DNA from: Pontibacterium granulatum
GTDB lineage: Bacteria; Pseudomonadota; Gammaproteobacteria; Pseudomonadales; Balneatricaceae
Direction of reading: 5' to 3'
DNA length: 64,000 bases
Assembly: GCF_029961155.1 (NCBI RefSeq)
Contig: NZ_JASBRH010000007.1
Coordinates: 124,001-188,000 of the forward strand
Shown here: positions 1 to 64,000 of the stretch, one piece after another
Layout: the number at the start of each line of letters is the position of its first letter
Numbering within the stretch: the stretch's first letter is position 1
Notes under the pieces: generated by a model
Database searches by the model: none
The model's input: the letters and a program-made list of their open reading frames with translations, nothing else
What the model was told of the DNA's origin: nothing
Made by a program: the position numbers and the translations under genes

Positions 1-81
1 GCACGTTCTGTGGATAAGCTGCACTTGATACCCGGTAAGAAAGTATGGCTTCAGGTGAAGTCGGTGGCTGTGCTTGAGTGA
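1..81 (+). CDS. modC: C-terminal end of a probable molybdate ABC transporter ATPase (ModC), cut by the window edge
   Basis: Frame 1 is open from the first base to TGA at 79-81 and gives the last 26 residues of a protein. The pattern LxxxPGKKVWLQVKSVAVLE matches the end of the molybdate-type TOBE domain that closes ModC (PG.xVxAQxKSVAxL). In the family, ModC powers ModB and the C-terminal TOBE repeats bind oxyanion. Only the tail is visible, so neither ATPase motifs nor modA/modB neighbours can be checked. Another TOBE-ended ABC ATPase is possible. Confidence 0.55.
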   Translation, partial: ARSVDKLHLIPGKKVWLQVKSVAVLE

Positions 82-114
82 TTGCCGTAAATGTCAAAAA
101 TGTGAAAAAAAGTA

Positions 115-142
115 TTGACGTAAAATCTGCCTGGGGTATCAT
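115..142 (+). promoter_or_regulatory. sigma70-type promoter of the tRNA-Glu gene with GC-rich discriminator
   Basis: TTGACG at 115-120 and TATCAT at 137-142 are separated by 16 bp. They are followed by a GC-rich stretch (ACGCCCCG), the discriminator typical of stringently controlled stable-RNA promoters. The start would be near 149, leaving a leader of about 105 nt before the tRNA, to be removed by RNase P. Confidence 0.65.
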
Positions 143-255
143 ACGCCCCGTCTTCAGGAGGTAGGCTTAAAGCCCACCAAAATATAGGTAACTCACTGAT
201 TTATAAGTAAGTTATTTTAGTGTCTGAAGTTTCATAACTCGAAAGAGTCTTATGC

Positions 256-331
256 GTCCCATTCGTCTAGTGGCCTAGGACACCGCCCTTTCACGGCGGT
301 AACAGGGGTTCGAACCCCCTATGGGACGCCA
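256..331 (+). tRNA. tRNA-Glu, anticodon TTC, CCA encoded
   Basis: 76 nt folding into a full cloverleaf. The acceptor stem is GTCCCAT (256-262) with ATGGGAC (321-327), then discriminator G and encoded CCA (329-331). The anticodon arm is CCGCC-CTTTCAC-GGCGG with anticodon TTC, and the T-arm contains GGTTCGAACC. The TTC anticodon reads GAA and GAG. No other tRNA or rRNA adjoins it. A clear T-tract terminator is not evident immediately downstream. Confidence 0.97.
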
Positions 332-540
332 TTTCTTCTGCTCTAATTCAGGGCAAAAATATCATAAACAACATTCATAGCGTGTGTGAATAACTCTGAT
401 TCAGAGTGGTTTCTTGTGTCTAAACACAGCTTTTCCACAGGGTTGTTGTGGTGTGGCTCCGCCTGAAGTTGCGCTGACTGAAAAGTGCTATGGAAGGGTG
501 CGGGTGATGGCTGGTGCGCGCGCGGATTGGGACTTTGGTG

Positions 541-1257
541 TTAGCTGTCGGTCTTTTTTAGGAGAAGGGAGTAGGTTTTATCCTTTTTCTCCTGGCGGAA
601 GAGTTTTACAAGCTGGAAGTCGAGTGCGGGGGCAAACCAGATCAGTGTCTGGCGGTCCTTATTGTCTTTGTAGATACGTTCAACCCGAATCGATTTGAAG
701 TTGCCTGCAGGGGTTTCGATGGTCTCCTCGCCGGTCACGGCAAAGCTGTAGGTTTTCAGGCGTCCGCCGTCGGCCACTGCATATGTAAACTCTTTTTTTC
801 CCGCGGCTACATCGGTCTGGAGCTGCAGCTGGTAACTCAGCTTATCCAGTACGCCAGGCTGAATCTCCATTTTCCAGGGTTTGTTTTCTACATCGTTGGT
901 TACAGTCTGGGTTTGCCAGTCAAAGCTCAAATTGGCCTTGCGGGTTTTGCCGAGGACCTTGCGGTTGTAAGTGTACTGGAGGGGGGTGATCCTGTTTTGA
1001 TCCAAAGAGAACCGGCTGGATTCTTTAATGCTGGCGAAAAGCGCTGAAGCCTGTGACTGCAGCAGCCATTGCTGCTGTTCGTTTTGGCTGAGGCTGCGCG
1101 TGCTTTCGCCTTTCAGTGAGACGGAGCCCTCCGAAACCACGCTGTAGGTGGCCTGGAAGGCTTGGATTGCACCTGAGTCTGCCGCGTAGATTGCAGGGCT
1201 AAAGATGATCGCAGTCGCCAGCGTGGCTGTGCACAGGTGAGTGATCGTCTTTCTCAT
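541..1257 (-). CDS. DUF3108 domain protein, probably periplasmic or outer-membrane associated
   Basis: 238 aa. An N-terminal signal peptide (MRKTITHLCTATLATAIIF, cleavage after a YAADS-type site near residue 26) is followed by a single beta-rich domain. The segments YSVVSEGSVSLKGESTRSL, ITPLQYTYNRKVLGK and GNFKSIRVERIYKDN are typical of DUF3108. The family function is not established. It starts 28 nt after purN ends on the same strand, with AAGGA ahead of the ATG, so it is probably the last gene of a purM-purN-DUF3108 operon. This association recurs in other gammaproteobacteria and does not imply a role in purine synthesis. Confidence 0.85.
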   Translation of the reverse strand: MRKTITHLCTATLATAIIFSPAIYAADSGAIQAFQATYSVVSEGSVSLKGESTRSLSQNEQQQWLLQSQASALFASIKESSRFSLDQNRITPLQYTYNRKVLGKTRKANLSFDWQTQTVTNDVENKPWKMEIQPGVLDKLSYQLQLQTDVAAGKKEFTYAVADGGRLKTYSFAVTGEETIETPAGNFKSIRVERIYKDNKDRQTLIWFAPALDFQLVKLFRQEKKDKTYSLLLKKTDS

Positions 1258-1284
1258 GGTGTAATCCTTGTCTCGTGGATGCCG

Positions 1285-1929
1285 TTATGGCTGGAACTGA
1301 ATGCCTTCTGCTGGAGCTGGCTGTCCGTCGAAGAGCAGGCCTTCCGGGGACCAGCTTACGCGCTCTGCACAGATCCACTCTACTGCCAGAGGGTAGATCT
1401 GGTGTTCGCGAACATGCACCTTCTGCTGCAGGCTGTCACTTGTATCATCCAGTTCGATGCTTACTCGTCCCTGAACAAGTGATGGGCCGCCGTCCAGTTC
1501 TTCGGTCACAAAGTGGACAGTACAGCCGTGTTCCTGATCACCCGCATCCAACGCACGCTGATGGGTGTTCAGGCCTTTGTATTTTGGTAGCAGGGAAGGG
1601 TGGATGTTGAGCATCTTGCCTTCGTAGTGGCGCACAAATTCTGGTGTCAGAATGCGCATGAAGCCTGCCAGTACAACCAGGTCCGGGTTATAACTGTCGA
1701 TCAGCTCCATCATTGCAGCATCAAAGCTTTCGCGGGAATCAAAGGCTTTGTGGTCCAGTACTTCAGTTGGGATGTTGGCGTTGGCTGCGCGTTCAAGGCC
1801 GAACACGCCGGCTTTGTTACTTAGAACTGCTACCACTTCTCCATCGATGCGACCGCTCTGGGTCGCGTCGATGATTGCCTGAAGGTTGGAGCCGCTGCCG
1901 GAGATCAGGACAACGATCCGCTTTGGCAT
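1285..1929 (-). CDS. purN: phosphoribosylglycinamide formyltransferase
   Basis: 214 aa. PurN transfers formyl from 10-formyl-tetrahydrofolate to GAR, the third step of IMP synthesis. The N-terminus RIVVLISGSGSNLQAIIDA is the phosphate-binding loop. The catalytic core LAGFMRILTPEFV...MLNIHPSLLPKYKGLNTHQRALDAG carries the expected Asn and His of the N-x-H triad, and D follows in ELDGG. Length is normal for the family. I start at the ATG at 1929 and not the TTG one codon upstream, because MPKRIVVL fits the family. The gene begins 3 nt after the purM stop, so the two are translationally coupled. Confidence 0.97.
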   Translation of the reverse strand: MPKRIVVLISGSGSNLQAIIDATQSGRIDGEVVAVLSNKAGVFGLERAANANIPTEVLDHKAFDSRESFDAAMMELIDSYNPDLVVLAGFMRILTPEFVRHYEGKMLNIHPSLLPKYKGLNTHQRALDAGDQEHGCTVHFVTEELDGGPSLVQGRVSIELDDTSDSLQQKVHVREHQIYPLAVEWICAERVSWSPEGLLFDGQPAPAEGIQFQP

Positions 1930-1932
1930 CAA

Positions 1933-2991
1933 TTAGGCCTCCGCGCCGCGCAGTTCTACCTGCTCTTCGCCGTCAGCTGCATTCTCGATAGAGCCGATGA
2001 CCCACGCGTCTTCGCCAGCTGCTTTCAGCACGTTCAGGGCGTTGTTAGCTTCTTCTGCTGGTACACAGATCACCATACCCACACCGCAGTTGAAGGTGCG
2101 GTACATTTCGGTGGTTTCAACGTTGCCCTGTGTCTGCAGCCACTGGAATACGGCTGGCAGTTCCCAGGAGTTCAGGTCGATAACTGCTTTAGCGCTTGCC
2201 GGCAGTACACGAGGGATGTTTTCCAGCAGGCCGCCACCGGTGATGTGAGACAAGGCGTTAACCTGGCTCTCTTTGATCAGTTTCAGCAGGGATTTCACGT
2301 AGATACGGGTTGGTTCCATCAGGGCGTCAGCCAGTGGCTTGCCATCGATGGTTTCGTTCAGGTCTGCACCACGTACTTCGATGATCTTGCGGATCAGGGA
2401 GTAACCGTTGGAGTGAGGGCCAGAAGATGCCAGGCCGATCAGAGTGTCGCCAACCTTAACGTTGGAGCCATCGATGATCTCGTCTTCTTCTACAACACCG
2501 GTGCAGAAGCCGGCCAGGTCGTAGTCCTCGCCTTCGTACATGCCTGGCATTTCTGCGGTTTCACCACCTACCAGTGCGGCGCCTGCCAGCTCGCAGCCTT
2601 TGCCGATGCCGGTCACAACGTCTGCTGCAGTATCAACGTTCAGTGCGCCAGTTGCGTAGTAGTCCAGGAAGAACAGCGGCTCAGCACCGGCAACAACCAG
2701 ATCGTTTACACACATGGCTACCAGGTCGATACCGATAGTGTCGTGTTTCTTCAGATCCATCGCCAGGCGAAGTTTGGTTCCTACGCCGTCAGTACCGGAA
2801 ACCAGTACTGGCTTGTTGTAACCCTGTGGGATACGGCACAGTGCGCCAAAACCACCCAGACCGCCCATAACTTCGGGACGTGCAGTGCTTTTAGCCACAC
2901 CCTTGATACGGTCAACCAGGGCGTTACCAGCGTCGATATCAACGCCAGCATCTTTATAGCTCAGAGAAGTGTTGTCAGAACCGGTAGACAT
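1933..2991 (-). CDS. purM: phosphoribosylformylglycinamidine cyclo-ligase (AIR synthetase)
   Basis: 352 aa, standard length. PurM closes FGAM to AIR with ATP in purine biosynthesis. Recognisable blocks are [22 protein letters not shown] at the N-terminus, [16 protein letters not shown] (metal/ATP-binding GTDGVGTK), [37 protein letters not shown] and [18 protein letters not shown]. The gene is divergent from the DUF2066 gene, with about 140 bp between. I did not find a convincing PurR-type operator there. purN follows directly. Confidence 0.98.
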
Positions 2992-3057
2992 GGAGTAGTA
3001 AACCTTTCACCTACGTGAGGACAATTGGAGATAAATTTTCGCGTGTATTCTATCAGC

Positions 3058-3086
3058 TTGATGGTAGCCGGGCCATGTTGTGATAA
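3058..3086 (+). promoter_or_regulatory. possible sigma70 promoter for the DUF2066-perM-hda operon
   Basis: TTGATG (3058-3063), a 17-bp spacer and TGATAA (3081-3086) lie 46-74 bp upstream of the chosen ATG at 3132. The match is moderate and the -10 is weak, so this is a suggestion only. Confidence 0.3.
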
Positions 3087-3131
3087 AGTTTAGGACCGAA
3101 ATTAGTCGATTCGCGTGATTTGAGCCGATTC

Positions 3132-4196
3132 ATGGATAGTATTCGTGTCGTTTTCCTCTCTTTTCTGCTTCTGATCAGTCCTTTTGTCGCGGCTGGTGTG
3201 GCGGAAGATCTTTACAGTAGCGAGCAGCTGGTTGCCCAGCAATACGGCGAACCATCCACCAAGCTGGTGCGACAGGGGCTGCAGGACGTACTGGTCAAAG
3301 TGGCCGGCAGCCGCGATATTCTCTCGCAGCCAAGCATTCTGGAAGGCTCCCGCAATGCCAAACAGATGTTGCAGCAGTTTGGTTATCGGGCCGCGCAACG
3401 GGCAGTTGAAGCCGATGGTCAGGCCCAAGTCGCTTATATACTGAAACTCGATTTTGATCAGGTCGCTGTGGATAACCTGCTGGTATCGGCAGGTGAAAAG
3501 CCACTGGGGGCGATTCGTCCTTCACTTGTGGTCTGGCTGGCGGCTCAGCAGCAGGGACAACGCGATTACCTGTCACCCGACGGGTATATTTACGACGAGA
3601 TCAAAGCCGCGGCTGCCAAGCGTGGTTTGCCTCTGCGCCTGCCGCTGCTTGATCTGGCCGATCAGCGCACGCTGCCGGTAAGCGATCTGTGGGGGTTATT
3701 TGAGTCCTCTATCTCGGACGCGTCGGCACGCTACAAGGCGGATGCGATTCTGGCCGGGCGTCTGATTCAGACATCATCCGGCAATTGGAGTTACCAGTGG
3801 CTGCTGATCAGTGGTGAAGACGTACAGCGTTTTTCCGGGTCTGGCGCGATCAATAGTGAACTGCCGAGCGTAATCGATCAGACCGCCGATAAACTGTTTT
3901 CCGCGTTGACCAGCAGCGGTTACAGCTACCGTCTGGAGGGTTTGGAAGTGCGTATCAGTAACGTAAACACTCTGTCAGACTATATTGATATCGTTGATTA
4001 CATGCGCTCATTGCCAGCCGTGACTTCGGTGCATACGGTGGCAATGCAGCAGAATACGCTGCAGCTGTCGATTGAACTGGACGGTAATCTCGAGCAGCTG
4101 GAGCAGCTCCTGAGCCTGCAGCCGCAACTGGTTCCGGCAGAAACCACCGGCGAAAGTCTGACCGGGCTGACCCTAAACTATCGCTGGCTGAGATAA
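3132..4196 (+). CDS. DUF2066 domain protein, exported
   Basis: 354 aa. The start MDSIRVVFLSFLLLISPFVAAG is a clean signal peptide cleaved near residue 22. A TTG four codons upstream (3120) is also open, but the ATG gives the better signal peptide. The mature protein has the DUF2066 pattern (LVRQGLQDVLVKVAGSRDIL) and a C-terminal part ending LTLNYRWLR. The biochemical role is unknown to me. It is followed after 3 nt by a PerM-type membrane protein and then hda. DUF2066 near purM, perM and hda recurs in Pseudomonas, which supports the assignment but not a function. Confidence 0.85.
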   Translation: MDSIRVVFLSFLLLISPFVAAGVAEDLYSSEQLVAQQYGEPSTKLVRQGLQDVLVKVAGSRDILSQPSILEGSRNAKQMLQQFGYRAAQRAVEADGQAQVAYILKLDFDQVAVDNLLVSAGEKPLGAIRPSLVVWLAAQQQGQRDYLSPDGYIYDEIKAAAAKRGLPLRLPLLDLADQRTLPVSDLWGLFESSISDASARYKADAILAGRLIQTSSGNWSYQWLLISGEDVQRFSGSGAINSELPSVIDQTADKLFSALTSSGYSYRLEGLEVRISNVNTLSDYIDIVDYMRSLPAVTSVHTVAMQQNTLQLSIELDGNLEQLEQLLSLQPQLVPAETTGESLTGLTLNYRWLR

Positions 4197-4199
4197 CAG

Positions 4200-5285
4200 A
4201 TGATGCTGACCGGATCACAACGCTGGTTTTTGCTCGTTGTAACGCTGGTATTGTGCGGCGGTGTCTATCTGCTGGCGCCTATTCTTACGCCGTTTCTGGC
4301 AGGAGCACTGCTGGCCTACCTGACCGATCCGATGGCCGATCGGCTTGAAGCCTGGGGATGCTCCCGTACCACCTCAGTTGTAATTGTCTTTGCATTTCTG
4401 ACGGTCGTAATGACCATGATCTTCTTGTTGTTCTTGCCCAACCTCGGTCGCCAGATTCAGGTGTTGGTGCAGCAGATCCCTCAAGTCTTCCATTTGGTCG
4501 AGTCGCGCTTCCTACCGTGGTTACAGGTCAACATGGGGATTGATCCGAGCGCCTTTGATCTGAACATGCTGAAGCAGCTTATCCTGAAAGACTGGCAGAA
4601 GACCGGCGACATCATGGCACAGATTGCGGCGGGTATTACCCGTTCCGGGCTAGCTCTTGCGGGCTGGGCGGCCAATATGGTGTTGATCCCGGTTGTGACT
4701 TTTTATCTGCTACGCGATTGGGACGTGATGATGGAGAAGATCCAGCGTCTGCTGCCGCGCAATGTTGAGCCGCGCGTTTCGCTATGGGCGAGAGAGTGTG
4801 ATGAGGTGCTTGGTGCCTTTATGAAAGGGCAGCTGCTGGTGATGTTTGCACTTGGAGTGGTATATGCAATAGGCCTATGGATCGTAGGACTTGATCTCGC
4901 GCTGCTTATTGGTATGCTGGCGGGCCTTGCGAGTATCGTTCCCTATATGGGATTTATTATCGGTATCGCGGCAGCGTTGATAGCCGCCCTTATCCAGTTT
5001 AATGACCCGACCGTCCTTTTATGGGTGGCTCTGGTTTTTGCCATCGGACAGATGCTGGAAGGGATGTTGCTTACCCCGCTGCTGGTTGGTGATAAAATAG
5101 GTTTACATCCGGTTGCGGTCATTTTTGCCATCATGGCAGGGGGCCAGTTATTTGGGTTCGTGGGCGTGTTGCTGGCATTGCCGGTAGCCGCAGTGATAAT
5201 GGTGTTGCTACGCCACCTGCATGAAGGTTATAAAGGAAGCAGTCTTTATGCCCATGAAAAGCCCGAGGATAGTTCGATCTCTTAA
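4200..5285 (+). CDS. AI-2E/PerM family membrane transporter
   Basis: 361 aa with about eight membrane segments: residues 8-40, 59-82, then a long soluble region, 150-172, and a C-terminal cluster from 215 to 345. Family hallmarks include the paired N-terminal helices LLAPILTPFLAGALLAYLTDP and the C-terminal GLASIVPYMGFIIGI and EGMLLTPLLVGDKIGLHPVAVIFAIMAGGQLFGFVGVLLALPVAA. The family contains proteins proposed as autoinducer-2 exporters or ion-coupled permeases; the substrate cannot be told here. It starts 3 nt after the DUF2066 stop, and its TAA directly precedes the hda ATG. Confidence 0.9.
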   Translation: MMLTGSQRWFLLVVTLVLCGGVYLLAPILTPFLAGALLAYLTDPMADRLEAWGCSRTTSVVIVFAFLTVVMTMIFLLFLPNLGRQIQVLVQQIPQVFHLVESRFLPWLQVNMGIDPSAFDLNMLKQLILKDWQKTGDIMAQIAAGITRSGLALAGWAANMVLIPVVTFYLLRDWDVMMEKIQRLLPRNVEPRVSLWARECDEVLGAFMKGQLLVMFALGVVYAIGLWIVGLDLALLIGMLAGLASIVPYMGFIIGIAAALIAALIQFNDPTVLLWVALVFAIGQMLEGMLLTPLLVGDKIGLHPVAVIFAIMAGGQLFGFVGVLLALPVAAVIMVLLRHLHEGYKGSSLYAHEKPEDSSIS

Positions 5286-5990
5286 ATGAACAGTCATATT
5301 CCGTTTCAGATTCCTCTCAGCGTTAGCCTGCGCGATGATACGCGCTTTGAGAACTTTGGCCCGCAGGGCAATGAGCTTGCGTGTGCGACGTTGAAAGCCG
5401 CTGCTGGTGGTGATGGGGAACCATTTCTTTACATCTGGGGTGATGAAGGGGTGGGCTGTACGCACCTGTTGCAAGCGTGCTACTACCAGGCACAGGATAT
5501 GAAGCGCAGCGCAGCGTACCTGCCGCTGGATGAGTTGGAATTGATGGGACCGTCAGTTCTGGCAGGGATGGAGCGTCTGGATCTGGTCTGTCTCGATAAC
5601 GTGCAAACGGTTGTGGGTGACGCAAAATGGGAAGAGGGCTTGTTCCACTTCTTTAACCGCATGCGCCAGGAAAACAACTGTTTGGTGATGGCTGCAAATG
5701 CCGCGCCGCAGAAGCTGGGCGTTAAACTGCCAGACCTGCTATCACGTATGACCTGGGGGATCACCTCTCAGATTCACCCACTGGCAGAAGAATTTAAGCG
5801 CGATGTGTTTGTACGACGCGCTGCTTCCCGGGGTATCCACTTGGCTGAGGACGTGGTGAAGTACCTGTTTTCCCATACCAGCCACGATATGAAAGACCTG
5901 TATGACTTGCTGGATAAGCTGGATCAGGCATCACTCAGCGCTAAGCGCAAAGTGACGATTCCGTTCGTTAAAGAGGTGACAGGGATGTAA
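5286..5990 (+). CDS. hda: DnaA regulatory inactivator Hda
   Basis: 234 aa. Hda bound to the beta clamp stimulates ATP hydrolysis by DnaA and so prevents re-initiation of replication. It is a DnaA AAA+ paralogue without the DNA-binding domain, as here. The N-terminal QIPLSV near residue 8 fits the clamp-binding motif. The nucleotide loop is the divergent GDEGVGCTHLL form usual for Hda. Further matches are LDLVCLDNVQTVVGDAKWEEGLFHFFNRMR and the AAA+ lid SHDMKDLYDLLDKLDQASLSAKRKVTIPFVKEV. The ATG follows the upstream stop with no gap. A small hairpin (5978-5998) overlaps the stop codon but has no T-tract. Confidence 0.95.
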   Translation: MNSHIPFQIPLSVSLRDDTRFENFGPQGNELACATLKAAAGGDGEPFLYIWGDEGVGCTHLLQACYYQAQDMKRSAAYLPLDELELMGPSVLAGMERLDLVCLDNVQTVVGDAKWEEGLFHFFNRMRQENNCLVMAANAAPQKLGVKLPDLLSRMTWGITSQIHPLAEEFKRDVFVRRAASRGIHLAEDVVKYLFSHTSHDMKDLYDLLDKLDQASLSAKRKVTIPFVKEVTGM

Positions 5991-6005
5991 TCCCTGTCCC
6001 ACATA

Positions 6006-7202
6006 TTATCCCTGTACCGCTTTTAACGCTTCACAAATCCTTTCCACGTTTTTCTCATTAATGCCTGCGACGTTGATGCGTCCACCTGTACCAACGTAGA
6101 GCGAGTAGTTTTCCCGCAGCTCCGATAGTTGAGCCTCGTTCAGGCCAAGATAACTGAACATACCACGTTGATGATTAAGAAACCCATAGTGCCAGGCGGT
6201 GGTGCCGTTTAGTGAGTCAGTCAGCAGCTTACGGCATTTCGAAATGCGGTGACGCGCTTTCTCCAGCTCCTTGCGCCACATCTGATCCAGTTCTTCGCTT
6301 TCCAAAATAGAACGTACCACCGACGCGCCGTGTCCCGGCGGCATGTAATAATTCCCACAGATCAGGTTCAGGGCTTCGCTGCGCACATCGTCACAGATCG
6401 CTTTCTCCTTGCACTTGATCAGCAGGGCCCCGGTGCGCTCAAAGTAGATGCCAAAGGTTTTTGATGCAGAGTAGGTAAGCATCCATTCTGCGTGGTTACG
6501 CTCAATCACACGCAAGCCGAGCAAGTCGCTTTCCAGACCGGTACATAGCCCATGATAGGCCAGGTCCAGCAGCGGAGTGACGCCCAGATCGGCCAATAGC
6601 CGCGAGAGTAACTCCCACTGCTCGATATTCAGGTCACAACCGCAGGGGTTGTGGCCGGCAACCTGGATAAGTACCACATCGCCGGGGGCGGCATCTTTCA
6701 GGTCCTCCATCATGCCCAGGAAGTCCAGGCCCCGGGTGGCTGGATCAAAGTAACGGTAATAACCCAGGCGCAAACCGGCTGAGCTGAAGATGGGACGGTG
6801 GGTCACCCAGGGCGGGTTGGAGAGCCATAGGGTAGCGCCCGGGTTGGCCTGCCTGATCAGGTCACCCGCAACACGCAGTGCCCCTGTTCCACCGGGTGTT
6901 TGCAGTGTGCACAGGTTTTGCGCCATGTCCGGATGGTTGCGTAACGGATCGTGCAGTAGAAGGTCGGTGATCAGGTCGTTAAAGCGCTGGTCGCCAGCCG
7001 GACCCAGGTAGGCTTTGCTGACCTCCTCCTTGAGCAGGATCGCTTCGGCCTCTTTGACCGCCTTGAGGATGGGGGTGCGTCCTTTGTTGTCGCGATAGAC
7101 ACCGATGCCTAAGTCGATTTTTTCCGGGTTGGGATCGGCATGGTATTGCGCCAGCATCATCAGGATAGGATCGGTAGGGCCTACTTCAATCGCTTGCAGC
7201 AT
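6006..7202 (-). CDS. amino acid aminotransferase, class I (aspartate/aromatic type)
   Basis: 398 aa, the usual AspC/TyrB length. PLP-dependent transamination between 2-oxoglutarate and aspartate or aromatic amino acids is the family role. The Schiff-base lysine lies in YSASKTFGIYFERTGALL, the substrate loop in NPCGCDLNIEQWELL (where most family members have NPTG), and the N-terminal substrate loop in KIDLGIGVYRDNKGRTPIL. The start has a strong GGGAGG 8 nt upstream of the ATG. It converges on hda and stands alone. Substrate preference cannot be decided by eye. Confidence 0.9.
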   Translation of the reverse strand: MLQAIEVGPTDPILMMLAQYHADPNPEKIDLGIGVYRDNKGRTPILKAVKEAEAILLKEEVSKAYLGPAGDQRFNDLITDLLLHDPLRNHPDMAQNLCTLQTPGGTGALRVAGDLIRQANPGATLWLSNPPWVTHRPIFSSAGLRLGYYRYFDPATRGLDFLGMMEDLKDAAPGDVVLIQVAGHNPCGCDLNIEQWELLSRLLADLGVTPLLDLAYHGLCTGLESDLLGLRVIERNHAEWMLTYSASKTFGIYFERTGALLIKCKEKAICDDVRSEALNLICGNYYMPPGHGASVVRSILESEELDQMWRKELEKARHRISKCRKLLTDSLNGTTAWHYGFLNHQRGMFSYLGLNEAQLSELRENYSLYVGTGGRINVAGINEKNVERICEALKAVQG

Positions 7203-7243
7203 AACAAAACCTCCCTTATGACTCTCTGTCAGCTTAGACCATA

Positions 7244-7404
7244 GGAGCCTGTCGGGCTTAACGCTAATCTACTGCGGAAAAGTCGAATTCGGCCATATTT
7301 CCCGCTCTTCCTCGTTGAATAGCTCGCTATTCGCCTCGAAAGACCGAAAAATCTACCTCAAATTGCCGTCTCTTCGTAACGATCGGTCAAACCCAACAGG
7401 CTCC
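7244..7404. repeat. 161-bp intergenic element with terminal inverted repeats
   Basis: The ends GGAGCCTGTCGGGCTT (7244-7259) and AAACCCAACAGGCTCC (7389-7404) are inverted repeats matching at 14 of 16 positions. Inside is a perfect short hairpin GAATAGCTCGCTATTC. No reading frame is recognisable. The layout is MITE-like or that of a structured intergenic repeat. It sits between the 5' end of the aminotransferase gene and the 3' end of the VRR-NUC gene. No second copy occurs in this window. Confidence 0.6.
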
Positions 7405-7432
7405 AGGAAAGGCGTTGAAAAGTTCTGTGGCT

Positions 7433-9067
7433 TTACGCCGGTCGCAAAACCCAGCTGATCCGATAGTGGATACCGATTTCCTCAAATACCTTTAACCAGC
7501 GTTTCTGGGAGTTCTGCAACTGATCGCCCGGGCCTTTGACCTCGACCAGCAAGTAGTCACTTGTGTGGGGATGCCAGACGAACAGGTCAGGAAATCCGGA
7601 GCGGTAGGCCTGATGGTCGAAGCAGATACGTCGCAGGATCTGCAGCAACAGGTTGGCAGGAATTCTCTCGCACAGCGTCGCCAAGTGGTGCGGGTTAAAG
7701 CGTTTCCAGTTTATAAACGGATTGGCGAGCCCATCGCTCTTCGCAACCTGCCTGATCGCTTCATCATAAAGATCAAGGTTTTCCAGTGCGTTCAGGCGGG
7801 CATTGAAAATTTCTTCGCGCCGTTTGGCAAAATCCGGGCTGTTAAAGTCCAGTGGGGCCTGTTGATAAGGGTGACTGAACGCTCCCGGCAGGGGGGTGAA
7901 GATCTGCCGCCAGAACAGCAGGCCAAAAAGGGCGTTGAACAGCTCGTTTTCACACCATACACCCTCGAAACCAAGTGACTGATAGTGGGTGATGACCTGC
8001 TCTTCCACACGATTGCCGGTATCCGTCAGGCTGAGCTGCTCACTTTGAAAGTTGGTGTTCTTTTTAGATACCGGAGGTCCACCCAGCTTGCGTTTAATGC
8101 GAGGTGCAAAACTTTCGCAAAATGCCTCCTCCTCTGTGTTGAGCGGTTGCGCAGCCAGGGATTCGCAGGCATGAAGCGCTTCGGTATATAGTTCTGCCTT
8201 AAACAGAGTGCGGACGTAGCGTTCCCGGTTTGGTGGCAGGGTGGCGCTTTGATACAGGGTAATAGCCGATTTGAGTTCGCCGCTGCGTTCCAGCAACTGA
8301 CCGGCGGCTTTTATCAGGCGATTACGCTTGTGTTCCAAGCGCTGGCAATTTGTAGTGGCACTCATCACTGTCAGCATATCTTTGGTCGGAAGCCCGCCTT
8401 CCTCCAGGAATTCGTTGATACGTTGAAGGTGCAGGTACCGGTCCAGCGCTGCGGGGGTGTTAAAGGCACGAGTTTCCCGATCCAGAGGGTAAGGTTCGAA
8501 CTGCATCAGCCCCAGATCGGTCACCACAAACTGGGAAAGGTCCTGGTAAAGGTTACCGAAGTAGATCAGGCGAAAGCGCTCGATGCTTTCACGCCCTAAA
8601 GGCTGATAGACGTGTTCGGGTAGTAGTGTTTGCCATTGTGTCGCGTCGGCAGGCTGGTCTTCGAGTCGTGAGTCGAGTATCTCGGTCAGTTCCGCTTTGC
8701 GCCACGAACCTTTCTGTTGCAGTGCCAATTTCAGCTCTTGCGCCGTCATCAGGTTGCCCAGTTCGTGGGCGCTTAGTGTCGGGTTGATTACTAGTAAATT
8801 CTGGCGATCCAGTTCATTAGCGGCCTGTTCCAGCGATTGGATCTCTGGGTAGTTGAGCTTGTCGTGGCGAAAGTGCATTGCCCGGCGGCAGATCAGGCGG
8901 ATGTATAGCTGCTGTGCGGGTTGTGACAGTTGTTGATAGCTTGCCAGCAACTGACGGTCATCATCGTGCAGCAGGTCCAGATGCAGCTCCTCGATGGTAT
9001 TGAGGAGCTGATTGAAGTTATGCAGATAGTAGAGCGGATCAACCTCTACAGTCGTTGGATTTACCAA
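7433..9067 (-). CDS. VRR-NUC domain nuclease, FAN1-like
   Basis: 544 aa. The C-terminal 100 residues form a VRR-NUC (PD-(D/E)XK-like) nuclease: FPDLFVWHPHTSDYLLVEVKGPGDQLQNSQKRWL contains the PD, the E-x-K and the Q-xx-W elements. The N-terminal 400 residues are helical, with a SAP-like stretch near 100-150 and TPR-like helices, as in bacterial FAN1 homologues. FAN1 acts on branched and cross-linked DNA in eukaryotes; the bacterial role is inferred to be repair. The frame opens at a TTG (9067) with AGGA about 9 nt upstream and no earlier ATG. Confidence 0.88.
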   Translation of the reverse strand: MVNPTTVEVDPLYYLHNFNQLLNTIEELHLDLLHDDDRQLLASYQQLSQPAQQLYIRLICRRAMHFRHDKLNYPEIQSLEQAANELDRQNLLVINPTLSAHELGNLMTAQELKLALQQKGSWRKAELTEILDSRLEDQPADATQWQTLLPEHVYQPLGRESIERFRLIYFGNLYQDLSQFVVTDLGLMQFEPYPLDRETRAFNTPAALDRYLHLQRINEFLEEGGLPTKDMLTVMSATTNCQRLEHKRNRLIKAAGQLLERSGELKSAITLYQSATLPPNRERYVRTLFKAELYTEALHACESLAAQPLNTEEEAFCESFAPRIKRKLGGPPVSKKNTNFQSEQLSLTDTGNRVEEQVITHYQSLGFEGVWCENELFNALFGLLFWRQIFTPLPGAFSHPYQQAPLDFNSPDFAKRREEIFNARLNALENLDLYDEAIRQVAKSDGLANPFINWKRFNPHHLATLCERIPANLLLQILRRICFDHQAYRSGFPDLFVWHPHTSDYLLVEVKGPGDQLQNSQKRWLKVFEEIGIHYRISWVLRPA

Positions 9068-9159
9068 TGCGTTGTTTCCTGCCGGTTATTGGCGAAAGGA
9101 TACCTAGACAAACAAATTGTACGGATTATTCCCTGACTAGGGGATAACGGCAGCTAAAC

Positions 9160-9430
9160 TTAGGGAACCTGCGAACAAGTCCGAAACACCTCTGGCATTC
9201 AGAGCGATTCGAGATCAAGGCTGCGGTTACAGCCATGCTGGTTGCCTGGCGAAAACCGCTAACGCGGAGATCGGATTGCTATGAATGCCCCTAAGGGCGG
9301 TCGCTAAAACAGCTTTCTGCTTTGTCAGGAAGCTTGGAAAGGACTTGTCATTCCGCTACGCTTCCTTTCGCGCATTAAGCTGTTTTATCAACCGCAGAGA
9401 AAGTCTCGGACTTATTCGCAGGTTCCTTAA
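9160..9430 (+). repeat. MITE-like repeat, copy 1 (271 bp)
   Basis: Terminal inverted repeats of 25 bp: 9160-9184 (TTAGGGAACCTGCGAACAAG...) and 9406-9430 (...TTCGCAGGTTCCTTAA), with two mismatches. A second perfect inverted repeat, TAAAACAGCTT (9305-9315) with AAGCTGTTTTA (9377-9387), lies inside. The whole element recurs in reverse orientation at 27849-28116. It has no transposase, so it is probably a non-autonomous mobile element or a structured intergenic repeat. It directly precedes the pseudouridine synthase gene and creates a spurious upstream extension of that frame. Confidence 0.85.
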
Positions 9431-9503
9431 AATATGTATGACAAAGCGGATTGCAATTCATAAAGAGCTGCCGCAAGATCCCCATTTTTTTGAGGCCAGA
9501 TCC

Positions 9504-10229
9504 ATGTACCGCATCGTTGAGGAAAACGAAGAGTTCGTACTGATCGACAAGTTGCCGGGTTTCTCCGTTCACAAGGACCAGGAAGATACAGGGCTGACGA
9601 TGCAGCTTAAGGCAGATCAGGGTTATGACGAACTGATGCCGGTGCACAGGCTCGATAAGGTGACCTCCGGTCTGATGTTGTTTGCCCGCAATCATACCGC
9701 AGCCTCAGAACTCTCCCGTGCATTCAGCGAACATCTGGTCGAGAAGTATTATTTGGCGCTGTCAGACCGCAAGCCAAAGAAAAAACAGGGCGCGATCATC
9801 GGGGATATGACCCGTGCCCGCCGTGGCGCCTGGCGTCTGGCGAAAACCCAAATCAGGCCCGCCGTTACCCAGTTCTTCAGCGCTTCACTAAAGCCGGGTA
9901 TCCGCCTGTTTTTGCTGAAGCCTCTGACCGGAAAAACCCACCAGATCCGCGTCGCTTTGAAAAGCATCGGTGCGCCTATCATCGGTGATCCGCTCTACCA
10001 CGAACAGAGCGATACCCCGACCGATCGCACCTATTTGCACGCCTACAGCCTGAGTTTTCCTTTTCAGGGGGAGCACTATCGGTTCACCTGCCTGCCGGAG
10101 GTGGGCGAGCTGTTTGATCAGGATTGCCGTGATCTGATTGCAGAAGAGTATGCCGAGCCCTGGACGCTGATATGGCCACGCATTCAGCAACATCTGCCCG
10201 ACGGCGAGGAAGCTGGTAGCCGCAAATAG
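9504..10229 (+). CDS. RluA-family pseudouridine synthase
   Basis: 241 aa. The catalytic aspartate lies in VHRLDKVTSGLMLFARNHTAASELSRAFSEHLVEKYYLAL, the RluA-family motif HRLDxxTSG, followed by TGKTHQIRVALKSIGAPIIGDPLY. It isomerises uridine in rRNA or tRNA; the target cannot be assigned. There is no S4 domain. The frame is open far upstream through the MITE-like repeat. I choose ATG 9504 because MYRIVEENEEFVLIDKLPG is the family start and GAGG sits 8 nt before it; ATG 9438 is an alternative. The 10276 and 10519 genes follow on the same strand. Confidence 0.9.
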   Translation: MYRIVEENEEFVLIDKLPGFSVHKDQEDTGLTMQLKADQGYDELMPVHRLDKVTSGLMLFARNHTAASELSRAFSEHLVEKYYLALSDRKPKKKQGAIIGDMTRARRGAWRLAKTQIRPAVTQFFSASLKPGIRLFLLKPLTGKTHQIRVALKSIGAPIIGDPLYHEQSDTPTDRTYLHAYSLSFPFQGEHYRFTCLPEVGELFDQDCRDLIAEEYAEPWTLIWPRIQQHLPDGEEAGSRK

Positions 10230-10275
10230 ATCACAGTATGATTGGCGTCTTCTGAAACACAGCCGGAGTTGAGCG

Positions 10276-10488
10276 ATGAGCGAACGCATTGAACGCGACT
10301 TTTTTGCCCGTGACGCAGAGGAGCAGAAAGCTTTTCTGGAACAGACATGGTGCGATAACTGTATGGAAGCCAACCTCGGCATGGGCGAACCGGTTGAGTA
10401 CGAACTCAACGAAACAATCTTTATCGAAGGCAAGTGCAACAAATGCGGTGAGGTCATTGTGACTGAACTGACCGACGAAGATTTCTGA
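10276..10488 (+). CDS. small zinc-ribbon-like protein, conserved hypothetical
   Basis: 70 aa, acidic. Two CxxC knuckles (CDNC near residue 30 and CNKC near residue 54) could bind one zinc ion. The sequence between them is short and beta-like. The frame is convincing because of its composition, the cysteine spacing and its fit between two co-oriented genes. I do not recognise a characterised family. It precedes tcdA by 30 nt and may be co-transcribed with it. Confidence 0.75.
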   Translation: MSERIERDFFARDAEEQKAFLEQTWCDNCMEANLGMGEPVEYELNETIFIEGKCNKCGEVIVTELTDEDF

Positions 10489-10518
10489 GTGCAATAGGTT
10501 ACAGAGAACTGCAATATC

Positions 10519-11313
10519 GTGTCCGACTTTGATAACCGCTTTGGTGGCACCCGCCGCCTGTATGGCAATGATGCCACCGAGTTGTACCGTCGCTCCCATG
10601 TGTGTGTTGTGGGCATTGGCGGTGTGGGGTCCTGGGTGGCCGAAGCCCTTGCCCGTACGGCGATCGGCAAGATCACCCTGATCGACCTGGATGATATCTG
10701 TATTACCAATACCAACCGTCAGATCCACGCACTGGATGGCAATATCGGCCGCTCCAAGGTGGAAGCGATGGCGGAACGTATACGTCTGATTAACCCGGAA
10801 TGCCAGATTGATGAGGTGGAAGACTTTATCACCCGCGACAATATTCCTGAACTGGTCACCAACGATTTTGATTATGTGGTGGATGCAATCGACAGCGTGA
10901 AGGAGAAAGCCGCGTTGATCGCCCACTGTAACCGCCGCAAGATACCGATTGTCACTGTCGGTGGCGCCGGGGGGCAGACCGATCCAACCCGTGTGGAAGT
11001 GGCGGATCTGTCCAAAACATCCCAAGATCCTTTGGCGGCCAAGGTACGCAACTACCTGCGGCGCCATTACGGCTTCAGCAAGAGTGGCCGTCGCTTTGCG
11101 GTGGAGTGTGTGTACTCCTCCGAACAGCTGGTTTATCCACAACCGGATGGTTCTGTTTGCCAGCAGAAAAGCATCACCGACGGCAATACCCGTCTCGACT
11201 GTTCCGGCGGTTTCGGTGCGGCGACCTGTGTTACCGCAACGTTCGGTTTTGTGGCGGTATCACGCGTCTTGAAAAAGCTCGTCGAACGCGCCGAGCGGCA
11301 AGGCAAACTCTGA
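10519..11313 (+). CDS. tcdA: tRNA threonylcarbamoyladenosine dehydratase
   Basis: 264 aa, E1-like superfamily. TcdA (CsdL/YgdL) uses ATP to cyclise t6A37 of tRNAs to ct6A. The ATP-binding motif VGIGGVGSWVAEALARTAIGKITLIDLDDICITNTNRQ is intact, and DYVVDAIDSVKEKAALIAHC and KIPIVTVGGAGGQTDP follow as in the E. coli enzyme. The start is GTG at 10519; no ATG fits the family N-terminus. No csdA/csdE neighbours are present. Confidence 0.95.
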   Translation: MSDFDNRFGGTRRLYGNDATELYRRSHVCVVGIGGVGSWVAEALARTAIGKITLIDLDDICITNTNRQIHALDGNIGRSKVEAMAERIRLINPECQIDEVEDFITRDNIPELVTNDFDYVVDAIDSVKEKAALIAHCNRRKIPIVTVGGAGGQTDPTRVEVADLSKTSQDPLAAKVRNYLRRHYGFSKSGRRFAVECVYSSEQLVYPQPDGSVCQQKSITDGNTRLDCSGGFGAATCVTATFGFVAVSRVLKKLVERAERQGKL

Positions 11314-11320
11314 TTCTTGT

Positions 11321-11363
11321 CGGGGACGGCATGGCATTGCCGTTCCCCAATGCCCGTTTTTAC
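11321..11363 (+). terminator. possible rho-independent terminator after tcdA
   Basis: GGGGACGGCA (11322-11331) pairs with TGCCGTTCCCC (11338-11348) with one bulge. A run of five T follows about 9 nt beyond the stem. The gap between stem and T-run makes this weaker than a classic terminator. Confidence 0.4.
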
Positions 11364-11405
11364 GCCTCTCTTTTCATTTCTTTTGTTGTTCAAAGACTTA
11401 TCAAT

Positions 11406-11422
11406 TTGGCCTGAGATTTGCT
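11406..11422 (+). promoter_or_regulatory. sigma54-like -24/-12 promoter candidate
   Basis: TTGGCCTGAGATTTGCT has GG (11408-11409) and GC (11420-11421) exactly 10 bp apart and matches the consensus YTGGCACGNNNNTTGCW at all but two positions. Transcription would start about 11433, some 20 nt before the ATG of the 322-aa gene. No enhancer-binding site was identified upstream. Confidence 0.45.
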
Positions 11423-11453
11423 GATTTGCCTTTACCCGATCCGGAGGTGATGA

Positions 11454-12422
11454 ATGCAACTCAACAGACCGATGCCCGTTTTATCTAATGACCCTGTTCG
11501 TTTTGACCCACTGCAGCAAGACCGTGGTTTTGCTCAGATGTTTGAGCAGGAGTTAGCGGTGAAAAGCGCCAGTGGGGCCGGACCCAAAGCAGTGATGGCT
11601 TTGACCGGACCGGAAGAATCTCTGTTGAGCCGCTGGGCAATCCCGGATTACGAGCAAATCTTCGATGCACCGGAAGCGGTTATGCGGGAAACGGCGGCTG
11701 ACTTTCTGCGTTTTGAAGAGCGTACCCGTCAGGTTGCCCACGAAATGATGCGTTACGATATCCAGGCAATGGTGGATATTCGTTTTGGCGTAGGCGGCAT
11801 CGCCACACGGCTGGATAACAATTTCCTGATATCGGATGTATCGATGGCGCAGCTGTGGGGCGTGGAGCAGCAGATATTGGGGTGGGGGCAGAGCAACAGC
11901 AGCTTGGTGCAAACGATTACCGGGTTAGGCGTCAAGCACAGCCTGGCAAAGGCAGTAAGTGCACTTGGGCGTGAGCAGGGGATTAACCGGCAGCAGGCAT
12001 CGGTCACCGGAGTACTAGACGACTACGTGCGTCAGCTGTTGCTGATAGCCAGCAATAGCACGGGGTTCAATCCGGTGATGCCGCACCAGATTGGTGTGCA
12101 GGGCTGTGACCTGGCCTGTGCGTTGGGCAGTGAGTTCAATCCACATCGGGCATCGGCTGCTGAGTTGCGTGGTGCGGCGCAGTTTCTTTTGCAGCAGGGC
12201 CGTGTGGGGATCGAAACGTTTTCGCTGATGACACATGCTCATCAGCTGTTGGGATTGGAGCGCGATGAGCGCTTCGTGGAGAATGTCAGTGAAAAGGTGG
12301 ATTGGGTGAGCGCTTTTGACAATTTCTTAATGCAGGCGCCGTTGAATGGTGCGGCACGTACGCAGGTGCAACTGACGCGAGAAACGCTGCAGAGCTTGTC
12401 TCCTAATAAACCGGGAATTTGA
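11454..12422 (+). CDS. uncharacterised 322-aa cytoplasmic protein
   Basis: I do not recognise a family. The gene has a near-perfect ribosome-binding site (GGAGGTGA, 4 nt before the ATG) and normal coding composition. There is no signal peptide or membrane segment. It is mostly helical, with a central region (about 130-200) of Ser/Gly/Leu-rich sequence and two cysteines near 218-222 (GCDLAC). A sigma54-like promoter sits immediately upstream. It is followed after 135 nt by the CSS-EAL phosphodiesterase gene on the same strand. If the promoter is real, motility, surface or nitrogen/carbon control is plausible, but this is inference. Confidence 0.75.
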   Translation: MQLNRPMPVLSNDPVRFDPLQQDRGFAQMFEQELAVKSASGAGPKAVMALTGPEESLLSRWAIPDYEQIFDAPEAVMRETAADFLRFEERTRQVAHEMMRYDIQAMVDIRFGVGGIATRLDNNFLISDVSMAQLWGVEQQILGWGQSNSSLVQTITGLGVKHSLAKAVSALGREQGINRQQASVTGVLDDYVRQLLLIASNSTGFNPVMPHQIGVQGCDLACALGSEFNPHRASAAELRGAAQFLLQQGRVGIETFSLMTHAHQLLGLERDERFVENVSEKVDWVSAFDNFLMQAPLNGAARTQVQLTRETLQSLSPNKPGI

Positions 12423-12557
12423 TCTTGCTGTTTTAACCTGTTGGTTAGGTCTGCGCTGGAATGTATCCTCTGCAGGCGCTAATTAATAATTGAATGGGCG
12501 TTCCGCTTTGTACTAGTCTAGCGCTATTATTCGAAGATTCTTACAGGATGCCAGGCT

Positions 12558-14120
12558 GTGCAGTTGCTCAAAAAACGAGCGGATCTTTTTATCCTGATCA
12601 TCAGTGTGGTGTTTGGAGCGGCCATTTTCCTTGGGTTGTTTTTGCTTATCAGTGCCGAGGCTACCGAAAAGCAGAAAACATCGGCTTCCCGTGTGCTGAC
12701 CATGATCGAAGGTGTGTTTGATGACGCGGTCATGGCCTTGGACTTCCTCAATACCGAATCCTATTCCAGTTGCACCAACATCACGCTGCTGCGTATGCGA
12801 CAGGCGGTATTTCGTTCCCAGTTGATCAAGGATGTAGGGTACTTTGAGGGCGAAAACTTAGTGTGTACCACTGGAATGGGAGTTCTCCCAGCCCCGTTCT
12901 TCGGCTCCGACCCGACCTTCAAAGCAAAGGCATTCGATGTGTGGGTCGAACACGGGTTGATCCTGTTTGATGAGGCGTATCAGGCAATACTGCTAAAGAA
13001 GGGCGATTTCAATGCGGTCATACGCCCGGAAGATCTGGAGAGTGATATCCCCTCGGAATATCAGTGGGAGATCTCACTGTTTGGCAACAGCACCTACTAC
13101 CACTTGCTGGGCCAGAAGCAACTGATCACAGATGTGGATGCTACGCTATCCAAGCCGTTATCGATGGTGAGGGACTATAAGTCGTGCAGTGCAACGCATC
13201 CGGTTTGTATTGCATCACGTTTGACGCCGGGGCAGTTTATCCGTCTCTACGAATCATCCATTGCACTGATCAGCGCGCTGAGTTTCCTGTTGTCACTCTG
13301 TCTCTTCGCCTTGTTGAATCGTGCACTTACCCGTTACCTGTCTCTCTCGGCGAGAGTGCAGAGGGGATTTCATAGCGGCTCTTTTTATGCGGAGTTTCAG
13401 CCAATTGTGGATCTGAACTCCGGACGCGTGATCGGTTGCGAAGCGCTGGCGCGATACAGAGATTCCTCTGGCCCGCTGTTTCCGGACCAGTTTTTGCCGG
13501 TCATCAAACAGCAGGGGATGACCTGGGCATTTACGAGCTTTATGTTGCGCGATGTGGCTGCACGACTGCAAAGCATTGGCTCATTGCCAGATCATTTCAG
13601 GGTCAGTGTGAACCTGTTTCCCCAGGATATCACCGCACAGAATGTGAACTGCCTGATCAAGAGCGACTACTTCCGAGGCATGAATGTGCAACCAATTCTT
13701 GAAATCATCGAGGATGCGGAACTGCACGATACCGAGTTTCGCTCCCTGTTTCAGACGCTTGTTGATGCCGGTTACCTGATTGCCATCGATGACTTTGGGA
13801 CTGGATACTCAAGCCTGGTGCAGTTGAAGAAAACCAACTGCCATATCCTGAAGATGGATCGCAGCTTTGTGACTGACATCGAAGAGGGCAGTATCCGCTC
13901 CAGCCTGGTACCGCACATTGTGGCTATTGCTGAAGAATTGGATGCAGTGATTGTCGCAGAAGGGATCGAGAACGATATGCAACACCAGGCCTTGAAGGAG
14001 GCGGGTATCCGCTTTGGACAAGGCTGGGCGTTCGGCAAACCGATGCCTGAAGCGCAGTTGAAACAGGCGTTACAGGGGCAGACTGAGACGAGTGACGTTC
14101 AGGAGACTGAGACCTGTTGA
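12558..14120 (+). CDS. CSS-motif EAL phosphodiesterase of cyclic-di-GMP, membrane-bound
   Basis: 520 aa. Membrane segment 1 is at residues 8-32. A periplasmic CSS-type sensor follows at 33-230, with the SSCTNITLLRMR motif and a second cysteine in NLVCTTG. Membrane segment 2 is near 235-262 and a cytoplasmic EAL domain at 270-510. The EAL domain has the catalytic motif CEALARYR (about 293), IAIDDFGTGYSSL and AEGIENDMQHQAL, so it should hydrolyse c-di-GMP. In E. coli, CSS-EAL proteins respond to periplasmic redox state through this cysteine pair. The start is GTG 12558; no better ATG is in frame. Confidence 0.9.
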   Translation: MQLLKKRADLFILIISVVFGAAIFLGLFLLISAEATEKQKTSASRVLTMIEGVFDDAVMALDFLNTESYSSCTNITLLRMRQAVFRSQLIKDVGYFEGENLVCTTGMGVLPAPFFGSDPTFKAKAFDVWVEHGLILFDEAYQAILLKKGDFNAVIRPEDLESDIPSEYQWEISLFGNSTYYHLLGQKQLITDVDATLSKPLSMVRDYKSCSATHPVCIASRLTPGQFIRLYESSIALISALSFLLSLCLFALLNRALTRYLSLSARVQRGFHSGSFYAEFQPIVDLNSGRVIGCEALARYRDSSGPLFPDQFLPVIKQQGMTWAFTSFMLRDVAARLQSIGSLPDHFRVSVNLFPQDITAQNVNCLIKSDYFRGMNVQPILEIIEDAELHDTEFRSLFQTLVDAGYLIAIDDFGTGYSSLVQLKKTNCHILKMDRSFVTDIEEGSIRSSLVPHIVAIAEELDAVIVAEGIENDMQHQALKEAGIRFGQGWAFGKPMPEAQLKQALQGQTETSDVQETETC

Positions 14121-14191
14121 CTCAGTGACATGTACTTTAGAAAGTGATTTGAAACCGGGGCGGGCATTTGAACCTACCCCGTGATAACTGC

Positions 14192-15415
14192 TTACGCTTG
14201 ATGGCGTGGCAATGCCAGCGATAATCCACTGGTGATTAGCAGGAACAGCGCGGATACCCAAAGACAAGCTTCCAGACCATAGGCCTGAAACATCCAGCCG
14301 GACAGCAGAGTGCCCACCAGGCGACCGGAGGCGTTGGCCATATAGTAGAAGCCTACATCCATCGAGGCGCCATCTTCCTTGGCGTAACTCACGATCAGGT
14401 AACTGTGTAGTGATGAGTTGACGGCAAACAGCACACCAAACAATACCAAACCGCCCAGCAATATAAGCTGTGGATTCAGATCCAGTCCCAGAGCAATCAG
14501 CGCTGGGATTGCCGTGAGCGCCAGTGCCCAGCCTAATGCACTCATCCCATCCGGATGCTTGCCGCTGCGACGGCCGGTGATCCAGGGAGCTGCGGCTTGT
14601 ACAAAGCCGTAGGCGATCACCCAACTGGCGAGGAAGCCACCTACCGCCCAGTGATCCCAGCCAAACTCGCTGCTCAGGTAAACCGGCAGGGCGACCACAA
14701 ACCAGATATCACGGGCACCAAACAGAAACAGGCGCGCCGCAGACAGTTTGTTGACCGCCGCGCTGGTGGAGAACACTTCGGAGAACTTGGGTTTACGCTT
14801 CGCCTTGCCCAGATCCTCTTTCAGCTTGATCAGGCTCAGCAGTAGCACAAGTGACAAGCCGCCGATCATGATCCAGACGGCACCTGCAAAGCCTGCCAGG
14901 GTGAGCAGGGCCCCCCCCAGGAAGAAACCCACACCTTTCAGGGTGTTCTTGGAACCGGTGAGGATGGCGACCAGTTTGTATAGATGGCCTTCCACCTGAC
15001 CGTCCACCTTGGCCTTGTCCAGCTGCTTCACCGAGCTTTTGGCGCTCATCTTGTTCAGGTCTTTGGCGATCCCCGACAGCGCCTGTGCCGCCATCACCCA
15101 AGGTACGGAGAGCATACTGGCCGGCACTGTAAGCATCAGCAGCGCAATCACCTGCAGGCTGAGGCCGATGTTCATGGTTTTGTTCAGGCCGATGCGTGCA
15201 CCGAGCCAGCCGCCAACCAGATTGGTGACGATGCCGAAGAACTCGTAGAACAGGAACAGCAGCGCGATCTCCAGCGGGCGGTAGCCAAGCTGATGGAAAT
15301 GCAGCACCACCAACATGCGCAGGGCGCCGTCGGTGAGGGTGAATCCCCAGTAGTTGCCGGTTACGAGGAGGTATTGGCGTACCTCCGCCGATAAATTGGA
15401 GATAGCGCTGATCAT
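14192..15415 (-). CDS. arsJ: organoarsenical efflux MFS transporter ArsJ
   Basis: 407 aa with about 11-12 membrane segments. The N-terminus RQYLLVTGNYWGFTLTDGALRMLVVLHFHQLGY and the block GIAKDLNKMSAKSSVKQL are characteristic of ArsJ. In the known pathway a partner GAPDH makes the unstable 1-arseno-3-phosphoglycerate from arsenate and glyceraldehyde-3-phosphate, and ArsJ extrudes it. The start codon overlaps the GAPDH stop by one base, so the pair is coupled. No arsR, arsC or arsB is in the window. Confidence 0.92.
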   Translation of the reverse strand: MISAISNLSAEVRQYLLVTGNYWGFTLTDGALRMLVVLHFHQLGYRPLEIALLFLFYEFFGIVTNLVGGWLGARIGLNKTMNIGLSLQVIALLMLTVPASMLSVPWVMAAQALSGIAKDLNKMSAKSSVKQLDKAKVDGQVEGHLYKLVAILTGSKNTLKGVGFFLGGALLTLAGFAGAVWIMIGGLSLVLLLSLIKLKEDLGKAKRKPKFSEVFSTSAAVNKLSAARLFLFGARDIWFVVALPVYLSSEFGWDHWAVGGFLASWVIAYGFVQAAAPWITGRRSGKHPDGMSALGWALALTAIPALIALGLDLNPQLILLGGLVLFGVLFAVNSSLHSYLIVSYAKEDGASMDVGFYYMANASGRLVGTLLSGWMFQAYGLEACLWVSALFLLITSGLSLALPRHQA

Positions 15416-16419
15416 TAACTTGCCGCCATGATGTGCTTCGCCAGCTCAACGGTACGGTTTACGTACCCCCACTCGTTGTCGTACCAGGCGTAGATTTTCA
15501 GCTGGGTGCCGTTCACCACCATGGTGGAAAGCGCATCCACGATGCTGGAACGCGGATCGGTACGGTAGTCGATGGATACGAGCGGGCGCTCTTCGTAACC
15601 CAGAACACCGTTCAGCTCGTTGTCTGCTGCCTCCTTAAATAGCGCATTCACCTCCTCAATGGTGGTGCTGCGCTCCAGCTCAAATACCATATCGGTCAGG
15701 GATGCGTTAGCCAGTGGAATACGCACCGCGTGACCGTTCAGGCGGCCTTTCAGATCCGGGAAAATCTCGGTGATCGCCTTGGCAGATCCGGTCGTGGTTG
15801 GGATCAGGCTCATGCCGCAGGCGCGGGCGCGGCGCAGGTCCTTGTGCGGTGCATCCAGAATGGTCTGGGTGTTGGTGATGTCGTGGATGGTGGTCATGGA
15901 GCCGTGACGGATGCCCAGCTTCTCATGTACAACCTTGATAACCGGCGCGAGGCAGTTGGTGGTGCAGGAGGCGGCGGTTACGATGCGGTGTTGCGCCGGG
16001 TCAAACAGGTCGTGGTTGATGCCCATCACCAGGTTCAGTGCACCTTCCTCTTTTACCGGCGCGGTGACCAGCACACGCTGTACGCCCTGATCCAGGTAGG
16101 TGTTTAGAACGTCCACTTGCTTGAACTTACCGCTGGCCTCAATCACCAGGTCACAACCGGACCAGTCCGTATCGGTAATGGTGCTGTTGCTGCTGAAGCG
16201 CAGCGTCTGGTCACCGATCTGGATATTATCGCCTTCAGCTGTGGCTTCGTACTGCCAGGTACCGTGCACGGAGTCGAAGTTCAGAAGGTGGGCAAAGGTG
16301 GCGGCATCACCTGCCGGGTCGTTGATCTGTACAAACTCAAGCTCCGGGTAGTCCCAGCCCGCACGCAGTGCCAGGCGGCCCATGCGGCCAAAACCGTTAA
16401 TACCTACTTTGATGCCCAT
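15415..16419 (-). CDS. ArsJ-associated glyceraldehyde-3-phosphate dehydrogenase
   Basis: 334 aa. NAD-binding [17 protein letters not shown] starts at residue 6. The catalytic cysteine is in [10 protein letters not shown] (about 150-159), followed by [37 protein letters not shown] and the C-terminal [15 protein letters not shown]. All GAPDH catalytic elements are present. The immediate coupling to arsJ identifies it as the arsenate-detoxifying paralogue, which forms 1-arseno-3-phosphoglycerate, and not the glycolytic enzyme. The ATG has GGAG 8-9 nt upstream. Confidence 0.93.
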
Positions 16420-16447
16420 GGATATACTCCAGAAATATTGGGGTTAT

Positions 16448-16465
16448 ATATGAAATTTCGAATAT
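16448..16465 (-). promoter_or_regulatory. possible operator (AT-rich imperfect palindrome) upstream of GAPDH-arsJ
   Basis: ATATGAAATTTCGAATAT lies 29-46 bp upstream of the GAPDH start. It is an AT-rich, imperfectly dyad-symmetric sequence of the general kind bound by ArsR/SmtB repressors. The symmetry is imperfect and no arsR is present, so this is weak evidence. Confidence 0.25.
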
Positions 16466-16632
16466 GTTATTTGCCATATGTTTCTCTGTCCAGCGTTGTA
16501 ATGCAGTTCATCATCAATTCATCTCAAAGCTATGAATTGAATGGCTGGCCCGCTGAAGTGTGTATGGTAAGGATAATGACGAGATGTGCCGGATGCCAAA
16601 CAGGGCTGCTGGTGGCGGTGGGAGTTGCGGAT

Positions 16633-16659
16633 AAAAAGACCCCTCCCAAACGGGAGGGG
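16633..16659 (-). terminator. rho-independent terminator of the pheA transcript
   Basis: CCCCTCCC (16640-16647) pairs with GGGAGGGG (16652-16659) around a 4-nt loop. On the minus strand the stem is followed by TCTTTTTAT. It lies 180 nt beyond the pheA stop and ahead of the arsenic genes, so it insulates the two. Apart from this and the possible operator, I see nothing in the 420-bp gap 16420-16838. Confidence 0.8.
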
Positions 16660-16838
16660 CAGAATCTGTGTTAACTCTGCGAGTGGACAGAGTTGAAGAT
16701 GGGATGCGGAAAGTGTTCATCGAAGAAATCACTAAACCACGATTTCAGTATGGTACGGAATGCTGCAGTGCAACACTGTACTTTGGTCTATAAAACAACA
16801 GGTTTTAATTATTCTGTCGTTGTATATATTGCAGGTGC

Positions 16839-17705
16839 TTACTCGACGATCACATCTTCGCGGTAACGGAATGGGTGTGCGGCGTAGGTCCCCATGATAC
16901 GCACCTCTCGGGCGAAGAAGTCCAGCTCCTGCAGCGCATACTGCATCGATTTCTGGTTGACGTGGCCTTCTACATCCAAATGGAAGCTGGACACGGTCAT
17001 GGTGTCGGATGCCATATAGCTCTCCAACTTCACCATGTTTACGCCGTTGGTACTGAAACCACCCAGCGCCTTATACAGCGCTGCTGGAATATTGCGTACG
17101 GTGAACATGATGGTGGTCATGTACTTATTCTTTGGGTTGAACTCAGGCACAACCTTGTCACGGGACAGGATCAGGAAGCGGGTGGTGTTACCGGCTTTGT
17201 CCTGGAAGTTTTCACGCAGCACTTCCAGACCGTAGAGTTCAGCGGCCAGGCTGGAGGCAATCGCTGCGAACTCTTTCTTGCCCGCTTTCGCCAGTGCCGC
17301 AGCAGAGCCAGCGGTATCAAGGCTTGCGACAGGTTCCAGGCCCAACTCTTTGGTGTGTTCCAGACACTGTGCCAGTGCTTGCGGGTGGGAGGAGACGGTT
17401 TTCAGCTCTTCCAGTTGGGTACCCGGCAGGCCCAGCAGGCAGTGGTTTACCGGTTCGAAGTGCTCACCCACGATGTGCAGCTGGGTTTTTGGCATCAGGC
17501 GGTAGATCTCCTCTACGCGGCCTGCGGTGGAGTTCTCCAGCGGAATCATCGCCAGCTCAGCCTTGCCGTCTTCCACCATAAACATCGCTTCTGCAAAAGT
17601 TTCGCAAGCATGTGCTTCCATCTCCGGAAAAGCACGGGTGCAGGACAGGTGGGAATACGCGCCGGGTTGGCCCTGGTAGGCGATAATTTTTGCTGAGTCG
17701 CTCAT
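16839..17705 (-). CDS. pheA: prephenate dehydratase, monofunctional
   Basis: 288 aa. It converts prephenate to phenylpyruvate in phenylalanine synthesis. The start IAYQGQPGAYSHLSC, the middle MIPLENSTAGRVEEIYRL and the catalytic TRF in NTTRFLILSR (about 171-175) are typical. The C-terminal ACT domain (about 195-275, VNMVKLESYM) binds phenylalanine for feedback inhibition. The chorismate mutase domain of the usual gammaproteobacterial P-protein is absent; the protein resembles the alphaproteobacterial PDT-ACT type. It is divergent from trmH. Confidence 0.93.
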   Translation of the reverse strand: MSDSAKIIAYQGQPGAYSHLSCTRAFPEMEAHACETFAEAMFMVEDGKAELAMIPLENSTAGRVEEIYRLMPKTQLHIVGEHFEPVNHCLLGLPGTQLEELKTVSSHPQALAQCLEHTKELGLEPVASLDTAGSAAALAKAGKKEFAAIASSLAAELYGLEVLRENFQDKAGNTTRFLILSRDKVVPEFNPKNKYMTTIMFTVRNIPAALYKALGGFSTNGVNMVKLESYMASDTMTVSSFHLDVEGHVNQKSMQYALQELDFFAREVRIMGTYAAHPFRYREDVIVE

Positions 17706-17823
17706 GATGTAATCCGTACAACCAAGTATAAAATGGGGGCATATTATCGCACAGGCCCCGGGATAACTGGAAAAAAATTGTCCCTTTGGTAAGGTGGCGA
17801 GTCTATTTCAGATCGAGTTTGTC

Positions 17824-18537
17824 ATGACCCCTGAACGCCAGCAGAAGTTGCTGGCCACGCTGTTGCGTCGCCAGCCGGACCTGACCCTGATCGCCGACCG
17901 TGTGCATAAACCCCGCAACCTGGCCGCGTTGATCCGCAATGCCGATGCGGTGGGAATCCATGAGATTCACAGTGTAAACCCGAAGGAGGGGTATCCACTC
18001 TTTCGTGGCACAACACGGGGCTCTGACCGATGGGTTAAACTGCGCTGCCATGAGACCTTTCAGGACGCTGCCGATACGGTACGTGCCAAGGGCATGAAGA
18101 TCTATGCGGCGCACTTGTCCGACAAAGCGGTGGACTACCGCGAGGTTGATTACACCAAACCCTGTGCAATCCTGATGGGCGCCGAGAAGTACGGCGTCAG
18201 CGAAGAGGGGCAGGAATTGGCGGATGAACACATCATCGTGCCGATGATGGGTATGGTGGAATCGCTGAATGTATCCACTGCGGCCGGGATCATCCTGGTG
18301 GAAGCCCAGCATCAGCGTATGAAAGCGGGATTGTATGCCGAGTCCCGCCTGCCGCGGGAAGAGCTCGCGTATACCCTGTTTGAGTGGTCTAATCCGATCA
18401 TTGTCGAGTTTTGCCGTGAGCGCGGCCTGGCTTACCCGGAATATAACGAGATGGGTGAGATGGTGGATGCGGTGGGCTGGAACAAACAGGTTCAGGCTGG
18501 AGAAGCGACGCGCTTTTATTGGCCGAAATTCGACTGA
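17824..18537 (+). CDS. trmH: tRNA (guanosine(18)-2'-O)-methyltransferase
   Basis: 237 aa, close to the 229 aa of E. coli TrmH. This SPOUT enzyme methylates the 2'-O of G18 in the D-loop of tRNA using S-adenosylmethionine. TrmH motifs are VHKPRNLAALIRNADAVGIHEIH (motif 1), CAILMGAEKYGVSEEGQELAD (motif 2) and PMMGMVESLNVSTAAGIILVEAQHQR (motif 3, SAM knot). The frame is open from a GTG at 17794. I choose ATG 17824 because MTPERQQKLLATLLRRQPDLT aligns with the E. coli N-terminus. Confidence 0.95.
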   Translation: MTPERQQKLLATLLRRQPDLTLIADRVHKPRNLAALIRNADAVGIHEIHSVNPKEGYPLFRGTTRGSDRWVKLRCHETFQDAADTVRAKGMKIYAAHLSDKAVDYREVDYTKPCAILMGAEKYGVSEEGQELADEHIIVPMMGMVESLNVSTAAGIILVEAQHQRMKAGLYAESRLPREELAYTLFEWSNPIIVEFCRERGLAYPEYNEMGEMVDAVGWNKQVQAGEATRFYWPKFD

Positions 18538-18584
18538 TTTCAATACAACGGACAGAGTCTGACAGCAGGTTACGGAGACAAGGT

Positions 18585-19811
18585 TTGAAGCCACGGCAGC
18601 CACGGCCCATTTACGACTTCATGGTGATTGGCGGAGGCATCCTCGGGATGTCTACCGCGATGCAGCTTCAGGAGGCGTATGCCGGTTGTTCGGTGCTGGT
18701 GCTGGAGAAGGAATCTGCACCGGCCAAACACCAGACCGGCCGCAACTCCGGTGTCATCCATGCCGGGGTGTACTACACACCGGGTAGCCTGAAAGCCAAA
18801 TTCTGCAAAGCGGGCAACCTGGCGACCAAAGCGTTCTGTGACGAGCACGGTATCAAATACGACGCGTGCGGTAAGTTGCTGGTGGCGACTGACGCCTTGG
18901 AGCTGGAACGGATGCAGGCGCTGATCGATCGCTGCGCGCAGAACGAGCTGGAGATTGAGGTACTGGATCAGCATCAACTAAGTGAGCGCGAGCCTAACAT
19001 CAGCGGTGTCGGCGCGATCTTTGTACCCTCCACCGGTATCGTCAACTACGCGGAAATTACCCGCAAAATGGCGGAGATCGTACAATCTAAAGGCGGTAAG
19101 ATCCTCTATGAAACCGAGGTGCAGGGGCTGGAGCAGTTTACTGACCGGATTACTGCATATGGGAGTGATGACCGTTACCACGCCCGTTATATGGTCGCGT
19201 GCGCCGGTTTGCAGTCTGACCGTATCGTGCAGATGCTGGGTAAAGCACCGCACTTCCGCATTATCCCGTTCCGTGGCGAATACTACCTGCTGGACCAGGC
19301 CCACAATGGGATTGTGAATCACCTGATCTATCCGATCCCTGATCCGGATCTGCCGTTCCTGGGCGTACACCTGACCCGTATGATTGACGGCACGGTAACG
19401 GTTGGACCCAATGCGGTGTTGGCGTTTAAGCGTGAGGGATATGAGCGCAATTCGTTCAGCCTGAAAGAGAGCGCAGAGATGCTGCAGTATCCGGGGCTGT
19501 TACGCCTGCTGCGCAAACACTTCCGAGCCAGCCTGAACGAATTAAAAAACTCCCGCAGTAAGCCGGGTTACCTAAAGCTGGTACAGAAGTACTGCCCGTC
19601 ACTGAATGTGGATGACCTGAAGCCCTATCCGGCAGGTATCCGCGCGCAGGCGGTGACAAAAGACGGCAGCTTGGTGGATGACTTCCTGTTCGAAAGCACC
19701 CAGCGCACCCTGATTGTGTGCAACGCGCCATCGCCGGCGGCAACCTCGGCGATTCCGATCGGACAGCATATCGTCGAGCGCCTGTCGCGGCAGGTGGATG
19801 ATGTGTATTAA
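18585..19811 (+). CDS. lhgO: L-2-hydroxyglutarate oxidase/dehydrogenase
   Basis: 408 aa from the chosen start. A flavoprotein that oxidises L-2-hydroxyglutarate to 2-oxoglutarate and passes electrons to quinone. The FAD-binding motif IYDFMVIGGGILGMSTAMQLQ is at the N-terminus, followed by HQTGRNSGVIHAGVYYTPGSLKAKFC, which is diagnostic for LhgO. The C-terminal PAGIRAQAV and NAPSPAATSAIPIGQHIV also match. I use TTG 18585, with GGAG 7 nt upstream; an earlier TTG (18519) would overlap trmH. No csiD is adjacent, so the 2-HG source may be general metabolism. Confidence 0.93.
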   Translation: MKPRQPRPIYDFMVIGGGILGMSTAMQLQEAYAGCSVLVLEKESAPAKHQTGRNSGVIHAGVYYTPGSLKAKFCKAGNLATKAFCDEHGIKYDACGKLLVATDALELERMQALIDRCAQNELEIEVLDQHQLSEREPNISGVGAIFVPSTGIVNYAEITRKMAEIVQSKGGKILYETEVQGLEQFTDRITAYGSDDRYHARYMVACAGLQSDRIVQMLGKAPHFRIIPFRGEYYLLDQAHNGIVNHLIYPIPDPDLPFLGVHLTRMIDGTVTVGPNAVLAFKREGYERNSFSLKESAEMLQYPGLLRLLRKHFRASLNELKNSRSKPGYLKLVQKYCPSLNVDDLKPYPAGIRAQAVTKDGSLVDDFLFESTQRTLIVCNAPSPAATSAIPIGQHIVERLSRQVDDVY

Positions 19812-19826
19812 GTGACTGTGGTCCAA

Positions 19827-19855
19827 TAAAAAAAGCGCTGAAATCAGCGCTTTTT
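19827..19855. terminator. bidirectional rho-independent terminator between lhgO and the helicase gene
   Basis: AGCGCTG (19834-19840), loop AAAT, CAGCGCT (19845-19851), with a T-run on the plus side (19851-19855) and a run of A before it that gives a T-run on the minus strand. It serves both convergent genes. The helicase stop codon (19844-19846) lies inside the hairpin. Confidence 0.88.
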
Positions 19856-21082
19856 CTTGGTTTTGCTCTTGGCGGATTTCTTCGCCGCAGCCGTCTTTTT
19901 CTTCTTAGGCTTGGTTTTTTTCACCTCTTTGGGCATCACCCGTTTCGGCTCCAGCCCGTCGATGGTGGCCTGTGCAATCTTCTGGCCGGTGTAGCGCTCG
20001 ATACGGCCCAGGTTGAGCCAGTCATTGCTGTCTACCAGTGACCAGGCAAAACCCTGGCCGCCATCACGTCCGCTGCGCCCTGCACGGTGCACGTAGATGT
20101 CTCCTCGGCGCGGCAGGTGCAGGTTGATCACGTGGCTGATCTCCAGGAGGTCGAGGCCACGGGCCGCCACATCGGTGGCAACAATCACTTTCAGGCGACC
20201 ACGACGCATGCGCTTAAGACGGGTGGTACGTTCGCCCTGGGGGAGTTCGCCATGCAGGCCGTCACACATGATGCCCAGACGACGAATAAACTGCACCCAG
20301 GTATCCACCTGCTTACGGGAAGCGACAAACACCAGCGCCTGCTTGATCTCGCTGCGGCTGATCAGGGACTTTAACAACGCCTGTTTGTGATCGTCGTTGT
20401 CGGCGAGATACACCGTCTGCTGGATGTTGCCCGCGACACCGCGTGGTGGTGCCAGGGTGAGGGAGCGGGATTCGTTGTTCAGCAGGTCCTGCGCCAGCGC
20501 TTCCACCTGTCCGCCTTCCAGCGTAGCGGAGAACATCAGGGTCTGGCGGGTGATCGGTGTCAGGTCGGCGATCTTGCGGATGTCGCCGATAAAGCCCATG
20601 TCCAGCATGCGGTCCGCTTCGTCGATGATCAGCATCTGCACCACGGAGAGGTCTAACCAGCCTTTTGCATCCATCTCCAGCAGTCGACCCGGTGTCGCCA
20701 CCAGGATATCCACACCTTCGCTCAGCTCTTTCTGCTGGTTGCCGTAAGGTACACCGCCCACCAGCATGGCACTGCGAATATCGGTCAGCGCGGTCTGCTT
20801 CTTGATCACGTGCAGGATCTGGTTTGCCAGTTCACGGGTTGGTGTCAGGATCACAATGCGGGGTGCATCCAGCGGTTTGTCCTGCTGATCCAACAGGTGT
20901 TGCAGGGCGGGCAAAACAAACGCCAGTGTCTTACCGGAACCGGTTGCCGCACAGGCCAACAGGTCCACGCCCTCCATGATGGCTGGAATCGCCTGCTGCT
21001 GGATCTCGGTGGCATCGATAAACTCGTTTTCCGCGAGGGTTTGCAGCAATTCTAGATCAAGTTCGAGGTCGATAAATGACAT
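19844..21082 (-). CDS. DEAD-box RNA helicase (SrmB/RhlE-like)
   Basis: 412 aa. All helicase motifs are present in order: Q-motif EIQQQAIPAIMEG, I AATGSGKT (about 46-53), Ia PTRELANQ, II DEAD in LIIDEADRMLDMGF, III SATLE, then VATDVAARGLDL and VI HRAGRSGRDGG. The C-terminal 35 residues are a Lys-rich tail (KKTKPKKKKTAAAKKSAKSK) that should bind RNA non-specifically. Family members unwind rRNA during ribosome assembly. SrmB is the closest guess from the short core; the paralogue cannot be fixed by eye. Confidence 0.92.
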   Translation of the reverse strand: MSFIDLELDLELLQTLAENEFIDATEIQQQAIPAIMEGVDLLACAATGSGKTLAFVLPALQHLLDQQDKPLDAPRIVILTPTRELANQILHVIKKQTALTDIRSAMLVGGVPYGNQQKELSEGVDILVATPGRLLEMDAKGWLDLSVVQMLIIDEADRMLDMGFIGDIRKIADLTPITRQTLMFSATLEGGQVEALAQDLLNNESRSLTLAPPRGVAGNIQQTVYLADNDDHKQALLKSLISRSEIKQALVFVASRKQVDTWVQFIRRLGIMCDGLHGELPQGERTTRLKRMRRGRLKVIVATDVAARGLDLLEISHVINLHLPRRGDIYVHRAGRSGRDGGQGFAWSLVDSNDWLNLGRIERYTGQKIAQATIDGLEPKRVMPKEVKKTKPKKKKTAAAKKSAKSKTKKKR

Positions 21083-21146
21083 GGTATGGATCTGTTACCT
21101 GTAGGCAGTGAATCTCATGGCAGTTTAGCTGCCGCAAAAGCGGAGA

Positions 21147-24044
21147 TTATACCGGTTGCAGCTCGTCTGCATACCATTGAGTTAAATGATTGAGCAGTTC
21201 GTCCCGCTGTGCGATCAGCGAAGGTGCCAGCTGTTGCGCCTGGGCGTACTTTCCTTGAGATGCCAGGATAATCATCTGTGCCGACTGGGCATGGATCGCC
21301 TTGTGGATGTGATCCACTTCCTGCCAGCGCTGGGTGTGACCAAAGTGAGCCCGGCCATCGCCATTGAGCCACTGGCCAAAGCGGCAGTTGATATGGTCCT
21401 GCACGTCGCTTGGAATTACCTCGTGGGTTTCCCGGTTCACGTAGGCCAGAATTCGGCTGACCCAACTGCGGTGGTCAACACTGGCCGCCAATAAGGGGAA
21501 GTTTTTGATCGGCATTGGATTAATGATCGAGCCGCTCCACTCCTCTGGAAGTGTGTACTGACGTACCCACTCAGGGAACTGTTCGGCAGGCATCGGAGCA
21601 GCGATGACGTATCCTTGTGCTACTTCACACCCCAAATGCAGCAGCATCAGGCCCTGTTCGATTGTTTCCACACCTTCGGCAACGGTGTTAAGGCGGAAGG
21701 CGGTGGCGAGACCGATAATGCCCTCCACGATCGCCAGGTTGTCGGGATCATCGATGATGTCGCCAACAAAACTGCAGTCGATCTTGATTGTATCGGCGGG
21801 CAGTCGTTTCAGGTGGGTCAGGCTGGAGTAGCCGGTGCCAAAATCATCCAGGGCAAAACCCACTCCGCGTGCACGGCAACGGCGAATGATCTCGCTGGCG
21901 CGGGTAATGTTTTCCAGTGCGGTGGTTTCTAGAATCTCCAGCTCCAGTGCGGATGGAGGCAGGGTGGGATACAGCGCCAGCAGGGCGGATAGCTTGTCGA
22001 CAAAGCCGCTCTCCTGCAGGAACTGACCGGAGATATTCACACTCAGGGTCAGCCGCAGGTCGTGGAGGTGCCATTCGTGTAGCTGCTGGATACCATGATG
22101 CAGCACCCATTCCTCCAGGTCGGCCATCAACTGGTCGCCGGTCAGCAGAGGCAGAAATTCGTTGGGCGACAATAAGCCGCGCTCCGGATGTCGCCAGCGC
22201 AGCAGCGCTTCGGCCCCCAAAATCTGGCCGGTTTTCATATTGACCTTGGGCTGGTAGTAGAGCTCGAAGTCGCCATCGCGTAAGCTTTGGGCCGCCTGGC
22301 GGATCAGTGCCTGACGCTGGTTCTGCACACTGTTCTGTTGGCTATCAAACAGGCAGTAGCAGTTGCGCCCCTGCTGCTTGGCGGCATACATCGCCTGGTC
22401 GGCGTGACGCAGCAGCATATCGGCATCGCAGTCATCATCGGGGAACAGTGTGTAGCCAAGGCTGGCCGAGATCGATATCTGGTTACCGCATAAGCGATAT
22501 GGGGCAGCAATTCGGCTTAGAATACGCTTCAGCGAGGCTTCCGCCTGTTGGCGGTTTTCGTGGCCGGGTAGCAGCAGCACGAATTCGTCGCCGCCCAGAC
22601 GGGCGATGGTGTCCTGGGCACGTGATGCGTGGCGTAGTCGGTTTGCCACCTCAATCAGCAGCTGATCGCCCACATCGTGGCCCAGTGCGTCGTTTACCGG
22701 TTTGAAGTGGTCCAGATCCAGGTAGCCAATGACCAGTAGTTTGCCGTTTTCGCAGGTCTTCTGAAGGGCAATCTGCATACGTTCGGACAGCAGGGTGCGG
22801 TTGGGCAGGTTGGTAAGTGGATCGTAATACGCCAGGTGTTTCAGTTGCTGCTGGCTGTACTTCAGATCGGTCACATCCAGCCCTTCGACCAGAATGTAAT
22901 CGACGTCGTTGTTGTCGTTCAGGATCGGCTGGAAGCGGCAATCGCAGTAGCGTACCTGCTTGCGCGAATCCAGATGTTGGGTGTCCAGGCGGCTGGTCTT
23001 GCCGTTAAGTGCAGTGGCGAGTACCTGGCGCAAGCGTTCTGTTTGGCTCAGGTCGTCGCTGCGCCAAACGGTCTCCCAGATCGGGTTAAGTAACACTTCC
23101 GAACGGCTGTAACCGCTCATTTTCATTGCCGCAGCGTTGATCTCCAGAACACAGCCTTGTGGGTCCAGCAACGCAAGGAAGATATTGGTGGTATCAAAGA
23201 TCGCGTGCAGTTTGTGTTCGTAACGCTTGAGTTCCGATTCGTTCCGTTGGCGCTGGCGCCGCATCTCACCGGCAAACTCGATCTCGATCTGGTGCACGAT
23301 GTCGTGTTCGGTCACCAACCCCAGTACTTTGTTGCTCTGGTCGACTACCACCAAGTGGCGGATGTTGTGCGCCTGCATCGCTTCCAGCGCGATCGGTACG
23401 GGGGTGTTGTCAGGGATGGTGCGAACGGGTTTTACCATCACCTGGTCAAGCTGGGTGCTGCTGTCGACCTCGTTGCTGTTGTAGAACTTAACCGCATCAT
23501 TTTCCGTCAGGATGCCGCAGGGAAGATCATTATCCGTAGCAACAACGCAGGTGAAACGGTGCGAGGCCATGGTTTGAATGGCACTGCGCAACAAGGTAGT
23601 GCGAGGCACCGTAAGCGCACTGCTGCTCATCACGCCACGGATATCTTTTAATCGGGAGATGAAGTTGGAGCTGAGGTGGTTGCGGAAATCACTCTCGCTG
23701 ATGATCCCCTGAGGATTCCCGCTGTCGTCCAGCAGAAGCAAGTGGCGGATATTGTGGAATGCCAACAGGTGGTAGCCGTCGCGAAACTCTGTACGGGCTG
23801 GGGCGACCACCACCGGTTTACTCATCACGTCGCTCACTGGTGCATCGGCAGGCATATCGGCTGCAAGGGCCTTGAGCACATCGCGCTCGGTGATGATGCC
23901 AGCGGGCTGGTCCGGGCTGTCCGGATCAACAACCAACAGCGAACTGGTACCGGATTGCTGCATCAGTTCGGTGGCCTCAGCCATGGTCGCGGATGTAAGC
24001 AGTTGATAGAGTGGGTGGCTTAACAGGTGCTCGAGTTTCTTCAC
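21147..24044 (-). CDS. CBS-PAS-GGDEF-EAL-CZB cyclic-di-GMP signalling protein
   Basis: 965 aa, no membrane segment. Residues 1-265 hold four CBS motifs (two Bateman modules; ITERDVLKAL and LVTEHDIVHQ are typical ends). A PAS domain follows at about 280-395. The GGDEF domain (about 400-565) has the intact active site RLGGDEFVLLL. The EAL domain (about 575-830) has EALLRWRHPERG and FALDDFGTGYSSL. The last 110 residues look like a CZB zinc-binding domain (DHINCRFGQWL...VDHIHKAIHAQS). Both catalytic motifs are intact, so it may make or break c-di-GMP according to nucleotide, PAS ligand and zinc status. It is divergent from rapA. Confidence 0.9.
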   Translation of the reverse strand: MKKLEHLLSHPLYQLLTSATMAEATELMQQSGTSSLLVVDPDSPDQPAGIITERDVLKALAADMPADAPVSDVMSKPVVVAPARTEFRDGYHLLAFHNIRHLLLLDDSGNPQGIISESDFRNHLSSNFISRLKDIRGVMSSSALTVPRTTLLRSAIQTMASHRFTCVVATDNDLPCGILTENDAVKFYNSNEVDSSTQLDQVMVKPVRTIPDNTPVPIALEAMQAHNIRHLVVVDQSNKVLGLVTEHDIVHQIEIEFAGEMRRQRQRNESELKRYEHKLHAIFDTTNIFLALLDPQGCVLEINAAAMKMSGYSRSEVLLNPIWETVWRSDDLSQTERLRQVLATALNGKTSRLDTQHLDSRKQVRYCDCRFQPILNDNNDVDYILVEGLDVTDLKYSQQQLKHLAYYDPLTNLPNRTLLSERMQIALQKTCENGKLLVIGYLDLDHFKPVNDALGHDVGDQLLIEVANRLRHASRAQDTIARLGGDEFVLLLPGHENRQQAEASLKRILSRIAAPYRLCGNQISISASLGYTLFPDDDCDADMLLRHADQAMYAAKQQGRNCYCLFDSQQNSVQNQRQALIRQAAQSLRDGDFELYYQPKVNMKTGQILGAEALLRWRHPERGLLSPNEFLPLLTGDQLMADLEEWVLHHGIQQLHEWHLHDLRLTLSVNISGQFLQESGFVDKLSALLALYPTLPPSALELEILETTALENITRASEIIRRCRARGVGFALDDFGTGYSSLTHLKRLPADTIKIDCSFVGDIIDDPDNLAIVEGIIGLATAFRLNTVAEGVETIEQGLMLLHLGCEVAQGYVIAAPMPAEQFPEWVRQYTLPEEWSGSIINPMPIKNFPLLAASVDHRSWVSRILAYVNRETHEVIPSDVQDHINCRFGQWLNGDGRAHFGHTQRWQEVDHIHKAIHAQSAQMIILASQGKYAQAQQLAPSLIAQRDELLNHLTQWYADELQPV

Positions 24045-24341
24045 GGTCTTCGCCCGATTACTACTACAGCAGCCCCGTTACTTCACAACCAGAGCTGCTT
24101 GGGTTGATCAATCTTTGTTTCATGGGAAGATCACTGGACGTGAGACAGCGCTCGAACTGTTGGCGGTTTTGCTTAAACCGTATCGTCTTTCACGACCGAT
24201 TTGACTAGTACAGGCCCCTTCCCTGGGATAAAGGTATACCTGAAATGCTACACACAACACTGATTCGCCTCAGGTTTTGGGGCGCTATCCTAAGAAATTG
24301 CCCTGTTCCGGGAAAATTCTTCGGCAATTTTGAACTAAGTT
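24045..24341. other. divergent intergenic region, nothing clear besides promoters
   Basis: The stretch between the CBS-GGDEF-EAL gene and the rapA promoter is about 300 bp with no convincing reading frame, repeat or RNA structure. It presumably holds the promoter of the minus-strand gene, which I could not place. Confidence 0.4.
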
Positions 24342-24370
24342 TTGTAAGGCGAGGGTGAAACGCCTATCAT
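24342..24370 (+). promoter_or_regulatory. sigma70 promoter candidate of rapA
   Basis: TTGTAA (24342-24347), 17-bp spacer, TATCAT (24365-24370). The predicted start near 24377 leaves a leader of about 40 nt before the TTG start of rapA. Confidence 0.5.
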
Positions 24371-24415
24371 TCCCGCCCCTCAGATTTTACTTCAAAAAAA
24401 ACGGAACACAGTACT

Positions 24416-27289
24416 TTGGCAAACTCCCCTTATTCTTTAGGTCAGCGTTGGGTCAGTAACACAGAAGCTGAGCTGGGTCTGGGTGTTGTAACTGACACCG
24501 ACGGACGCCGCGTTACATTGGCGTTTCCTGCGTCGGAAGAGGAACGCACCTACGCCGTCGACAACGCACCCATCAGCCGTGTGGTTTATGCACAGGGTGA
24601 AACCGTGCGTACCATCGAAGGCGTTTCTTTCAGCGTTGAAGACCGTCACGAAAATAACGGTGTATACCTGTATGTAGGTTCGACGGAAGAGGGAGAGTCC
24701 GTTGTCGTACCGGAAGCGGAGCTGGATGCATTTGTACAGTTCAGCAAACCTGCTGACCGTCTGTTTGCCGGTCAGATCGATAAGCTGAAACGTTACCGCC
24801 TGCGCCTGGATACGCTTGAGCAGATGCACCGCCTGCAACAGTCCGGCGTGACAGGCCTGTTGGGCGCACGTGTGCAGCTTTTGCCACACCAGTTTTATAT
24901 CGCCAACCAGGTAGCCAACCGCCACGCGCCCCGTGTACTGCTGGCTGACGAAGTAGGTCTGGGTAAGACCATTGAGGCAGGTCTGATTATCCTGCATCAG
25001 TTGATCACGGGTCGCGCCCAGCGTGTACTGGTTACCGTACCGGACAGCCTGCTGTACCAGTGGCTGGTGGAGATGCTGCGTCGCTTTAACCTGCGTTTTA
25101 CTGTACTGGATGAGATGCGCTGCATCACCATGGATATGTCCGGCATCGATAATCCATTCGAAAATGCCCAGTTGATCCTCTGCAGCCAGTCTTTCCTGAG
25201 TGAAAACCCGGAACGTCACGCCCAGGCCATGGCGGCACAGTGGGACCTGATGGTTGTGGATGAAGCCCACCACCTAGGCTGGAGTGAAGAGGTCGCAAGC
25301 CACCTGTATCTGGCGATTGAAGCGTTGGCGCAACAGATCCCGGGTGTCCTGCTGCTGACCGCGACCCCAGAGCAGTTGGGACTGGAAGGCCATTTTGCCC
25401 GCCTGCGTTTGCTGGATCCGGACCGCTACAACGATCTGGCCGAGTTCCGTGAAGAGGAGAACGGCTACCGTCAGGTGAGCACGCTGGTGGAGCATCTACA
25501 GGAAGAAGACGTTGCCCAGCGTTTGGAGAGCGATGAGGGGATGCAGCAGCTGGTGGCCGACTATTTGGACCAGGGCGCGGTGGATAAGCTGCTGGCAGGT
25601 CTGCACACCGAACAGCAGGATGAGGTGATCCGAGATTGCATCAATAAACTGCTGGACCGCCATGGTACCGGCCGCGTGTTGTTCCGTAACACCCGTGCCG
25701 CAGTGGAGGGCTTCCCGGGCCGTGCCTTGACCACCTACCCGCTGGAAGCACCGGAAGCATTTAAAGCCCATGAAGTGGGCGAGAATATCGAACACTTGCT
25801 GCACCCGGAACGTATCCTGGGGGATGACTGGCTGCAGAGCGATCCACGTGTACCGTGGCTGGAACAGTGGCTGAAAGACCACCGCTACGAAAAAACGCTG
25901 CTGATCTGTGGCAGTAAACAGACCGCGATCGCACTGGAAGAACACCTGCGTCTGCGTGTCGGTATCCGCTGTGCGGCGTTCCACGAAGGCCTGACCTTGG
26001 TTAACCGTGACCGTGCGGCGGCGTACTTTGCCGACAATGAAGATTCCGCTCAGGTACTGATCTGTTCCGAGATCGGCAGTGAAGGGCGTAACTTCCAATT
26101 TGCCCAGCACCTGCTGATGTTCGATCTGCCGCTGAACCCGGATCTGCTGGAGCAACGTATCGGTCGTCTTGACCGTATTGGACAGAAAAATACCGTCCAG
26201 ATCCATGTGCCGTTCTACAGCGACAGCGCTCAGGAAACCCTGCTGCGCTGGTACAACGAAGGTGTGGATCTGTTCAGCCGTCCGTGCGCCGCCGGTCAGC
26301 AGCTGTTCCTGAAATTTGCCACCGAGCTGTACACCCAGATGGACGACAGCACTCGTGACGAACAGGCGCTGGAGACGCTGCTGGATGATACCCGCCACGA
26401 AACAGGCGCGGTGATGCAACAGTTGCAGGATGGTCGTGATCGTCTGCTGGAGCTGAACTCCTGCGACCTGCCACGTGCTCAGGATATCCTGGCAGAAGTG
26501 GAGCAGACCGGTGACCGTCTGGCGCTGAGTGACTATATGAGTAATGTCTTCGACCAGTTTGGCGTAGAGATGCAGCCACACGGTCCGGACTCCATCGTCC
26601 TGCACCCAACGGATCATATGTTGCACGAGCACTTCCCGGGCTTGCCGGATGAAGGCATGACGGCAACCTTCAGCCGCACCGAAGCCCTGTCCCGTGAAGA
26701 TATGCACTTCATGACTTGGGAACACCCGATGGTGGAAGGGGTGATGGAGATGATTCTCGGCAGCGACTTCGGTAATACCGCTGTTTGCACCATGAAACTG
26801 CCACCGTTGCAGCCGGGTACGCTTTTGCTGGAAGCCGTGTACCGTGTCAACTGCGCTGCGCCAAAAGCGATGCAGGTGTCCCGCTATCTGCCAGCTGGAA
26901 CCATCCGTGTGGTCATCGACAGCAACGGCAACGATCTGAGTAAGGTCCTGACCCAGGCGCACTTCGACAAGTTGGGTGAGCGCGTACCGCGTGCTACCGC
27001 ACAGAACCTGGTGCGTCATGGCCGGGAGCAGATCCAGACGCTGCTGGACCGTGCCGAAGCTGTGGCAAAACCGCAGCGCGAGACCGCGCTGCAGGATGCA
27101 ACCGAGCGGGTAGAGCAGCTGGTGGGTGGCGAAGTGGAACGCCTGCATGCACTGGCGAAAGTGAACCCGAATATCCGCAGTGAAGAGCTGGATCACCAGC
27201 AGGCCCAAAAAGACGATCTGTTGCGGTATCTGGCAGAGGCGTCTCTGAACCTCGACGCGATCCGCGTGGCGCTGGTCACCAACGACTAA
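24416..27289 (+). CDS. rapA: RNA polymerase-associated protein RapA (SWI2/SNF2 ATPase)
   Basis: 957 aa (E. coli 968). RapA recycles RNA polymerase after transcription. The N-terminal Tudor-like domain opens with YSLGQRWVSNTEAELGLGVV, matching the E. coli start (FTLGQRWISDTESELGLG). The helicase core has motif I ADEVGLGKTIEAGL (about 178), II DEAH in MVVDEAHHLGW (about 282), and a late motif LEQRIGRLDRIGQ. The C-terminal RapA domain ends near 957. No ATG fits, so the start is TTG 24416 with a GGA 10 nt upstream. Confidence 0.96.
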   Translation: MANSPYSLGQRWVSNTEAELGLGVVTDTDGRRVTLAFPASEEERTYAVDNAPISRVVYAQGETVRTIEGVSFSVEDRHENNGVYLYVGSTEEGESVVVPEAELDAFVQFSKPADRLFAGQIDKLKRYRLRLDTLEQMHRLQQSGVTGLLGARVQLLPHQFYIANQVANRHAPRVLLADEVGLGKTIEAGLIILHQLITGRAQRVLVTVPDSLLYQWLVEMLRRFNLRFTVLDEMRCITMDMSGIDNPFENAQLILCSQSFLSENPERHAQAMAAQWDLMVVDEAHHLGWSEEVASHLYLAIEALAQQIPGVLLLTATPEQLGLEGHFARLRLLDPDRYNDLAEFREEENGYRQVSTLVEHLQEEDVAQRLESDEGMQQLVADYLDQGAVDKLLAGLHTEQQDEVIRDCINKLLDRHGTGRVLFRNTRAAVEGFPGRALTTYPLEAPEAFKAHEVGENIEHLLHPERILGDDWLQSDPRVPWLEQWLKDHRYEKTLLICGSKQTAIALEEHLRLRVGIRCAAFHEGLTLVNRDRAAAYFADNEDSAQVLICSEIGSEGRNFQFAQHLLMFDLPLNPDLLEQRIGRLDRIGQKNTVQIHVPFYSDSAQETLLRWYNEGVDLFSRPCAAGQQLFLKFATELYTQMDDSTRDEQALETLLDDTRHETGAVMQQLQDGRDRLLELNSCDLPRAQDILAEVEQTGDRLALSDYMSNVFDQFGVEMQPHGPDSIVLHPTDHMLHEHFPGLPDEGMTATFSRTEALSREDMHFMTWEHPMVEGVMEMILGSDFGNTAVCTMKLPPLQPGTLLLEAVYRVNCAAPKAMQVSRYLPAGTIRVVIDSNGNDLSKVLTQAHFDKLGERVPRATAQNLVRHGREQIQTLLDRAEAVAKPQRETALQDATERVEQLVGGEVERLHALAKVNPNIRSEELDHQQAQKDDLLRYLAEASLNLDAIRVALVTND

Positions 27290-27299
27290 ACAGCATACA

Positions 27300-27333
27300 G
27301 CGGGGCCCATTGGCCCCGCTTCTGTCTTGTCTC
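27300..27333 (+). terminator. rho-independent terminator of rapA
   Basis: GCGGGGCC (27300-27307), loop CATT, GGCCCCGC (27312-27319), then the T-rich TTCTGTCTTGTCT. It starts 11 nt after the rapA stop. Confidence 0.8.
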
Positions 27334-27342
27334 TACCACATA

Positions 27343-27393
27343 TGTAAATTTGGCTTTACAGATGTGTAAATTTCATGAAACAGCTGTGTAAAT
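27343..27393 (+). promoter_or_regulatory. three TGTAAAT direct repeats with exact 22-bp period upstream of the PilZ gene
   Basis: TGTAAAT occurs at 27343-27349, 27365-27371 and 27387-27393, each 22 bp from the next. The second and third are extended (TGTGTAAAT). The middle copy is also half of TTTACA-GATG-TGTAAA (27355-27370). A -10-like TATACT follows at 27401-27406 with no good -35, as at activator-dependent promoters. The helical-turn spacing suggests cooperative binding by one regulator on one face of the DNA. Confidence 0.5.
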
Positions 27394-27449
27394 ATTGATC
27401 TATACTGACTCGCAAGATTCATAATTGACCGTCTGGAGGCGGCTTAGTT

Positions 27450-27779
27450 ATGGAAGAGAAGCGTAAGTACGGACGAGTCAGAACCTGCTATCAGGTTCGT
27501 TTATCACATCCCTGCCGCGGCAGCTGGCTGGGACTCGTGACGAATATGTCGGAAGGTGGGGTGTACGTAACCGATGTTGATCCCAACGAGTTCTCTATAG
27601 GGATGGAGCTGGAAGCGATGGTCTTTGGCAAAGGGTGGGATAAAGCGATGCCAACCCTGGCCATGCGGGTGATCAGGATCGAAGATCGGGGGATTGCGCT
27701 GATGTTTCTGGAGCACGAATTCCCATTGATGGATACCGGGTGTATACCTGAGCAAGATCAACCTCCCTACCTGCGATAG
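27450..27779 (+). CDS. PilZ domain protein (c-di-GMP receptor)
   Basis: 109 aa, a stand-alone PilZ domain. The c-di-GMP-binding signature is complete: R-K-Y-G-R at residues 5-9 (RxxxR) and N-M-S-E-G-G at 32-37 (NxSxxG), then the beta-barrel end GIALMFLEHEF. Such proteins bind c-di-GMP and pass the signal to pili, flagella or polysaccharide machinery; the partner is unknown. The ATG has GGAGGC about 10 nt upstream. Its own upstream region carries the 22-bp-spaced repeats. Confidence 0.92.
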   Translation: MEEKRKYGRVRTCYQVRLSHPCRGSWLGLVTNMSEGGVYVTDVDPNEFSIGMELEAMVFGKGWDKAMPTLAMRVIRIEDRGIALMFLEHEFPLMDTGCIPEQDQPPYLR

Positions 27780-27848
27780 TCTTTCATTCTCCATAGCCGT
27801 GCCGGATCTGTTCCGGTACGGCCTCAACTTTTCCCAATTGATGCATAA

Positions 27849-28116
27849 TTAAGGAACCCGCGAATAAGTCCGAGACTTTCTCTGCGGACGATAAAACAGC
27901 TTTGTGTGCGAAAGGCAGCGCAGCGGATTGACTGGTCCTTTCCATGCTGCCTGACAAAGCAGAAGGCTGTTTTAGCGCCCGTTAGGGCGCTCAGTGCACC
28001 TGATTCCAGCGTTAGCCGTTTTCGCCGGGCAACCAGCCCGCCTGTAACGGCATGCCTTGAAATCAAAATGCTCTGAGCTCCAGAGGCGTTTCGAACGTGT
28101 TCGCAGGTTCCTTGAA
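27849..28116 (-). repeat. MITE-like repeat, copy 2 (268 bp, inverted relative to copy 1)
   Basis: Terminal inverted repeats at 27849-27873 (TTAAGGAACCCGCGAATAAG...) and 28092-28116 (...TTCGCAGGTTCCTTGAA). Read on the minus strand it follows copy 1 (9160-9430) along the whole length, including the internal inverted repeat around AAAACAGC and GCTGTTTTA. The short translated frames on its minus strand and on the plus strand of copy 1 are therefore similar, but I regard neither as a gene. It ends 57 bp before the ABC ATPase gene. Confidence 0.85.
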
Positions 28117-28172
28117 CTACTCGCCTGCGAATCACGTAGAGTGAGAGAGCGCATGTATGGAATCGGAGAGGG

Positions 28173-28847
28173 ATGATGTCAGTACTGGAGGTTTCCGGCC
28201 TTTGTAAGTGTTTCGAGGTGGCTGGCGCGTCGCAGTCGATTCTTCAGGATCTCGATCTTCGCATGGACAGTGGCGAACTGCTGATGTTGCTGGGGCCTAG
28301 TGGGTCTGGCAAGTCCAGCCTGCTCAACTTGATTGCCGGGGTGGACAAACCCGATGCCGGTACCATTCGCATGTTGGGGCAGGACCTCACTGCGCTGGAT
28401 GAGGCTGGTCGCACCCGCTTCCGGCGTCAGCATATTGGTGTGGTGTATCAGTTCTTTAACCTGATCCCAACCCTGACGGTGATGGAAAATATCCTGTTAC
28501 CGCTCTCACTCAACGGTCGTCTTGACGAGCAACCTCAAGCAGAAGCCCAGTTAGAGGCGATGGGGTTGGCAGATAAACGCAACCAATTTCCCGAGCAGCT
28601 GTCTGGCGGTGAACAACAGCGTGTGGCGATCTGCCGTGCCTTGGTGCATAAACCGGCGCTGCTGTTGGCCGACGAGCCGACCGGTAGCCTGGACAACGAC
28701 ACCGCTGACCTGGTGATGGCGCAAATGCTAGATACGCTGAAGCGCGAGAAGATGACCACCATTATGGTGACCCACAGCGAAGCGCTGACCCAACATGCAG
28801 ACCGTGTGCTGCGACTGCATCGGGGCAGACTGGAACCGGTGAGCTGA
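28173..28847 (+). CDS. ABC transporter ATP-binding protein (LolD/YbbA/AttE type)
   Basis: 224 aa. Walker A GPSGSGKSSLLNLIAG (about 41-48), Q-loop in QFFNLIPTLTVMENI, signature LSGGEQQRVAICRALVHKPALLLADEPTGSLD with Walker B, and H-loop VTHSEA. It belongs to the MacB/LolD/FtsE subgroup that powers FtsX-like permeases. Two ATGs (28173, 28176) follow GGAGAGGG. The stop overlaps the ATG of the 838-aa permease gene by one base, so the two form one transporter. Confidence 0.93.
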   Translation: MMSVLEVSGLCKCFEVAGASQSILQDLDLRMDSGELLMLLGPSGSGKSSLLNLIAGVDKPDAGTIRMLGQDLTALDEAGRTRFRRQHIGVVYQFFNLIPTLTVMENILLPLSLNGRLDEQPQAEAQLEAMGLADKRNQFPEQLSGGEQQRVAICRALVHKPALLLADEPTGSLDNDTADLVMAQMLDTLKREKMTTIMVTHSEALTQHADRVLRLHRGRLEPVS

Positions 28848-31363
28848 TGATCGCCCGTGCCAGCTTTCGTCACTTCCGCCATCACCCCTGGCAATTACTG
28901 CTGCTGTTATTGGGTATCTCCCTGGGTATTGCCGTGGTGGCCGCGATCGAGATCACCACCGACAGTGCCCGGCACAGTTTCCGCGAAGCCCAGCTACAGA
29001 TTTACGGTCGTGCCACCCACCATATCCAGGCACAGCAACCGATCCCCGAAGCACTGTATGTATCGCAACGACGCGAGCATAGCCATTGGCAAAGCGCACC
29101 GGTGATCAGCTCCTTAGTCAAAACCACGAGAGGTGAGAATCTGTTGTTGCAACTGATCGGTGTTGATCCGTTGCGCGAGCAGGATTTCCGCAATCAGCTG
29201 GGCCGGATCTCGGGTGGTGATGTTGGATTCAGCGACCTGCAGACCTCACCGGCTGCTGTGATGGCGCGCTCTACTGCTGCAGAGATCGGTGTGAGGCTCC
29301 ACGAGCAACTGCCGCTGATCACCGCCAACGGCAAACAAACCGTTACCCTGGCTGGGTTTCTTGAAGATGATGGTGATCCGCGTCTGCAGCAGCTGTTGCT
29401 GATGGACATCGGTCAGGCGCAGCAGGTGCTTGGGATGGACGGTTATCTGTCCCATATCGATCTGATTTTGGATGCAGACGAGGTTGCCGCGGTAAGAGCC
29501 TGGTTGCCGGACGGTGTGCAACTGGAGGCGACTGAGGCGGCGCTGTCTGAACGGGCACAGCTGGCCAGTGCTCTCTACTTCAACCTGCAGGCGCTTGGGT
29601 TGCTGGCACTGGTGGTGGGCTTGTTCCTGGTCTTCAGCAGTGTGAGCTTCTCCCTGAGTCAGCGCCGTCCGATCTTTGCCCAACTGCGCACCCTTGGCTT
29701 AACGGTGAATGAGTTATACCGTTACCTTGCGATGGAGTTGCTGCTGATCGCTGCAGTGGGGACCGTGGCCGGGCTGCTGATGGGGATTGCATTGGCGCAG
29801 CTGCTGTTGGGGGTGATGCTGAATACCCTGTCGGATCTGTACGTTGCCTCGTCACTGTCGTTGCTGTTTTTGAATCCTCTCACGCTTGGCAAACTGGTTT
29901 TGATGGGCGTTGGCGGTTGCATGCTGGCGGCTTGGAAACCCTGCCAACAACTGGCCCATGTACCACCCACATCCCTGCAACAACGTTATCTGCAAGAGCG
30001 AACAGCGTTGCAGCAGAGTCGGCTGTTAGCTCGATATGGTGTGCCTGGATTGATGTTGATTGCCTGGGTGATGATGCTTTGGCACGGCAGTGGTCTTTGG
30101 GGCGCGTTTGCCGGTATCGCCGCACTGCTCCTGGCGGGGGCCTGGATGATGCCAATGGCCCTGAACGGTTTAAGTCATCTGCTGGAACGGCAGTTGTCGG
30201 GTACGCAGCTGGCGCTGCGAAAACCGGTATTGCTGATGCTGATTCGCGATAACCGTCGAAACCTGAGTCGCACCGGGATTGCGGCGATGGCGTTGATGAT
30301 TGCGATCAGTACCACCGTGGGGATCGGCGGCATGGTCAGTAGTTTCCGGGATGCGGTGCAGCTGTGGCTGGCGGAGCGTCTGAACGCAGATCTCTATGTT
30401 TCCCAAACCCGCGTGCTGCCGGGGGTACGGACACCGCTCCCGCCTGAATTCATCGCCGATGTGGCGGCTCTGGAAGGCATCGAAGCAGTGGCAACATTGC
30501 GCCGCACCCAGCAGAGTGTTGGAGGGCGGCCGGTGAGTGTGTATGCATCGGAGTTGCCTATACCGATGCGCTCGGCTTATCAGTTTGTTAGCGGAGATCG
30601 GGACGTGATCTGGCAGCGCATGGCGCAACCCGATTCTGTACTGATCAGCGAGCCGCTGGCGAATCGGATGGGGCTTCATGCCGGAGATCAATTGCCAGTG
30701 CCTACAAACAGCGGTGAGCGCGAATTTATAGTGGTGGGGGTCTACTACGACTACGGCAGTGACAATGGCCGCATCCTGATGCCCGCGGCTACCTTTACGC
30801 GTTATTGGTCGGAGCCCCCCTACGGGCTCACCCTGTATCTGGCGGACTCAGCCCGGCTCGATGACATCGTACAGGCTATCCGAGAACGTTGGGGTGGGGC
30901 GCTGGATCTGAGTCTGCAGCGGTCTTCGGTCCTGCTGCAACGTTCTGTGGAGGTGTTTAACCGCACTTTTGTGATTACCGATGTGCTGCGGCTGTTGGCG
31001 CTGGTGGTGGCTTTTGTCGGAATCTTGAGCAGCCTGTTGGCGATTCAACTGGAGCGTCAGGAGGAGGTCTCGCTGCTGAAGGCGGTGGGGCTGAACCGGC
31101 TGGAGCTGGTTTCCTTGCTGTTAGGGCAATCTCTGTTGCTGGGATTTGGCGCAGGGGTATTGGCCATACCGGTAGGTGAGTTACTGGCGTGGGGATTAAC
31201 CCATGTGGTCCAACTGCGCGCTTTTGGCTGGAGTATTCCGTATCAACCGGATTTGGCCAACTGGTTGACGGCGCTTGGGTTGTCGGTGTCTGCGGCAGGA
31301 CTGGCCTCGATCTATCCGGCTTGGCGTTTTGCCCATCAACAGGGGATCAGGCGATGGGAGTGA
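28847..31363 (+). CDS. ABC transporter permease with two FtsX-like modules (YbbP/AttFG type)
   Basis: 838 aa. The N-terminal membrane helix is at about 16-36. A periplasmic domain is followed by a three-helix FtsX module near 240-365, then helices near 400-450, a second periplasmic domain, and a final FtsX module near 705-830. This is a fused double permease as in E. coli YbbP. Such systems move lipids or act mechanically in the envelope. The end overlaps the AttH-like gene by 10 bp, so the three genes form an operon. Confidence 0.9.
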   Translation: MIARASFRHFRHHPWQLLLLLLGISLGIAVVAAIEITTDSARHSFREAQLQIYGRATHHIQAQQPIPEALYVSQRREHSHWQSAPVISSLVKTTRGENLLLQLIGVDPLREQDFRNQLGRISGGDVGFSDLQTSPAAVMARSTAAEIGVRLHEQLPLITANGKQTVTLAGFLEDDGDPRLQQLLLMDIGQAQQVLGMDGYLSHIDLILDADEVAAVRAWLPDGVQLEATEAALSERAQLASALYFNLQALGLLALVVGLFLVFSSVSFSLSQRRPIFAQLRTLGLTVNELYRYLAMELLLIAAVGTVAGLLMGIALAQLLLGVMLNTLSDLYVASSLSLLFLNPLTLGKLVLMGVGGCMLAAWKPCQQLAHVPPTSLQQRYLQERTALQQSRLLARYGVPGLMLIAWVMMLWHGSGLWGAFAGIAALLLAGAWMMPMALNGLSHLLERQLSGTQLALRKPVLLMLIRDNRRNLSRTGIAAMALMIAISTTVGIGGMVSSFRDAVQLWLAERLNADLYVSQTRVLPGVRTPLPPEFIADVAALEGIEAVATLRRTQQSVGGRPVSVYASELPIPMRSAYQFVSGDRDVIWQRMAQPDSVLISEPLANRMGLHAGDQLPVPTNSGEREFIVVGVYYDYGSDNGRILMPAATFTRYWSEPPYGLTLYLADSARLDDIVQAIRERWGGALDLSLQRSSVLLQRSVEVFNRTFVITDVLRLLALVVAFVGILSSLLAIQLERQEEVSLLKAVGLNRLELVSLLLGQSLLLGFGAGVLAIPVGELLAWGLTHVVQLRAFGWSIPYQPDLANWLTALGLSVSAAGLASIYPAWRFAHQQGIRRWE

Positions 31364-32538
31364 GAAAAACAGACATGCTAAAGCGTGGTTTTTATCCCCT
31401 TGTGGGGCTGTTGGTACTGGTGCTTTTTTTGGCGGTGGGATTGCATCAGCTGTTAGATCGCTCCGATGATAATTCTGAAGATGCTGAAGGTCTTTCGTTA
31501 ACCGACTTTCTGAGTGCCGGATCAGAGCATGAGAAAGGTTTCGCCAAAGCCCGGCCGGATTATGTACTGAGCTTTCCCGGGGATCATCTGGCCCATCCGG
31601 CGTTCCGCAGCGAATGGTGGTATCTCAACGGTAACCTGCAGCACCGGGATGATCCACAACAGCGGTTTGGTTTCCAGTTCACCATTTTTCGGCAGGCATT
31701 GGCGACGCAAGAAAAGACAACAGGGTCCGGTTGGTTGACGCCGCAGTTTTATATGGGCCATACGGGATTAGGGGTGTTTAGCCAGGGGCGACACCTGACG
31801 GCAGAGAGGTTTTCCCGTCAAGGGCCGGGCTTGGCAGGCACCGAAGCAGAGCCTCTATCCGTGTGGCTGGAAGATTGGCGACTGCAGGCAGAGCAAAGCG
31901 ATGACCTGTTTCCTGCGACGGTGTCAGCAGGTGTGAAGGGTGCGTTCAGTTACCGTTTACACCTGGTGCCGGAGAAACCACGTGTGTATCAGGGGGAGGA
32001 GGGATACAGCCCGAAACGTGAAGAGCCGGGGTTTGCCTCCCACTATTACTCCTATACCCGCTTGCGGGTCGAGGGCGAGCTGAAACTGGACGGTGAAACC
32101 ATACCGGTCAGCGGTACAGCCTGGTACGACCATGAATGGAGCAGTAACATCCTGGCCGAGTACCAAACCGGTTGGGATTGGTTTTCGCTGCAACTGGAAG
32201 ATGGGCGTGATCTGGTTTTTATGGAGCTGCCCGCCAGACCCGGTTCCGGTAAAAGAAACTTCAGGCAGGTGGCGCTGTTTGATGTGACGGGAAAACACCT
32301 GTCGGTCGATGCACAATTGATACAGCTGGAGGTGCGCGATCACTGGCGTTCACCCTCCGGGATTCGCTGGCCCTCCGGTTGGCGCTTACAGATTCCTGAG
32401 CATGATCTGGACCTGACTATCACGCCAAGGCAAAAGAATCAGGAGAACAACCTCTCGGTGCGCTACTGGGAGGGCGCGGTCAAGGTGACTGGAAGCCACA
32501 ATGGGCAGGGATACGTGGAGCTGACTGGCTACGAGTAG
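31354..32538 (+). CDS. AttH/CrtC-like lipocalin-fold secreted or membrane-anchored protein
   Basis: 394 aa. One N-terminal membrane helix (about 13-33), then a COG5621-type domain: FPGDHLAHPAFRSEWWYLNGNLQ and GFQFTIFRQAL match AttH and carotenoid 1,2-hydratase-like proteins, and WYDHEWSSN is the second conserved block. In Agrobacterium AttEFGH, AttH accompanies an ABC transporter of the type found just upstream. The ATG at 31354 overlaps the permease end and has AGGGGA upstream; ATG 31375 is an alternative. The substrate is unknown. Confidence 0.88.
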   Translation: MGVRKTDMLKRGFYPLVGLLVLVLFLAVGLHQLLDRSDDNSEDAEGLSLTDFLSAGSEHEKGFAKARPDYVLSFPGDHLAHPAFRSEWWYLNGNLQHRDDPQQRFGFQFTIFRQALATQEKTTGSGWLTPQFYMGHTGLGVFSQGRHLTAERFSRQGPGLAGTEAEPLSVWLEDWRLQAEQSDDLFPATVSAGVKGAFSYRLHLVPEKPRVYQGEEGYSPKREEPGFASHYYSYTRLRVEGELKLDGETIPVSGTAWYDHEWSSNILAEYQTGWDWFSLQLEDGRDLVFMELPARPGSGKRNFRQVALFDVTGKHLSVDAQLIQLEVRDHWRSPSGIRWPSGWRLQIPEHDLDLTITPRQKNQENNLSVRYWEGAVKVTGSHNGQGYVELTGYE

Positions 32539-32598
32539 AATAGCGTCAAGTCCAACCGGCACCTAAACTGAACACAGGTCATAACGTGGAGTAGAGCC

Positions 32599-32826
32599 AT
32601 GCGAGTATCAGAGCTAAGAGATCTGGTCGCAATGGATCAGATCCGTGAGGGCCTGCTGAAGACCAGTCAGGACGGTTGGCAGGTTGCTCTGGAAGATTTT
32701 GAAGGGCACCAGTTTCCGCTTACCGATGCCACCGGGCGGGTAAAAACGTACCACTCATTGGATCGTGCCACCGATATTCTGAAAAGCCTGGGTGTGCGAA
32801 AAATGTGCATTCAGGAACGATTCTGA
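32599..32826 (+). CDS. small conserved-looking hypothetical protein, 75 aa
   Basis: Starts MRVSELRDLVAMDQIREGLL and has an alternating hydrophobic pattern. No signal peptide, no membrane segment, one cysteine. It has a GGAG-type ribosome site and normal composition, and follows the AttH-like gene by 60 bp. I do not recognise a family. The end TDILKSLGVRKMCIQERF could form a small alpha/beta fold. Confidence 0.6.
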   Translation: MRVSELRDLVAMDQIREGLLKTSQDGWQVALEDFEGHQFPLTDATGRVKTYHSLDRATDILKSLGVRKMCIQERF

Positions 32827-32875
32827 GAGTTGGTTGCCGGATAGTTTTCCTCAACAACTGTGAAATCAATATACT

Positions 32876-32902
32876 CCGATGCGCCGGGTGGGTGCGCATC
32901 GG
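32876..32902 (+). other. stable hairpin ahead of pqiA
   Basis: CCGATGCGC (32876-32884) pairs perfectly with GCGCATCGG (32894-32902) around a 9-nt loop. No T-run follows, so it is not a normal terminator. It lies 25 nt before the pqiA start and could influence translation or RNA stability. Confidence 0.4.
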
Positions 32903-32926
32903 CGGTAACTCCGCTATTCTCCCGTT

Positions 32927-34174
32927 ATGAGCAATCACTTACCGGTCCTGACCGCCTCCCACAGTAACTTGCTCGTGTGTCATGGATGCGACCATCTGTT
33001 TGAAGATATCCCCTGTGAACACGGCCAGCAGCTTAGCTGCACCCATTGCGGTGAAGTGCTGAGGGTCAGCCATCGTAACTGGTTGACGCAGGCGGCTGCG
33101 TTTACCACGACCGGGATCATCCTGTTTATCCTGAGCCTGATGTTTCCGTTTATTGGCTTGGAAGCGGCCGGGCAGGAACATTCCACCCGTATCCTCAGTG
33201 GCGTTTCGGCGTTGTTGGAGCGCGAGCAATACCTGCTCGCATCGCTGGTGTTTATCACCATCTTCCTGATGCCGTTGGTGGAGCTGACCGGTCTCGGGTA
33301 CGTTATCCTCTCGCGCCTGCTAAACCGAAAACCACCAGGGTTGGCGCGGGTGCTGCACTTGCTGTTTGTGATTCGCCCGTGGAACATGATGGAGATCTTT
33401 TTTATCGGTGTGCTGGTCACCACCATCAAACTGGGGGATATCGCCACGTTGATCCCCGGGGTTGGACTGTTCGCCTTCGCCGCGCTGATTGTGGTGCTGA
33501 TCTACAGTCATACCCAACTCGACCGGGAAGCACTCTGGCAGTGGCTGATGTGGGACAACCAGTTTATAGGCCGCGAAGGTGAGCGCCTGATCGGTTGTCA
33601 TGGCTGTGGTGCGCAGGTGGGGGAATCGTTGCTGGAGGTGAGCGATCAGTGTCCGCGCTGTCACAGTACGGTGCGCAAACGTATTCCCGACAGCTACCAG
33701 CGCACCCTGGCGCTGCTGATCGCGGCCACCGTGCTTTACCTGCCCGCAAACCTGCTGCCGATTATGACCACCGTACAGTTGGGGCGGGAGAGCAGCGATA
33801 CCATCATGTCCGGTGTGGTACACCTGTTTCAGAGCGGTGCGATAGGCATTGCACTGGTGGTGTTTGTAGCCAGTATATTGGTGCCGATTGCCAAGATCTT
33901 TGCGATCGCCTATCTGCTTTGGGCAGTGAAGCGGGGGCGCACTGGGAATCCGCGCAAGCAGGCACAGCTGTACCGGGTAACCGAGTTTATTGGCCGCTGG
34001 TCGATGATTGATGTATTTGTTGTCACGCTGCTGGTGGCGTTGGTGCAGTTTGGAGTGCTGGCCAACATCGAACCCGGCGGTGCGATTCTGTGTTTTGCCG
34101 GTGTTGTGGTATTAACCATGCTGGCAGCTGAAACGTTTGATCCAAGATTGATATGGGACGCCCATAGTGAGTGA
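32927..34174 (+). CDS. pqiA: intermembrane transport protein PqiA
   Basis: 415 aa, two repeated PqiA modules. Each begins with a zinc ribbon (CHGCDHLFEDIPCEHGQQLSCTHCG at about 18-42; CHGCGAQVGESLLEVSDQCPRCH at about 225-247) and is followed by four membrane helices. PqiA anchors the PqiB tunnel in the inner membrane for lipid movement across the envelope. The tail overlaps the GTG start of pqiB by 8 bp. Confidence 0.95.
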   Translation: MSNHLPVLTASHSNLLVCHGCDHLFEDIPCEHGQQLSCTHCGEVLRVSHRNWLTQAAAFTTTGIILFILSLMFPFIGLEAAGQEHSTRILSGVSALLEREQYLLASLVFITIFLMPLVELTGLGYVILSRLLNRKPPGLARVLHLLFVIRPWNMMEIFFIGVLVTTIKLGDIATLIPGVGLFAFAALIVVLIYSHTQLDREALWQWLMWDNQFIGREGERLIGCHGCGAQVGESLLEVSDQCPRCHSTVRKRIPDSYQRTLALLIAATVLYLPANLLPIMTTVQLGRESSDTIMSGVVHLFQSGAIGIALVVFVASILVPIAKIFAIAYLLWAVKRGRTGNPRKQAQLYRVTEFIGRWSMIDVFVVTLLVALVQFGVLANIEPGGAILCFAGVVVLTMLAAETFDPRLIWDAHSE

Positions 34175-35777
34175 GCAACCAAAGGTATCCAAATCCAGAA
34201 CCTTGTCACCGGTCTGGTTTATTCCACTGCTGGCGCTGGTAATTGCTGGCTGGCTGGCGGTGCGCGCCTGGCAGGAGCGTGGGCCGGAGATACAGATTGA
34301 GTTCAATGGTGCTTCCGGTATCGAGGTGGGCAGTACCAAAATCCGCTATCGCGATGTTGAGGTCGGCACCGTCAAGCAGATCCATCTGAGTGAGGATTTC
34401 AATCGCGTGGTGGTGACCGCTGAGATGGACGCCTATGTTTCGCCGCTGATCAACGACCAAAGTAACTTTTGGGTGGTGTCACCGCGGGTATCACGCAGTG
34501 GCGTGAGTGGGATCGAAACCCTGCTGTCGGGGGTGTATATCGAGATGGATTCGGGCGGTGAGGGCGTCGGTGAGCCGCAAAGCCAGTTTATCGGCCTGGA
34601 GGAGCCGCCATCGGTGCGTTCCTACGATAAGGGCAGCAGCTATCTATTGGTGGCGGATACGCTGGGATCGCTGGATATCGGCTCGCCGGTATTGCACCGG
34701 GAAGTGCCGGTTGGCGAAGTGACAGGCTACAAGCTGCTCACCGATCAAAGTAAGGTGCAGATCCGTATCTTTGTGAAAGACCCGTTTGATGACCTGATTC
34801 GTGAGCACAGCCAGTTCTGGAACGTGAGCGGGCTGGGGGCCACCATAGGCCTGGAAGGTGTAGAGCTGGATGTTGCTTCGCTCAGTGCATTGATTGCGGG
34901 TGGTGTGGCCTTTGATTCACCACCTGATCTCAGTGCCAGCTCGGGCCAGGCCGATCCGGGGCGCACATTTTACCTCTTTGCCAGCAGGGACGCGGTGAGT
35001 GAGGGGGCGATCTCGGTGTCTTATCCGTTCCTGTTGCGTTTTTCCGGTTCTGTTCGAGGCCTGAAGGTAGGTGCGCCGGTGGAGTATCTGGGCATTCAGG
35101 TCGGGCTTGTGGAGCATATTGCACTGGATTATGAGCGCCGCGAAAGCAGTGGTGTAAACGTACTGATCGCCATCCAGCCTGAGCGCATGGGACAGGGGGT
35201 GGTGCCATCTAAAGAGCAGGTCCTGGCTTCATTGGAGCAGATGGTGGCGCGGGGGATGAAAGCAAGGTTGAGCTCCGGCAGCCTGATCGGTGGCTCCCTG
35301 TTTGTGGATCTGGTGCCGGATGCGGGCGAACCGGGTGAGATTGTTCAATCGGGCGACTATCTGGTGTTACCGACCAGTGATAACGAGTTTAGCCAGCTGA
35401 CCCGTCAGCTTAATTCCATTATGGACAAGGTACAGTCTTTGCCTATCGAAGAGATTGGTGAGGAACTCAAGAACAGTCTGAAAGGGCTGAGTTCGGTGAT
35501 TGGTGATCTGGAAGATGCACGTCTAGGTGAAAATGCGGGAGGCGTGTTGAAGAACCTTAAATTGGCCACCGATGGCCTGGATGGCACAGCAGACCAGTTG
35601 GAGCGGACCTTGCGTTCGCTGGATCAGACCGTCGCACCGGACTCCGCACTCAGCCATACACTTACCAGCGCACTGGACGATATAGCCGATGCGGCCAAAT
35701 CGATGAAACAGCTGACTGATCAACTGCAACGTTATCCGGACGCGCTCTTGCGTGGCCGTGAGGAAGACAAGGAATAA
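34167..35777 (+). CDS. pqiB: intermembrane transport protein PqiB (three MCE domains)
   Basis: 536 aa (E. coli 546). One membrane helix (about 15-35) is followed by three MCE/MlaD domains starting near 42 (GASGIEVGSTKIRYRDVEVGTVKQIHL), near 160 (DTLGSLDIGSPVLHREVPVGEVTGYKL) and near 285 (GSVRGLKVGAPVEYLGIQVGLVEHI). A C-terminal coiled-coil region (about 405-520) builds the periplasm-spanning needle. The start is GTG within the end of pqiA. pqiC follows by 5 nt. Confidence 0.96.
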   Translation: MSEQPKVSKSRTLSPVWFIPLLALVIAGWLAVRAWQERGPEIQIEFNGASGIEVGSTKIRYRDVEVGTVKQIHLSEDFNRVVVTAEMDAYVSPLINDQSNFWVVSPRVSRSGVSGIETLLSGVYIEMDSGGEGVGEPQSQFIGLEEPPSVRSYDKGSSYLLVADTLGSLDIGSPVLHREVPVGEVTGYKLLTDQSKVQIRIFVKDPFDDLIREHSQFWNVSGLGATIGLEGVELDVASLSALIAGGVAFDSPPDLSASSGQADPGRTFYLFASRDAVSEGAISVSYPFLLRFSGSVRGLKVGAPVEYLGIQVGLVEHIALDYERRESSGVNVLIAIQPERMGQGVVPSKEQVLASLEQMVARGMKARLSSGSLIGGSLFVDLVPDAGEPGEIVQSGDYLVLPTSDNEFSQLTRQLNSIMDKVQSLPIEEIGEELKNSLKGLSSVIGDLEDARLGENAGGVLKNLKLATDGLDGTADQLERTLRSLDQTVAPDSALSHTLTSALDDIADAAKSMKQLTDQLQRYPDALLRGREEDKE

Positions 35778-35782
35778 GGACG

Positions 35783-36370
35783 ATGTTGTTACGCACCGTA
35801 ATACTGGGTGTACTTGCCCTGGGGATGATCGGCTGTGCCGCTCAGCCACCAACCCATTACTACGACCTGACCGCTGTAAGTGCCCCAGCTAAGCAACGGT
35901 TGCCGCAGTCGGTTTCTTTGGGGATCGGTCCGGTCACGCTGCCCGAGCTGCTGGACCAGCCGGGCGTGGTCAGTCGCAAGGGCGATACTGTGGTCAATGT
36001 GGCCACCTACCATATCTGGGCCGGTGAACTGGAGCCGGCCTTTACGCGGGTGCTGGCGGAAAATGTGGCCCGCCGTCTTGAGCATGACCGTGTGTGGCCG
36101 TCTCCGTGGGATAACCGCTTCCGACCGGAATATCAGGTGCGGATCTTCGTCGACCGCTTTTCAGGGGAGGTGAACGGTGAGGTCGTACTCAATCTGACCT
36201 GGTCCTTGCTGGGGGATTATGGCCAGGAGCTGATCCGTACCCAGCGTTACCGTGGCACTGTGATTGCCGAAGGTGGTTACCATGGGTATGTGAATGCGTT
36301 GAATCAACTGTTGGCGGCGTTTTCAGAGCAGTTGGCAAGTGAATTGGTCGGGCAAGTTCCTAAATTGTAG
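35783..36370 (+). CDS. pqiC: PqiC-like outer-membrane lipoprotein
   Basis: 195 aa. Signal peptide with lipobox GMIGC (cysteine 19), then the ABC-type auxiliary-lipoprotein domain: HYYDL, SLGIGPVTLPELLDQPGVV and WAGELEPAFTRVLAENVARRL. PqiC is the outer-membrane end of the Pqi tunnel. The stop codon TAG (36368-36370) lies within the left inverted repeat of the intergenic element that begins at 36365; the length is normal for the family, so function should be intact. Confidence 0.93.
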   Translation: MLLRTVILGVLALGMIGCAAQPPTHYYDLTAVSAPAKQRLPQSVSLGIGPVTLPELLDQPGVVSRKGDTVVNVATYHIWAGELEPAFTRVLAENVARRLEHDRVWPSPWDNRFRPEYQVRIFVDRFSGEVNGEVVLNLTWSLLGDYGQELIRTQRYRGTVIAEGGYHGYVNALNQLLAAFSEQLASELVGQVPKL

Positions 36371-36482
36371 GGCACCCTTTCAAGATGCCGGTATCCGCAG
36401 TATGCCAATGCCTGTGAGTAGCGGGAAATTCAATGGGCGAAGCAGGCTGTCGCCTGCTGGCGCCTTAAAAGACGCCCTACAA
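36365..36482. repeat. 118-bp element with imperfect terminal inverted repeats
   Basis: TTGTAGGGCACCCTTT (36365-36380) and AAAAGACGCCCTACAA (36467-36482) are imperfect inverted repeats, 12-13 of 16 positions. Inside is the hairpin AGCAGGC...GCCTGCT near 36441-36458. It is probably a short intergenic repeat or decayed MITE. Its left end supplies the last codon and the stop of pqiC. Confidence 0.45.
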
Positions 36483-36529
36483 AGCGGCTGGGATAGTTCC
36501 CAAGCGGGCTCTTAATTACTGCTGCTAAC

Positions 36530-36561
36530 GTAGGTTGGCCATTGCGCAGCAAGGCCCAACA
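36530..36561 (+). repeat. REP-like 32-bp unit, copy C
   Basis: Begins GTAGGTTGG and ends GCCCAACA with an imperfect palindrome between (GTTGGCC...GGCCCAAC). Same length and ends as the units at 50221-50252 and 50274-50305. It lies in the convergent gap between pqiC and radD. Confidence 0.65.
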
Positions 36562-36570
36562 TAAAACCGC

Positions 36571-38313
36571 TCACCCCGGCTCATTCGCCTTACGATACCG
36601 CCCTTCGTAATCAAACAGCTTCTCTTTTACCCGCCAATGGTGGCCGCTCTTACGGGCGATCACAAAATCCGGCGCGCGAAACTGTTGGCTGATCGCCAAC
36701 ACCTGTTCCAGTGTTTTGAACTGCTGCGGGTGGCTGCCATCACCCACACGGCGGCCATACTGTTGGTTGAACACTTTGCGTTGTCCCGGATTCTTCAGGT
36801 CAAAGTGCTCGTTGACTTCAGCGCCCTCCTCGTCGTGGTAGGTGATCCGTAGTCGGCCATTGTTATCGCTCAACTCGATCCCGGCACACCGGATTACCAA
36901 TGCATCCTTCAGCTTTAACGCGTTCTTGAGCATATCGTCCGGGTCGATGATCGCCTTGTCACAACTGTGGCAGCGGCGGGCGGCAATATCGTTTTCGGCA
37001 TTGCAGTGCGGGCATTCCTTAAAGCGGAAGCGGTAGTCACATTGCACCTTCCGTCCTTGCTCATCCTCTTCAACGCCCTGACAGCGGCGGCCGTAGTGCT
37101 CGAGGATGTTGCCTTCGTCGTCGGTTTTGCCCCAGAAAATGTTGGCAAATTCGCACAGCGGGCAGAACACCTGTACCGGCGTGCTGTCGCTATTGGGTTT
37201 GGGCGAGCCCACTTCTGGATGGAAGAGGTCAAAGCCGTTACCCGCATAATCGATCACCTTACACTCTGATTTGCCTTCGGCGAGGCGCAGGCCACGACCT
37301 ACAATCTGCTGGTAGAGGCTGACCGACTGGGTCGGGCGCAGGATGGCGATCAGGTCCACGTGCGGAGCGTCGAAACCGGTGGTCAAAACCGAGACGTTGA
37401 CCAGAAACTTCAGTTCGCGGTTCTTAAAGCGTCGGATCAGGTCGTCCCGTTCAGTAGCAGCGGTAGCTCCGGTAATCAGTGCTGTTTCGGCCTCGGGAAG
37501 GTAACCAGCGATCTCTTTGGCATGGTCGACGGTGGCTGCGAAGATCATCACGCCCTGACGGTCTTTGGCCACGGTTTCCACTTGTTCGCAGATCGCGCGG
37601 GTAACCCGAGGGTGGCGTACCAGCAGCTCGTTCACTTCCCGCTCGTTGTATTCACCCCAACGGCTGGTGTTGAGGGCAGAGAAGTCGTACTGGGCGATGG
37701 GGGCATCGGTGAGTTCCGGTGGTGTCAGGAAGCCCTTCGTAATCATGTATCGCAGGGGCAGTTCGTAGATGCAGTGTTCAAACGGAGGATTTTCGCCGCC
37801 ACGCACAAAGCCGTGATAGTGGTAACGGTAGATCCAGCCCATGCCTAAGCGGTAGGGGGTGGCGGTGAGCCCCAGTACTTTCAGCCCGGCGTTATGTTTC
37901 TTCAGCTGCTGGATGATCTGGCCGTATTGGCTTTCATCGTCCCCGGAGATGCGGTGGCATTCGTCCACAATCAGCAGGGAGTACTGTTCGGCGAAGTCAT
38001 CCAGGTTACGAGCGACGGACTGCACGCTGGCAAAAGTCACCTGATGCGCGGTGCTTTTCTGCTTGAGGCCAGCGGAGTAAATGCTGGCCTTCAGATCGTA
38101 GGCTTCGTATTTGGCGTGGTTCTGCTCAACCAGCTCTTTTACGTGAGTGAGTACCAGAATCTTGCGGCGGGCGATCCGGCCCAGTTCGGCGATCACCAGG
38201 CTTTTGCCAGCCCCGGTAGGCAGCACGATAACGGCCGCTTCATCGCTTTTTCGGAAGTGGCGTACGGTGGCGTCGACGGCATCCCGTTGATAGTCGCGTA
38301 GCTGGAACGCCAT
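36571..38313 (-). CDS. radD: RadD-like superfamily 2 helicase (YejH)
   Basis: 580 aa (E. coli 586). RadD acts in DNA double-strand-break repair and interacts with SSB and RecA. Motif [15 protein letters not shown] (about 31-37), II DECH in [12 protein letters not shown] (about 115), [27 protein letters not shown]. The C-terminal part carries a cysteine cluster ([27 protein letters not shown]) as in RadD. The glycosyltransferase gene ends 3 bp upstream of its ATG. Confidence 0.93.
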
Positions 38314-38315
38314 CG

Positions 38316-39581
38316 TTACGCGTTAGTTGCCGGTTGAGGTTCTGCCTGCAGCTCTGCCAGCCGGGTTTTGGTCTCAATCCACTGGGACATGAACTGGGTG
38401 CTACGGTGGTGGTGATGGCGCAGCATGGCACCGGTGAAGTTGAACATCCGGTGGCTGTTGAGGGTTTCACGCAGCAGTTGGATATGTTGGATCAGTTGAT
38501 CTGTCAGGGGTTTGCGGTCATACACCGTACGGATAATACGGTCACCCATTTGCTGGCAGCTGTGCCACTGCGCGTCGTTCTGGTACAGGCCTACAGCCGC
38601 CTGCGCGAAGTCGTGCGCGTTGTCCTCTATCTGGCCGCCCCAGGGCAGCCCGCCACTCATCGCCTCGGCACCGATCGGTGTGGTGACGTTTGGGGTGCCG
38701 TTGATCATCGCTTCCACCAGCTTGCCCTTAATGCCCGCGCCAAAGCGCAGCGGGGCCAGCAGTACACGCGCGTTGCGTACCACGTCGTCGGCATCCTCAG
38801 CCCAGCCCTTTACCAGAAAACCTTCAGTAGGATTATCCAGCGCGGTGGCTTTAGGGGGCGGATAGGCGCCGTATACATGTAGTTCGGCATTGGGCAGTTG
38901 CTTACGGATCTTCGGCCAGATCTGCTGCTTGAGCCAAAGCACCGCATCCCAGTTTGGCGCATGGCGGAAGTTGCCGATGCTCACAAAGTGCTGACGTTCT
39001 TCATACGTAGGTCGTGGCTGTTCCAGTTTCTGCGGGTCCAGCATAAAGGGCAGGTGGTGCAGCAGATCTTCGCTGACGCCAAATTGACTGGTCAGCAGCT
39101 GGATCTCGTAATCGGAGATCATCAGTGTCAGATCAGAGCGGTAGATCGAGGCGACCTCACGCTGAGCCATCTCGCTAAACAGATCTTCCGGTACCATCGG
39201 CCGCTGCTGCTTTAATGCGGTATGACGGGCATTGCGCAGGAAGTGCAGGTCTTCCGTATCCAGGATACGCAGGGCGTTCGGGCACGCTTTCTCCACCCTC
39301 CAGCCAAACTGCTCCTCCATCATAAAGCGGTCGAACACCACGATATCCGGTTGCAGGTTGGTAATGTAGCGGTCGAAGGATTCGCTGTTCAGCTCGATGC
39401 CGACGGCATCGATATTAAGTGCAGACAGATCTTCCATGTGGGCACTGAGCTGTGCAGGGCTGGCAAAGGTGACCTGCCAACCCTGGGCCTGGAAACAGTG
39501 AATCAGTTCCATCATATGGGATCCCGCCGCGGAGGAGCGCGGTTCGGGCCATACGTAACCGATAATCAGCACTTGGATCAT
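38316..39581 (-). CDS. glycosyltransferase, GT-B fold (GT4-like)
   Basis: 421 aa. The N-terminal Rossmann domain begins [23 protein letters not shown]. The C-terminal nucleotide-sugar domain has [24 protein letters not shown] and the donor-binding block [33 protein letters not shown]. It transfers a sugar to an unknown acceptor, plausibly surface polysaccharide or protein. No polysaccharide cluster surrounds it, and its tight coupling to radD (3 bp) is curious. Confidence 0.88.
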
Positions 39582-39664
39582 GAAGAGGGACTTGTCCTTC
39601 AGGGTACTACGCTTAGGCGGTACGAGATGTTGGGAAATTTGGCTCAGTTTACCGAGGACGTGTG

Positions 39665-39694
39665 AAAATAAAAAGGCGACCTGTCAGGTCGCCT
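39665..39694 (-). terminator. rho-independent terminator of the DUF5610 gene
   Basis: AGGCGACC (39674-39681), loop of 5, GGTCGCCT (39687-39694). On the minus strand it is followed by TTTTTATTTT. It lies 42 bp beyond the DUF5610 stop. Confidence 0.88.
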
Positions 39695-39735
39695 GAAGTA
39701 CTTAAGGAGCGTAAGTCGATTCGACGAGTGTGCGA

Positions 39736-40539
39736 TCAGTCGTTCAGCAAGCTGTACAGCACGTTGCGGTTCTGGTCGAACGTGTTCTGCTTCTCTTCGT
39801 CCGCTTCCTGGTAGCGCGCATCCTGTTCAACCAGGCTATCCAGAATCTGTTCCTGCAGCGAGCCCAACTGATCGACGAAACTCAAAGCGCTGTCGCTACG
39901 CTGCTGGTTGAGCATATTGGCCATCTGCCCCAGACGCTGACCACCGGCGTAGTTGTTACCGTGGTTCTGTACTTCCTGGTAGGCCGCAACGGCGGTGTAC
40001 TGTTCACTGCGGCTCATGTTCAGTGACATGGAGCCGAGCTGGGAGGTGTCCATCTCGAATTCGGAGGCCTGTTCAAAGGCTGCCTGCACGTCGCCGTTAA
40101 AGAAGTCGTCGGCGATAAGACTCACGTCCTGAATCAGGTTCTGGATCGCTTCCAGTTCGTCATCGTTCAGGTCTCCTTCGATGGAAAACTGGAACTCGTT
40201 ACGTTCAGCGCGGCTCACGTTGTAGACCGCTGCAAACCCGCCCTGTCCATCGCTGGTGGCACCCAGGCTGGCCTGCATGGCGCTGGCGTGGTCGAAGGTG
40301 ATGGTAACGCGGTCACCCTCTTTCGTGGTCAGGTCCAGTGAGAAACTCTCGGCTTTGCTGTAGCGTTCAGCAGCCGACAGTGACATGCCGCCTGGAGGCG
40401 GTGGCGGCAGGTGCACAGGGTTAGCTGCTTTGTCCTCATTCCGTGAATCGGTCGCGTTGGCGTTGCCCGCCGCATTACCTTGTGGCGCACCGAGTGCGGT
40501 GTTGCCAAAAAGGTTTCCGTTCAGAATTGATTCAAGCAT
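39736..40539 (-). CDS. DUF5610 domain protein
   Basis: 267 aa, acidic, no signal peptide. After a low-complexity Ala/Asn/Pro N-terminus (1-52, with PPPPPGG), the DUF5610-like region runs from SAAERYSKAESFSLDL through TFDHASAMQAS to NEFQFSIEGDLNDDELEAIQNLIQDVSLIADDFFNGDVQAAFEQASEFEMD. The C-terminal 70 residues are helical (LNQQRSDSALSFVDQL). Function is unknown. A sigma28-like promoter directly upstream points to the motility regulon. Confidence 0.8.
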   Translation of the reverse strand: MLESILNGNLFGNTALGAPQGNAAGNANATDSRNEDKAANPVHLPPPPPGGMSLSAAERYSKAESFSLDLTTKEGDRVTITFDHASAMQASLGATSDGQGGFAAVYNVSRAERNEFQFSIEGDLNDDELEAIQNLIQDVSLIADDFFNGDVQAAFEQASEFEMDTSQLGSMSLNMSRSEQYTAVAAYQEVQNHGNNYAGGQRLGQMANMLNQQRSDSALSFVDQLGSLQEQILDSLVEQDARYQEADEEKQNTFDQNRNVLYSLLND

Positions 40540-40569
40540 TGTGATTACCCCAGTTTGTACTGGGATAAG

Positions 40570-40596
40570 CTATCGGCGGAGCAGGGCAAAGGTTGA
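40570..40596 (-). promoter_or_regulatory. sigma28 (FliA)-type promoter candidate of the DUF5610 gene
   Basis: On the minus strand TCAACCTT (40596-40589), an 11-nt spacer and GCCGATAG (40577-40570) match TAAAGTTT-N11-GCCGATAA at 12 of 16 positions with exact spacing. The start would be near 40563, about 23 nt before the ATG. Confidence 0.45.
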
Positions 40597-40603
40597 GGCA
40601 TTT

Positions 40604-40900
40604 TTAGCGTGAAATCTGCAAAACGTCTTCGAGCAGCGCTAAGTTATTGTTTATCCAATGCGGGTCAATCGGGCCCCAGCAGTCAACCTGGAAGAAACCG
40701 GCATTGTTACGGCCTCCTTCCTGCTGAATGAAACTGCATTGGATGCCGATATCGGACAGATCTTTCAGGGTGTCCTGAATGGTGCGGCGGGGCATGCCGG
40801 TGAGTTTTTGCAGGGCTGTGACGTTGAGTTGTTCCTGACTGACCAGGTGGCTCAGGTAAAGTTTGCGGAAAAAGGCGCGCTGCTGTTTGCTGACTTCCAT
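40604..40900 (-). CDS. small winged-helix/HTH protein
   Basis: 98 aa. Residues 20-60 (VSQEQLNVTALQKLTGMPRRTIQDTLKDLSDIGI) form a clear helix-turn-helix with TGMPRRTIQDTLK as recognition unit. The rest has a winged-helix look. Probably a DNA-binding regulator; target unknown. It is followed after 64 bp by the DUF5610 gene, which has its own candidate promoter. Confidence 0.78.
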   Translation of the reverse strand: MEVSKQQRAFFRKLYLSHLVSQEQLNVTALQKLTGMPRRTIQDTLKDLSDIGIQCSFIQQEGGRNNAGFFQVDCWGPIDPHWINNNLALLEDVLQISR

Positions 40901-40973
40901 GGTGTATCCGTCCCGGTGTTATGGTTGCTTCGAGCTTAACACTCTGGCCTTAGATTTATGAGGGGCGGAAGCG

Positions 40974-41000
40974 AAAAGGGGAGCACCTTCGATGCTCCCC
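40974..41000 (-). terminator. rho-independent terminator of the DUF2058 gene
   Basis: GGGGAGCA (40978-40985) pairs with TGCTCCCC (40993-41000), 7-nt loop. On the minus strand TTTTCGC follows. It begins 8 nt past the DUF2058 stop. Confidence 0.75.
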
Positions 41001-41007
41001 AGCCGTA

Positions 41008-41559
41008 TTACCACATCAGATCATCAGGGATCTTGTAGTCTGCGTATGGATCGTCCTCATCCGGCTCCTCTTCAGGCTGGATACGGATAACCAGCTCCGG
41101 CATGCGCTGTTCGATCTTCTCTGCCATTACGTCCGGGATCAGGTGGTGGCTTTCACCCAGAATGGCGATCGCCAACTGACCACGAGTCAACTGCGCTTGC
41201 TGTTCGGAGGTTACGTAGATCTTCTTGATCTTCTTGTTTTCGACGAAGTTGTACGGAATCTCAGCGTCGGCTGGAATAACCAGCGCATGCTGCTTAATGA
41301 TGTCGCGTACTTCCGCTTCGGTCGCTTTTACCGCACGTTCGGCATCGCGGGCCTTGTTTAGCTCGCGGTCGCGCTGTTGCTTCTCTTTACGTGCCAGCTC
41401 CAGCTGTTCCTGAGTATTGTCAGCCTCGACCTCGAGGCCTGATTTACGCGCAGCTTTGGCCTGTTTGGCTTTCTTACGTTTGTCTGTTTTAGCCTGTTTT
41501 GCTTTTTTCTGATCGATCAGCCCGGCTTTCAGCAGCTGATCCTGAAGTGATCCCGCCAT
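41008..41559 (-). CDS. DUF2058 (YaiL family) protein
   Basis: 183 aa. MAGSLQDQLLKAGLIDQKKAKQ matches the E. coli YaiL start (LTLQEQLLKAGLVTSKKA), and the end DEDDPYADYKIPDDLMW is almost identical to YaiL. Residues 15-90 are a highly charged coiled coil. I place the start at ATG 41559, not at the ATG 16 codons upstream, because of this alignment. Annotated as nucleoid-associated in some genomes; function not established. Confidence 0.92.
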   Translation of the reverse strand: MAGSLQDQLLKAGLIDQKKAKQAKTDKRKKAKQAKAARKSGLEVEADNTQEQLELARKEKQQRDRELNKARDAERAVKATEAEVRDIIKQHALVIPADAEIPYNFVENKKIKKIYVTSEQQAQLTRGQLAIAILGESHHLIPDVMAEKIEQRMPELVIRIQPEEEPDEDDPYADYKIPDDLMW

Positions 41560-41651
41560 CGGTGGTTGTCTCTTCGGTTGTTCCAATTGGGCGCAACTAT
41601 AGCACAAAGCCCTTTGATTCTATTGCTTTGGATCGGCACATCGGTGTGTCC

Positions 41652-42284
41652 TCAGAGAAAATGCATCTGTTGCATGGTCTCTGCGGTCATCATTGCCAGT
41701 AATCCACTGAGGAAAATGGCATCTAACACACCGCCGCCGCCGATAATGATGGTGTTGGCTCGCTGTTCAGCCAATTTCTTAATCTGTGGCAAGTGCAACA
41801 GATCACCGCCAATCAAAGTGCCGAGTACGGCTGCGGAGTAGGCCAGTACCAGATAGTTTTCCGGATCGAGCAGCAGCGCGCCAACCGCTGCAAATACAAC
41901 TGCACCAAACAGGTATACGATCATGCCGCGTTTACGATCTACCCGGGTCATCGGGTACACCACAGCGGTGACCAGCAGCGTGAGGATGATCATATCCATT
42001 GTGGCCGGTGGCTGGAGATTGAAGAAATGCAGCAGGAAGACCAGTGGCACCACGGCACCGCCCAGATTGATGCCCAGCTTTATCGGCGGACGGTCGTCAT
42101 GGTTAGGGGATTCAAAGGAGAACAGTTGCAGACCCAGCAGACTGCCGAAGGTTGCGAGTGCCATGCCGATCGCCAGCTCTTTCTGGTCGATCTGTAACTT
42201 CGCCTGCACACTGTCGACGCTACCCAGTTTGAGAAAGATCGCGAAGATCACCAACGTAATAATTGCGTTTAAATATCGCGACAT
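41652..42284 (-). CDS. DUF1614 integral membrane protein
   Basis: 210 aa with about seven hydrophobic segments. The C-terminal LGTLIGGDLLHLPQIKK and IIIGGGGVLDAIFLSGLLAMM are the conserved blocks of DUF1614. Start is ATG 42284 (MSRYLNAIITLV), with GGAG 8 nt upstream; an ATG seven codons earlier is open but lacks a site. Function unknown. The next gene upstream is divergent. Confidence 0.82.
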   Translation of the reverse strand: MSRYLNAIITLVIFAIFLKLGSVDSVQAKLQIDQKELAIGMALATFGSLLGLQLFSFESPNHDDRPPIKLGINLGGAVVPLVFLLHFFNLQPPATMDMIILTLLVTAVVYPMTRVDRKRGMIVYLFGAVVFAAVGALLLDPENYLVLAYSAAVLGTLIGGDLLHLPQIKKLAEQRANTIIIGGGGVLDAIFLSGLLAMMTAETMQQMHFL

Positions 42285-42448
42285 AGGGACTCCGCTGTAT
42301 TCCAAACACTTGAAAAGTATAGCTTGCTGCTGAGGATTCCATTGACGTCATGCATGCTGGCAAGACGTACTCTCCATAGGAGAGCCAGGTCAGGAATGTT
42401 AAAGTAGGCACAATTGTGTCTTTCAGTTGATTAGAGGAACAAATAGGA

Positions 42449-44056
42449 ATGACGTTCAGACCACTGGTCCGGTCCTGTCTGTTTACCTTGATGTGTGGCG
42501 TGCTATCGGTCGAAGCGGCCGAGAGGGTGGCGGACAGCTGTCTAGGGGCATACGGCAAGCAGGCGTATGCGACCGCTGCGCAGGTGTGTCGTAAGGAAGC
42601 CGAACAGGGTAGCGAGGCGTCTGCGTTTACCTTGGCAGTGTTGTACGCCAAAGGTTTGGGGGTGAAGAAAGATTATGCCCAAGCGATTACCTGGCTAAAG
42701 TCAGCCGCGGAAGCAGGGCATTCGGGGGCTGCCTATAACCTTGGCGTGGCCTATACCCGTGGCGACGGTGTCGAAGTGAATCTTTCGAAGGCCGTGCACT
42801 GGTTCAAGCAAGCGGTTGCATTGGGTAACCCCTATGCCCAGCGGGACCTTGCATCTTTGTATGTCGAAGGGCTCGGAATCGAGAAAGACCCAGCCCAGGC
42901 ATATCTGCTGTACAAGGCATCCGCCGAGCAGGGGATTACAGTAAGTCAGCTCCAGACCGGATTGATGTTGTTGCGTGGTGAAGGTGTCGCACGTAATCCG
43001 GACGAAGCGAAGGTGTGGCTGTCAAAGGCGGCGCAATCCAATGATCCAACCGCGCAATACACTATGGGGCTGTTACTATCAGACGCCGATCCGCAGGCCA
43101 GTGCTGATTGGTACCGTAAAGCCTCCACGCAAGGCAACGGATATGCGATGCACAACCTGGCATTGTTTTACCTCTACGGTCGTGGGGTGAAACAGGATTA
43201 TTCGAAAGCGCTCAACTGGGCAGAGAAGAGCATTGCGGCGGGTGTTTCCGAGAGCAAAGGCCTGCAGCAGCAAATCTTGCAGTTGATGGGGGAAAATCGT
43301 CCCGAACCCCATCAGTACGTCGTAGTACGTGACGCACGGTGGCTTGAAGCCAAGCCCGATGAAGACTACCTGATTCAGATCTCCCGTCAGGACAGTGAAA
43401 AGGCCGCATACGCCTACCTGGAAAAGCACAAAGTGACGGGCCCGATCGGCATTTACCGCGAAGCGCTGGCTGATAAAACAACCTACATCGTAACCTACGG
43501 TGACTACCGGGATCTGAGCTCCGCCAAGGACGCAGTCAAATCTTTGCCGGAGGGAGTGCAGCACTACAAGCCCTGGGTACGCAGTTACCAGAGTCTCAAG
43601 CAAGTGCTGGCAGAATCACCACCTGCCCAGAAGCTCAAGCCAGAGGTTGTTGCTGACACATCTGTAAGATTTGCCGCGAAGAAACCGGTTATGGCTGCAA
43701 CTGTCGCGATTGAGAGCACTGGATCAACCGGTCGCCAACCAGCGAGTTGGTTGCTAAGTAAGCCCAAAAACGCAATCGCCATCCAATTGATGGCGGTGCC
43801 AAGCAGTCGGGAGCCTGAGATCAAGTCCTATCTTAAACACCATGGGCTCGTGGATTCCGCAGTGTATTACGAAACCCAGCGTGATGCCGGGCCCTACATG
43901 GTTGTGGTGCTGAACCGAGAATTCAGTTCTGGTTCGGAAGCCAAGGATGCGGTAAAACAGCTGCCTGCCGCCGTACAGCGCTTGAGACCCTGGGTGCGCA
44001 CGTTTGGCTCGCTGCAAAGTAAATACCGTCAGTTAGGACAAGGCACAGCGCAGTAA
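42449..44056 (+). CDS. exported Sel1-repeat protein with two C-terminal SPOR-like domains
   Basis: 535 aa. Signal peptide 1-23. Residues about 30-275 hold six to seven Sel1-like repeats (A...LG..Y..G.GV..D...A..W...AA..G, e.g. GAAYNLGVAYTRGDGVEVNLSKAVHWFKQAV). Two related domains of about 80 residues follow (about 305-385 and 430-515), each ending (V/L)PxxVQxx(K/R)PWVR, which resemble SPOR peptidoglycan-binding domains. This suggests a periplasmic protein at the septum or cell wall. It precedes srkA by 45 bp. Confidence 0.82.
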   Translation: MTFRPLVRSCLFTLMCGVLSVEAAERVADSCLGAYGKQAYATAAQVCRKEAEQGSEASAFTLAVLYAKGLGVKKDYAQAITWLKSAAEAGHSGAAYNLGVAYTRGDGVEVNLSKAVHWFKQAVALGNPYAQRDLASLYVEGLGIEKDPAQAYLLYKASAEQGITVSQLQTGLMLLRGEGVARNPDEAKVWLSKAAQSNDPTAQYTMGLLLSDADPQASADWYRKASTQGNGYAMHNLALFYLYGRGVKQDYSKALNWAEKSIAAGVSESKGLQQQILQLMGENRPEPHQYVVVRDARWLEAKPDEDYLIQISRQDSEKAAYAYLEKHKVTGPIGIYREALADKTTYIVTYGDYRDLSSAKDAVKSLPEGVQHYKPWVRSYQSLKQVLAESPPAQKLKPEVVADTSVRFAAKKPVMAATVAIESTGSTGRQPASWLLSKPKNAIAIQLMAVPSSREPEIKSYLKHHGLVDSAVYYETQRDAGPYMVVVLNREFSSGSEAKDAVKQLPAAVQRLRPWVRTFGSLQSKYRQLGQGTAQ

Positions 44057-44101
44057 GGCGCCGTGAAGATCATTTTTTGCATTTGGTATTAACGAGGAAC
44101 T

Positions 44102-45085
44102 ATGTCCAATAATCCCCATCCGTTCGAGACTCTGACCCCCAGCTTTATCCTGGACGCCATTGAAAGTCAGGGGTACTGGAGCGATGGCCGCAGCTTTCCG
44201 CTGAACAGCTACGAGAACCGTGTCTATCAGGTGGGGATTGAGGATGCTGAGCCGTTGATTGCCAAGTTCTACCGTCCGGGGCGCTGGACCGATGAGCAGA
44301 TCCTGGAGGAACACCAGTTCAGCTTTGAATTGGCGGAGCAGGAGTTGCCGGTCGTCGCGCCACTTGTTAAGGATGGCGAGAGCCTGTTCCACGCCGGTGG
44401 CTTTCGGTTTGCGCTGTTTCCCCGCAAGGGCGGGCACGCGCCGGAGCTGGATAACCCCGACAACCTGTTTATCCTCGGTCGCCTGCTGGGGCGTATGCAT
44501 TTGGTGGGGGCAACACGTCCATTTGAACACCGCCCGTCAATCGATGTGCAGAGCTACGGCCACGACAGTGCCGCTTTTGTCAGCGAACACTTTATCCCGG
44601 CCGAGCTGAAAACCTCCTACGACACGTTGACCCGTGACATCCTGCAGCTGATCGAAGACAAAATTGCGCAGGTGGGTGATGTACGCCAGATCCGTGTGCA
44701 TGGTGACTGCCATGGGGGCAACATGCTGTGGCGTGATGATGCGCCGCATTTTGTGGATTTCGATGACGCCCGCATGGCGCCGGCAATTCAGGATATCTGG
44801 ATGTTATTGTCAGGTGGCCGGTCTGAGCAACTGTCTCAGTTATCGGAGATCATCGACGGCTACAGCGAATTTAACGACTTCCAGCTGAAAGAGTTGCAGC
44901 TGATCGAAGTGTTTCGCACCCTGCGGATAATGAATTACGCTGCGTGGCTGGCCCGTCGCTGGGAAGACCCGGCGTTCCCGCACAGTTTTACTTGGTTTAA
45001 CACGGTAAAATACTGGAGTGAGCACATTCTGGAACTGCGTGAGCAGTTCGCTGCACTTCAGGAACCTGGCTTAACGTTGGTTTAA
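44102..45085 (+). CDS. srkA: stress response kinase SrkA (YihE/RdoA)
   Basis: 327 aa (E. coli 328). A protein Ser/Thr kinase with aminoglycoside-phosphotransferase-like fold, linked to Cpx envelope stress and MazEF-dependent death. Family blocks: NSYENRVYQVGIEDAEPLIAKFYRPGRWTDEQILEEHQF at the N-lobe, catalytic HGDCHGGNMLW (about 201-211) and metal-binding DFDDARMAP. No dsbA follows, unlike E. coli. Confidence 0.94.
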   Translation: MSNNPHPFETLTPSFILDAIESQGYWSDGRSFPLNSYENRVYQVGIEDAEPLIAKFYRPGRWTDEQILEEHQFSFELAEQELPVVAPLVKDGESLFHAGGFRFALFPRKGGHAPELDNPDNLFILGRLLGRMHLVGATRPFEHRPSIDVQSYGHDSAAFVSEHFIPAELKTSYDTLTRDILQLIEDKIAQVGDVRQIRVHGDCHGGNMLWRDDAPHFVDFDDARMAPAIQDIWMLLSGGRSEQLSQLSEIIDGYSEFNDFQLKELQLIEVFRTLRIMNYAAWLARRWEDPAFPHSFTWFNTVKYWSEHILELREQFAALQEPGLTLV

Positions 45086-45182
45086 CCTCGGTGAGACTCC
45101 GCTTTACGCTGGCTTTAGCTAAGCCTAAACGGTAGCATAAGCCACTGATTTTCGATTATTTAATCCCCCGTGATGTGAGCCG

Positions 45183-47267
45183 ATGAGTTATCAGGTACTT
45201 GCCCGTAAATGGCGTCCTAAACGCTTTCAGGAGATGGTTGGACAGGAACACGTCCTGAAGGCGCTGGTGAATGCGCTGGACGATGATCGGTTACACCATG
45301 CCTATCTCTTTACCGGCACCCGCGGGGTAGGTAAAACCTCCATTGCACGTCTGTTCGCCAAGTCTCTGAACTGTGAGACCGGTGTCTCCTCCAGCCCGTG
45401 TGGCGAATGCTCCGCCTGTCGCGAGATTGCCGAAGGCCGTTTCGTTGACCTGATTGAGGTGGATGCGGCGTCCCGTACCAAGGTGGAGGACACCCGCGAA
45501 CTGCTGGAAAATGTGCAGTATGCGCCGACCCACGGCCGCTACAAAGTGTACCTCATTGACGAGGTGCACATGCTCTCCACACACTCCTTCAACGCGTTGC
45601 TGAAGACGCTGGAGGAGCCGCCTCCGCACGTTAAATTCCTGCTCGCGACCACCGATCCGCAGAAACTGCCGGTGACGATTCTGTCCCGCTGTCTGCAGTT
45701 CAACCTGAAGAACATGATCCCGGAGCGGATCGTGGACCACCTGAAGTTTGTACTGGGTGAAGAGAGCGTACACTACGAAGAACCGGCCCTATGGTTGCTC
45801 GCCCGTTCGGCTGACGGCTCCATGCGCGATGCGATGAGCCTGACCGATCAGGCGATCGCGTTTGGCGCTGGTGAAGTCAACGAAGCCGATGTGCGCGCGA
45901 TGCTGGGTACCATCGATACCCGACTGGTCTATCGTATGGTGGAGTGTCTGGTTGACCAGGATGCACAGGGTTTGCTGGATGCGGTGAACGACTTGGCCCA
46001 ATTCTCGCCGGACTACAACACCGTATTGGGCGACCTGATCAGCCTGTTGCACCGCATCGCTGTGGGGCAGGCGCTGCCAAGTGCTGTGGACAACAGCATG
46101 GGCGACAAGGAGCAGGTGCAGAACCTGGCATCCCGTATGCGTGCGGAAGACCTGCAGTTGTTCTACCAGATTGCACTGATGGGCCGAAAGGATCTGCCAT
46201 TTGTGCCGGATGCGCGAGAAGGGCTGGAGATGATTCTGCTGCGTATGCTGGCATTCCGTCCGGCAGGTACTGCGCCTGCAGGGCGTCCGGCGAATGCGGG
46301 TGATGCTGCACAGGCTGCTCCGAGCTCAGCACCAGCGCCTACGCAGCAGCCAGGACCAGCGGTCAGTGCGCCAGCAGAACCACAAACGGCGCCCGTAGCA
46401 GTGCCGGTGCAGGAAGCGGCAAATTCAGCACCGCAGCCAACGCCACAGCCGGAACCTGAGCCGCAAGCACAACAGCCTGCAGCGCCAGCGCCACAGCCAG
46501 CATCTGAGCCTAAACCGATGCCGTCTGCTGCGCCGGAACCGGCACCGCAGGCGATGCATGCGGCACCGCAGCCGCCTGCACACACCATGGATGACGTTCC
46601 ACCGTGGGAAGATGCGGACATCCCAGCGGATGACTACGACAACGGATACCAGGACCTGCCGCCGGCGCAGGGGAGTCAGCCAGGAAAAAAGCCTGAAGCT
46701 GTTCCATCTGCGGCCCCGTATGCGGCCGCTGACCCGGTTGTTGCCGCTCCAGCGCCACTGAGTGAAACTCCGGCACAGGACGGCGCGCAACAGTTGCCAA
46801 CCGACGCAGCGATCTTTGAGCCGCTGAAACACAACCTGCAACTGGCGCAGGACGGTGGTGATCTGCCGCTACAGGCGGACGGTTTGCAGGTGGATCACTG
46901 GGTGCGCCTGGCAAGCATGATCGGCCTAACCGGCATGACCGCCAGTCTGGCTAACAACCTGTCATTGGAAGCGGTGAATGGCAATTCGCTCACCTTCCAC
47001 TACACCGTCGAACAAAAAGCGTTGCTCAACGATGTGCAGCAGGAGCGTATTGTTACTGCGCTCAATAATTATTTTGCAGCCTCCCTTGATGTAGAATTTA
47101 GACAGGATTCGCAAAGCCGCGAAACGCCAAGTCTGTATATGCTGCGTAAGAAACGGGAGCGGCTGGCGTTGGCTGTGGAGTCTATTCAGAGCGACGAAAC
47201 AGTAAAACGCCTGCAAGAACACTTCGATGCCGAGATCGATCTCGCATCTGTAGAACCGATTGATTGA
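45183..47267 (+). CDS. dnaX: DNA polymerase III tau subunit (gamma by frameshift)
   Basis: 694 aa tau. Clamp-loader AAA+ domain: Walker [22 protein letters not shown] (about 44-52), zinc site [16 protein letters not shown], Walker [14 protein letters not shown] motif [10 protein letters not shown]. Domain III ends near 365. A Pro/Ala/Gln-rich linker spans about 365-500, then the tau-specific C-terminus that binds DnaB and Pol III alpha. At codons 501-503 the mRNA has a -1 frameshift site (see the 46669-46729 entry) that would yield a gamma protein of 504 aa. First gene of a run continuing to ycgN. Confidence 0.97.
46669..46729 (+). promoter_or_regulatory. programmed -1 ribosomal frameshift site in dnaX
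   Basis: The slippery heptamer A AAA AAG (46685-46691) is in the correct phase (ggA AAA AAG). A Shine-Dalgarno-like AGGGGAG (46669-46675) is 9 nt upstream. After a -1 shift the next codons are GCC TGA (46691-46696), ending the protein at once, as in E. coli (GAG TGA). A hairpin GCGGCC (46710-46715) with GGCCGC (46724-46729) lies 18 nt downstream, further than in E. coli. Confidence 0.85.
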
Positions 47268-47284
47268 AATTTGAGGATATCCCC

Positions 47285-47611
47285 ATGATGAAAGGTGGAA
47301 TGGGCAACCTGATGAAGCAGGCCCAGAAGATGCAGGAAAACCTGCAGAAAGCACAGGAAGAGATCGCCAAGGCAGAAGTGACCGGCGAATCCGGTGCGGG
47401 CCTGGTTAAGATCACCATGAACGGTCGTCACGACGTACGTGTGGTTGAGCTGGATGACAGCCTGATGGAAGAAGATAAAGAGATCCTGGAAGACCTGATC
47501 GCTGCAGCGGTAAACGACGCTGTACGTAAGGTAGAAACCAACACTCAGGAGAAAATGGCAAAAGTAACCGGTGGCATGCAGATGCCTCCAGGTTTCAACA
47601 TGCCGTTCTAA
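47285..47611 (+). CDS. ybaB: YbaB/EbfC nucleoid-associated protein
   Basis: 108 aa (E. coli 109). A dimeric DNA-binding protein with tweezer-like fold. [39 protein letters not shown] and the end [12 protein letters not shown] match the family. The chosen ATG 47285 has GAGGA 7 nt upstream; an open TTG at 47264 overlaps dnaX. Position between dnaX and recR is the conserved bacterial arrangement. Confidence 0.96.
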
Positions 47612-47614
47612 TCG

Positions 47615-48214
47615 ATGTCGTTCAGTCCTTTACTGCAACAACTGATCACCGCACTGCGCTGTCTGCCGGGGGTAGGCCCTAAGTCTGCCCAGCGGATGGC
47701 GTTTCACCTGCTGGAACGTGACCAGCAGGGGGCGCTGTCACTGGCTGAGTCGCTGGAGCAGGCGATCGAAAAGATTGGCCGCTGTTCAAGCTGTCATACC
47801 CTGTCGGAAGAGGAGATCTGTGAAATCTGTTCCTCCTCCAGCCGTGACAAGGGATTGCTCTGTGTGCTCGAGTCACCGGTCGACCTGTTTGCGGTCGAGC
47901 AGACCGGTGGTTACGGCGGTTACTACTTTGTACTCGGCGGGCATCTGTCACCGATCGACGGTATCGGCCCGGAAGACCTGGGTATTGACCAGTTGCTGGA
48001 GCGGGTACGTTCCGGGGAGATTCGCGAACTGATCCTGGCGACCAACCCGACGGTCGAAGGGGAAGCTACCGCGCATTACATCGCCGAGCAGGTCCGTGAT
48101 CAGGATATCAATGTGTCACGCATCGCCCACGGTGTCCCTGTCGGAGGCGAACTGGAATATGTGGACGGTGGCACCCTAGCGCACGCGCTGGCGGGCCGTC
48201 GCTCACTGCTGTAG
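47615..48214 (+). CDS. recR: recombination mediator RecR
   Basis: 199 aa. With RecO and RecF it loads RecA on gapped DNA. N-terminal HhH ([20 protein letters not shown]), C4 zinc finger ([16 protein letters not shown], about 57-72), Toprim domain ([44 protein letters not shown]) and the C-terminal Walker-B-like region ending [15 protein letters not shown]. Starts 3 nt after ybaB. Confidence 0.97.
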
Positions 48215-48236
48215 GGCGCAAGCCTAAGGAAATCGT

Positions 48237-49421
48237 ATGAGTCAGATCCCCGCTGCCTATGATTGGCAGGTGCTGGAAACCTCTGCCGATCAGCCGATCG
48301 TCATCACCGAGAATGCCAGCCTCGCCAAATGGTGTGAGCATTGGCAGACGTTGCCGATGGTGGCGCTGGATACCGAGTTTCAGCGGGTTGAGACCTTCTA
48401 CCCGATTCCGGGGCTGATTCAGCTGGCGGATGATCAGCACTGCTTCCTGATCGACCCTCTGGCCGTCACCGATTTCGAGCCGCTGAAAGCCTTGTTCCGC
48501 AACCCGGATGTGCTGAAAGTGCTGCACGCCGCCACCGAGGATCTGGAGCTGTTCCAGAACAGTCTGGGTGTGTTGCCAGAGCCGGTATTTGATACCCAGA
48601 TTGCCGCAGCGATCCTCAACTGGGGGTTCTCCATGGGTTTGCAGCGAATGCTGCAAACCGTGTTGGGCGTTGAAGTCGGCAAGCACGAAACCACCTCCGA
48701 TTGGTTACGCCGTCCACTGACCGCCAGTCAGGAACACTATGCCGCCCTGGATGTGGCTTACCTGCCAGCGATCTGCCAGAAGCAGAAAGACGCACTTGAA
48801 GCGCGTGGCATGTTAGAATGGCTCCAGCAGGAAAGCGACGCCATGCTGAAGCAGGCGGTTGACGAAGATCCGGACGGGGCCGAGTACTACAAACGTTTCA
48901 CACAGATGTGGACGTTGCAGCCCCACAAGATCGCAGCACTTCGGGATCTGACCGCGTGGCGTGAGCAAACCTGCCGTTCCCGCGATGTACCCCGAAACCG
49001 TATTCTGCGTAACCAGGCCTTGCTGGAGATTGTTAACCAGTGGCCAAAGAATAACTTTGAACTCTCCCGCGTGGATGAGATCAAGCGTGCGATCATTCGC
49101 AACGACGGTGCGCAGATACTGTCTTTCCTGAAAAATGCACAGAAAAGTGCGGAAGAGAACCCGCCCGAGCCGATTCTCCGACCGCTGCCGTATTTCTGGA
49201 ACAAACCGCTGAAGAAGCTCAAAGCGATTGTGCGTGAGTGTGCCGCCGATCTGGATGTGGCACCGGAGATCATGCTGCGCAAGAAAGAGCTGGATGCGCT
49301 GATCCGTTCCGGTCTGGATGACAACAACTACCAGATGCCTGAGGCGGTCAGCCCATGGCGTGCTAGAGCAGTGGGTGAAAAACTGCTGGCCGCCCTGAAA
49401 GAGATTGGGAAACAAAACTGA
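48237..49421 (+). CDS. rnd: ribonuclease D
   Basis: 394 aa. A 3'-5' exoribonuclease in tRNA 3' maturation. DEDDy active site: D-x-E in MVALDTEFQRVETFYP, D in HAATEDLELF, and YAALDVAYL (Y-x3-D). An HRDC domain follows near 215-290 (KIAALRDLTAWREQTCRSRDVPRNRILRNQALLEI). Only 22 nt after recR and overlapping ycgL by one base, so it seems part of the dnaX operon. Confidence 0.95.
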   Translation: MSQIPAAYDWQVLETSADQPIVITENASLAKWCEHWQTLPMVALDTEFQRVETFYPIPGLIQLADDQHCFLIDPLAVTDFEPLKALFRNPDVLKVLHAATEDLELFQNSLGVLPEPVFDTQIAAAILNWGFSMGLQRMLQTVLGVEVGKHETTSDWLRRPLTASQEHYAALDVAYLPAICQKQKDALEARGMLEWLQQESDAMLKQAVDEDPDGAEYYKRFTQMWTLQPHKIAALRDLTAWREQTCRSRDVPRNRILRNQALLEIVNQWPKNNFELSRVDEIKRAIIRNDGAQILSFLKNAQKSAEENPPEPILRPLPYFWNKPLKKLKAIVRECAADLDVAPEIMLRKKELDALIRSGLDDNNYQMPEAVSPWRARAVGEKLLAALKEIGKQN

Positions 49422-49708
49422 TGAAAATTTGTTCTGTATTCAAAAGTTCCCGTAAGGACGAAATGTACCTGTACGTGGACAAACGCGATCAGCTGAAGCG
49501 CGTACCGGAAGCCTTGCTGGAGATGTTCGGTGCGGCTCTGCACGTGATGGATATGCCGCTGACTGCAAAGCGTGAGCTGGCCCGTGTGGACACCGCCAAA
49601 GTGCTGTCTGAGATCGATGAAAAAGGCTTCTTCCTGCAGATGCCACCGCCAAAAGACGACTACATGCTGGACCTGCATCAAGACCGTCCGGAAACCGGAG
49701 TTCGCTAA
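49421..49708 (+). CDS. ycgL: YcgL domain protein
   Basis: 95 aa. MKICSVFKSSRKDEMYLYVDKRDQLKRVPEALLEMFG and the C-terminal GFFLQMPPPKDDYMLDLH are typical of the YcgL family, a small alpha/beta fold of unknown function. The ATG overlaps the rnd stop (ATGA). Its TAA directly abuts the GTG of ycgN. Confidence 0.93.
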   Translation: MKICSVFKSSRKDEMYLYVDKRDQLKRVPEALLEMFGAALHVMDMPLTAKRELARVDTAKVLSEIDEKGFFLQMPPPKDDYMLDLHQDRPETGVR

Positions 49709-50146
49709 GTGGCACACGAGGTTTTCTGGCGCAGTAAATCGCTGGATGCGATGAGTCCGCAGGAATGGGAATCACTCTGCGACGGCTGCGCTTTGTGCTG
49801 CTTGCACAAGGTTGAAGATGAAGATACCCAAGAGGTGTTTTACACCACGGTGGTATGTCACCTGCTCGACTTCGATAACTGCCGCTGTACCCGTTACGAA
49901 GATCGCTGCACACTGGTGCCGGACTGCGTCAAGCTGCGTCCGGAAGATGTGGAGGCGTTCCACTGGTTGCCGCCAAGCTGTGCCTATCGGCTGATCCATG
50001 AGGGTAAAGAACTGCCGGACTGGCACCCGCTGGTCAGCGGTCGTCAGGAGACAGTGATAGAGTCCAACGCATCGGTACTGAGCTACTACGAAGTGAAAGA
50101 CAACGAGATCCGCGAAGAGGATTTTGTTGATTACATTATCGACTGA
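49709..50146 (+). CDS. ycgN: YcgN-family cysteine cluster protein (UPF0260)
   Basis: 145 aa. [11 protein letters not shown] (C-xx-C-xx-CC, about 24-34) and later Cys in [28 protein letters not shown] make a metal- or FeS-binding cluster like UPF0153/UPF0260 proteins. WESLCDGC and [23 protein letters not shown] match E. coli YcgN. Start is GTG right after the ycgL stop. Last gene before the terminator. Confidence 0.94.
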
Positions 50147-50166
50147 GTAGCGACGATTAGATCCAA

Positions 50167-50205
50167 AACTAAAAAGCCCTGGCTATCTGCCGCGGCTTTT
50201 TAGTT
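50167..50205 (+). terminator. rho-independent terminator of the dnaX-ycgN operon
   Basis: AACTAAAAAGCC (50168-50177 region) pairs with GGCTTTTTAGTT (50194-50205), an 11-12 bp stem with a T-run within its 3' arm. The symmetry means it can also act on the minus strand. Confidence 0.8.
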
Positions 50206-50220
50206 CTGACCGGTGTGATG

Positions 50221-50252
50221 TGTTGGGCAACGCTTGGCGTTGGCCAACCTAC
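50221..50252 (-). repeat. REP-like 32-bp unit, copy A
   Basis: On the minus strand it begins GTAGGTTGG and ends GCCCAACA, 32 bp. It is head-to-head with copy B 21 bp away, so the two could form one large stem. Confidence 0.65.
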
Positions 50253-50273
50253 GGGGAGTGTACGGATCTTATT

Positions 50274-50305
50274 GTAGGTTGGTCTTCGCGCGGCGAAGCC
50301 CAACA
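50274..50305 (+). repeat. REP-like 32-bp unit, copy B
   Basis: GTAGGTTGGTCTTCGCGCGG followed by CGAAGCCCAACA, an imperfect palindrome with the same ends and length as copies A and C. Confidence 0.65.
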
Positions 50306-50325
50306 ATCCCCCACAAGTCTTTCGG

Positions 50326-51054
50326 TTACCCGATCCGCAGCAACTGTCCCATTGTCGCTACATCATCGTTGGTGCTTTCGCTCCAACCGCTGATACCCAG
50401 CTTCTCCAATACCTGTGAACCCTTGTCACACTCCTTCATCGAGAGCAGCACCATCGACAGGCTATCAGCTAGTGCGCGGTGGGACGGTTTTACCAGCATC
50501 TGTGCATACACCCGGTTTAGCTTGCTGCTACCCAGCAGCGAGAGGTTGCCACGTGAAAGCGGGTTCAGCTCATCGTAGAAGTTCTTGCTGAAAAGGGCGT
50601 AGGCTTCCGGGGTGCTCTGCAGCGCTTTCAATACATGCATCCAGCTGTTCTTGCTGGTGACGGCGCCTGGTTGGATCCCTTTCTTCGCCAGCAGGGTGAG
50701 GCCTAAACGAGTGGTAACATTGTTGCCACAGCTAATCACCTCGGCACCCTGCAGGCCTTTCAGCGAAGCGGAGCCGTTCTCCGCATGGGCCGCAAACGCA
50801 ACCTCTTCTGATTGGTTCTCCGGGCGACACACCGGAATATAGGAAGCCTTGTTGGTCAGCAGTACCGCTTCAGTTGGTGGGGCAAAGACGATGTCTGCCT
50901 GATGCATCCGGCTGCGGAAATCCGCCATATCAAAGGCCGTATCCAGACCGATGGTTTGCTCCAGTGTACGGTTGAGGTACACCACAAATTCGTACCAGCG
51001 TTCTGAGTTGTTGGCGGTGTCTGCAGGGGCTACCAGAAGCTTCAGCTTGCTCAT
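50326..51054 (-). CDS. PhnD-like periplasmic-binding-protein fold, no signal peptide
   Basis: 242 aa. Type II substrate-binding fold of phosphate/phosphonate (PhnD) kind: KLKLLVAPADTANNSERWYEFVVYLNRTLEQ, ADIVFAPPTEAVLLT, GLQGAEVISCGNNVTTRLGLTLLAKKGI and a C-terminal HRALADSLSMVLLSM. It begins MSKLKLLVAP with no secretion signal, so it should be cytoplasmic unless the start is misplaced. No permease or ATPase adjoins it. A sensory or orphan role is likely; ligand unknown. Confidence 0.7.
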   Translation of the reverse strand: MSKLKLLVAPADTANNSERWYEFVVYLNRTLEQTIGLDTAFDMADFRSRMHQADIVFAPPTEAVLLTNKASYIPVCRPENQSEEVAFAAHAENGSASLKGLQGAEVISCGNNVTTRLGLTLLAKKGIQPGAVTSKNSWMHVLKALQSTPEAYALFSKNFYDELNPLSRGNLSLLGSSKLNRVYAQMLVKPSHRALADSLSMVLLSMKECDKGSQVLEKLGISGWSESTNDDVATMGQLLRIG

Positions 51055-51256
51055 GGTTGGTCTTCCATGTCTGAGAAAGTCAAAAAGTTGTTAGATCCTA
51101 ACATTAATCCTGCGGCAGTTTGACCTGCGGTTGGTGTGATAATGGCTGGGTTTACTTTGGAACAGCGAAAAAACAATCGCGCTGAGATTTAACGCCCAGC
51201 AACTGTAGTGGCACAATAGCCGGTCTGAATTATCACTCTGGAATTGAAGCCGATTC

Positions 51257-53803
51257 ATGTCTGACCTGCCGATTAACACCGTCCTACCGGAACTAAAAAA
51301 GCGCCTGAATGCACATGACGAACTGGTGCTGGAAGCGCCGCCGGGGGCGGGTAAAACAACCGGTGTGCCATTGGCGTTGCTGGACGAAGCATGGCTGTCA
51401 GGGCAGAAAATCGTCATGTTGGAACCTCGCCGGCTGGCAGCCCGTGCGGCAGCCGAGCGAATGGCGTCGGTGTTGGGTGAGAAAGCCGGTGAAACTGTGG
51501 GTTACCGGGTGCGCCTGGATACCAAAGTGAGTGGCAAGACCCGTATCGAGGTGGTGACCGAGGGGATCCTGACGCGCATGCTGCAGTCCGATCCGAGTCT
51601 TGAGGGGATCGGTCTGGTGATCTTCGATGAATTCCACGAACGCAGCCTGGATGCCGATCTGGCGTTGGCCCTCACGCAACAGGGGCGGATGCTGTTTCGA
51701 GACGAGGAGCCACTGAAACTGCTGGTCATGTCGGCTACCCTGGATGGGGCTGCGGTATCGGCTCTGCTGGACGGTGCGCCTGTTTTGCGCAGCGAAGGGC
51801 GGGCGTATCCGGTGACTGTGCATTATGGTGAAGCCGCCACACTGGAGCGGGCTGTTGAACCGGTTGCTGCGGCAACGGTGATGGAGGTGCTAACTGCAGA
51901 AGAAGGCAGTGTGTTGGTGTTCCTGCCGGGGCAACGGGAGATCAACCGTACTCACAAGCTGCTTAGCGAAAAACTGGCTGGCCGGGGCGACCTGACCAAC
52001 GTGATGGTCACGCCTCTGTATGGTGATCTCAGCCTTCAGGATCAGCGCAAAGCGATTGAACCGGCGCCGCAAGGCCAGCGCAAAGTGGTGCTGGCCACCG
52101 CAATCGCCGAAACCAGTTTGACCATCGAAGGTGTGCGGGTGGTGGTAGATGCGGGATTGAGCCGGGAAGCGGTGTTTGATCCGGGGACGGGGATGTCCCG
52201 TTTGCAGACACGCCGTCTGGCCCGTACGGCCAGCGTGCAGCGCGCAGGCCGCGCAGGGCGTATGGAGCCGGGAGTGTGTTACCGTCTCTGGTCTGAGACC
52301 CAGCAGGCGCAGTTGGCGCCGTTTACCGCACCTGAGATCACCCAGGCGGATCTGACACCACTGGTATTGCAACTTTCACGCTGGGGTGTGGATGATCCTG
52401 CTGAGCTGTGCTGGTTGGATCTGCCGCCTGCTGCGCCTTATCAGCAAGGACTGGATCTACTGGAACGGCTGGGGGCGGCAGAGCGTAACGGCGACAGCTA
52501 CCGCCTCACTGAGCATGGCGAGGCGATGGCAGAGCTGCCCGCCCATCCGCGTCTGGCCCATATGCTGTTGCTGGGTATTCGCTACGGTTTAACGGAACGG
52601 GCCTGTGATCTGGCAGCATTATTGTCCGATCGTGATCCTTTACGCCGTCGTGATACGGATATACGTGAGCGATTGGCTTGGTTACGCGGTGATATTAAAA
52701 CCGAACGCCATACTCAGGGCGCGTTGCACCGCATGCGTCAGCAGAGCAAACAGTTCCGCCGTCAGTGCGACCTGCTGAACCTGTCAGCAGTGGATGCGGT
52801 ATCTGATCCATCGGATAGTCGTTGGATCGGTTTCTTGATTGCCTGTGTCTATCCTGACCGAATCGCCTCCCGCCGCAATGCAGAGGGATTGGATTTCCGT
52901 ATGAGCAATGGCCGTGCTGCACGTTTACCCGAAGAGGATCATTACAAAGGCCAGTGGCTGGCACTGGCACAGGTGGGAGGGTGCAGTGGTGATCATACCG
53001 ACCGAATTTACCTCTCTGCCGCGCTTGATCCCCAGCTGTTCGATGGCCCGTTGGCAGATCTGGTCAGCGAGGTCGAGGCGGTGGAGTGGAGCAAACAGCA
53101 GGACCGTCTGACCGCAGAACGCCAGCGTCGGATTGGTAAGCTGGTACTGAGCCGTGAGCCGTTGAAAGATGTTTCTGAAGGAGCGCGTACCGACGCGCTG
53201 GTTACGTTGGTGCAAAGACGTGGTCTTGAGCTGCTACCCTGGACGCCAGCGCTGCGCGAATGGCAGACGCGGGTGCAGTTTCTCCACACCAGTTTTGAAA
53301 CGCAGGGGCAGGATAACCCCTGGCCTGACCTGTCTGACAAAGCGCTGCTTGCTACCGTGGACACCTGGCTGGCGCCCTATCTGGCGCCGGTCAGTCATAT
53401 CAATCATTTCGCCCACCTGGATCTGAAAAACATCCTGTTGGCCCTGTTACCCTGGCCGTTACCGCAGCAGCTGGATGAATTGGCACCGCAGCGCTATGAG
53501 GTGCCAACCGGTTCCAAGATCAAGATCGATTACAGCGAAACCCCGCCGGTACTGGCGGTGAAGATGCAGGAGATGTACGGTTGCCTGGATACACCCTGTA
53601 TCGGCAATGGCACGGCTTTGAAACTGCATCTGCTCTCTCCGGCGATGCGGCCGCTGCAGGTCACCCAGGATCTGGCGGGATTCTGGAAAAACAGCTACCC
53701 GGAAGTACAAAAAGAGATGAAGGGGCGTTATCCCAAACACCGCTGGCCGGATGATCCTGCCCATGCTGAGCCCAGCCGTAGAACACTTAAGCACAAAAGC
53801 TGA
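51257..53803 (+). CDS. hrpB: ATP-dependent helicase HrpB
   Basis: 848 aa. DEAH/RHA family helicase. Motif I APPGAGKTTGVPLALL (about 30-37), Ia LEPRRLAARAAAERMA, II DEFH in LVIFDEFHERSLDADLAL (about 123), III SATLDG, V ATAIAETSLTIEGV, VI QRAGRAGR. The C-terminal HrpB domain (PLPQQLDELAPQRYEVPTGSKIKIDY) is diagnostic. The exact substrate is unclear in the family. A hairpin (53792-53815) overlaps its stop codon. Confidence 0.96.
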   Translation: MSDLPINTVLPELKKRLNAHDELVLEAPPGAGKTTGVPLALLDEAWLSGQKIVMLEPRRLAARAAAERMASVLGEKAGETVGYRVRLDTKVSGKTRIEVVTEGILTRMLQSDPSLEGIGLVIFDEFHERSLDADLALALTQQGRMLFRDEEPLKLLVMSATLDGAAVSALLDGAPVLRSEGRAYPVTVHYGEAATLERAVEPVAAATVMEVLTAEEGSVLVFLPGQREINRTHKLLSEKLAGRGDLTNVMVTPLYGDLSLQDQRKAIEPAPQGQRKVVLATAIAETSLTIEGVRVVVDAGLSREAVFDPGTGMSRLQTRRLARTASVQRAGRAGRMEPGVCYRLWSETQQAQLAPFTAPEITQADLTPLVLQLSRWGVDDPAELCWLDLPPAAPYQQGLDLLERLGAAERNGDSYRLTEHGEAMAELPAHPRLAHMLLLGIRYGLTERACDLAALLSDRDPLRRRDTDIRERLAWLRGDIKTERHTQGALHRMRQQSKQFRRQCDLLNLSAVDAVSDPSDSRWIGFLIACVYPDRIASRRNAEGLDFRMSNGRAARLPEEDHYKGQWLALAQVGGCSGDHTDRIYLSAALDPQLFDGPLADLVSEVEAVEWSKQQDRLTAERQRRIGKLVLSREPLKDVSEGARTDALVTLVQRRGLELLPWTPALREWQTRVQFLHTSFETQGQDNPWPDLSDKALLATVDTWLAPYLAPVSHINHFAHLDLKNILLALLPWPLPQQLDELAPQRYEVPTGSKIKIDYSETPPVLAVKMQEMYGCLDTPCIGNGTALKLHLLSPAMRPLQVTQDLAGFWKNSYPEVQKEMKGRYPKHRWPDDPAHAEPSRRTLKHKS

Positions 53804-53815
53804 TACGCTTTTGTG
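53792..53815 (+). terminator. possible terminator overlapping the hrpB stop
   Basis: CACAAAAGC (53792-53800) pairs with GCTTTTGTG (53807-53815); the TGA stop is in the loop. Only a weak T-rich stretch follows, so termination efficiency is doubtful. Confidence 0.4.
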
Positions 53816-53881
53816 TTGAATATCCTTGATTTTTATAGGTTTATTGCCGGTAAGTATGCAGGACAATGACTAATTAATCGC

Positions 53882-53908
53882 TATAGCTTTGTTGCCCTGT
53901 GCCGATAA
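53882..53908 (+). promoter_or_regulatory. sigma28 (FliA)-type promoter of the chemoreceptor gene
   Basis: TATAGCTT (53882-53889), 11-nt spacer, GCCGATAA (53901-53908). The -10 is identical to consensus and the -35 matches six of eight (TAAAGTTT). Start near 53915. This excludes the GTG at 53899 as the true start of the chemoreceptor. Confidence 0.65.
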
Positions 53909-54006
53909 CCTGCTTATTTCCGTGTTTGCCCGTGATGACGCGGGCTAGTGGTCTCTGGCCACAATCACTTTTGCAAGCGCTGACCATGCATGCCCGCGAG
54001 GCGCAG

Positions 54007-55782
54007 ATGGGAATGGAAAAGATGCAGGAAACATCCAACGTTTATCAACAGGTGTTTGAAGCGATCAGCCGGTCGCAGGCAGTGATCGAGTTTGAGCTCG
54101 ACGGCACCATTATTACCGCAAACAACAACTTTCTGAATGCACTAGGTTATTCCCTCGCAGAGATCCAGGGGCACCATCACAGTATGTTTGTTGAGCCGCT
54201 GGAGTCTACCACCCCTGCTTATCGTGCATTTTGGGACAAGCTGGTCCGTGGTGAGCATGATGCCGGAGAGTACAAGCGCATCGGCAAGGGGGGCAAGGAG
54301 ATCTGGATTCATGCCACCTATACCCCGATCCTCGACGTGCAGGGCAAGCCGTTTAAGGTGGTTAAGTTTGCTTCAGATATTACCCAAGAGAAACTGCACC
54401 AGGCGGACTTTGCGGGTCAGATCGATGCGATCAGTAAATCTCAGGCTGTAATAGAGTTCAATCTGGATGGCTCCATTATCACCGCCAACGACAACTTCTT
54501 GGGCGCGCTAGGTTACTCCCTGACGGAAATTCAGGGCCGTCACCACAGCATATTTGTGGATCCTCAGTACCGTCAGAGCCCTGAGTACCGAATGTTCTGG
54601 GAACAGCTCAACCAGGGGCAGTATGATGCCGGGGAATATCGGCGTATCGGTAAAAACGGTCGTGAGATCTGGATTCAGGCGACCTACAACCCGATCTTCG
54701 ATATGAGTGGCAAGCCCTACAAAGTGGTGAAATACGCCACCGATGTAACAGGACGTAAACAGGCTGTGGCAGAGATCCGTCGTACCTTGCTGGCGATGGC
54801 AGAAGGAGACCTGACCGCCACTATCTCTCAGCCACTGGATGAAGAATTTTCCGTGCTGGCAGATGCGATGAATGCCTTCGGCGGGAAACTGAACGATATG
54901 GTTCAGGAGATCCGTCAGGTGTCCAATAGCGTGTTTACTGCCTCTCAGGAGATTGCCCGGGGTAACAGCGACCTGAGCCACCGTACTGAAAATCAGGCGG
55001 CCAATCTGGAAGAAACGGCGTCGGCAATGGAAGAGCTGACCGCTACAGTTAAACAGAACGCGGACAACGCCGGTGATGCGTCGGTAAAAGCCTCCGATGC
55101 GATGGATCGAGCCGAACGTGGTGGTGAAGTGGTTGGCAAGGCGGTGGAGGCGATGTCTGCGATCAGTAAATCCAGCAAGAAGATCGCGGACATCATCGGT
55201 GTGATCGACGAGATCTCCTTCCAGACCAATATCCTGGCATTGAACGCAGCCGTGGAGGCCGCCCGTGCCGGTGAACAGGGGCGTGGTTTCGCCGTTGTGG
55301 CTGCCGAGGTGCGTAATCTGGCACAGCGCAGTGCCGCGTCTGCGAAAGAGATCAAAGGGTTGATCAACGACAGTAACGAAGCGGTTGAGAACGGTGCCAA
55401 GATCGTAGACACAACCGGTGAGACTTTTTATGAGCTGGTGGATTCGGTACAGGATGTGGTGAACCGTATCGCTGAAATTGATGTGGCCAGCAAAGAGCAG
55501 TCAGTGGGTATCTCCGAAGTAAGTCGTGCGGTTACACAGATGGAGGAGATGACCCAGCAGAATGCTGCATTGGTAGAACAGGCATCGGCTTCCAGTACCG
55601 CGATGGAGCAGCAGGCAGAGACGCTGCTGCAGCAGGTGGGATACTTTAAGGTGAAAGGTGAGCCAGCCGGCTTTGGTACTGCATGTTCAGAGCTTTCCGT
55701 AGGAAGCCGCAGAAAACCTATTATTACACCAAGAGTTGCGACACCTAAAGCAGAGGAAGAGGATATCTGGGAATCCTTCTGA
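54007..55782 (+). CDS. soluble PAS-PAS methyl-accepting chemotaxis protein
   Basis: 591 aa without membrane helices. Two PAS domains in tandem (about 15-125 and 138-248) are near copies (QAVIEFELDGTIITANNNF against QAVIEFNLDGSIITANDNF). A HAMP-like segment follows (about 255-305), then the signalling helices with hairpin tip QTNILALNAAVEAARAGEQG. The last residues EDIWESF fit the xWxxF pentapeptide that docks CheR/CheB. A cytoplasmic energy/redox or oxygen sensor like BdlA or Aer is likely. Start ATG 54007 has GAGG 5 nt before it; 53986 is an alternative. Confidence 0.9.
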   Translation: MGMEKMQETSNVYQQVFEAISRSQAVIEFELDGTIITANNNFLNALGYSLAEIQGHHHSMFVEPLESTTPAYRAFWDKLVRGEHDAGEYKRIGKGGKEIWIHATYTPILDVQGKPFKVVKFASDITQEKLHQADFAGQIDAISKSQAVIEFNLDGSIITANDNFLGALGYSLTEIQGRHHSIFVDPQYRQSPEYRMFWEQLNQGQYDAGEYRRIGKNGREIWIQATYNPIFDMSGKPYKVVKYATDVTGRKQAVAEIRRTLLAMAEGDLTATISQPLDEEFSVLADAMNAFGGKLNDMVQEIRQVSNSVFTASQEIARGNSDLSHRTENQAANLEETASAMEELTATVKQNADNAGDASVKASDAMDRAERGGEVVGKAVEAMSAISKSSKKIADIIGVIDEISFQTNILALNAAVEAARAGEQGRGFAVVAAEVRNLAQRSAASAKEIKGLINDSNEAVENGAKIVDTTGETFYELVDSVQDVVNRIAEIDVASKEQSVGISEVSRAVTQMEEMTQQNAALVEQASASSTAMEQQAETLLQQVGYFKVKGEPAGFGTACSELSVGSRRKPIITPRVATPKAEEEDIWESF

Positions 55783-55831
55783 TCAATTAATCAACCGCTG
55801 GGGTGAACGCACCTGGCGAGCCTGCTAGAGT

Positions 55832-55880
55832 AACGGGTGATTTAGAGTGTGGTTTGCATACTTCGAATCACCCGTTTTTA
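55832..55880 (+). terminator. rho-independent terminator of the chemoreceptor gene
   Basis: AACGGGTGATT (55832-55842) pairs with AATCACCCGTT (55866-55876), and the inner segments AGTGTG and CATACT extend the stem. A T-run TTTTTATTT follows. It separates the chemoreceptor from dctB. Confidence 0.88.
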
Positions 55881-55904
55881 TTTGCCTGCCATAACGAGGC
55901 TACC

Positions 55905-58013
55905 TTGAGATCCTTTCGTCCGCTGCTGATTATTCTGACCCTCTGTCTCTCTCTCCTGCTGACTTGGTGGGTGCAGCATCGAGCCTACGACTGGTCGATG
56001 ACCCGGCTGAAAGAGCGGGGCGAGGATCGGTTGTTGAATACGATTATCGGTCTGCGTGGTGCCATCGACAGTTTCAACTACCTGCCGTTTCTGATCTCCC
56101 AAAACAAAGATGTGCAGGAGTTGCTGCTCTATCCGGTGCTGGATAAAGGCGCAGAGGTCAGCCGTTTTCTGGAGCAGATGAACCTGGTATCGGGTGCCAC
56201 CGCCTTGATGGTGTTAGATCTGGATGGGCGTGCACTCTCATACAGCCGCTGGCGTGAAGAACAAAGTTTTTTCCTGCGCTCCCACGCCCATAGCCCGTAC
56301 TTTACTCAGGCGCGTAATGGTGATCAGGGCGTTTATGTTGCGAGTCGTACCAATGGTGAACCGGCATCGATCTATCTGTCGGCACCGATCTACGATTCCA
56401 GCCGTTTTATGGGCGTCGCCGTGGTACGTATAGATCTGGACCAACTCGGTAACAAGCTCAGCCAGCTTGAAGATTTTCTCCTGATAGAAGGCAATGAGCG
56501 GGTGATCATGGCCAGTGCAAGGCACTGGCAGGGGCAGCCGCTCAGTTCTCAGGTTGAGAGTCGCGGTGAGTCGCAACTGGCCGATGGCAGTGCGCTGCAG
56601 CTACAGAAGCTGAAGGACGGGCGTCGGGTGTTATTCCAGTCGGTCGAGTTGCCGGATCTGGGCTGGCAGGTGGCGGTGCTCAGTGATGTGAAACCCGCGC
56701 TGAGAACGCGCAATACGGCAGCTCTGATCAGTCTGGGGGGCTGCTTGGCGTTGGGCCTGTTGTTGCTTTATATGCGCGAGCGTCACCTGAAAAACCTGTC
56801 CCGTCAGGAGACGCGTGACGCACTGGAACGCAACGAACGTCAGCAGCGCGACATTATCAGCAATGCCCATGTTGGAATGATCGGACTGGACGCAAGCGGT
56901 CGCATCAGTTTTATCAACCCGATGGCCTGCCAGCAATTCGGTGTAGGCAGCACACGTATTCTCGGCTACGAGTTTCAGAAACTGATTGCCGGCGCTGATG
57001 AGAGCTTTACCGTATTGCAGCGCACACTCTCCCGTTTGGGTAGTAAAGGGTTTGCCCCACTCACCGCACATGAAGTGGTGGGTAGCCGTGCCGATGGCAG
57101 CACCTTTCCGATGATGATCTCTATCAAGCAGATGGCGACGCCTACAGATATGCAGTATCTGGTAACGGTGATCGATATCACCAAGCGCAAGCGCCTGGAA
57201 TATGCTTTGCAACAGGCTAACGACCAACTGGAGCATAAAGTACTGGAGCGCACCCAGGCGCTGCAGGAGGCGCAGCAGGAGCTGGTACAGGCGGAGAAGA
57301 TGGCTGCACTTGGGCGGATGTCGTCGGCGGTAGTGCATGAATTGAACCAACCGCTTACCGCCATGCGCACCTATCTGGCGATCTGCCGTCATCTGATGTC
57401 AGGTGAGCAAACCCAACTTGCCGAGAATCTGGAGCTGATCGATGACCTCACTAACCGGATGGCGCTGATTACCCAGCAGCTGAAAACCTTTGCCTTCAAA
57501 AAACCGGATACACTGGTGCCGGTGAAACCATGTGTCGCCTTGGATCAGTCACTGGTCCTATTCCGTGACCGGTTAAAGCAGGACGGCATCGAACTACAGA
57601 TCGAAAGCCATGAGCCTGATCTGGAAATACCGGGAGACAACGCCCGCCTGGAACAGGTGTTTGTGAATCTGATCAAAAATGCCTGCGACGCCATGAGTGG
57701 GCAGCATCAGGCAAAAATCCTGCAGGTGAAGATTGCAACTGACCAGGCCGAGCCGGATGCTTGGGTGCGGATCTCCATAGAGGACAGTGGGCCGGGTATT
57801 CCGTCGGAAAGCCTGGAGCATCTGTTTGATCCGTTCTTTACCACCAAGGCGATCGGTGACGGTCTGGGTCTGGGCTTATCGATCGTCAGCTCTATCGTGC
57901 AGGACCTGGGTGGTCAGATCAGCGCGCAAAACAGGGTTGAAGGCGGTGCCCGGTTTGACGTTATACTTCCGCGCCACTCTGAAATTAGCGATATCGAACT
58001 GGAGAACTCCTGA
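55905..58013 (+). CDS. dctB: DctB-type sensor histidine kinase
   Basis: 702 aa. Membrane helix 1 (about 5-26), periplasmic Cache/PDC sensor (about 30-265), helix 2 (about 270-292), PAS (about 315-425), coiled coil, HisKA with phospho-acceptor in SSAVVHELNQPLTAMRTY (about 485), HATPase with FVNLIKNACDAM (N box), IEDSGPGIP (G1) and GDGLGLGLSIV (G2). DctB senses C4-dicarboxylates in known cases; the ligand here may differ. Start TTG 55905 has GAGG 5 nt upstream; earlier starts lie in the terminator. Confidence 0.9.
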   Translation: MRSFRPLLIILTLCLSLLLTWWVQHRAYDWSMTRLKERGEDRLLNTIIGLRGAIDSFNYLPFLISQNKDVQELLLYPVLDKGAEVSRFLEQMNLVSGATALMVLDLDGRALSYSRWREEQSFFLRSHAHSPYFTQARNGDQGVYVASRTNGEPASIYLSAPIYDSSRFMGVAVVRIDLDQLGNKLSQLEDFLLIEGNERVIMASARHWQGQPLSSQVESRGESQLADGSALQLQKLKDGRRVLFQSVELPDLGWQVAVLSDVKPALRTRNTAALISLGGCLALGLLLLYMRERHLKNLSRQETRDALERNERQQRDIISNAHVGMIGLDASGRISFINPMACQQFGVGSTRILGYEFQKLIAGADESFTVLQRTLSRLGSKGFAPLTAHEVVGSRADGSTFPMMISIKQMATPTDMQYLVTVIDITKRKRLEYALQQANDQLEHKVLERTQALQEAQQELVQAEKMAALGRMSSAVVHELNQPLTAMRTYLAICRHLMSGEQTQLAENLELIDDLTNRMALITQQLKTFAFKKPDTLVPVKPCVALDQSLVLFRDRLKQDGIELQIESHEPDLEIPGDNARLEQVFVNLIKNACDAMSGQHQAKILQVKIATDQAEPDAWVRISIEDSGPGIPSESLEHLFDPFFTTKAIGDGLGLGLSIVSSIVQDLGGQISAQNRVEGGARFDVILPRHSEISDIELENS

Positions 58014-59377
58014 TGCGCGGCACCGTAATGCTGATCGATGATGAAGCGATGATCCGTCAGTCCACCGAACAGTGGCTGAAGATGGCGGGTTTTGAGGTGC
58101 TCAGCTTCGACAATGCTGAAGCAGGGTTGGCGGCGCTCGACGAGCAGTTTCCCGGCATCATCGTCTCCGATGTAAAGATGCCGGGGATGGATGGCTTAAC
58201 GCTGATGGGCGAGGCACAGCTGCGTATTCCGGAGTTGCCGGTGATTCTGATCACGGGGCACGGCGATGTGGATATGGCGATTAAGGCGATGCGCGAAGGG
58301 GCGTACGATTTTATCGAGAAGCCCTTTGTGCCGGAGCGGCTGGTGGAAACTATCCACCGAGCCTGTGAGAAACGCCGCCTGATGCTGGAAAATCTGCGCC
58401 TGCAGCAAAACCTCCGTTCTCAAACCGGCCTGGATGCCAAAATTATCGGCACCTCACCGGCGATTCAGCGCCTGAAACGTGAACTGCTAAAGTGCGCCGA
58501 GCTGGATACCAACGTCATCATCTACGGTGAAACGGGCACCGGTAAGGAACTGGTGGCTCAGTGTCTGCACGAGTTCAGTGCCCGTAGTGGCAATAACTTT
58601 GTGCCACTGAACTGCGGTGCGATTCCTGAAGCGCTGATCGAAAGTGAGCTGTTCGGTCACGAAGCCGGCGCATTTACCAGCGCCGATAAACAGCGGGTGG
58701 GTAAGTTCGAGTATGCCAATGGTGGCACCCTGTTCCTGGACGAGATTGAGATCATGCCCGTGAACCTGCAGGTGAAACTGTTGCGCGCACTGCAGGAAGG
58801 GGTGATCGAACGCCTGGGTTCCAACAAACCGATCCCGGTGGACCTGCGTGTTGTGGCTGCATCCAAGGTGGATCTGAAAACCGACGAGGCGTTCCGTCAG
58901 GACCTCTACTACCGTCTTAATGTCACTCAGCTGCAAATCCCACCGCTACGTGAGCGCGAGGAAGATATCGTACTGCTGTTCGAACACTATGCGCGTCATG
59001 CCGCTTCTCAGCATGAACGGGAACTGCGTCGGGCAACGGCACAGGATATCCAGAACCTGGAGCAGTACAACTGGCCAGGTAATGTACGTGAGCTACGAAA
59101 TGTAGCGATCCGCTATGCATTGGATGGCGCGTTGCCTGTCGCGGATATTCTTTATCCGCAGGAACCGATGCTGGCCGCCGAAGCAGAGGAGAGTACCTTG
59201 CCGTTGGCAGCCCAGGTCGCCAACTTTGAAAGCAAGGTGATCGGTGCGTCACTGTCCCGTCACCAAGGTAATATCAAAGCGGTGTTGGAAGAGCTGGACC
59301 TGCCACGCCGCACTCTCAACCAGAAGATGGCCAAGTACGGTCTGAACCGGGCTGACTTTCTTACTGGCGAAGAATAA
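58013..59377 (+). CDS. dctD: sigma54-dependent response regulator, DctD-type
   Basis: 454 aa. Receiver domain with phospho-acceptor D in IVSDVKMPGMDG (about 53), AAA+ domain (about 145-375) with Walker A GETGTGKE, Walker B GGTLFLDEIE, and a C-terminal Fis-type HTH (ESKVIGASLSRHQGNIKAVLEELDLPRRTLNQKMAKYGL). The sigma54-contact loop reads GAFTSA instead of GAFTGA. The ATG overlaps the dctB stop, so kinase and regulator are coupled. Likely targets are the palindromes at 59375-59580. Confidence 0.93.
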   Translation: MRGTVMLIDDEAMIRQSTEQWLKMAGFEVLSFDNAEAGLAALDEQFPGIIVSDVKMPGMDGLTLMGEAQLRIPELPVILITGHGDVDMAIKAMREGAYDFIEKPFVPERLVETIHRACEKRRLMLENLRLQQNLRSQTGLDAKIIGTSPAIQRLKRELLKCAELDTNVIIYGETGTGKELVAQCLHEFSARSGNNFVPLNCGAIPEALIESELFGHEAGAFTSADKQRVGKFEYANGGTLFLDEIEIMPVNLQVKLLRALQEGVIERLGSNKPIPVDLRVVAASKVDLKTDEAFRQDLYYRLNVTQLQIPPLREREEDIVLLFEHYARHAASQHERELRRATAQDIQNLEQYNWPGNVRELRNVAIRYALDGALPVADILYPQEPMLAAEAEESTLPLAAQVANFESKVIGASLSRHQGNIKAVLEELDLPRRTLNQKMAKYGLNRADFLTGEE

Positions 59378-59393
59378 GCAAAATTTTGCCTAT
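59375..59393 (+). promoter_or_regulatory. enhancer palindrome 1 (probable DctD site)
   Basis: TAAGCAAAATTTTGCCTAT with the perfect core GCAAAATTTTGC (59378-59389). It overlaps the dctD stop codon. The same 18 bases TAAGCAAAATTTTGCCTA recur at site 2. Confidence 0.65.
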
Positions 59394-59529
59394 TCCCGTA
59401 TGTTTGCCGGATATGCATGTTTTCTGATCAGCTGTTTTCGGTTTCGGCTGCTATCCGGGGGCTGTTTGGAGCAGATGATCACGCTCGGCAGGGAAACTTC
59501 ACGACGAACTCACACGTTACGGTTAGCGA

Positions 59530-59548
59530 TAAGCAAAATTTTGCCTAT
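59530..59548 (+). promoter_or_regulatory. enhancer palindrome 2 (probable DctD site)
   Basis: TAAGCAAAATTTTGCCTAT, core 59533-59544, identical to site 1. Its centre is about 141 bp upstream of the predicted transcription start. Confidence 0.75.
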
Positions 59549-59562
59549 TGTTTCAGGTGGAA

Positions 59563-59581
59563 TGAGCAAGATTTTGCTTAT
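59563..59581 (-). promoter_or_regulatory. enhancer palindrome 3 (probable DctD site)
   Basis: Core GCAAGATTTTGC (59566-59577), one mismatch from sites 1 and 2, in reverse orientation. It is centred 33 bp (about three helical turns) from site 2 and about 109 bp upstream of the predicted start. Confidence 0.7.
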
Positions 59582-59624
59582 ACTGGCATTGCAAGGATGT
59601 GTAATATTTTAATACGTCGTTAAT

Positions 59625-59637
59625 AATCAATGGGTTA
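59625..59637 (+). promoter_or_regulatory. IHF-binding consensus between enhancers and promoter
   Basis: AATCAATGGGTTA fits WATCAANNNNTTR exactly. It lies between the DctD-like sites and the -24 element, where IHF usually bends DNA at sigma54 promoters. Confidence 0.55.
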
Positions 59638-59652
59638 CGATTTTTAGAGAAG

Positions 59653-59669
59653 TTGGCCCCCTCCTTGCT
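59653..59669 (+). promoter_or_regulatory. sigma54 (-24/-12) promoter of the TAXI-TRAP operon
   Basis: TTGGCCCCCTCCTTGCT has GG at 59655-59656 and GC at 59667-59668, 10 bp apart. It differs from consensus TTGGCACGNNNNTTGCT at two positions. Start about 59680, 46 nt before the ATG. Confidence 0.85.
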
Positions 59670-59725
59670 ATACCTCTATTACCTTTGTCGAAATAACAAT
59701 AATCCACCAAATTAAGGGTATTGAG

Positions 59726-60754
59726 ATGAACAACAGCAAGCGTACTTTTCTGAAAGGTCTGGGTCTGACACTGGCTATGGGTGCCGCACTGGGCACAGCA
59801 GGGCTGGCACAGGCCGCAGAGAAGCGTTCCTACATTCTGGCGACTGCATCAACCGGCGGCACCTACTACCCGGTGGGTGTAGCGCTGGCAACCCTGACAA
59901 AAGTGAAACTGGAACCTCAACACAAGCTGTCCCTGTCTGCGATCAACTCTGCAGGCTCCGGTGAGAACGTAAAACTGCTGCGTGAAAACGAAGCACAGTT
60001 TGCGATCATGCAGGGCCTTTACGGCGCATGGGCATGGAACGGTGAAGGCAAGGTGAAAGAGTCCGGTCCTCAGAAGCAGCTGCGCTCCGTATCCATGCTG
60101 TGGCAGAACGTTGAACAGTTCGTTGTAAAATCCGACTACGCCAAGAGCGGCACAGTAGAAGACCTGAAAGCCTTCAACGGCACCAAGTTCTCCATCGGCA
60201 AGAAAAACTCCGGTACTGAGGGTTCCGGGCGTCAGATCCTGGGTGGCTTGGGCATTGATCCGGACAAATTTGATCTGGCGTACATGGGTTACGGCCCAAG
60301 TGCCGATGCCCTGCAGAACGGTACCATTGACGGCATGAACATCCCGGCCGGTGTACCAACCAGCGCAATTACCCGTGCTTACGCAGCATTGGGCAGCGAC
60401 ATGACCGTCCTGAACTTTACCGACGAACAGATCGAAGCGGCGAACGGTAAATACAAGTTGTGGACCCGTTTTGTGATCCCTGCAAATACCTATCCGGGTC
60501 AGACCAAAGATATCAATACCATGGCACAGCCGAACTTCCTGGCGGTCCGTGACGATATCTCTGAAGACGATGTGTATATGATCACTAAAACCATCTACGA
60601 AAACCTGCCGTTTCTGAACGGTATCCACAAAGCAACCAAAGCGATGGCACTGGAAAAAGCGATTGCAGGTCTGCCAGTACCGCTGCACCCGGGTGCTGCG
60701 CGTTACTACAAAGAGATGGGGCTGGATATTCCAGCGCACCTGATCGCCGAGTAA
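59726..60754 (+). CDS. TAXI-family TRAP transporter solute-binding protein
   Basis: 342 aa. Signal sequence with a KR pair (NNSKRTFLKGLGLTLAMGAALG, Sec or possibly Tat-like), cleaved near AQA-AEK. The mature start RSYILATASTGGTYYPVGVALATL is the TAXI signature. TAXI proteins bind carboxylates or amino acids for TRAP permeases; the ligand is unknown here. ATG has GGG-rich AAGGGT about 6 nt upstream. The gene directly follows the sigma54 promoter, and the fused permease follows. Confidence 0.93.
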   Translation: MNNSKRTFLKGLGLTLAMGAALGTAGLAQAAEKRSYILATASTGGTYYPVGVALATLTKVKLEPQHKLSLSAINSAGSGENVKLLRENEAQFAIMQGLYGAWAWNGEGKVKESGPQKQLRSVSMLWQNVEQFVVKSDYAKSGTVEDLKAFNGTKFSIGKKNSGTEGSGRQILGGLGIDPDKFDLAYMGYGPSADALQNGTIDGMNIPAGVPTSAITRAYAALGSDMTVLNFTDEQIEAANGKYKLWTRFVIPANTYPGQTKDINTMAQPNFLAVRDDISEDDVYMITKTIYENLPFLNGIHKATKAMALEKAIAGLPVPLHPGAARYYKEMGLDIPAHLIAE

Positions 60755-60764
60755 ACCTCGCCTG

Positions 60765-60789
60765 CCCGGGGTGCTGAATGCACCCCGGG
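60765..60789 (+). other. intercistronic stem-loop between binding protein and permease genes
   Basis: CCCGGGGTGC (60765-60774), loop TGAAT, GCACCCCGGG (60780-60789), a perfect 10-bp stem with no T-run. It likely protects the 3' end of the abundant binding-protein mRNA or attenuates permease expression, as at other transporter operons. Confidence 0.7.
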
Positions 60790-60823
60790 ACTCCCTCCCG
60801 TTGAGCAAGTTCTGGATTTGATC

Positions 60824-62962
60824 ATGAGTTCCGAAACCCCTGTTACCGATCAGGATACAGCTGAGAAGCTGAAGAGCATGGAGCTGGTACAGCGCCCGGA
60901 TGATTCCTTTGCCGGTCGTTTTATCTACTGGGCTGGTGTGGTGTTTGCGCTGGCACATATCTATTTCAATACACTAGGTACCCTGTCTGAGTTGTGGGTA
61001 TCTGCGATCCACTTTGCCGGATTTGCGCTGATCTGCGGTTTGATGGTGCCGATGGTACGTTGCCAGACCGAAGCTGGCCGAAGGCTGACCCTGGTACTGG
61101 ATCTGCTGTTAGGGGTTGCTGCCATCTTCTGTACGCTGTACCTGATCGGCTTTGAAGATGCGTTGTACGACCGGGGCGTGAAATTCGTCGAGCTGGACTG
61201 GGTGTTCTCCGTTTGTGCGATCTTTATCACCCTGGAGATGGCCCGCCGCACCACCGGTTGGTTTATCCCCAGCATGATTCTGGTGGCGCTCACCTACGTC
61301 TTCTGGTGGGGCCAGTATATTGACGGTGTCTTTGGCTTCCCGGGCCTGAGCCTGGAAACCCTGCTGTACCGCAGCTATTTCTCGTCCGAGGGGATGTTCG
61401 GCCAGATCGCCCGTATCTCCTGGACCTATGTATTTATGTTTATCCTCTTCGGCGCCTTTCTGGTGAAGTCCGGTGCCGGCGATTTCATCATCGAATTGTC
61501 CCGCTGTGCAGCCGGTCGTTTTGTCGGCGGACCAGGTTTTGTGGCGGTACTGGGTTCCGGCCTGATGGGTTCCGTGTCCGGTTCTTCCGTGGCGAACACC
61601 GTATCCACCGGTGTAATCACCATCCCGCTGATGCGCCGTGCCGGTTTCCCAGCGAAGTTTGCAGCCGGTGTTGAAGCCGCCGCATCCACGGGTGGTCAGT
61701 TGATGCCGCCGGTGATGGGGGCTGGTGCCTTCATCATGGCGTCTTACACCCAGATCCCATACGTAGACATCATTGCCATCGCGGCGCTGCCAGCATTGTT
61801 GTATTTCCTCTCCGTAGGCTTCTTTGTGCGTGTGGAAGCGATGCGCAGCCATGCCCATGCGGTTGAGAGTGATACGCGACCGATTGGTGAAGTGTTCAAG
61901 GATGGCTGGCACTATCTGCTGCCACTGGTGGTACTGGTTGCGCTGCTGATCTACGGCTTTACGCCGACCTATGCAGCCGGTTTCTCCATCATATCGGTTG
62001 TGGCGTCTTCCTGGTTGTCCAAACATCCGATGGGTGTCCGTGACATACTGGATGCGCTTGCGCAGGGCTCCAAGAACATGGCGACCACCTCCATGCTGCT
62101 GATCTCGGTAGGTCTGGTAGTGAACGTGGTGGCGATGACCGGTATTGGCAACACGTTCTCCCTGATGGTGACCGACTGGGCCGGTGGCAGCCTGATGATC
62201 ACCCTTATCCTGGTCGCGCTGGCATCCCTTATCTTGGGTATGGGGCTGCCGGTAACCGCGTCCTACATCGTTCTGGCAACCCTGTCGGCTCCTGCATTGT
62301 ACGGCCTGATTGCTGAAAGCCAGCTGCTGGCGATGATGGTGGCCGGTCAGCTACCGGAGGCCGCACACAGCATCTTTATGCTGGTGGATATGGAAAAAGC
62401 CGCGTTGCTTACAGCGCCGATGAGTGAGACTGATGCGCAACTGTTGCTGTCGTTGGTGCCGGGTGACTTCAAAAATCAGTTGCTTGAGATGGCCCTTGAT
62501 CCCTCTGCCCTGGCAATGGCGCTGTTGTCTGCCCACATGATTATCTTCTGGTTGTCGCAGGACAGTAATGTCACACCACCGGTTTGCCTGACCGCATTTG
62601 CTGCTGCGGCCATTGCCAAAACGCCACCCATGGCGACTGGTTTTATGGCATGGAAAGTGGCAAAAGGCTTATATATCGTGCCGTTGCTGTTTGCCTACAC
62701 CTCGTTTATCGGGGGCAGTTGGGAGGAGGTTCTGAGCATCTTCGCCTTCGCCTGCTTCGGTATCTACGCACTGGTGGGCTTCATGGAAGGTTACCTGGAG
62801 AGCCAGCTGAATCTGGTTCAGCGACTGGCGTCCGGTGTGTTGGGAATAGTTCTGCTGTGGCCGCACGGCATGCTGGTGGCGAATGTAGTGGCTGCCGCGT
62901 TGTTTGTCGCGCTGTTTGTATACAGCCGTAAACAGGTTGCATCGGAAGCTCATTCCGCCTGA
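60824..62962 (+). CDS. TAXI-type TRAP transporter permease, fused small and large subunits
   Basis: 712 aa, about 16-18 membrane helices. The N-terminal part (about 35-190) corresponds to the small DctQ-like subunit, the rest to DctM. Conserved large-subunit blocks include GSGLMGSVSGSSVANTVSTGVITIPLM, EAAASTGGQLMPPVMGAGAFIMA and GMGLPVTASYIVLATLSAPAL. Solute enters with Na+ in characterised TRAPs. Start ATG 60824 (MSSETPV) has GGAT 6 nt upstream; a TTG two codons earlier is possible. Confidence 0.95.
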   Translation: MSSETPVTDQDTAEKLKSMELVQRPDDSFAGRFIYWAGVVFALAHIYFNTLGTLSELWVSAIHFAGFALICGLMVPMVRCQTEAGRRLTLVLDLLLGVAAIFCTLYLIGFEDALYDRGVKFVELDWVFSVCAIFITLEMARRTTGWFIPSMILVALTYVFWWGQYIDGVFGFPGLSLETLLYRSYFSSEGMFGQIARISWTYVFMFILFGAFLVKSGAGDFIIELSRCAAGRFVGGPGFVAVLGSGLMGSVSGSSVANTVSTGVITIPLMRRAGFPAKFAAGVEAAASTGGQLMPPVMGAGAFIMASYTQIPYVDIIAIAALPALLYFLSVGFFVRVEAMRSHAHAVESDTRPIGEVFKDGWHYLLPLVVLVALLIYGFTPTYAAGFSIISVVASSWLSKHPMGVRDILDALAQGSKNMATTSMLLISVGLVVNVVAMTGIGNTFSLMVTDWAGGSLMITLILVALASLILGMGLPVTASYIVLATLSAPALYGLIAESQLLAMMVAGQLPEAAHSIFMLVDMEKAALLTAPMSETDAQLLLSLVPGDFKNQLLEMALDPSALAMALLSAHMIIFWLSQDSNVTPPVCLTAFAAAAIAKTPPMATGFMAWKVAKGLYIVPLLFAYTSFIGGSWEEVLSIFAFACFGIYALVGFMEGYLESQLNLVQRLASGVLGIVLLWPHGMLVANVVAAALFVALFVYSRKQVASEAHSA

Positions 62963-62989
62963 TTCAGCCTGCCTATCCGACTCAAAACC

Positions 62990-63021
62990 GCGGGGATCTA
63001 TTCAGATCCCCGCTTTTCTTC
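62990..63021 (+). terminator. rho-independent terminator of the TAXI-TRAP operon
   Basis: GCGGGGATCT (62990-62999), loop ATTC, AGATCCCCGC (63004-63013), followed by TTTTCTTCT. It is 28 bp past the permease stop. Confidence 0.9.
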
Positions 63022-63119
63022 TCGGCTTTATAATTTCTGTTTGGCCACATCGCCCAACGTGCGGTCGGTGGGCCGTTGACCTCAAGTACAATCGCGGGTC
63101 GGTGAAATATCAATCGGAT

Positions 63120-64000
63120 CTACAGTTCCACCCGGGTGCAGTCTTTGCCCAGACGTTTTGCTTCGTACAGCGCGTTGTCTGCACGGCCCAGCAGCAAACG
63201 GGTGTCATCCCCAACCTTGTATTGTGTGATACCCACACAGGTGGTGACGTTAACCAGGGTATCGGCCGATGCCGGGATATCGCAGTTGCGCAGGCTTTCG
63301 CGAATACGGTCCGAAAACTTGGTCGCACCCTCATGGTCGGTGAGTGGCAACAGGATCGCAAACTCTTCACCGCCGTAGCGATAGGCCGAGTCACTGCTAC
63401 GTAAGCTGGCTTTGATGAGTGTTCCCAGGGTTTCCAGCACCAGATCACCCGCCATGTGACCATAGGTGTCGTTCACATGTTTAAAGTCATCCAGATCCAG
63501 GAAGCAGAGCGAGAAGGTGTGACCGTAGCGGCGTGAGGCCTCAATGGACAGCTCTAGTTGTTCGTAGAAGCGGCGCGAGTTGTTCAACCCGGTCAGTGCG
63601 TCAGTGATGCTCAGCTCGCGGTATTTGCGTTCCCGCTCAATCAGCTCAAACTCAGCCTTTTTACGTGGGCTGATATTGTCCAGCGTCTCAATTGCGCCGA
63701 TCACTGTGCCGTTGTCGTCCTTCAGGCTGGCCGCGGTAAAATGCAGCCATTCCCCACTTTCACCACATTCGGGAAAGAAATCTTCCGCTTCATAGGCGTC
63801 AGGAATCAGCTCAGAGGTGCGGTACTTGTCTTGGTAGTAGTGCTGAACATCGGCGTCGTGCCCACCGTCGATGATCAGGTCAGCCAGGCAGGGGCGAGGG
63901 GATTGGTAAAAGGGTTTCCATTGGTTAGACGTACCGACCATCTCTTCCCTGCTGAGGCCAGTCAGCGCCTCTAGGGCGCAGTTCCAATGCAAAATGATGT
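63120..64000 (-). CDS. PAS-GGDEF diguanylate cyclase, N-terminus beyond the window
   Basis: At least 293 codons; the 5' end is outside the window because the frame is still open at base 64000 and begins inside a PAS domain (IILHWNCALEALTGLSREEMVG). After the PAS (to about 125 visible residues), a GGDEF domain (ITDALTGLNNSRRFYEQLELS...) has the active variant RYGGEEFAILLP and ends YEAKRLGKDC. It should make c-di-GMP. Convergent with the TAXI permease gene. Confidence 0.9.
   Translation of the reverse strand, partial: IILHWNCALEALTGLSREEMVGTSNQWKPFYQSPRPCLADLIIDGGHDADVQHYYQDKYRTSELIPDAYEAEDFFPECGESGEWLHFTAASLKDDNGTVIGAIETLDNISPRKKAEFELIERERKYRELSITDALTGLNNSRRFYEQLELSIEASRRYGHTFSLCFLDLDDFKHVNDTYGHMAGDLVLETLGTLIKASLRSSDSAYRYGGEEFAILLPLTDHEGATKFSDRIRESLRNCDIPASADTLVNVTTCVGITQYKVGDDTRLLLGRADNALYEAKRLGKDCTRVEL

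Follow-up and report, generated by a model that had tools for sequence, protein, structure and literature searches.

The window, a stretch of 64,000 nucleotides of Pontibacterium granulatum DNA, contains a locus that is probably a dedicated uptake switch for C5 2-hydroxy- and 2-oxo-dicarboxylates. Comparison with relatives supports a predicted circuit in which a DctBD-like pair and sigma54, probably together with IHF, would drive a TAXI-type TRAP transporter. Every component named in the original prediction was confirmed: the genes for the kinase and the sigma54 activator come first, then three near-identical palindromes, a match to the IHF consensus and a -24/-12 promoter, and finally the genes for a TAXI protein and a fused permease (Table 1). 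The original prediction had also held that the DctBD, sigma54 and IHF logic was joined to a TAXI-TRAP system here. The circuit itself is backed by the comparison, but the joining is no one-off; the proposed search for dctBD-TAXI synteny showed the module in other Oceanospirillaceae, in Vibrionaceae and in Moritella as well.

Table 1. Positions in the window of the genes and sites discussed
Feature	Position	Strand	Remarks
L-2-hydroxyglutarate oxidase gene (lhgO)	18609..19811	+	NF008726 598 bits, cut-off 299; after trmH
DctB-like sensor kinase gene	55905..58013	+	dCache_1, PAS, HisKA, HATPase_c domains
DctD-like response regulator / sigma54 activator gene	58013..59377	+	Response_reg, Sigma54_activat, HTH_8
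Palindrome UAS1 ATAAGCAAAATTTTGCCTAT	59374..59393	.	overlaps dctD stop codon
Palindrome UAS2 ATAAGCAAAATTTTGCCTAT	59529..59548	.	pattern match
Palindrome UAS3 ATGAGCAAGATTTTGCTTAT	59562..59581	.	starts 33 bp after UAS2
IHF consensus AATCAATGGGTTA	59625..59637	+	between UAS and promoter
Sigma54 -24/-12 element TTGGCCCCCTCCTTGCT	59653..59669	+	similar elements in relatives
TAXI-type TRAP substrate-binding protein gene	59726..60754	+	TIGR02122, PF16868
Fused TRAP permease gene (DctQM type)	60824..62962	+	TIGR02123, PF06808

Genes and regulatory sites of the predicted circuit

The kinase gene begins at TTG 55905 or at the in-frame GTG 55803, and its stop at 58013 overlaps the regulator gene by one base. 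Its product contains a HisKA domain with an H-box and, besides the sensor domain, a cytoplasmic PAS domain; the structure matches of the sensor domain are the DctB entries 3by9, 3e4o and 2zbb. The coupled regulator has a receiver, an AAA+ domain with a GAFTSA loop and a Fis-type HTH. Among 51 TAXI-linked DctD rows, including that of the window, the sigma54-contact loop reads GAFTGA in 38, GAFTSA in 8 and GAFTHA in 4, and none was found in 1. The genome also carries rpoN and three HU/IHF-family genes. The TAXI protein scores 341 bits against TIGR02122 (cut-off 84.35), and the single fused QM permease, which was scanned from the in-frame codon 60845 (the likely start is ATG 60824), scores 655 bits against TIGR02123 (cut-off 320.65).

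The palindrome pattern ATNRGCAANNNNTTGCYNAT, which was defined post hoc from the three palindromes themselves, has three matches in the whole 4.66 Mb genome, all of them in the dctD-TAXI gap, and the reversed control has 0. Each palindrome scores 15/16; among 2000 dinucleotide shuffles of the gap, one had a site of at least 14 and none had two sites of at least 13. The sigma54 pattern matches once in the window against 0.28 expected, and the exact IHF match is not significant alone (two in the window against 1.18 expected). The locus statistics were drawn from the 80 loci L137-L216, and L039-L094 were left out because they overlap this set. At least two palindromes lie upstream of the TAXI gene in 62 of the 80 relatives' loci compared with 3 of 568 control upstream regions, and the earlier proposal of an IHF-assisted sigma54 promoter gains from a predicted IHF site, with at most one mismatch, between the palindromes and the promoter in 42 of 58 relatives against 12.1 expected; these contrasts are not probabilities, because related loci are not independent. 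The two promoter-proximal palindromes are spaced 32-35 bp from start to start in 52 of 59 cases. Over 177 sites chosen by likeness to the consensus, the outer bases A1, T2, G5 and C6 and their mirror positions are conserved at 82-99%, and the core is variable. The -24/-12 promoter and its upstream activator sites are present and conserved, and palindrome, spacing and promoter are kept with the transporter even in genomes in which dctBD is not adjacent. A relaxed palindrome scan with one mismatch gave matches in at least 35 of 40 genomes, some of which do not have this TAXI; these extra matches were not taken as regulon members.

In the DctD tree, whose midpoint root serves the drawing only and in which the window DctD and the G132 DctD are each present twice, a supported split (100/91) places 60 of 71 rows on one side. 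This group includes the adjacent DctDs of the 80 loci and the non-adjacent DctDs of three Marinomonas genomes and of Balneatrix, in which the TAXI genes carry palindromes; two TAXI-adjacent DctDs, L072 and L074, fall outside it. The window genome's two other close DctD homologues lie across the split. One of these (L125) adjoins DctP/DctM, and the other (L124) has a DctM gene approximately 4 kb away; no such palindrome occurs in the neighbouring stretches that were examined. We consider that most TAXI-associated activators belong to a separate DctD-like group, recognizable from the tree, with a palindrome of its own.

DctB-DctD with DctPQM or DctA are sigma54-dependent C4-dicarboxylate systems. 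The locus shares with DctB-DctD/DctPQM the domain layout of kinase and regulator, the sigma54 promoter, the coupled genes and a TRAP-type carrier. However, it has a TAXI protein instead of DctP, a sensor without the stretch of the solved DctBs, a distinct group of DctDs that has its own palindrome and, in relatives, lhgO as a partner. The MifS-MifR/PA5530 system of Pseudomonas aeruginosa is similar in that a DctB/DctD-like pair and RpoN serve a C5-dicarboxylate carrier (extract of PMC4482717), but PA5530 is no TAXI-TRAP carrier, and a word-start search of that paper did not find 'hydroxyglutarate'. Our literature search found no paper tying a TAXI-type TRAP system to DctB or to two-component systems.

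In the circuit that we propose, the DctB-like kinase would perceive an acid outside the cell, directly or via the loaded binding protein; the likeliest candidates are L-2-hydroxyglutarate and 2-oxoglutarate. The kinase, judging from its family, would phosphorylate the DctD-like regulator, which would then bind the two ATAAGCAA-N4-TTGCTTAT palindromes closest to the promoter, with a third site farther away. Of these two, the nearer starts approximately 90 bp before the promoter. IHF would bend the spacer and the activator would drive the sigma54 polymerase at 59653-59669; the TAXI protein and the fused permease would be made and the acid imported. LhgO, according to the reaction of its family, would convert L-2-hydroxyglutarate to 2-oxoglutarate for the TCA cycle.

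Linkage of the transporter to lhgO in relatives

The lhgO gene of the window, which lies 41 kb upstream of the transporter, is predicted to be its metabolic partner. ORF clustering placed lhgO in the flank of 36 of the 80 loci, and in 32 of those 36 it is co-directional and directly 3′ of the permease, within 250 bp. It was absent from the flank in the other 44, or in 43 after a tblastn match in L157, which was included by hand in the palindrome statistics. The NF008726 cut-off is exceeded by all five LhgO proteins scanned (three TAXI-adjacent, that of the window and that of Proteus). Both lhgO and TAXI occur in 28 genomes, and in 20 of the 24 at an identity of at least 71% (counted by eye); with at most six candidates scored per genome, no lhgO match was obtained in G050, G086, G005 and G053 despite a close TAXI. 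The TAXI-adjacent LhgOs do not form a single clade, and the window LhgO groups with some of them.

Because it is non-adjacent and has no UAS upstream (best palindrome score 10/16), the window lhgO appears to lie outside control by this palindrome. It may also have another role, since csiD (glutarate hydroxylase) is present in the genome, although it is the second lhgO of this genome that groups with the csiD-linked copies of the genus. Control of unlinked lhgO genes by the same UAS was rejected for the genes examined: of 18 stretches, 17 contained an lhgO, and the best palindrome scores upstream of these were 9-12/16, with no pair of palindromes of at least 12 and a single 12 in L272 (Marinomonas). 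Among the seven lhgO genes of Marinomonas that do not lie beside TAXI, none has paired palindromes and one has a single weak match. Glutarate (csiD) was likewise rejected as the partner pathway: none of the TAXI loci searched gave a match to GlaH, and 5 of 27 TAXI genomes have a csiD above the cut-off. Prephenate dehydratase and trmH near dctB are taken as a shared neighbourhood rather than partners. Around three loci that have no UAS, the neighbouring genes (for ribose in two Vibrio, rnf in Parendozoicomonas) provided no clue to a substrate.

Substrate and signal

The TAXI protein is 72% identical to PDB 9ibp, on which our literature search found no paper and which is 99% identical to a Vibrio metoecus TAXI member over the matched stretch. 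Its identity is 46% to the Proteus TAXI and 31% to VcGluP. Of 13 pocket positions, 12 are common to the window and Proteus mirabilis proteins, and N128, W126, T164 and P207, the same in P. mirabilis, stand in place of E, H, D and M among the VcGluP contact residues described in the extract of PMC11574862. At the position of E125, which contacts the amine in VcGluP, all 18 aligned orthologues have Asn. However, the pocket argument is weak alone, because E125A costs VcGluP only 1.3-fold in affinity (PMC11574862, same extract).

In the P. mirabilis record, the sole TAXI above the cut-off is followed by the permease, a GntR regulator and lhgO. TAXI, fused permease and lhgO stand in one gene row, as in many relatives, but a GntR/FCD regulator takes the place of DctBD, and the N-terminal segment of the TAXI protein looks membrane-anchored by eye. 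Roden et al. 2023 is said to be the primary paper on this transporter. The Proteus TAXI-TRAP is cited as specific for 2-oxoglutarate and 2-hydroxyglutarate (extract of PMC12344293). The LhgR-lhgO system of Pseudomonas putida W619 is similar in that lhgO has a dedicated regulator and no csiD, but there L-2-hydroxyglutarate is sensed by the GntR repressor LhgR (extract of PMC8206213); a word search of that paper found no mention of a TRAP carrier. The ligand, an unknown compound in the original prediction, can be narrowed to 2-hydroxyglutarate or 2-oxoglutarate, because the conserved lhgO, the 12 matching pocket positions and the reported Proteus substrates all point there.

It is possible, although we hold this tentatively, that L-2-hydroxyglutarate outside the cell is detected by the DctB-like kinase and that the DctD-like activator dedicated to it, acting with sigma54, then turns on a TAXI-TRAP importer of high affinity that is coupled to LhgO, the whole forming a widespread marine regulon. 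We consider it unlikely that the same circuit has 2-oxoglutarate alone as its physiological substrate and signal, with the lhgO linkage reflecting a side activity or a shared product. The Proteus TAXI has been called alpha-ketoglutarate specific (extract of PMC11574862), MifS, MifR and RpoN are described as governing alpha-ketoglutarate transport in Pseudomonas (extract of PMC4482717), and 12 of the 13 pocket positions match the Proteus TAXI. However, 2-oxoglutarate needs no LhgO, yet lhgO lies directly 3′ of the permease in 32 of the 80 loci and occurs again in the Proteus row behind a GntR regulator, and the extract of PMC12344293 gives both acids for Proteus. As a mechanism, uptake of 2-oxoglutarate alone is compatible with our preferred explanation.

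The Cache domain and the TAXI protein may bind the same compound, as the original prediction expected, but the sensor is without the stretch that the two solved C4 DctBs share, and its conservation across the group is poor. For these two reasons, what the kinase perceives could also be a related acid or, alternatively, the binding protein loaded with its ligand. The latter variant of our preferred explanation, in which the transporter is the same and the kinase responds to loaded TAXI protein rather than to the free acid, has a rather small chance of being correct. A poorly conserved sensor beside a strongly conserved TAXI protein is consistent with it, as is the reported signalling of BctC to BctE in Bordetella (extract of PMC5812351), but DctB-related dCache domains are described as binders of small carboxylic acids (extract of PMC8694187).

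A glutamate system similar to VcGluP or the Cereibacter glutamate TAXI is very improbable. Glutamate is a common ligand of the TAXI family (extract of PMC12344293), further cases are given in the extracts of PMC11574862 and PMC12632250, and Y47, S78 and Q96 of the window TAXI agree with VcGluP contacts. VcGluP-QM and TAXI-GltS use TAXI-type binding proteins like the window, but for glutamate, and the extracts on them describe no two-component context. The low identity to VcGluP and its different pocket residues, with E125 replaced by Asn throughout the orthologues, argue against glutamate, as do the linkage to lhgO and the finding of no glutamate-specific gene among ten scanned neighbour proteins (clusters common to several loci).

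Least probable of all is C4-dicarboxylate uptake by a DctBD system in which TAXI-TRAP has replaced DctPQM: the nearest solved relatives of the sensor are the DctBs of V. cholerae and S. meliloti, but the window sensor has neither the Arg of FRPYF/FRDYF nor the ALGT-S stretch, the genome has a separate DctBD-DctP/DctM locus, the window DctD lies across the 100/91 split from L125 and L124, and the lhgO link would be left unexplained. The Arg-PYF/DYF and ALGT-S stretch occurs in the paralogue sensors L124, L127 and L129, one of which is in the window genome, and largely in VcDctB and SmDctB. It is no sure mark of C4 sensing, because the sensor L125, beside the genome's own DctP/DctM genes, is also without it.

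Implications for the TAXI family

TAXI-TRAP carriers are widespread and poorly understood (extract of PMC11574862). For one TAXI subfamily, the locus points to a likely class of ligand, names a catabolic partner, defines the consensus of the activator sites precisely and identifies a group of activators associated with it, and substrate, signal and regulon can therefore each be tested. The ligand could be established soon, because the subfamily is already represented in the PDB by 9ibp. If L-2-hydroxyglutarate is indeed the signal, a two-component system for the extracellular acid would be new as far as the literature searched, in part as extracts, shows, and L-2-hydroxyglutarate would be a public nutrient in seawater.

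Regulatory elements of the dctD-TAXI gap

In the window, a coupled kinase-activator pair is followed by a gap of ~350 bp and then by a two-gene TAXI-TRAP row. The kinase carries dCache_1, PAS, HisKA and HATPase domains, and the activator carries a receiver, a sigma54-activator domain and a Fis-type HTH. The original prediction described this locus accurately: the pair, three palindromes, an IHF consensus, a -24/-12 element and the TAXI-TRAP genes are all present. Judging from their sequence, the sites of the gap would be bound by the activator and by IHF.

Coordinates of features in the window and in the Proteus mirabilis stretch L254
Feature	Position	Location or content
Palindrome 1	59374-59393	Gap before TAXI gene
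Palindrome 2	59529-59548	Gap before TAXI gene
Palindrome 3	59562-59581	Gap before TAXI gene
IHF consensus	59625-59637	Gap before TAXI gene
sigma54 -24/-12 element	59653-59669	Gap before TAXI gene
GAFTSA in place of GAFTGA	58667-58684	sigma54-contacting loop of window activator
lhgO	18609-19811	Next gene after prephenate dehydratase and trmH; TAXI genes lie 41 kb downstream
P. mirabilis gene row	L254 7875-12841	TAXI, fused permease, GntR/FCD regulator, lhgO

The pattern ATNRGCAANNNNTTGCYNAT, which was derived from the three window palindromes themselves, has three matches in the 4,656,607-base genome, every one inside the dctD-TAXI gap, and its reversed control has none across the same genome. 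A similar pattern with one mismatch tolerated has four genome matches, three of them in the gap. Each of the three palindromes scores 15 of 16; among 2000 dinucleotide shuffles of the gap, a site of at least 14/16 arose in one and two sites of at least 13 in none. The sigma54 pattern matches once in the window (0.28 expected), and the exact IHF consensus matches twice (1.18 expected), which alone is not significant.

Conservation was assessed in 80 named loci with close TAXI relatives, the top-ranking 80 among 572 confirmed. Two or more palindrome-like sites lie within 450 bp upstream of TAXI in 62 loci, a good sigma54 element in 63, and both in 59; in 568 control upstream regions taken from these loci, the corresponding counts are 3, 96 and 3. 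The start-to-start distance of the two promoter-proximal palindromes is 32-35 bp in 52 of the 59 loci, and the last palindrome starts a median of 89 bp upstream of the promoter. An IHF-like match occupies the palindrome-promoter spacer in 42 of 58 loci, compared with 12.1 expected from shuffles. In an alignment of 177 sites, conservation is 82-99% at the outer bases A1, T2, G5 and C6 and their mirror and the inner four bases vary, which is descriptive because the sites were chosen by consensus likeness. All three palindromes recur at the same offsets, with altered cores, in three of the four congeneric genomes compared, and the fourth (L042) has weaker matches only. The Enterovibrio TAXI loci L173, L174, L176, L181 and L182 lack palindromes; a few kb upstream in L173 a gene of the succinate-semialdehyde dehydrogenase family was identified, and the same ORF cluster occurs in the other four.

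The DctD-like activator and the signal of the kinase

In its mode of action the circuit would resemble DctBD as well as MifS-MifR with RpoN (PMC4482717), and it differs from both in carrier type, activator group, activator site and lhgO partner. In the passages covered by a search of mostly open-access papers, no description of DctBD-type control of a TAXI-TRAP was found.

A dctD gene lies at most 1.2 kb upstream of TAXI in 45 of the 80 named loci. Several Vibrio loci have an inverted kinase gene and dctD nonetheless precedes TAXI, and several Marinomonas genomes, as well as Balneatrix, have the palindromes before TAXI with no adjacent dctD. A midpoint-rooted DctD tree, whose 71 rows include two duplicated proteins, is divided into sets of 60 and 11 rows by a branch supported at 100/91. 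On the larger side are the adjacent DctDs of named loci, a few from two other families, and the distantly encoded DctDs of Balneatrix and of three Marinomonas genomes. On the smaller side are the two further close homologues from the window genome, L125, which adjoins DctP and DctM genes, and L124, which lies ~4 kb from a DctM gene; no such palindromes were found in the stretches examined beside these two. The L072 and L074 DctDs, though TAXI-adjacent, also fall among the 11 rows, on long branches. Among 51 TAXI-linked activator rows (window counted), the sigma54-contacting loop reads GAFTSA in eight and GAFTHA in four, together 12.

Other TAXI genes were also encountered. In L132 (4966-11500), a distant TAXI (26% identical) and a permease lie beside a further pair resembling DctB-DctD, which may be another instance of such a pair being joined to a TAXI-TRAP. 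L076 and L085 are second TAXI copies with dctBD only ~20 bp upstream; in these genomes the main TAXI has palindrome-like sites and no dctBD next to it. In the window's genome, L090 (8388-14156) holds two more TAXI genes on the same contig, a few kb apart and 25-27% identical to the window TAXI.

The closest solved structures to the window sensor are DctB sensor domains. A stretch of the type SNW...SF.G....FR.YF...ALGT.S is found in three paralogue sensors and, slightly altered, in two solved DctBs; the window sensor has HSPYF and VASRTNGEPASIYL instead, and across 45 TAXI-linked sensors just nine positions within residues 90-190 reach at least 85% conservation. A C4 acid is an unlikely signal, given that the stretch of the solved C4 DctB sensors is not kept in the window sensor, although the L125 sensor, whose gene adjoins DctP/DctM genes in the window genome, is without it as well, which tempers this reading. 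A ligand common to the kinase and the TAXI protein is a possibility rather than a finding. Alternatively, though with lower probability, the kinase may sense the loaded TAXI binding protein, for which BctC/BctE is a precedent (PMC5812351).

lhgO linkage and the binding pocket

For the favored reading, a switch for uptake of 2-hydroxyglutarate/2-oxoglutarate, the neighboring genes are informative. Their clustering yielded one more widely shared gene besides the four of the circuit, lhgO, in 36 of the 80 named loci; in 32 of the 36 it is co-directional and at most 250 bp after the permease. No lhgO was found in the flank of the 14 loci lacking any palindrome. The second commonest neighbor, prephenate dehydratase (27 loci), is biosynthetic and reads in the opposite direction in the loci checked. 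Against the LhgO family model NF008726 (cut-off 299 bits), three TAXI-adjacent proteins score 617, 609 and 617 bits, and the window LhgO scores 598. Across 293 genomes of the order, TAXI occurs in 59, lhgO in 50 and both in 28, and lhgO is present in 20 of the 24 genomes with a TAXI of at least 71% identity; these contrasts are not probabilities because the genomes are related. An LhgO-like gene (31-33% identity) is found ~2 kb upstream of TAXI, in a different order, in L075, L080 and L086, which come from genomes of another family, and in L256 (Photobacterium) the permease and lhgO beside TAXI each match in two pieces.

The P. mirabilis row is an independent case of the transporter-lhgO association, with the same transporter type and enzyme and a different regulator (GntR/FCD). 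The record holds a single TAXI over the family cut-off, 46% identical to the window TAXI. Roden et al. 2023 is said to be the primary paper on the P. mirabilis TAXI-TRAP, and because of the single copy its gene is presumably the TAXI of this row. In passages of two other papers, the transporter is cited as specific for 2-oxoglutarate and 2-hydroxyglutarate (PMC12344293) and described as alpha-ketoglutarate specific and proton driven (PMC11574862). Of the 13 positions described as surrounding the ligand of VcGluP (excerpt of PMC11574862), 12 are identical between the window and Proteus proteins, and in both N, W, T and P replace VcGluP E, H, D and M; the pocket N (for E) is invariant in 18/18 aligned orthologues. 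Absence of the amine-contacting Glu would fit a ligand without an amine, an argument tempered by VcGluP E125A, which cost only 1.3-fold in affinity (same excerpt).

Position of the window's lhgO

No palindrome was found upstream of the window lhgO, and control from the palindrome site of the TAXI gap is therefore excluded. In the LhgO tree, the window copy falls in a 10-row set (96/91) with TAXI-adjacent LhgOs, away from congeneric csiD-linked copies; other TAXI-adjacent LhgOs are placed elsewhere, and the Proteus row forms a very long branch. Both prephenate dehydratase and trmH lie just upstream of dctB in nine of the 80 named loci (Marinobacterium, Amphritea, Aliamphritea), prephenate dehydratase alone takes that position in seven more, and lhgO follows the permease in seven of these 16. 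Because the genes that precede the window lhgO border dctB in these relatives, the transporter cassette and lhgO were probably once one block, which was split in the window's genus.
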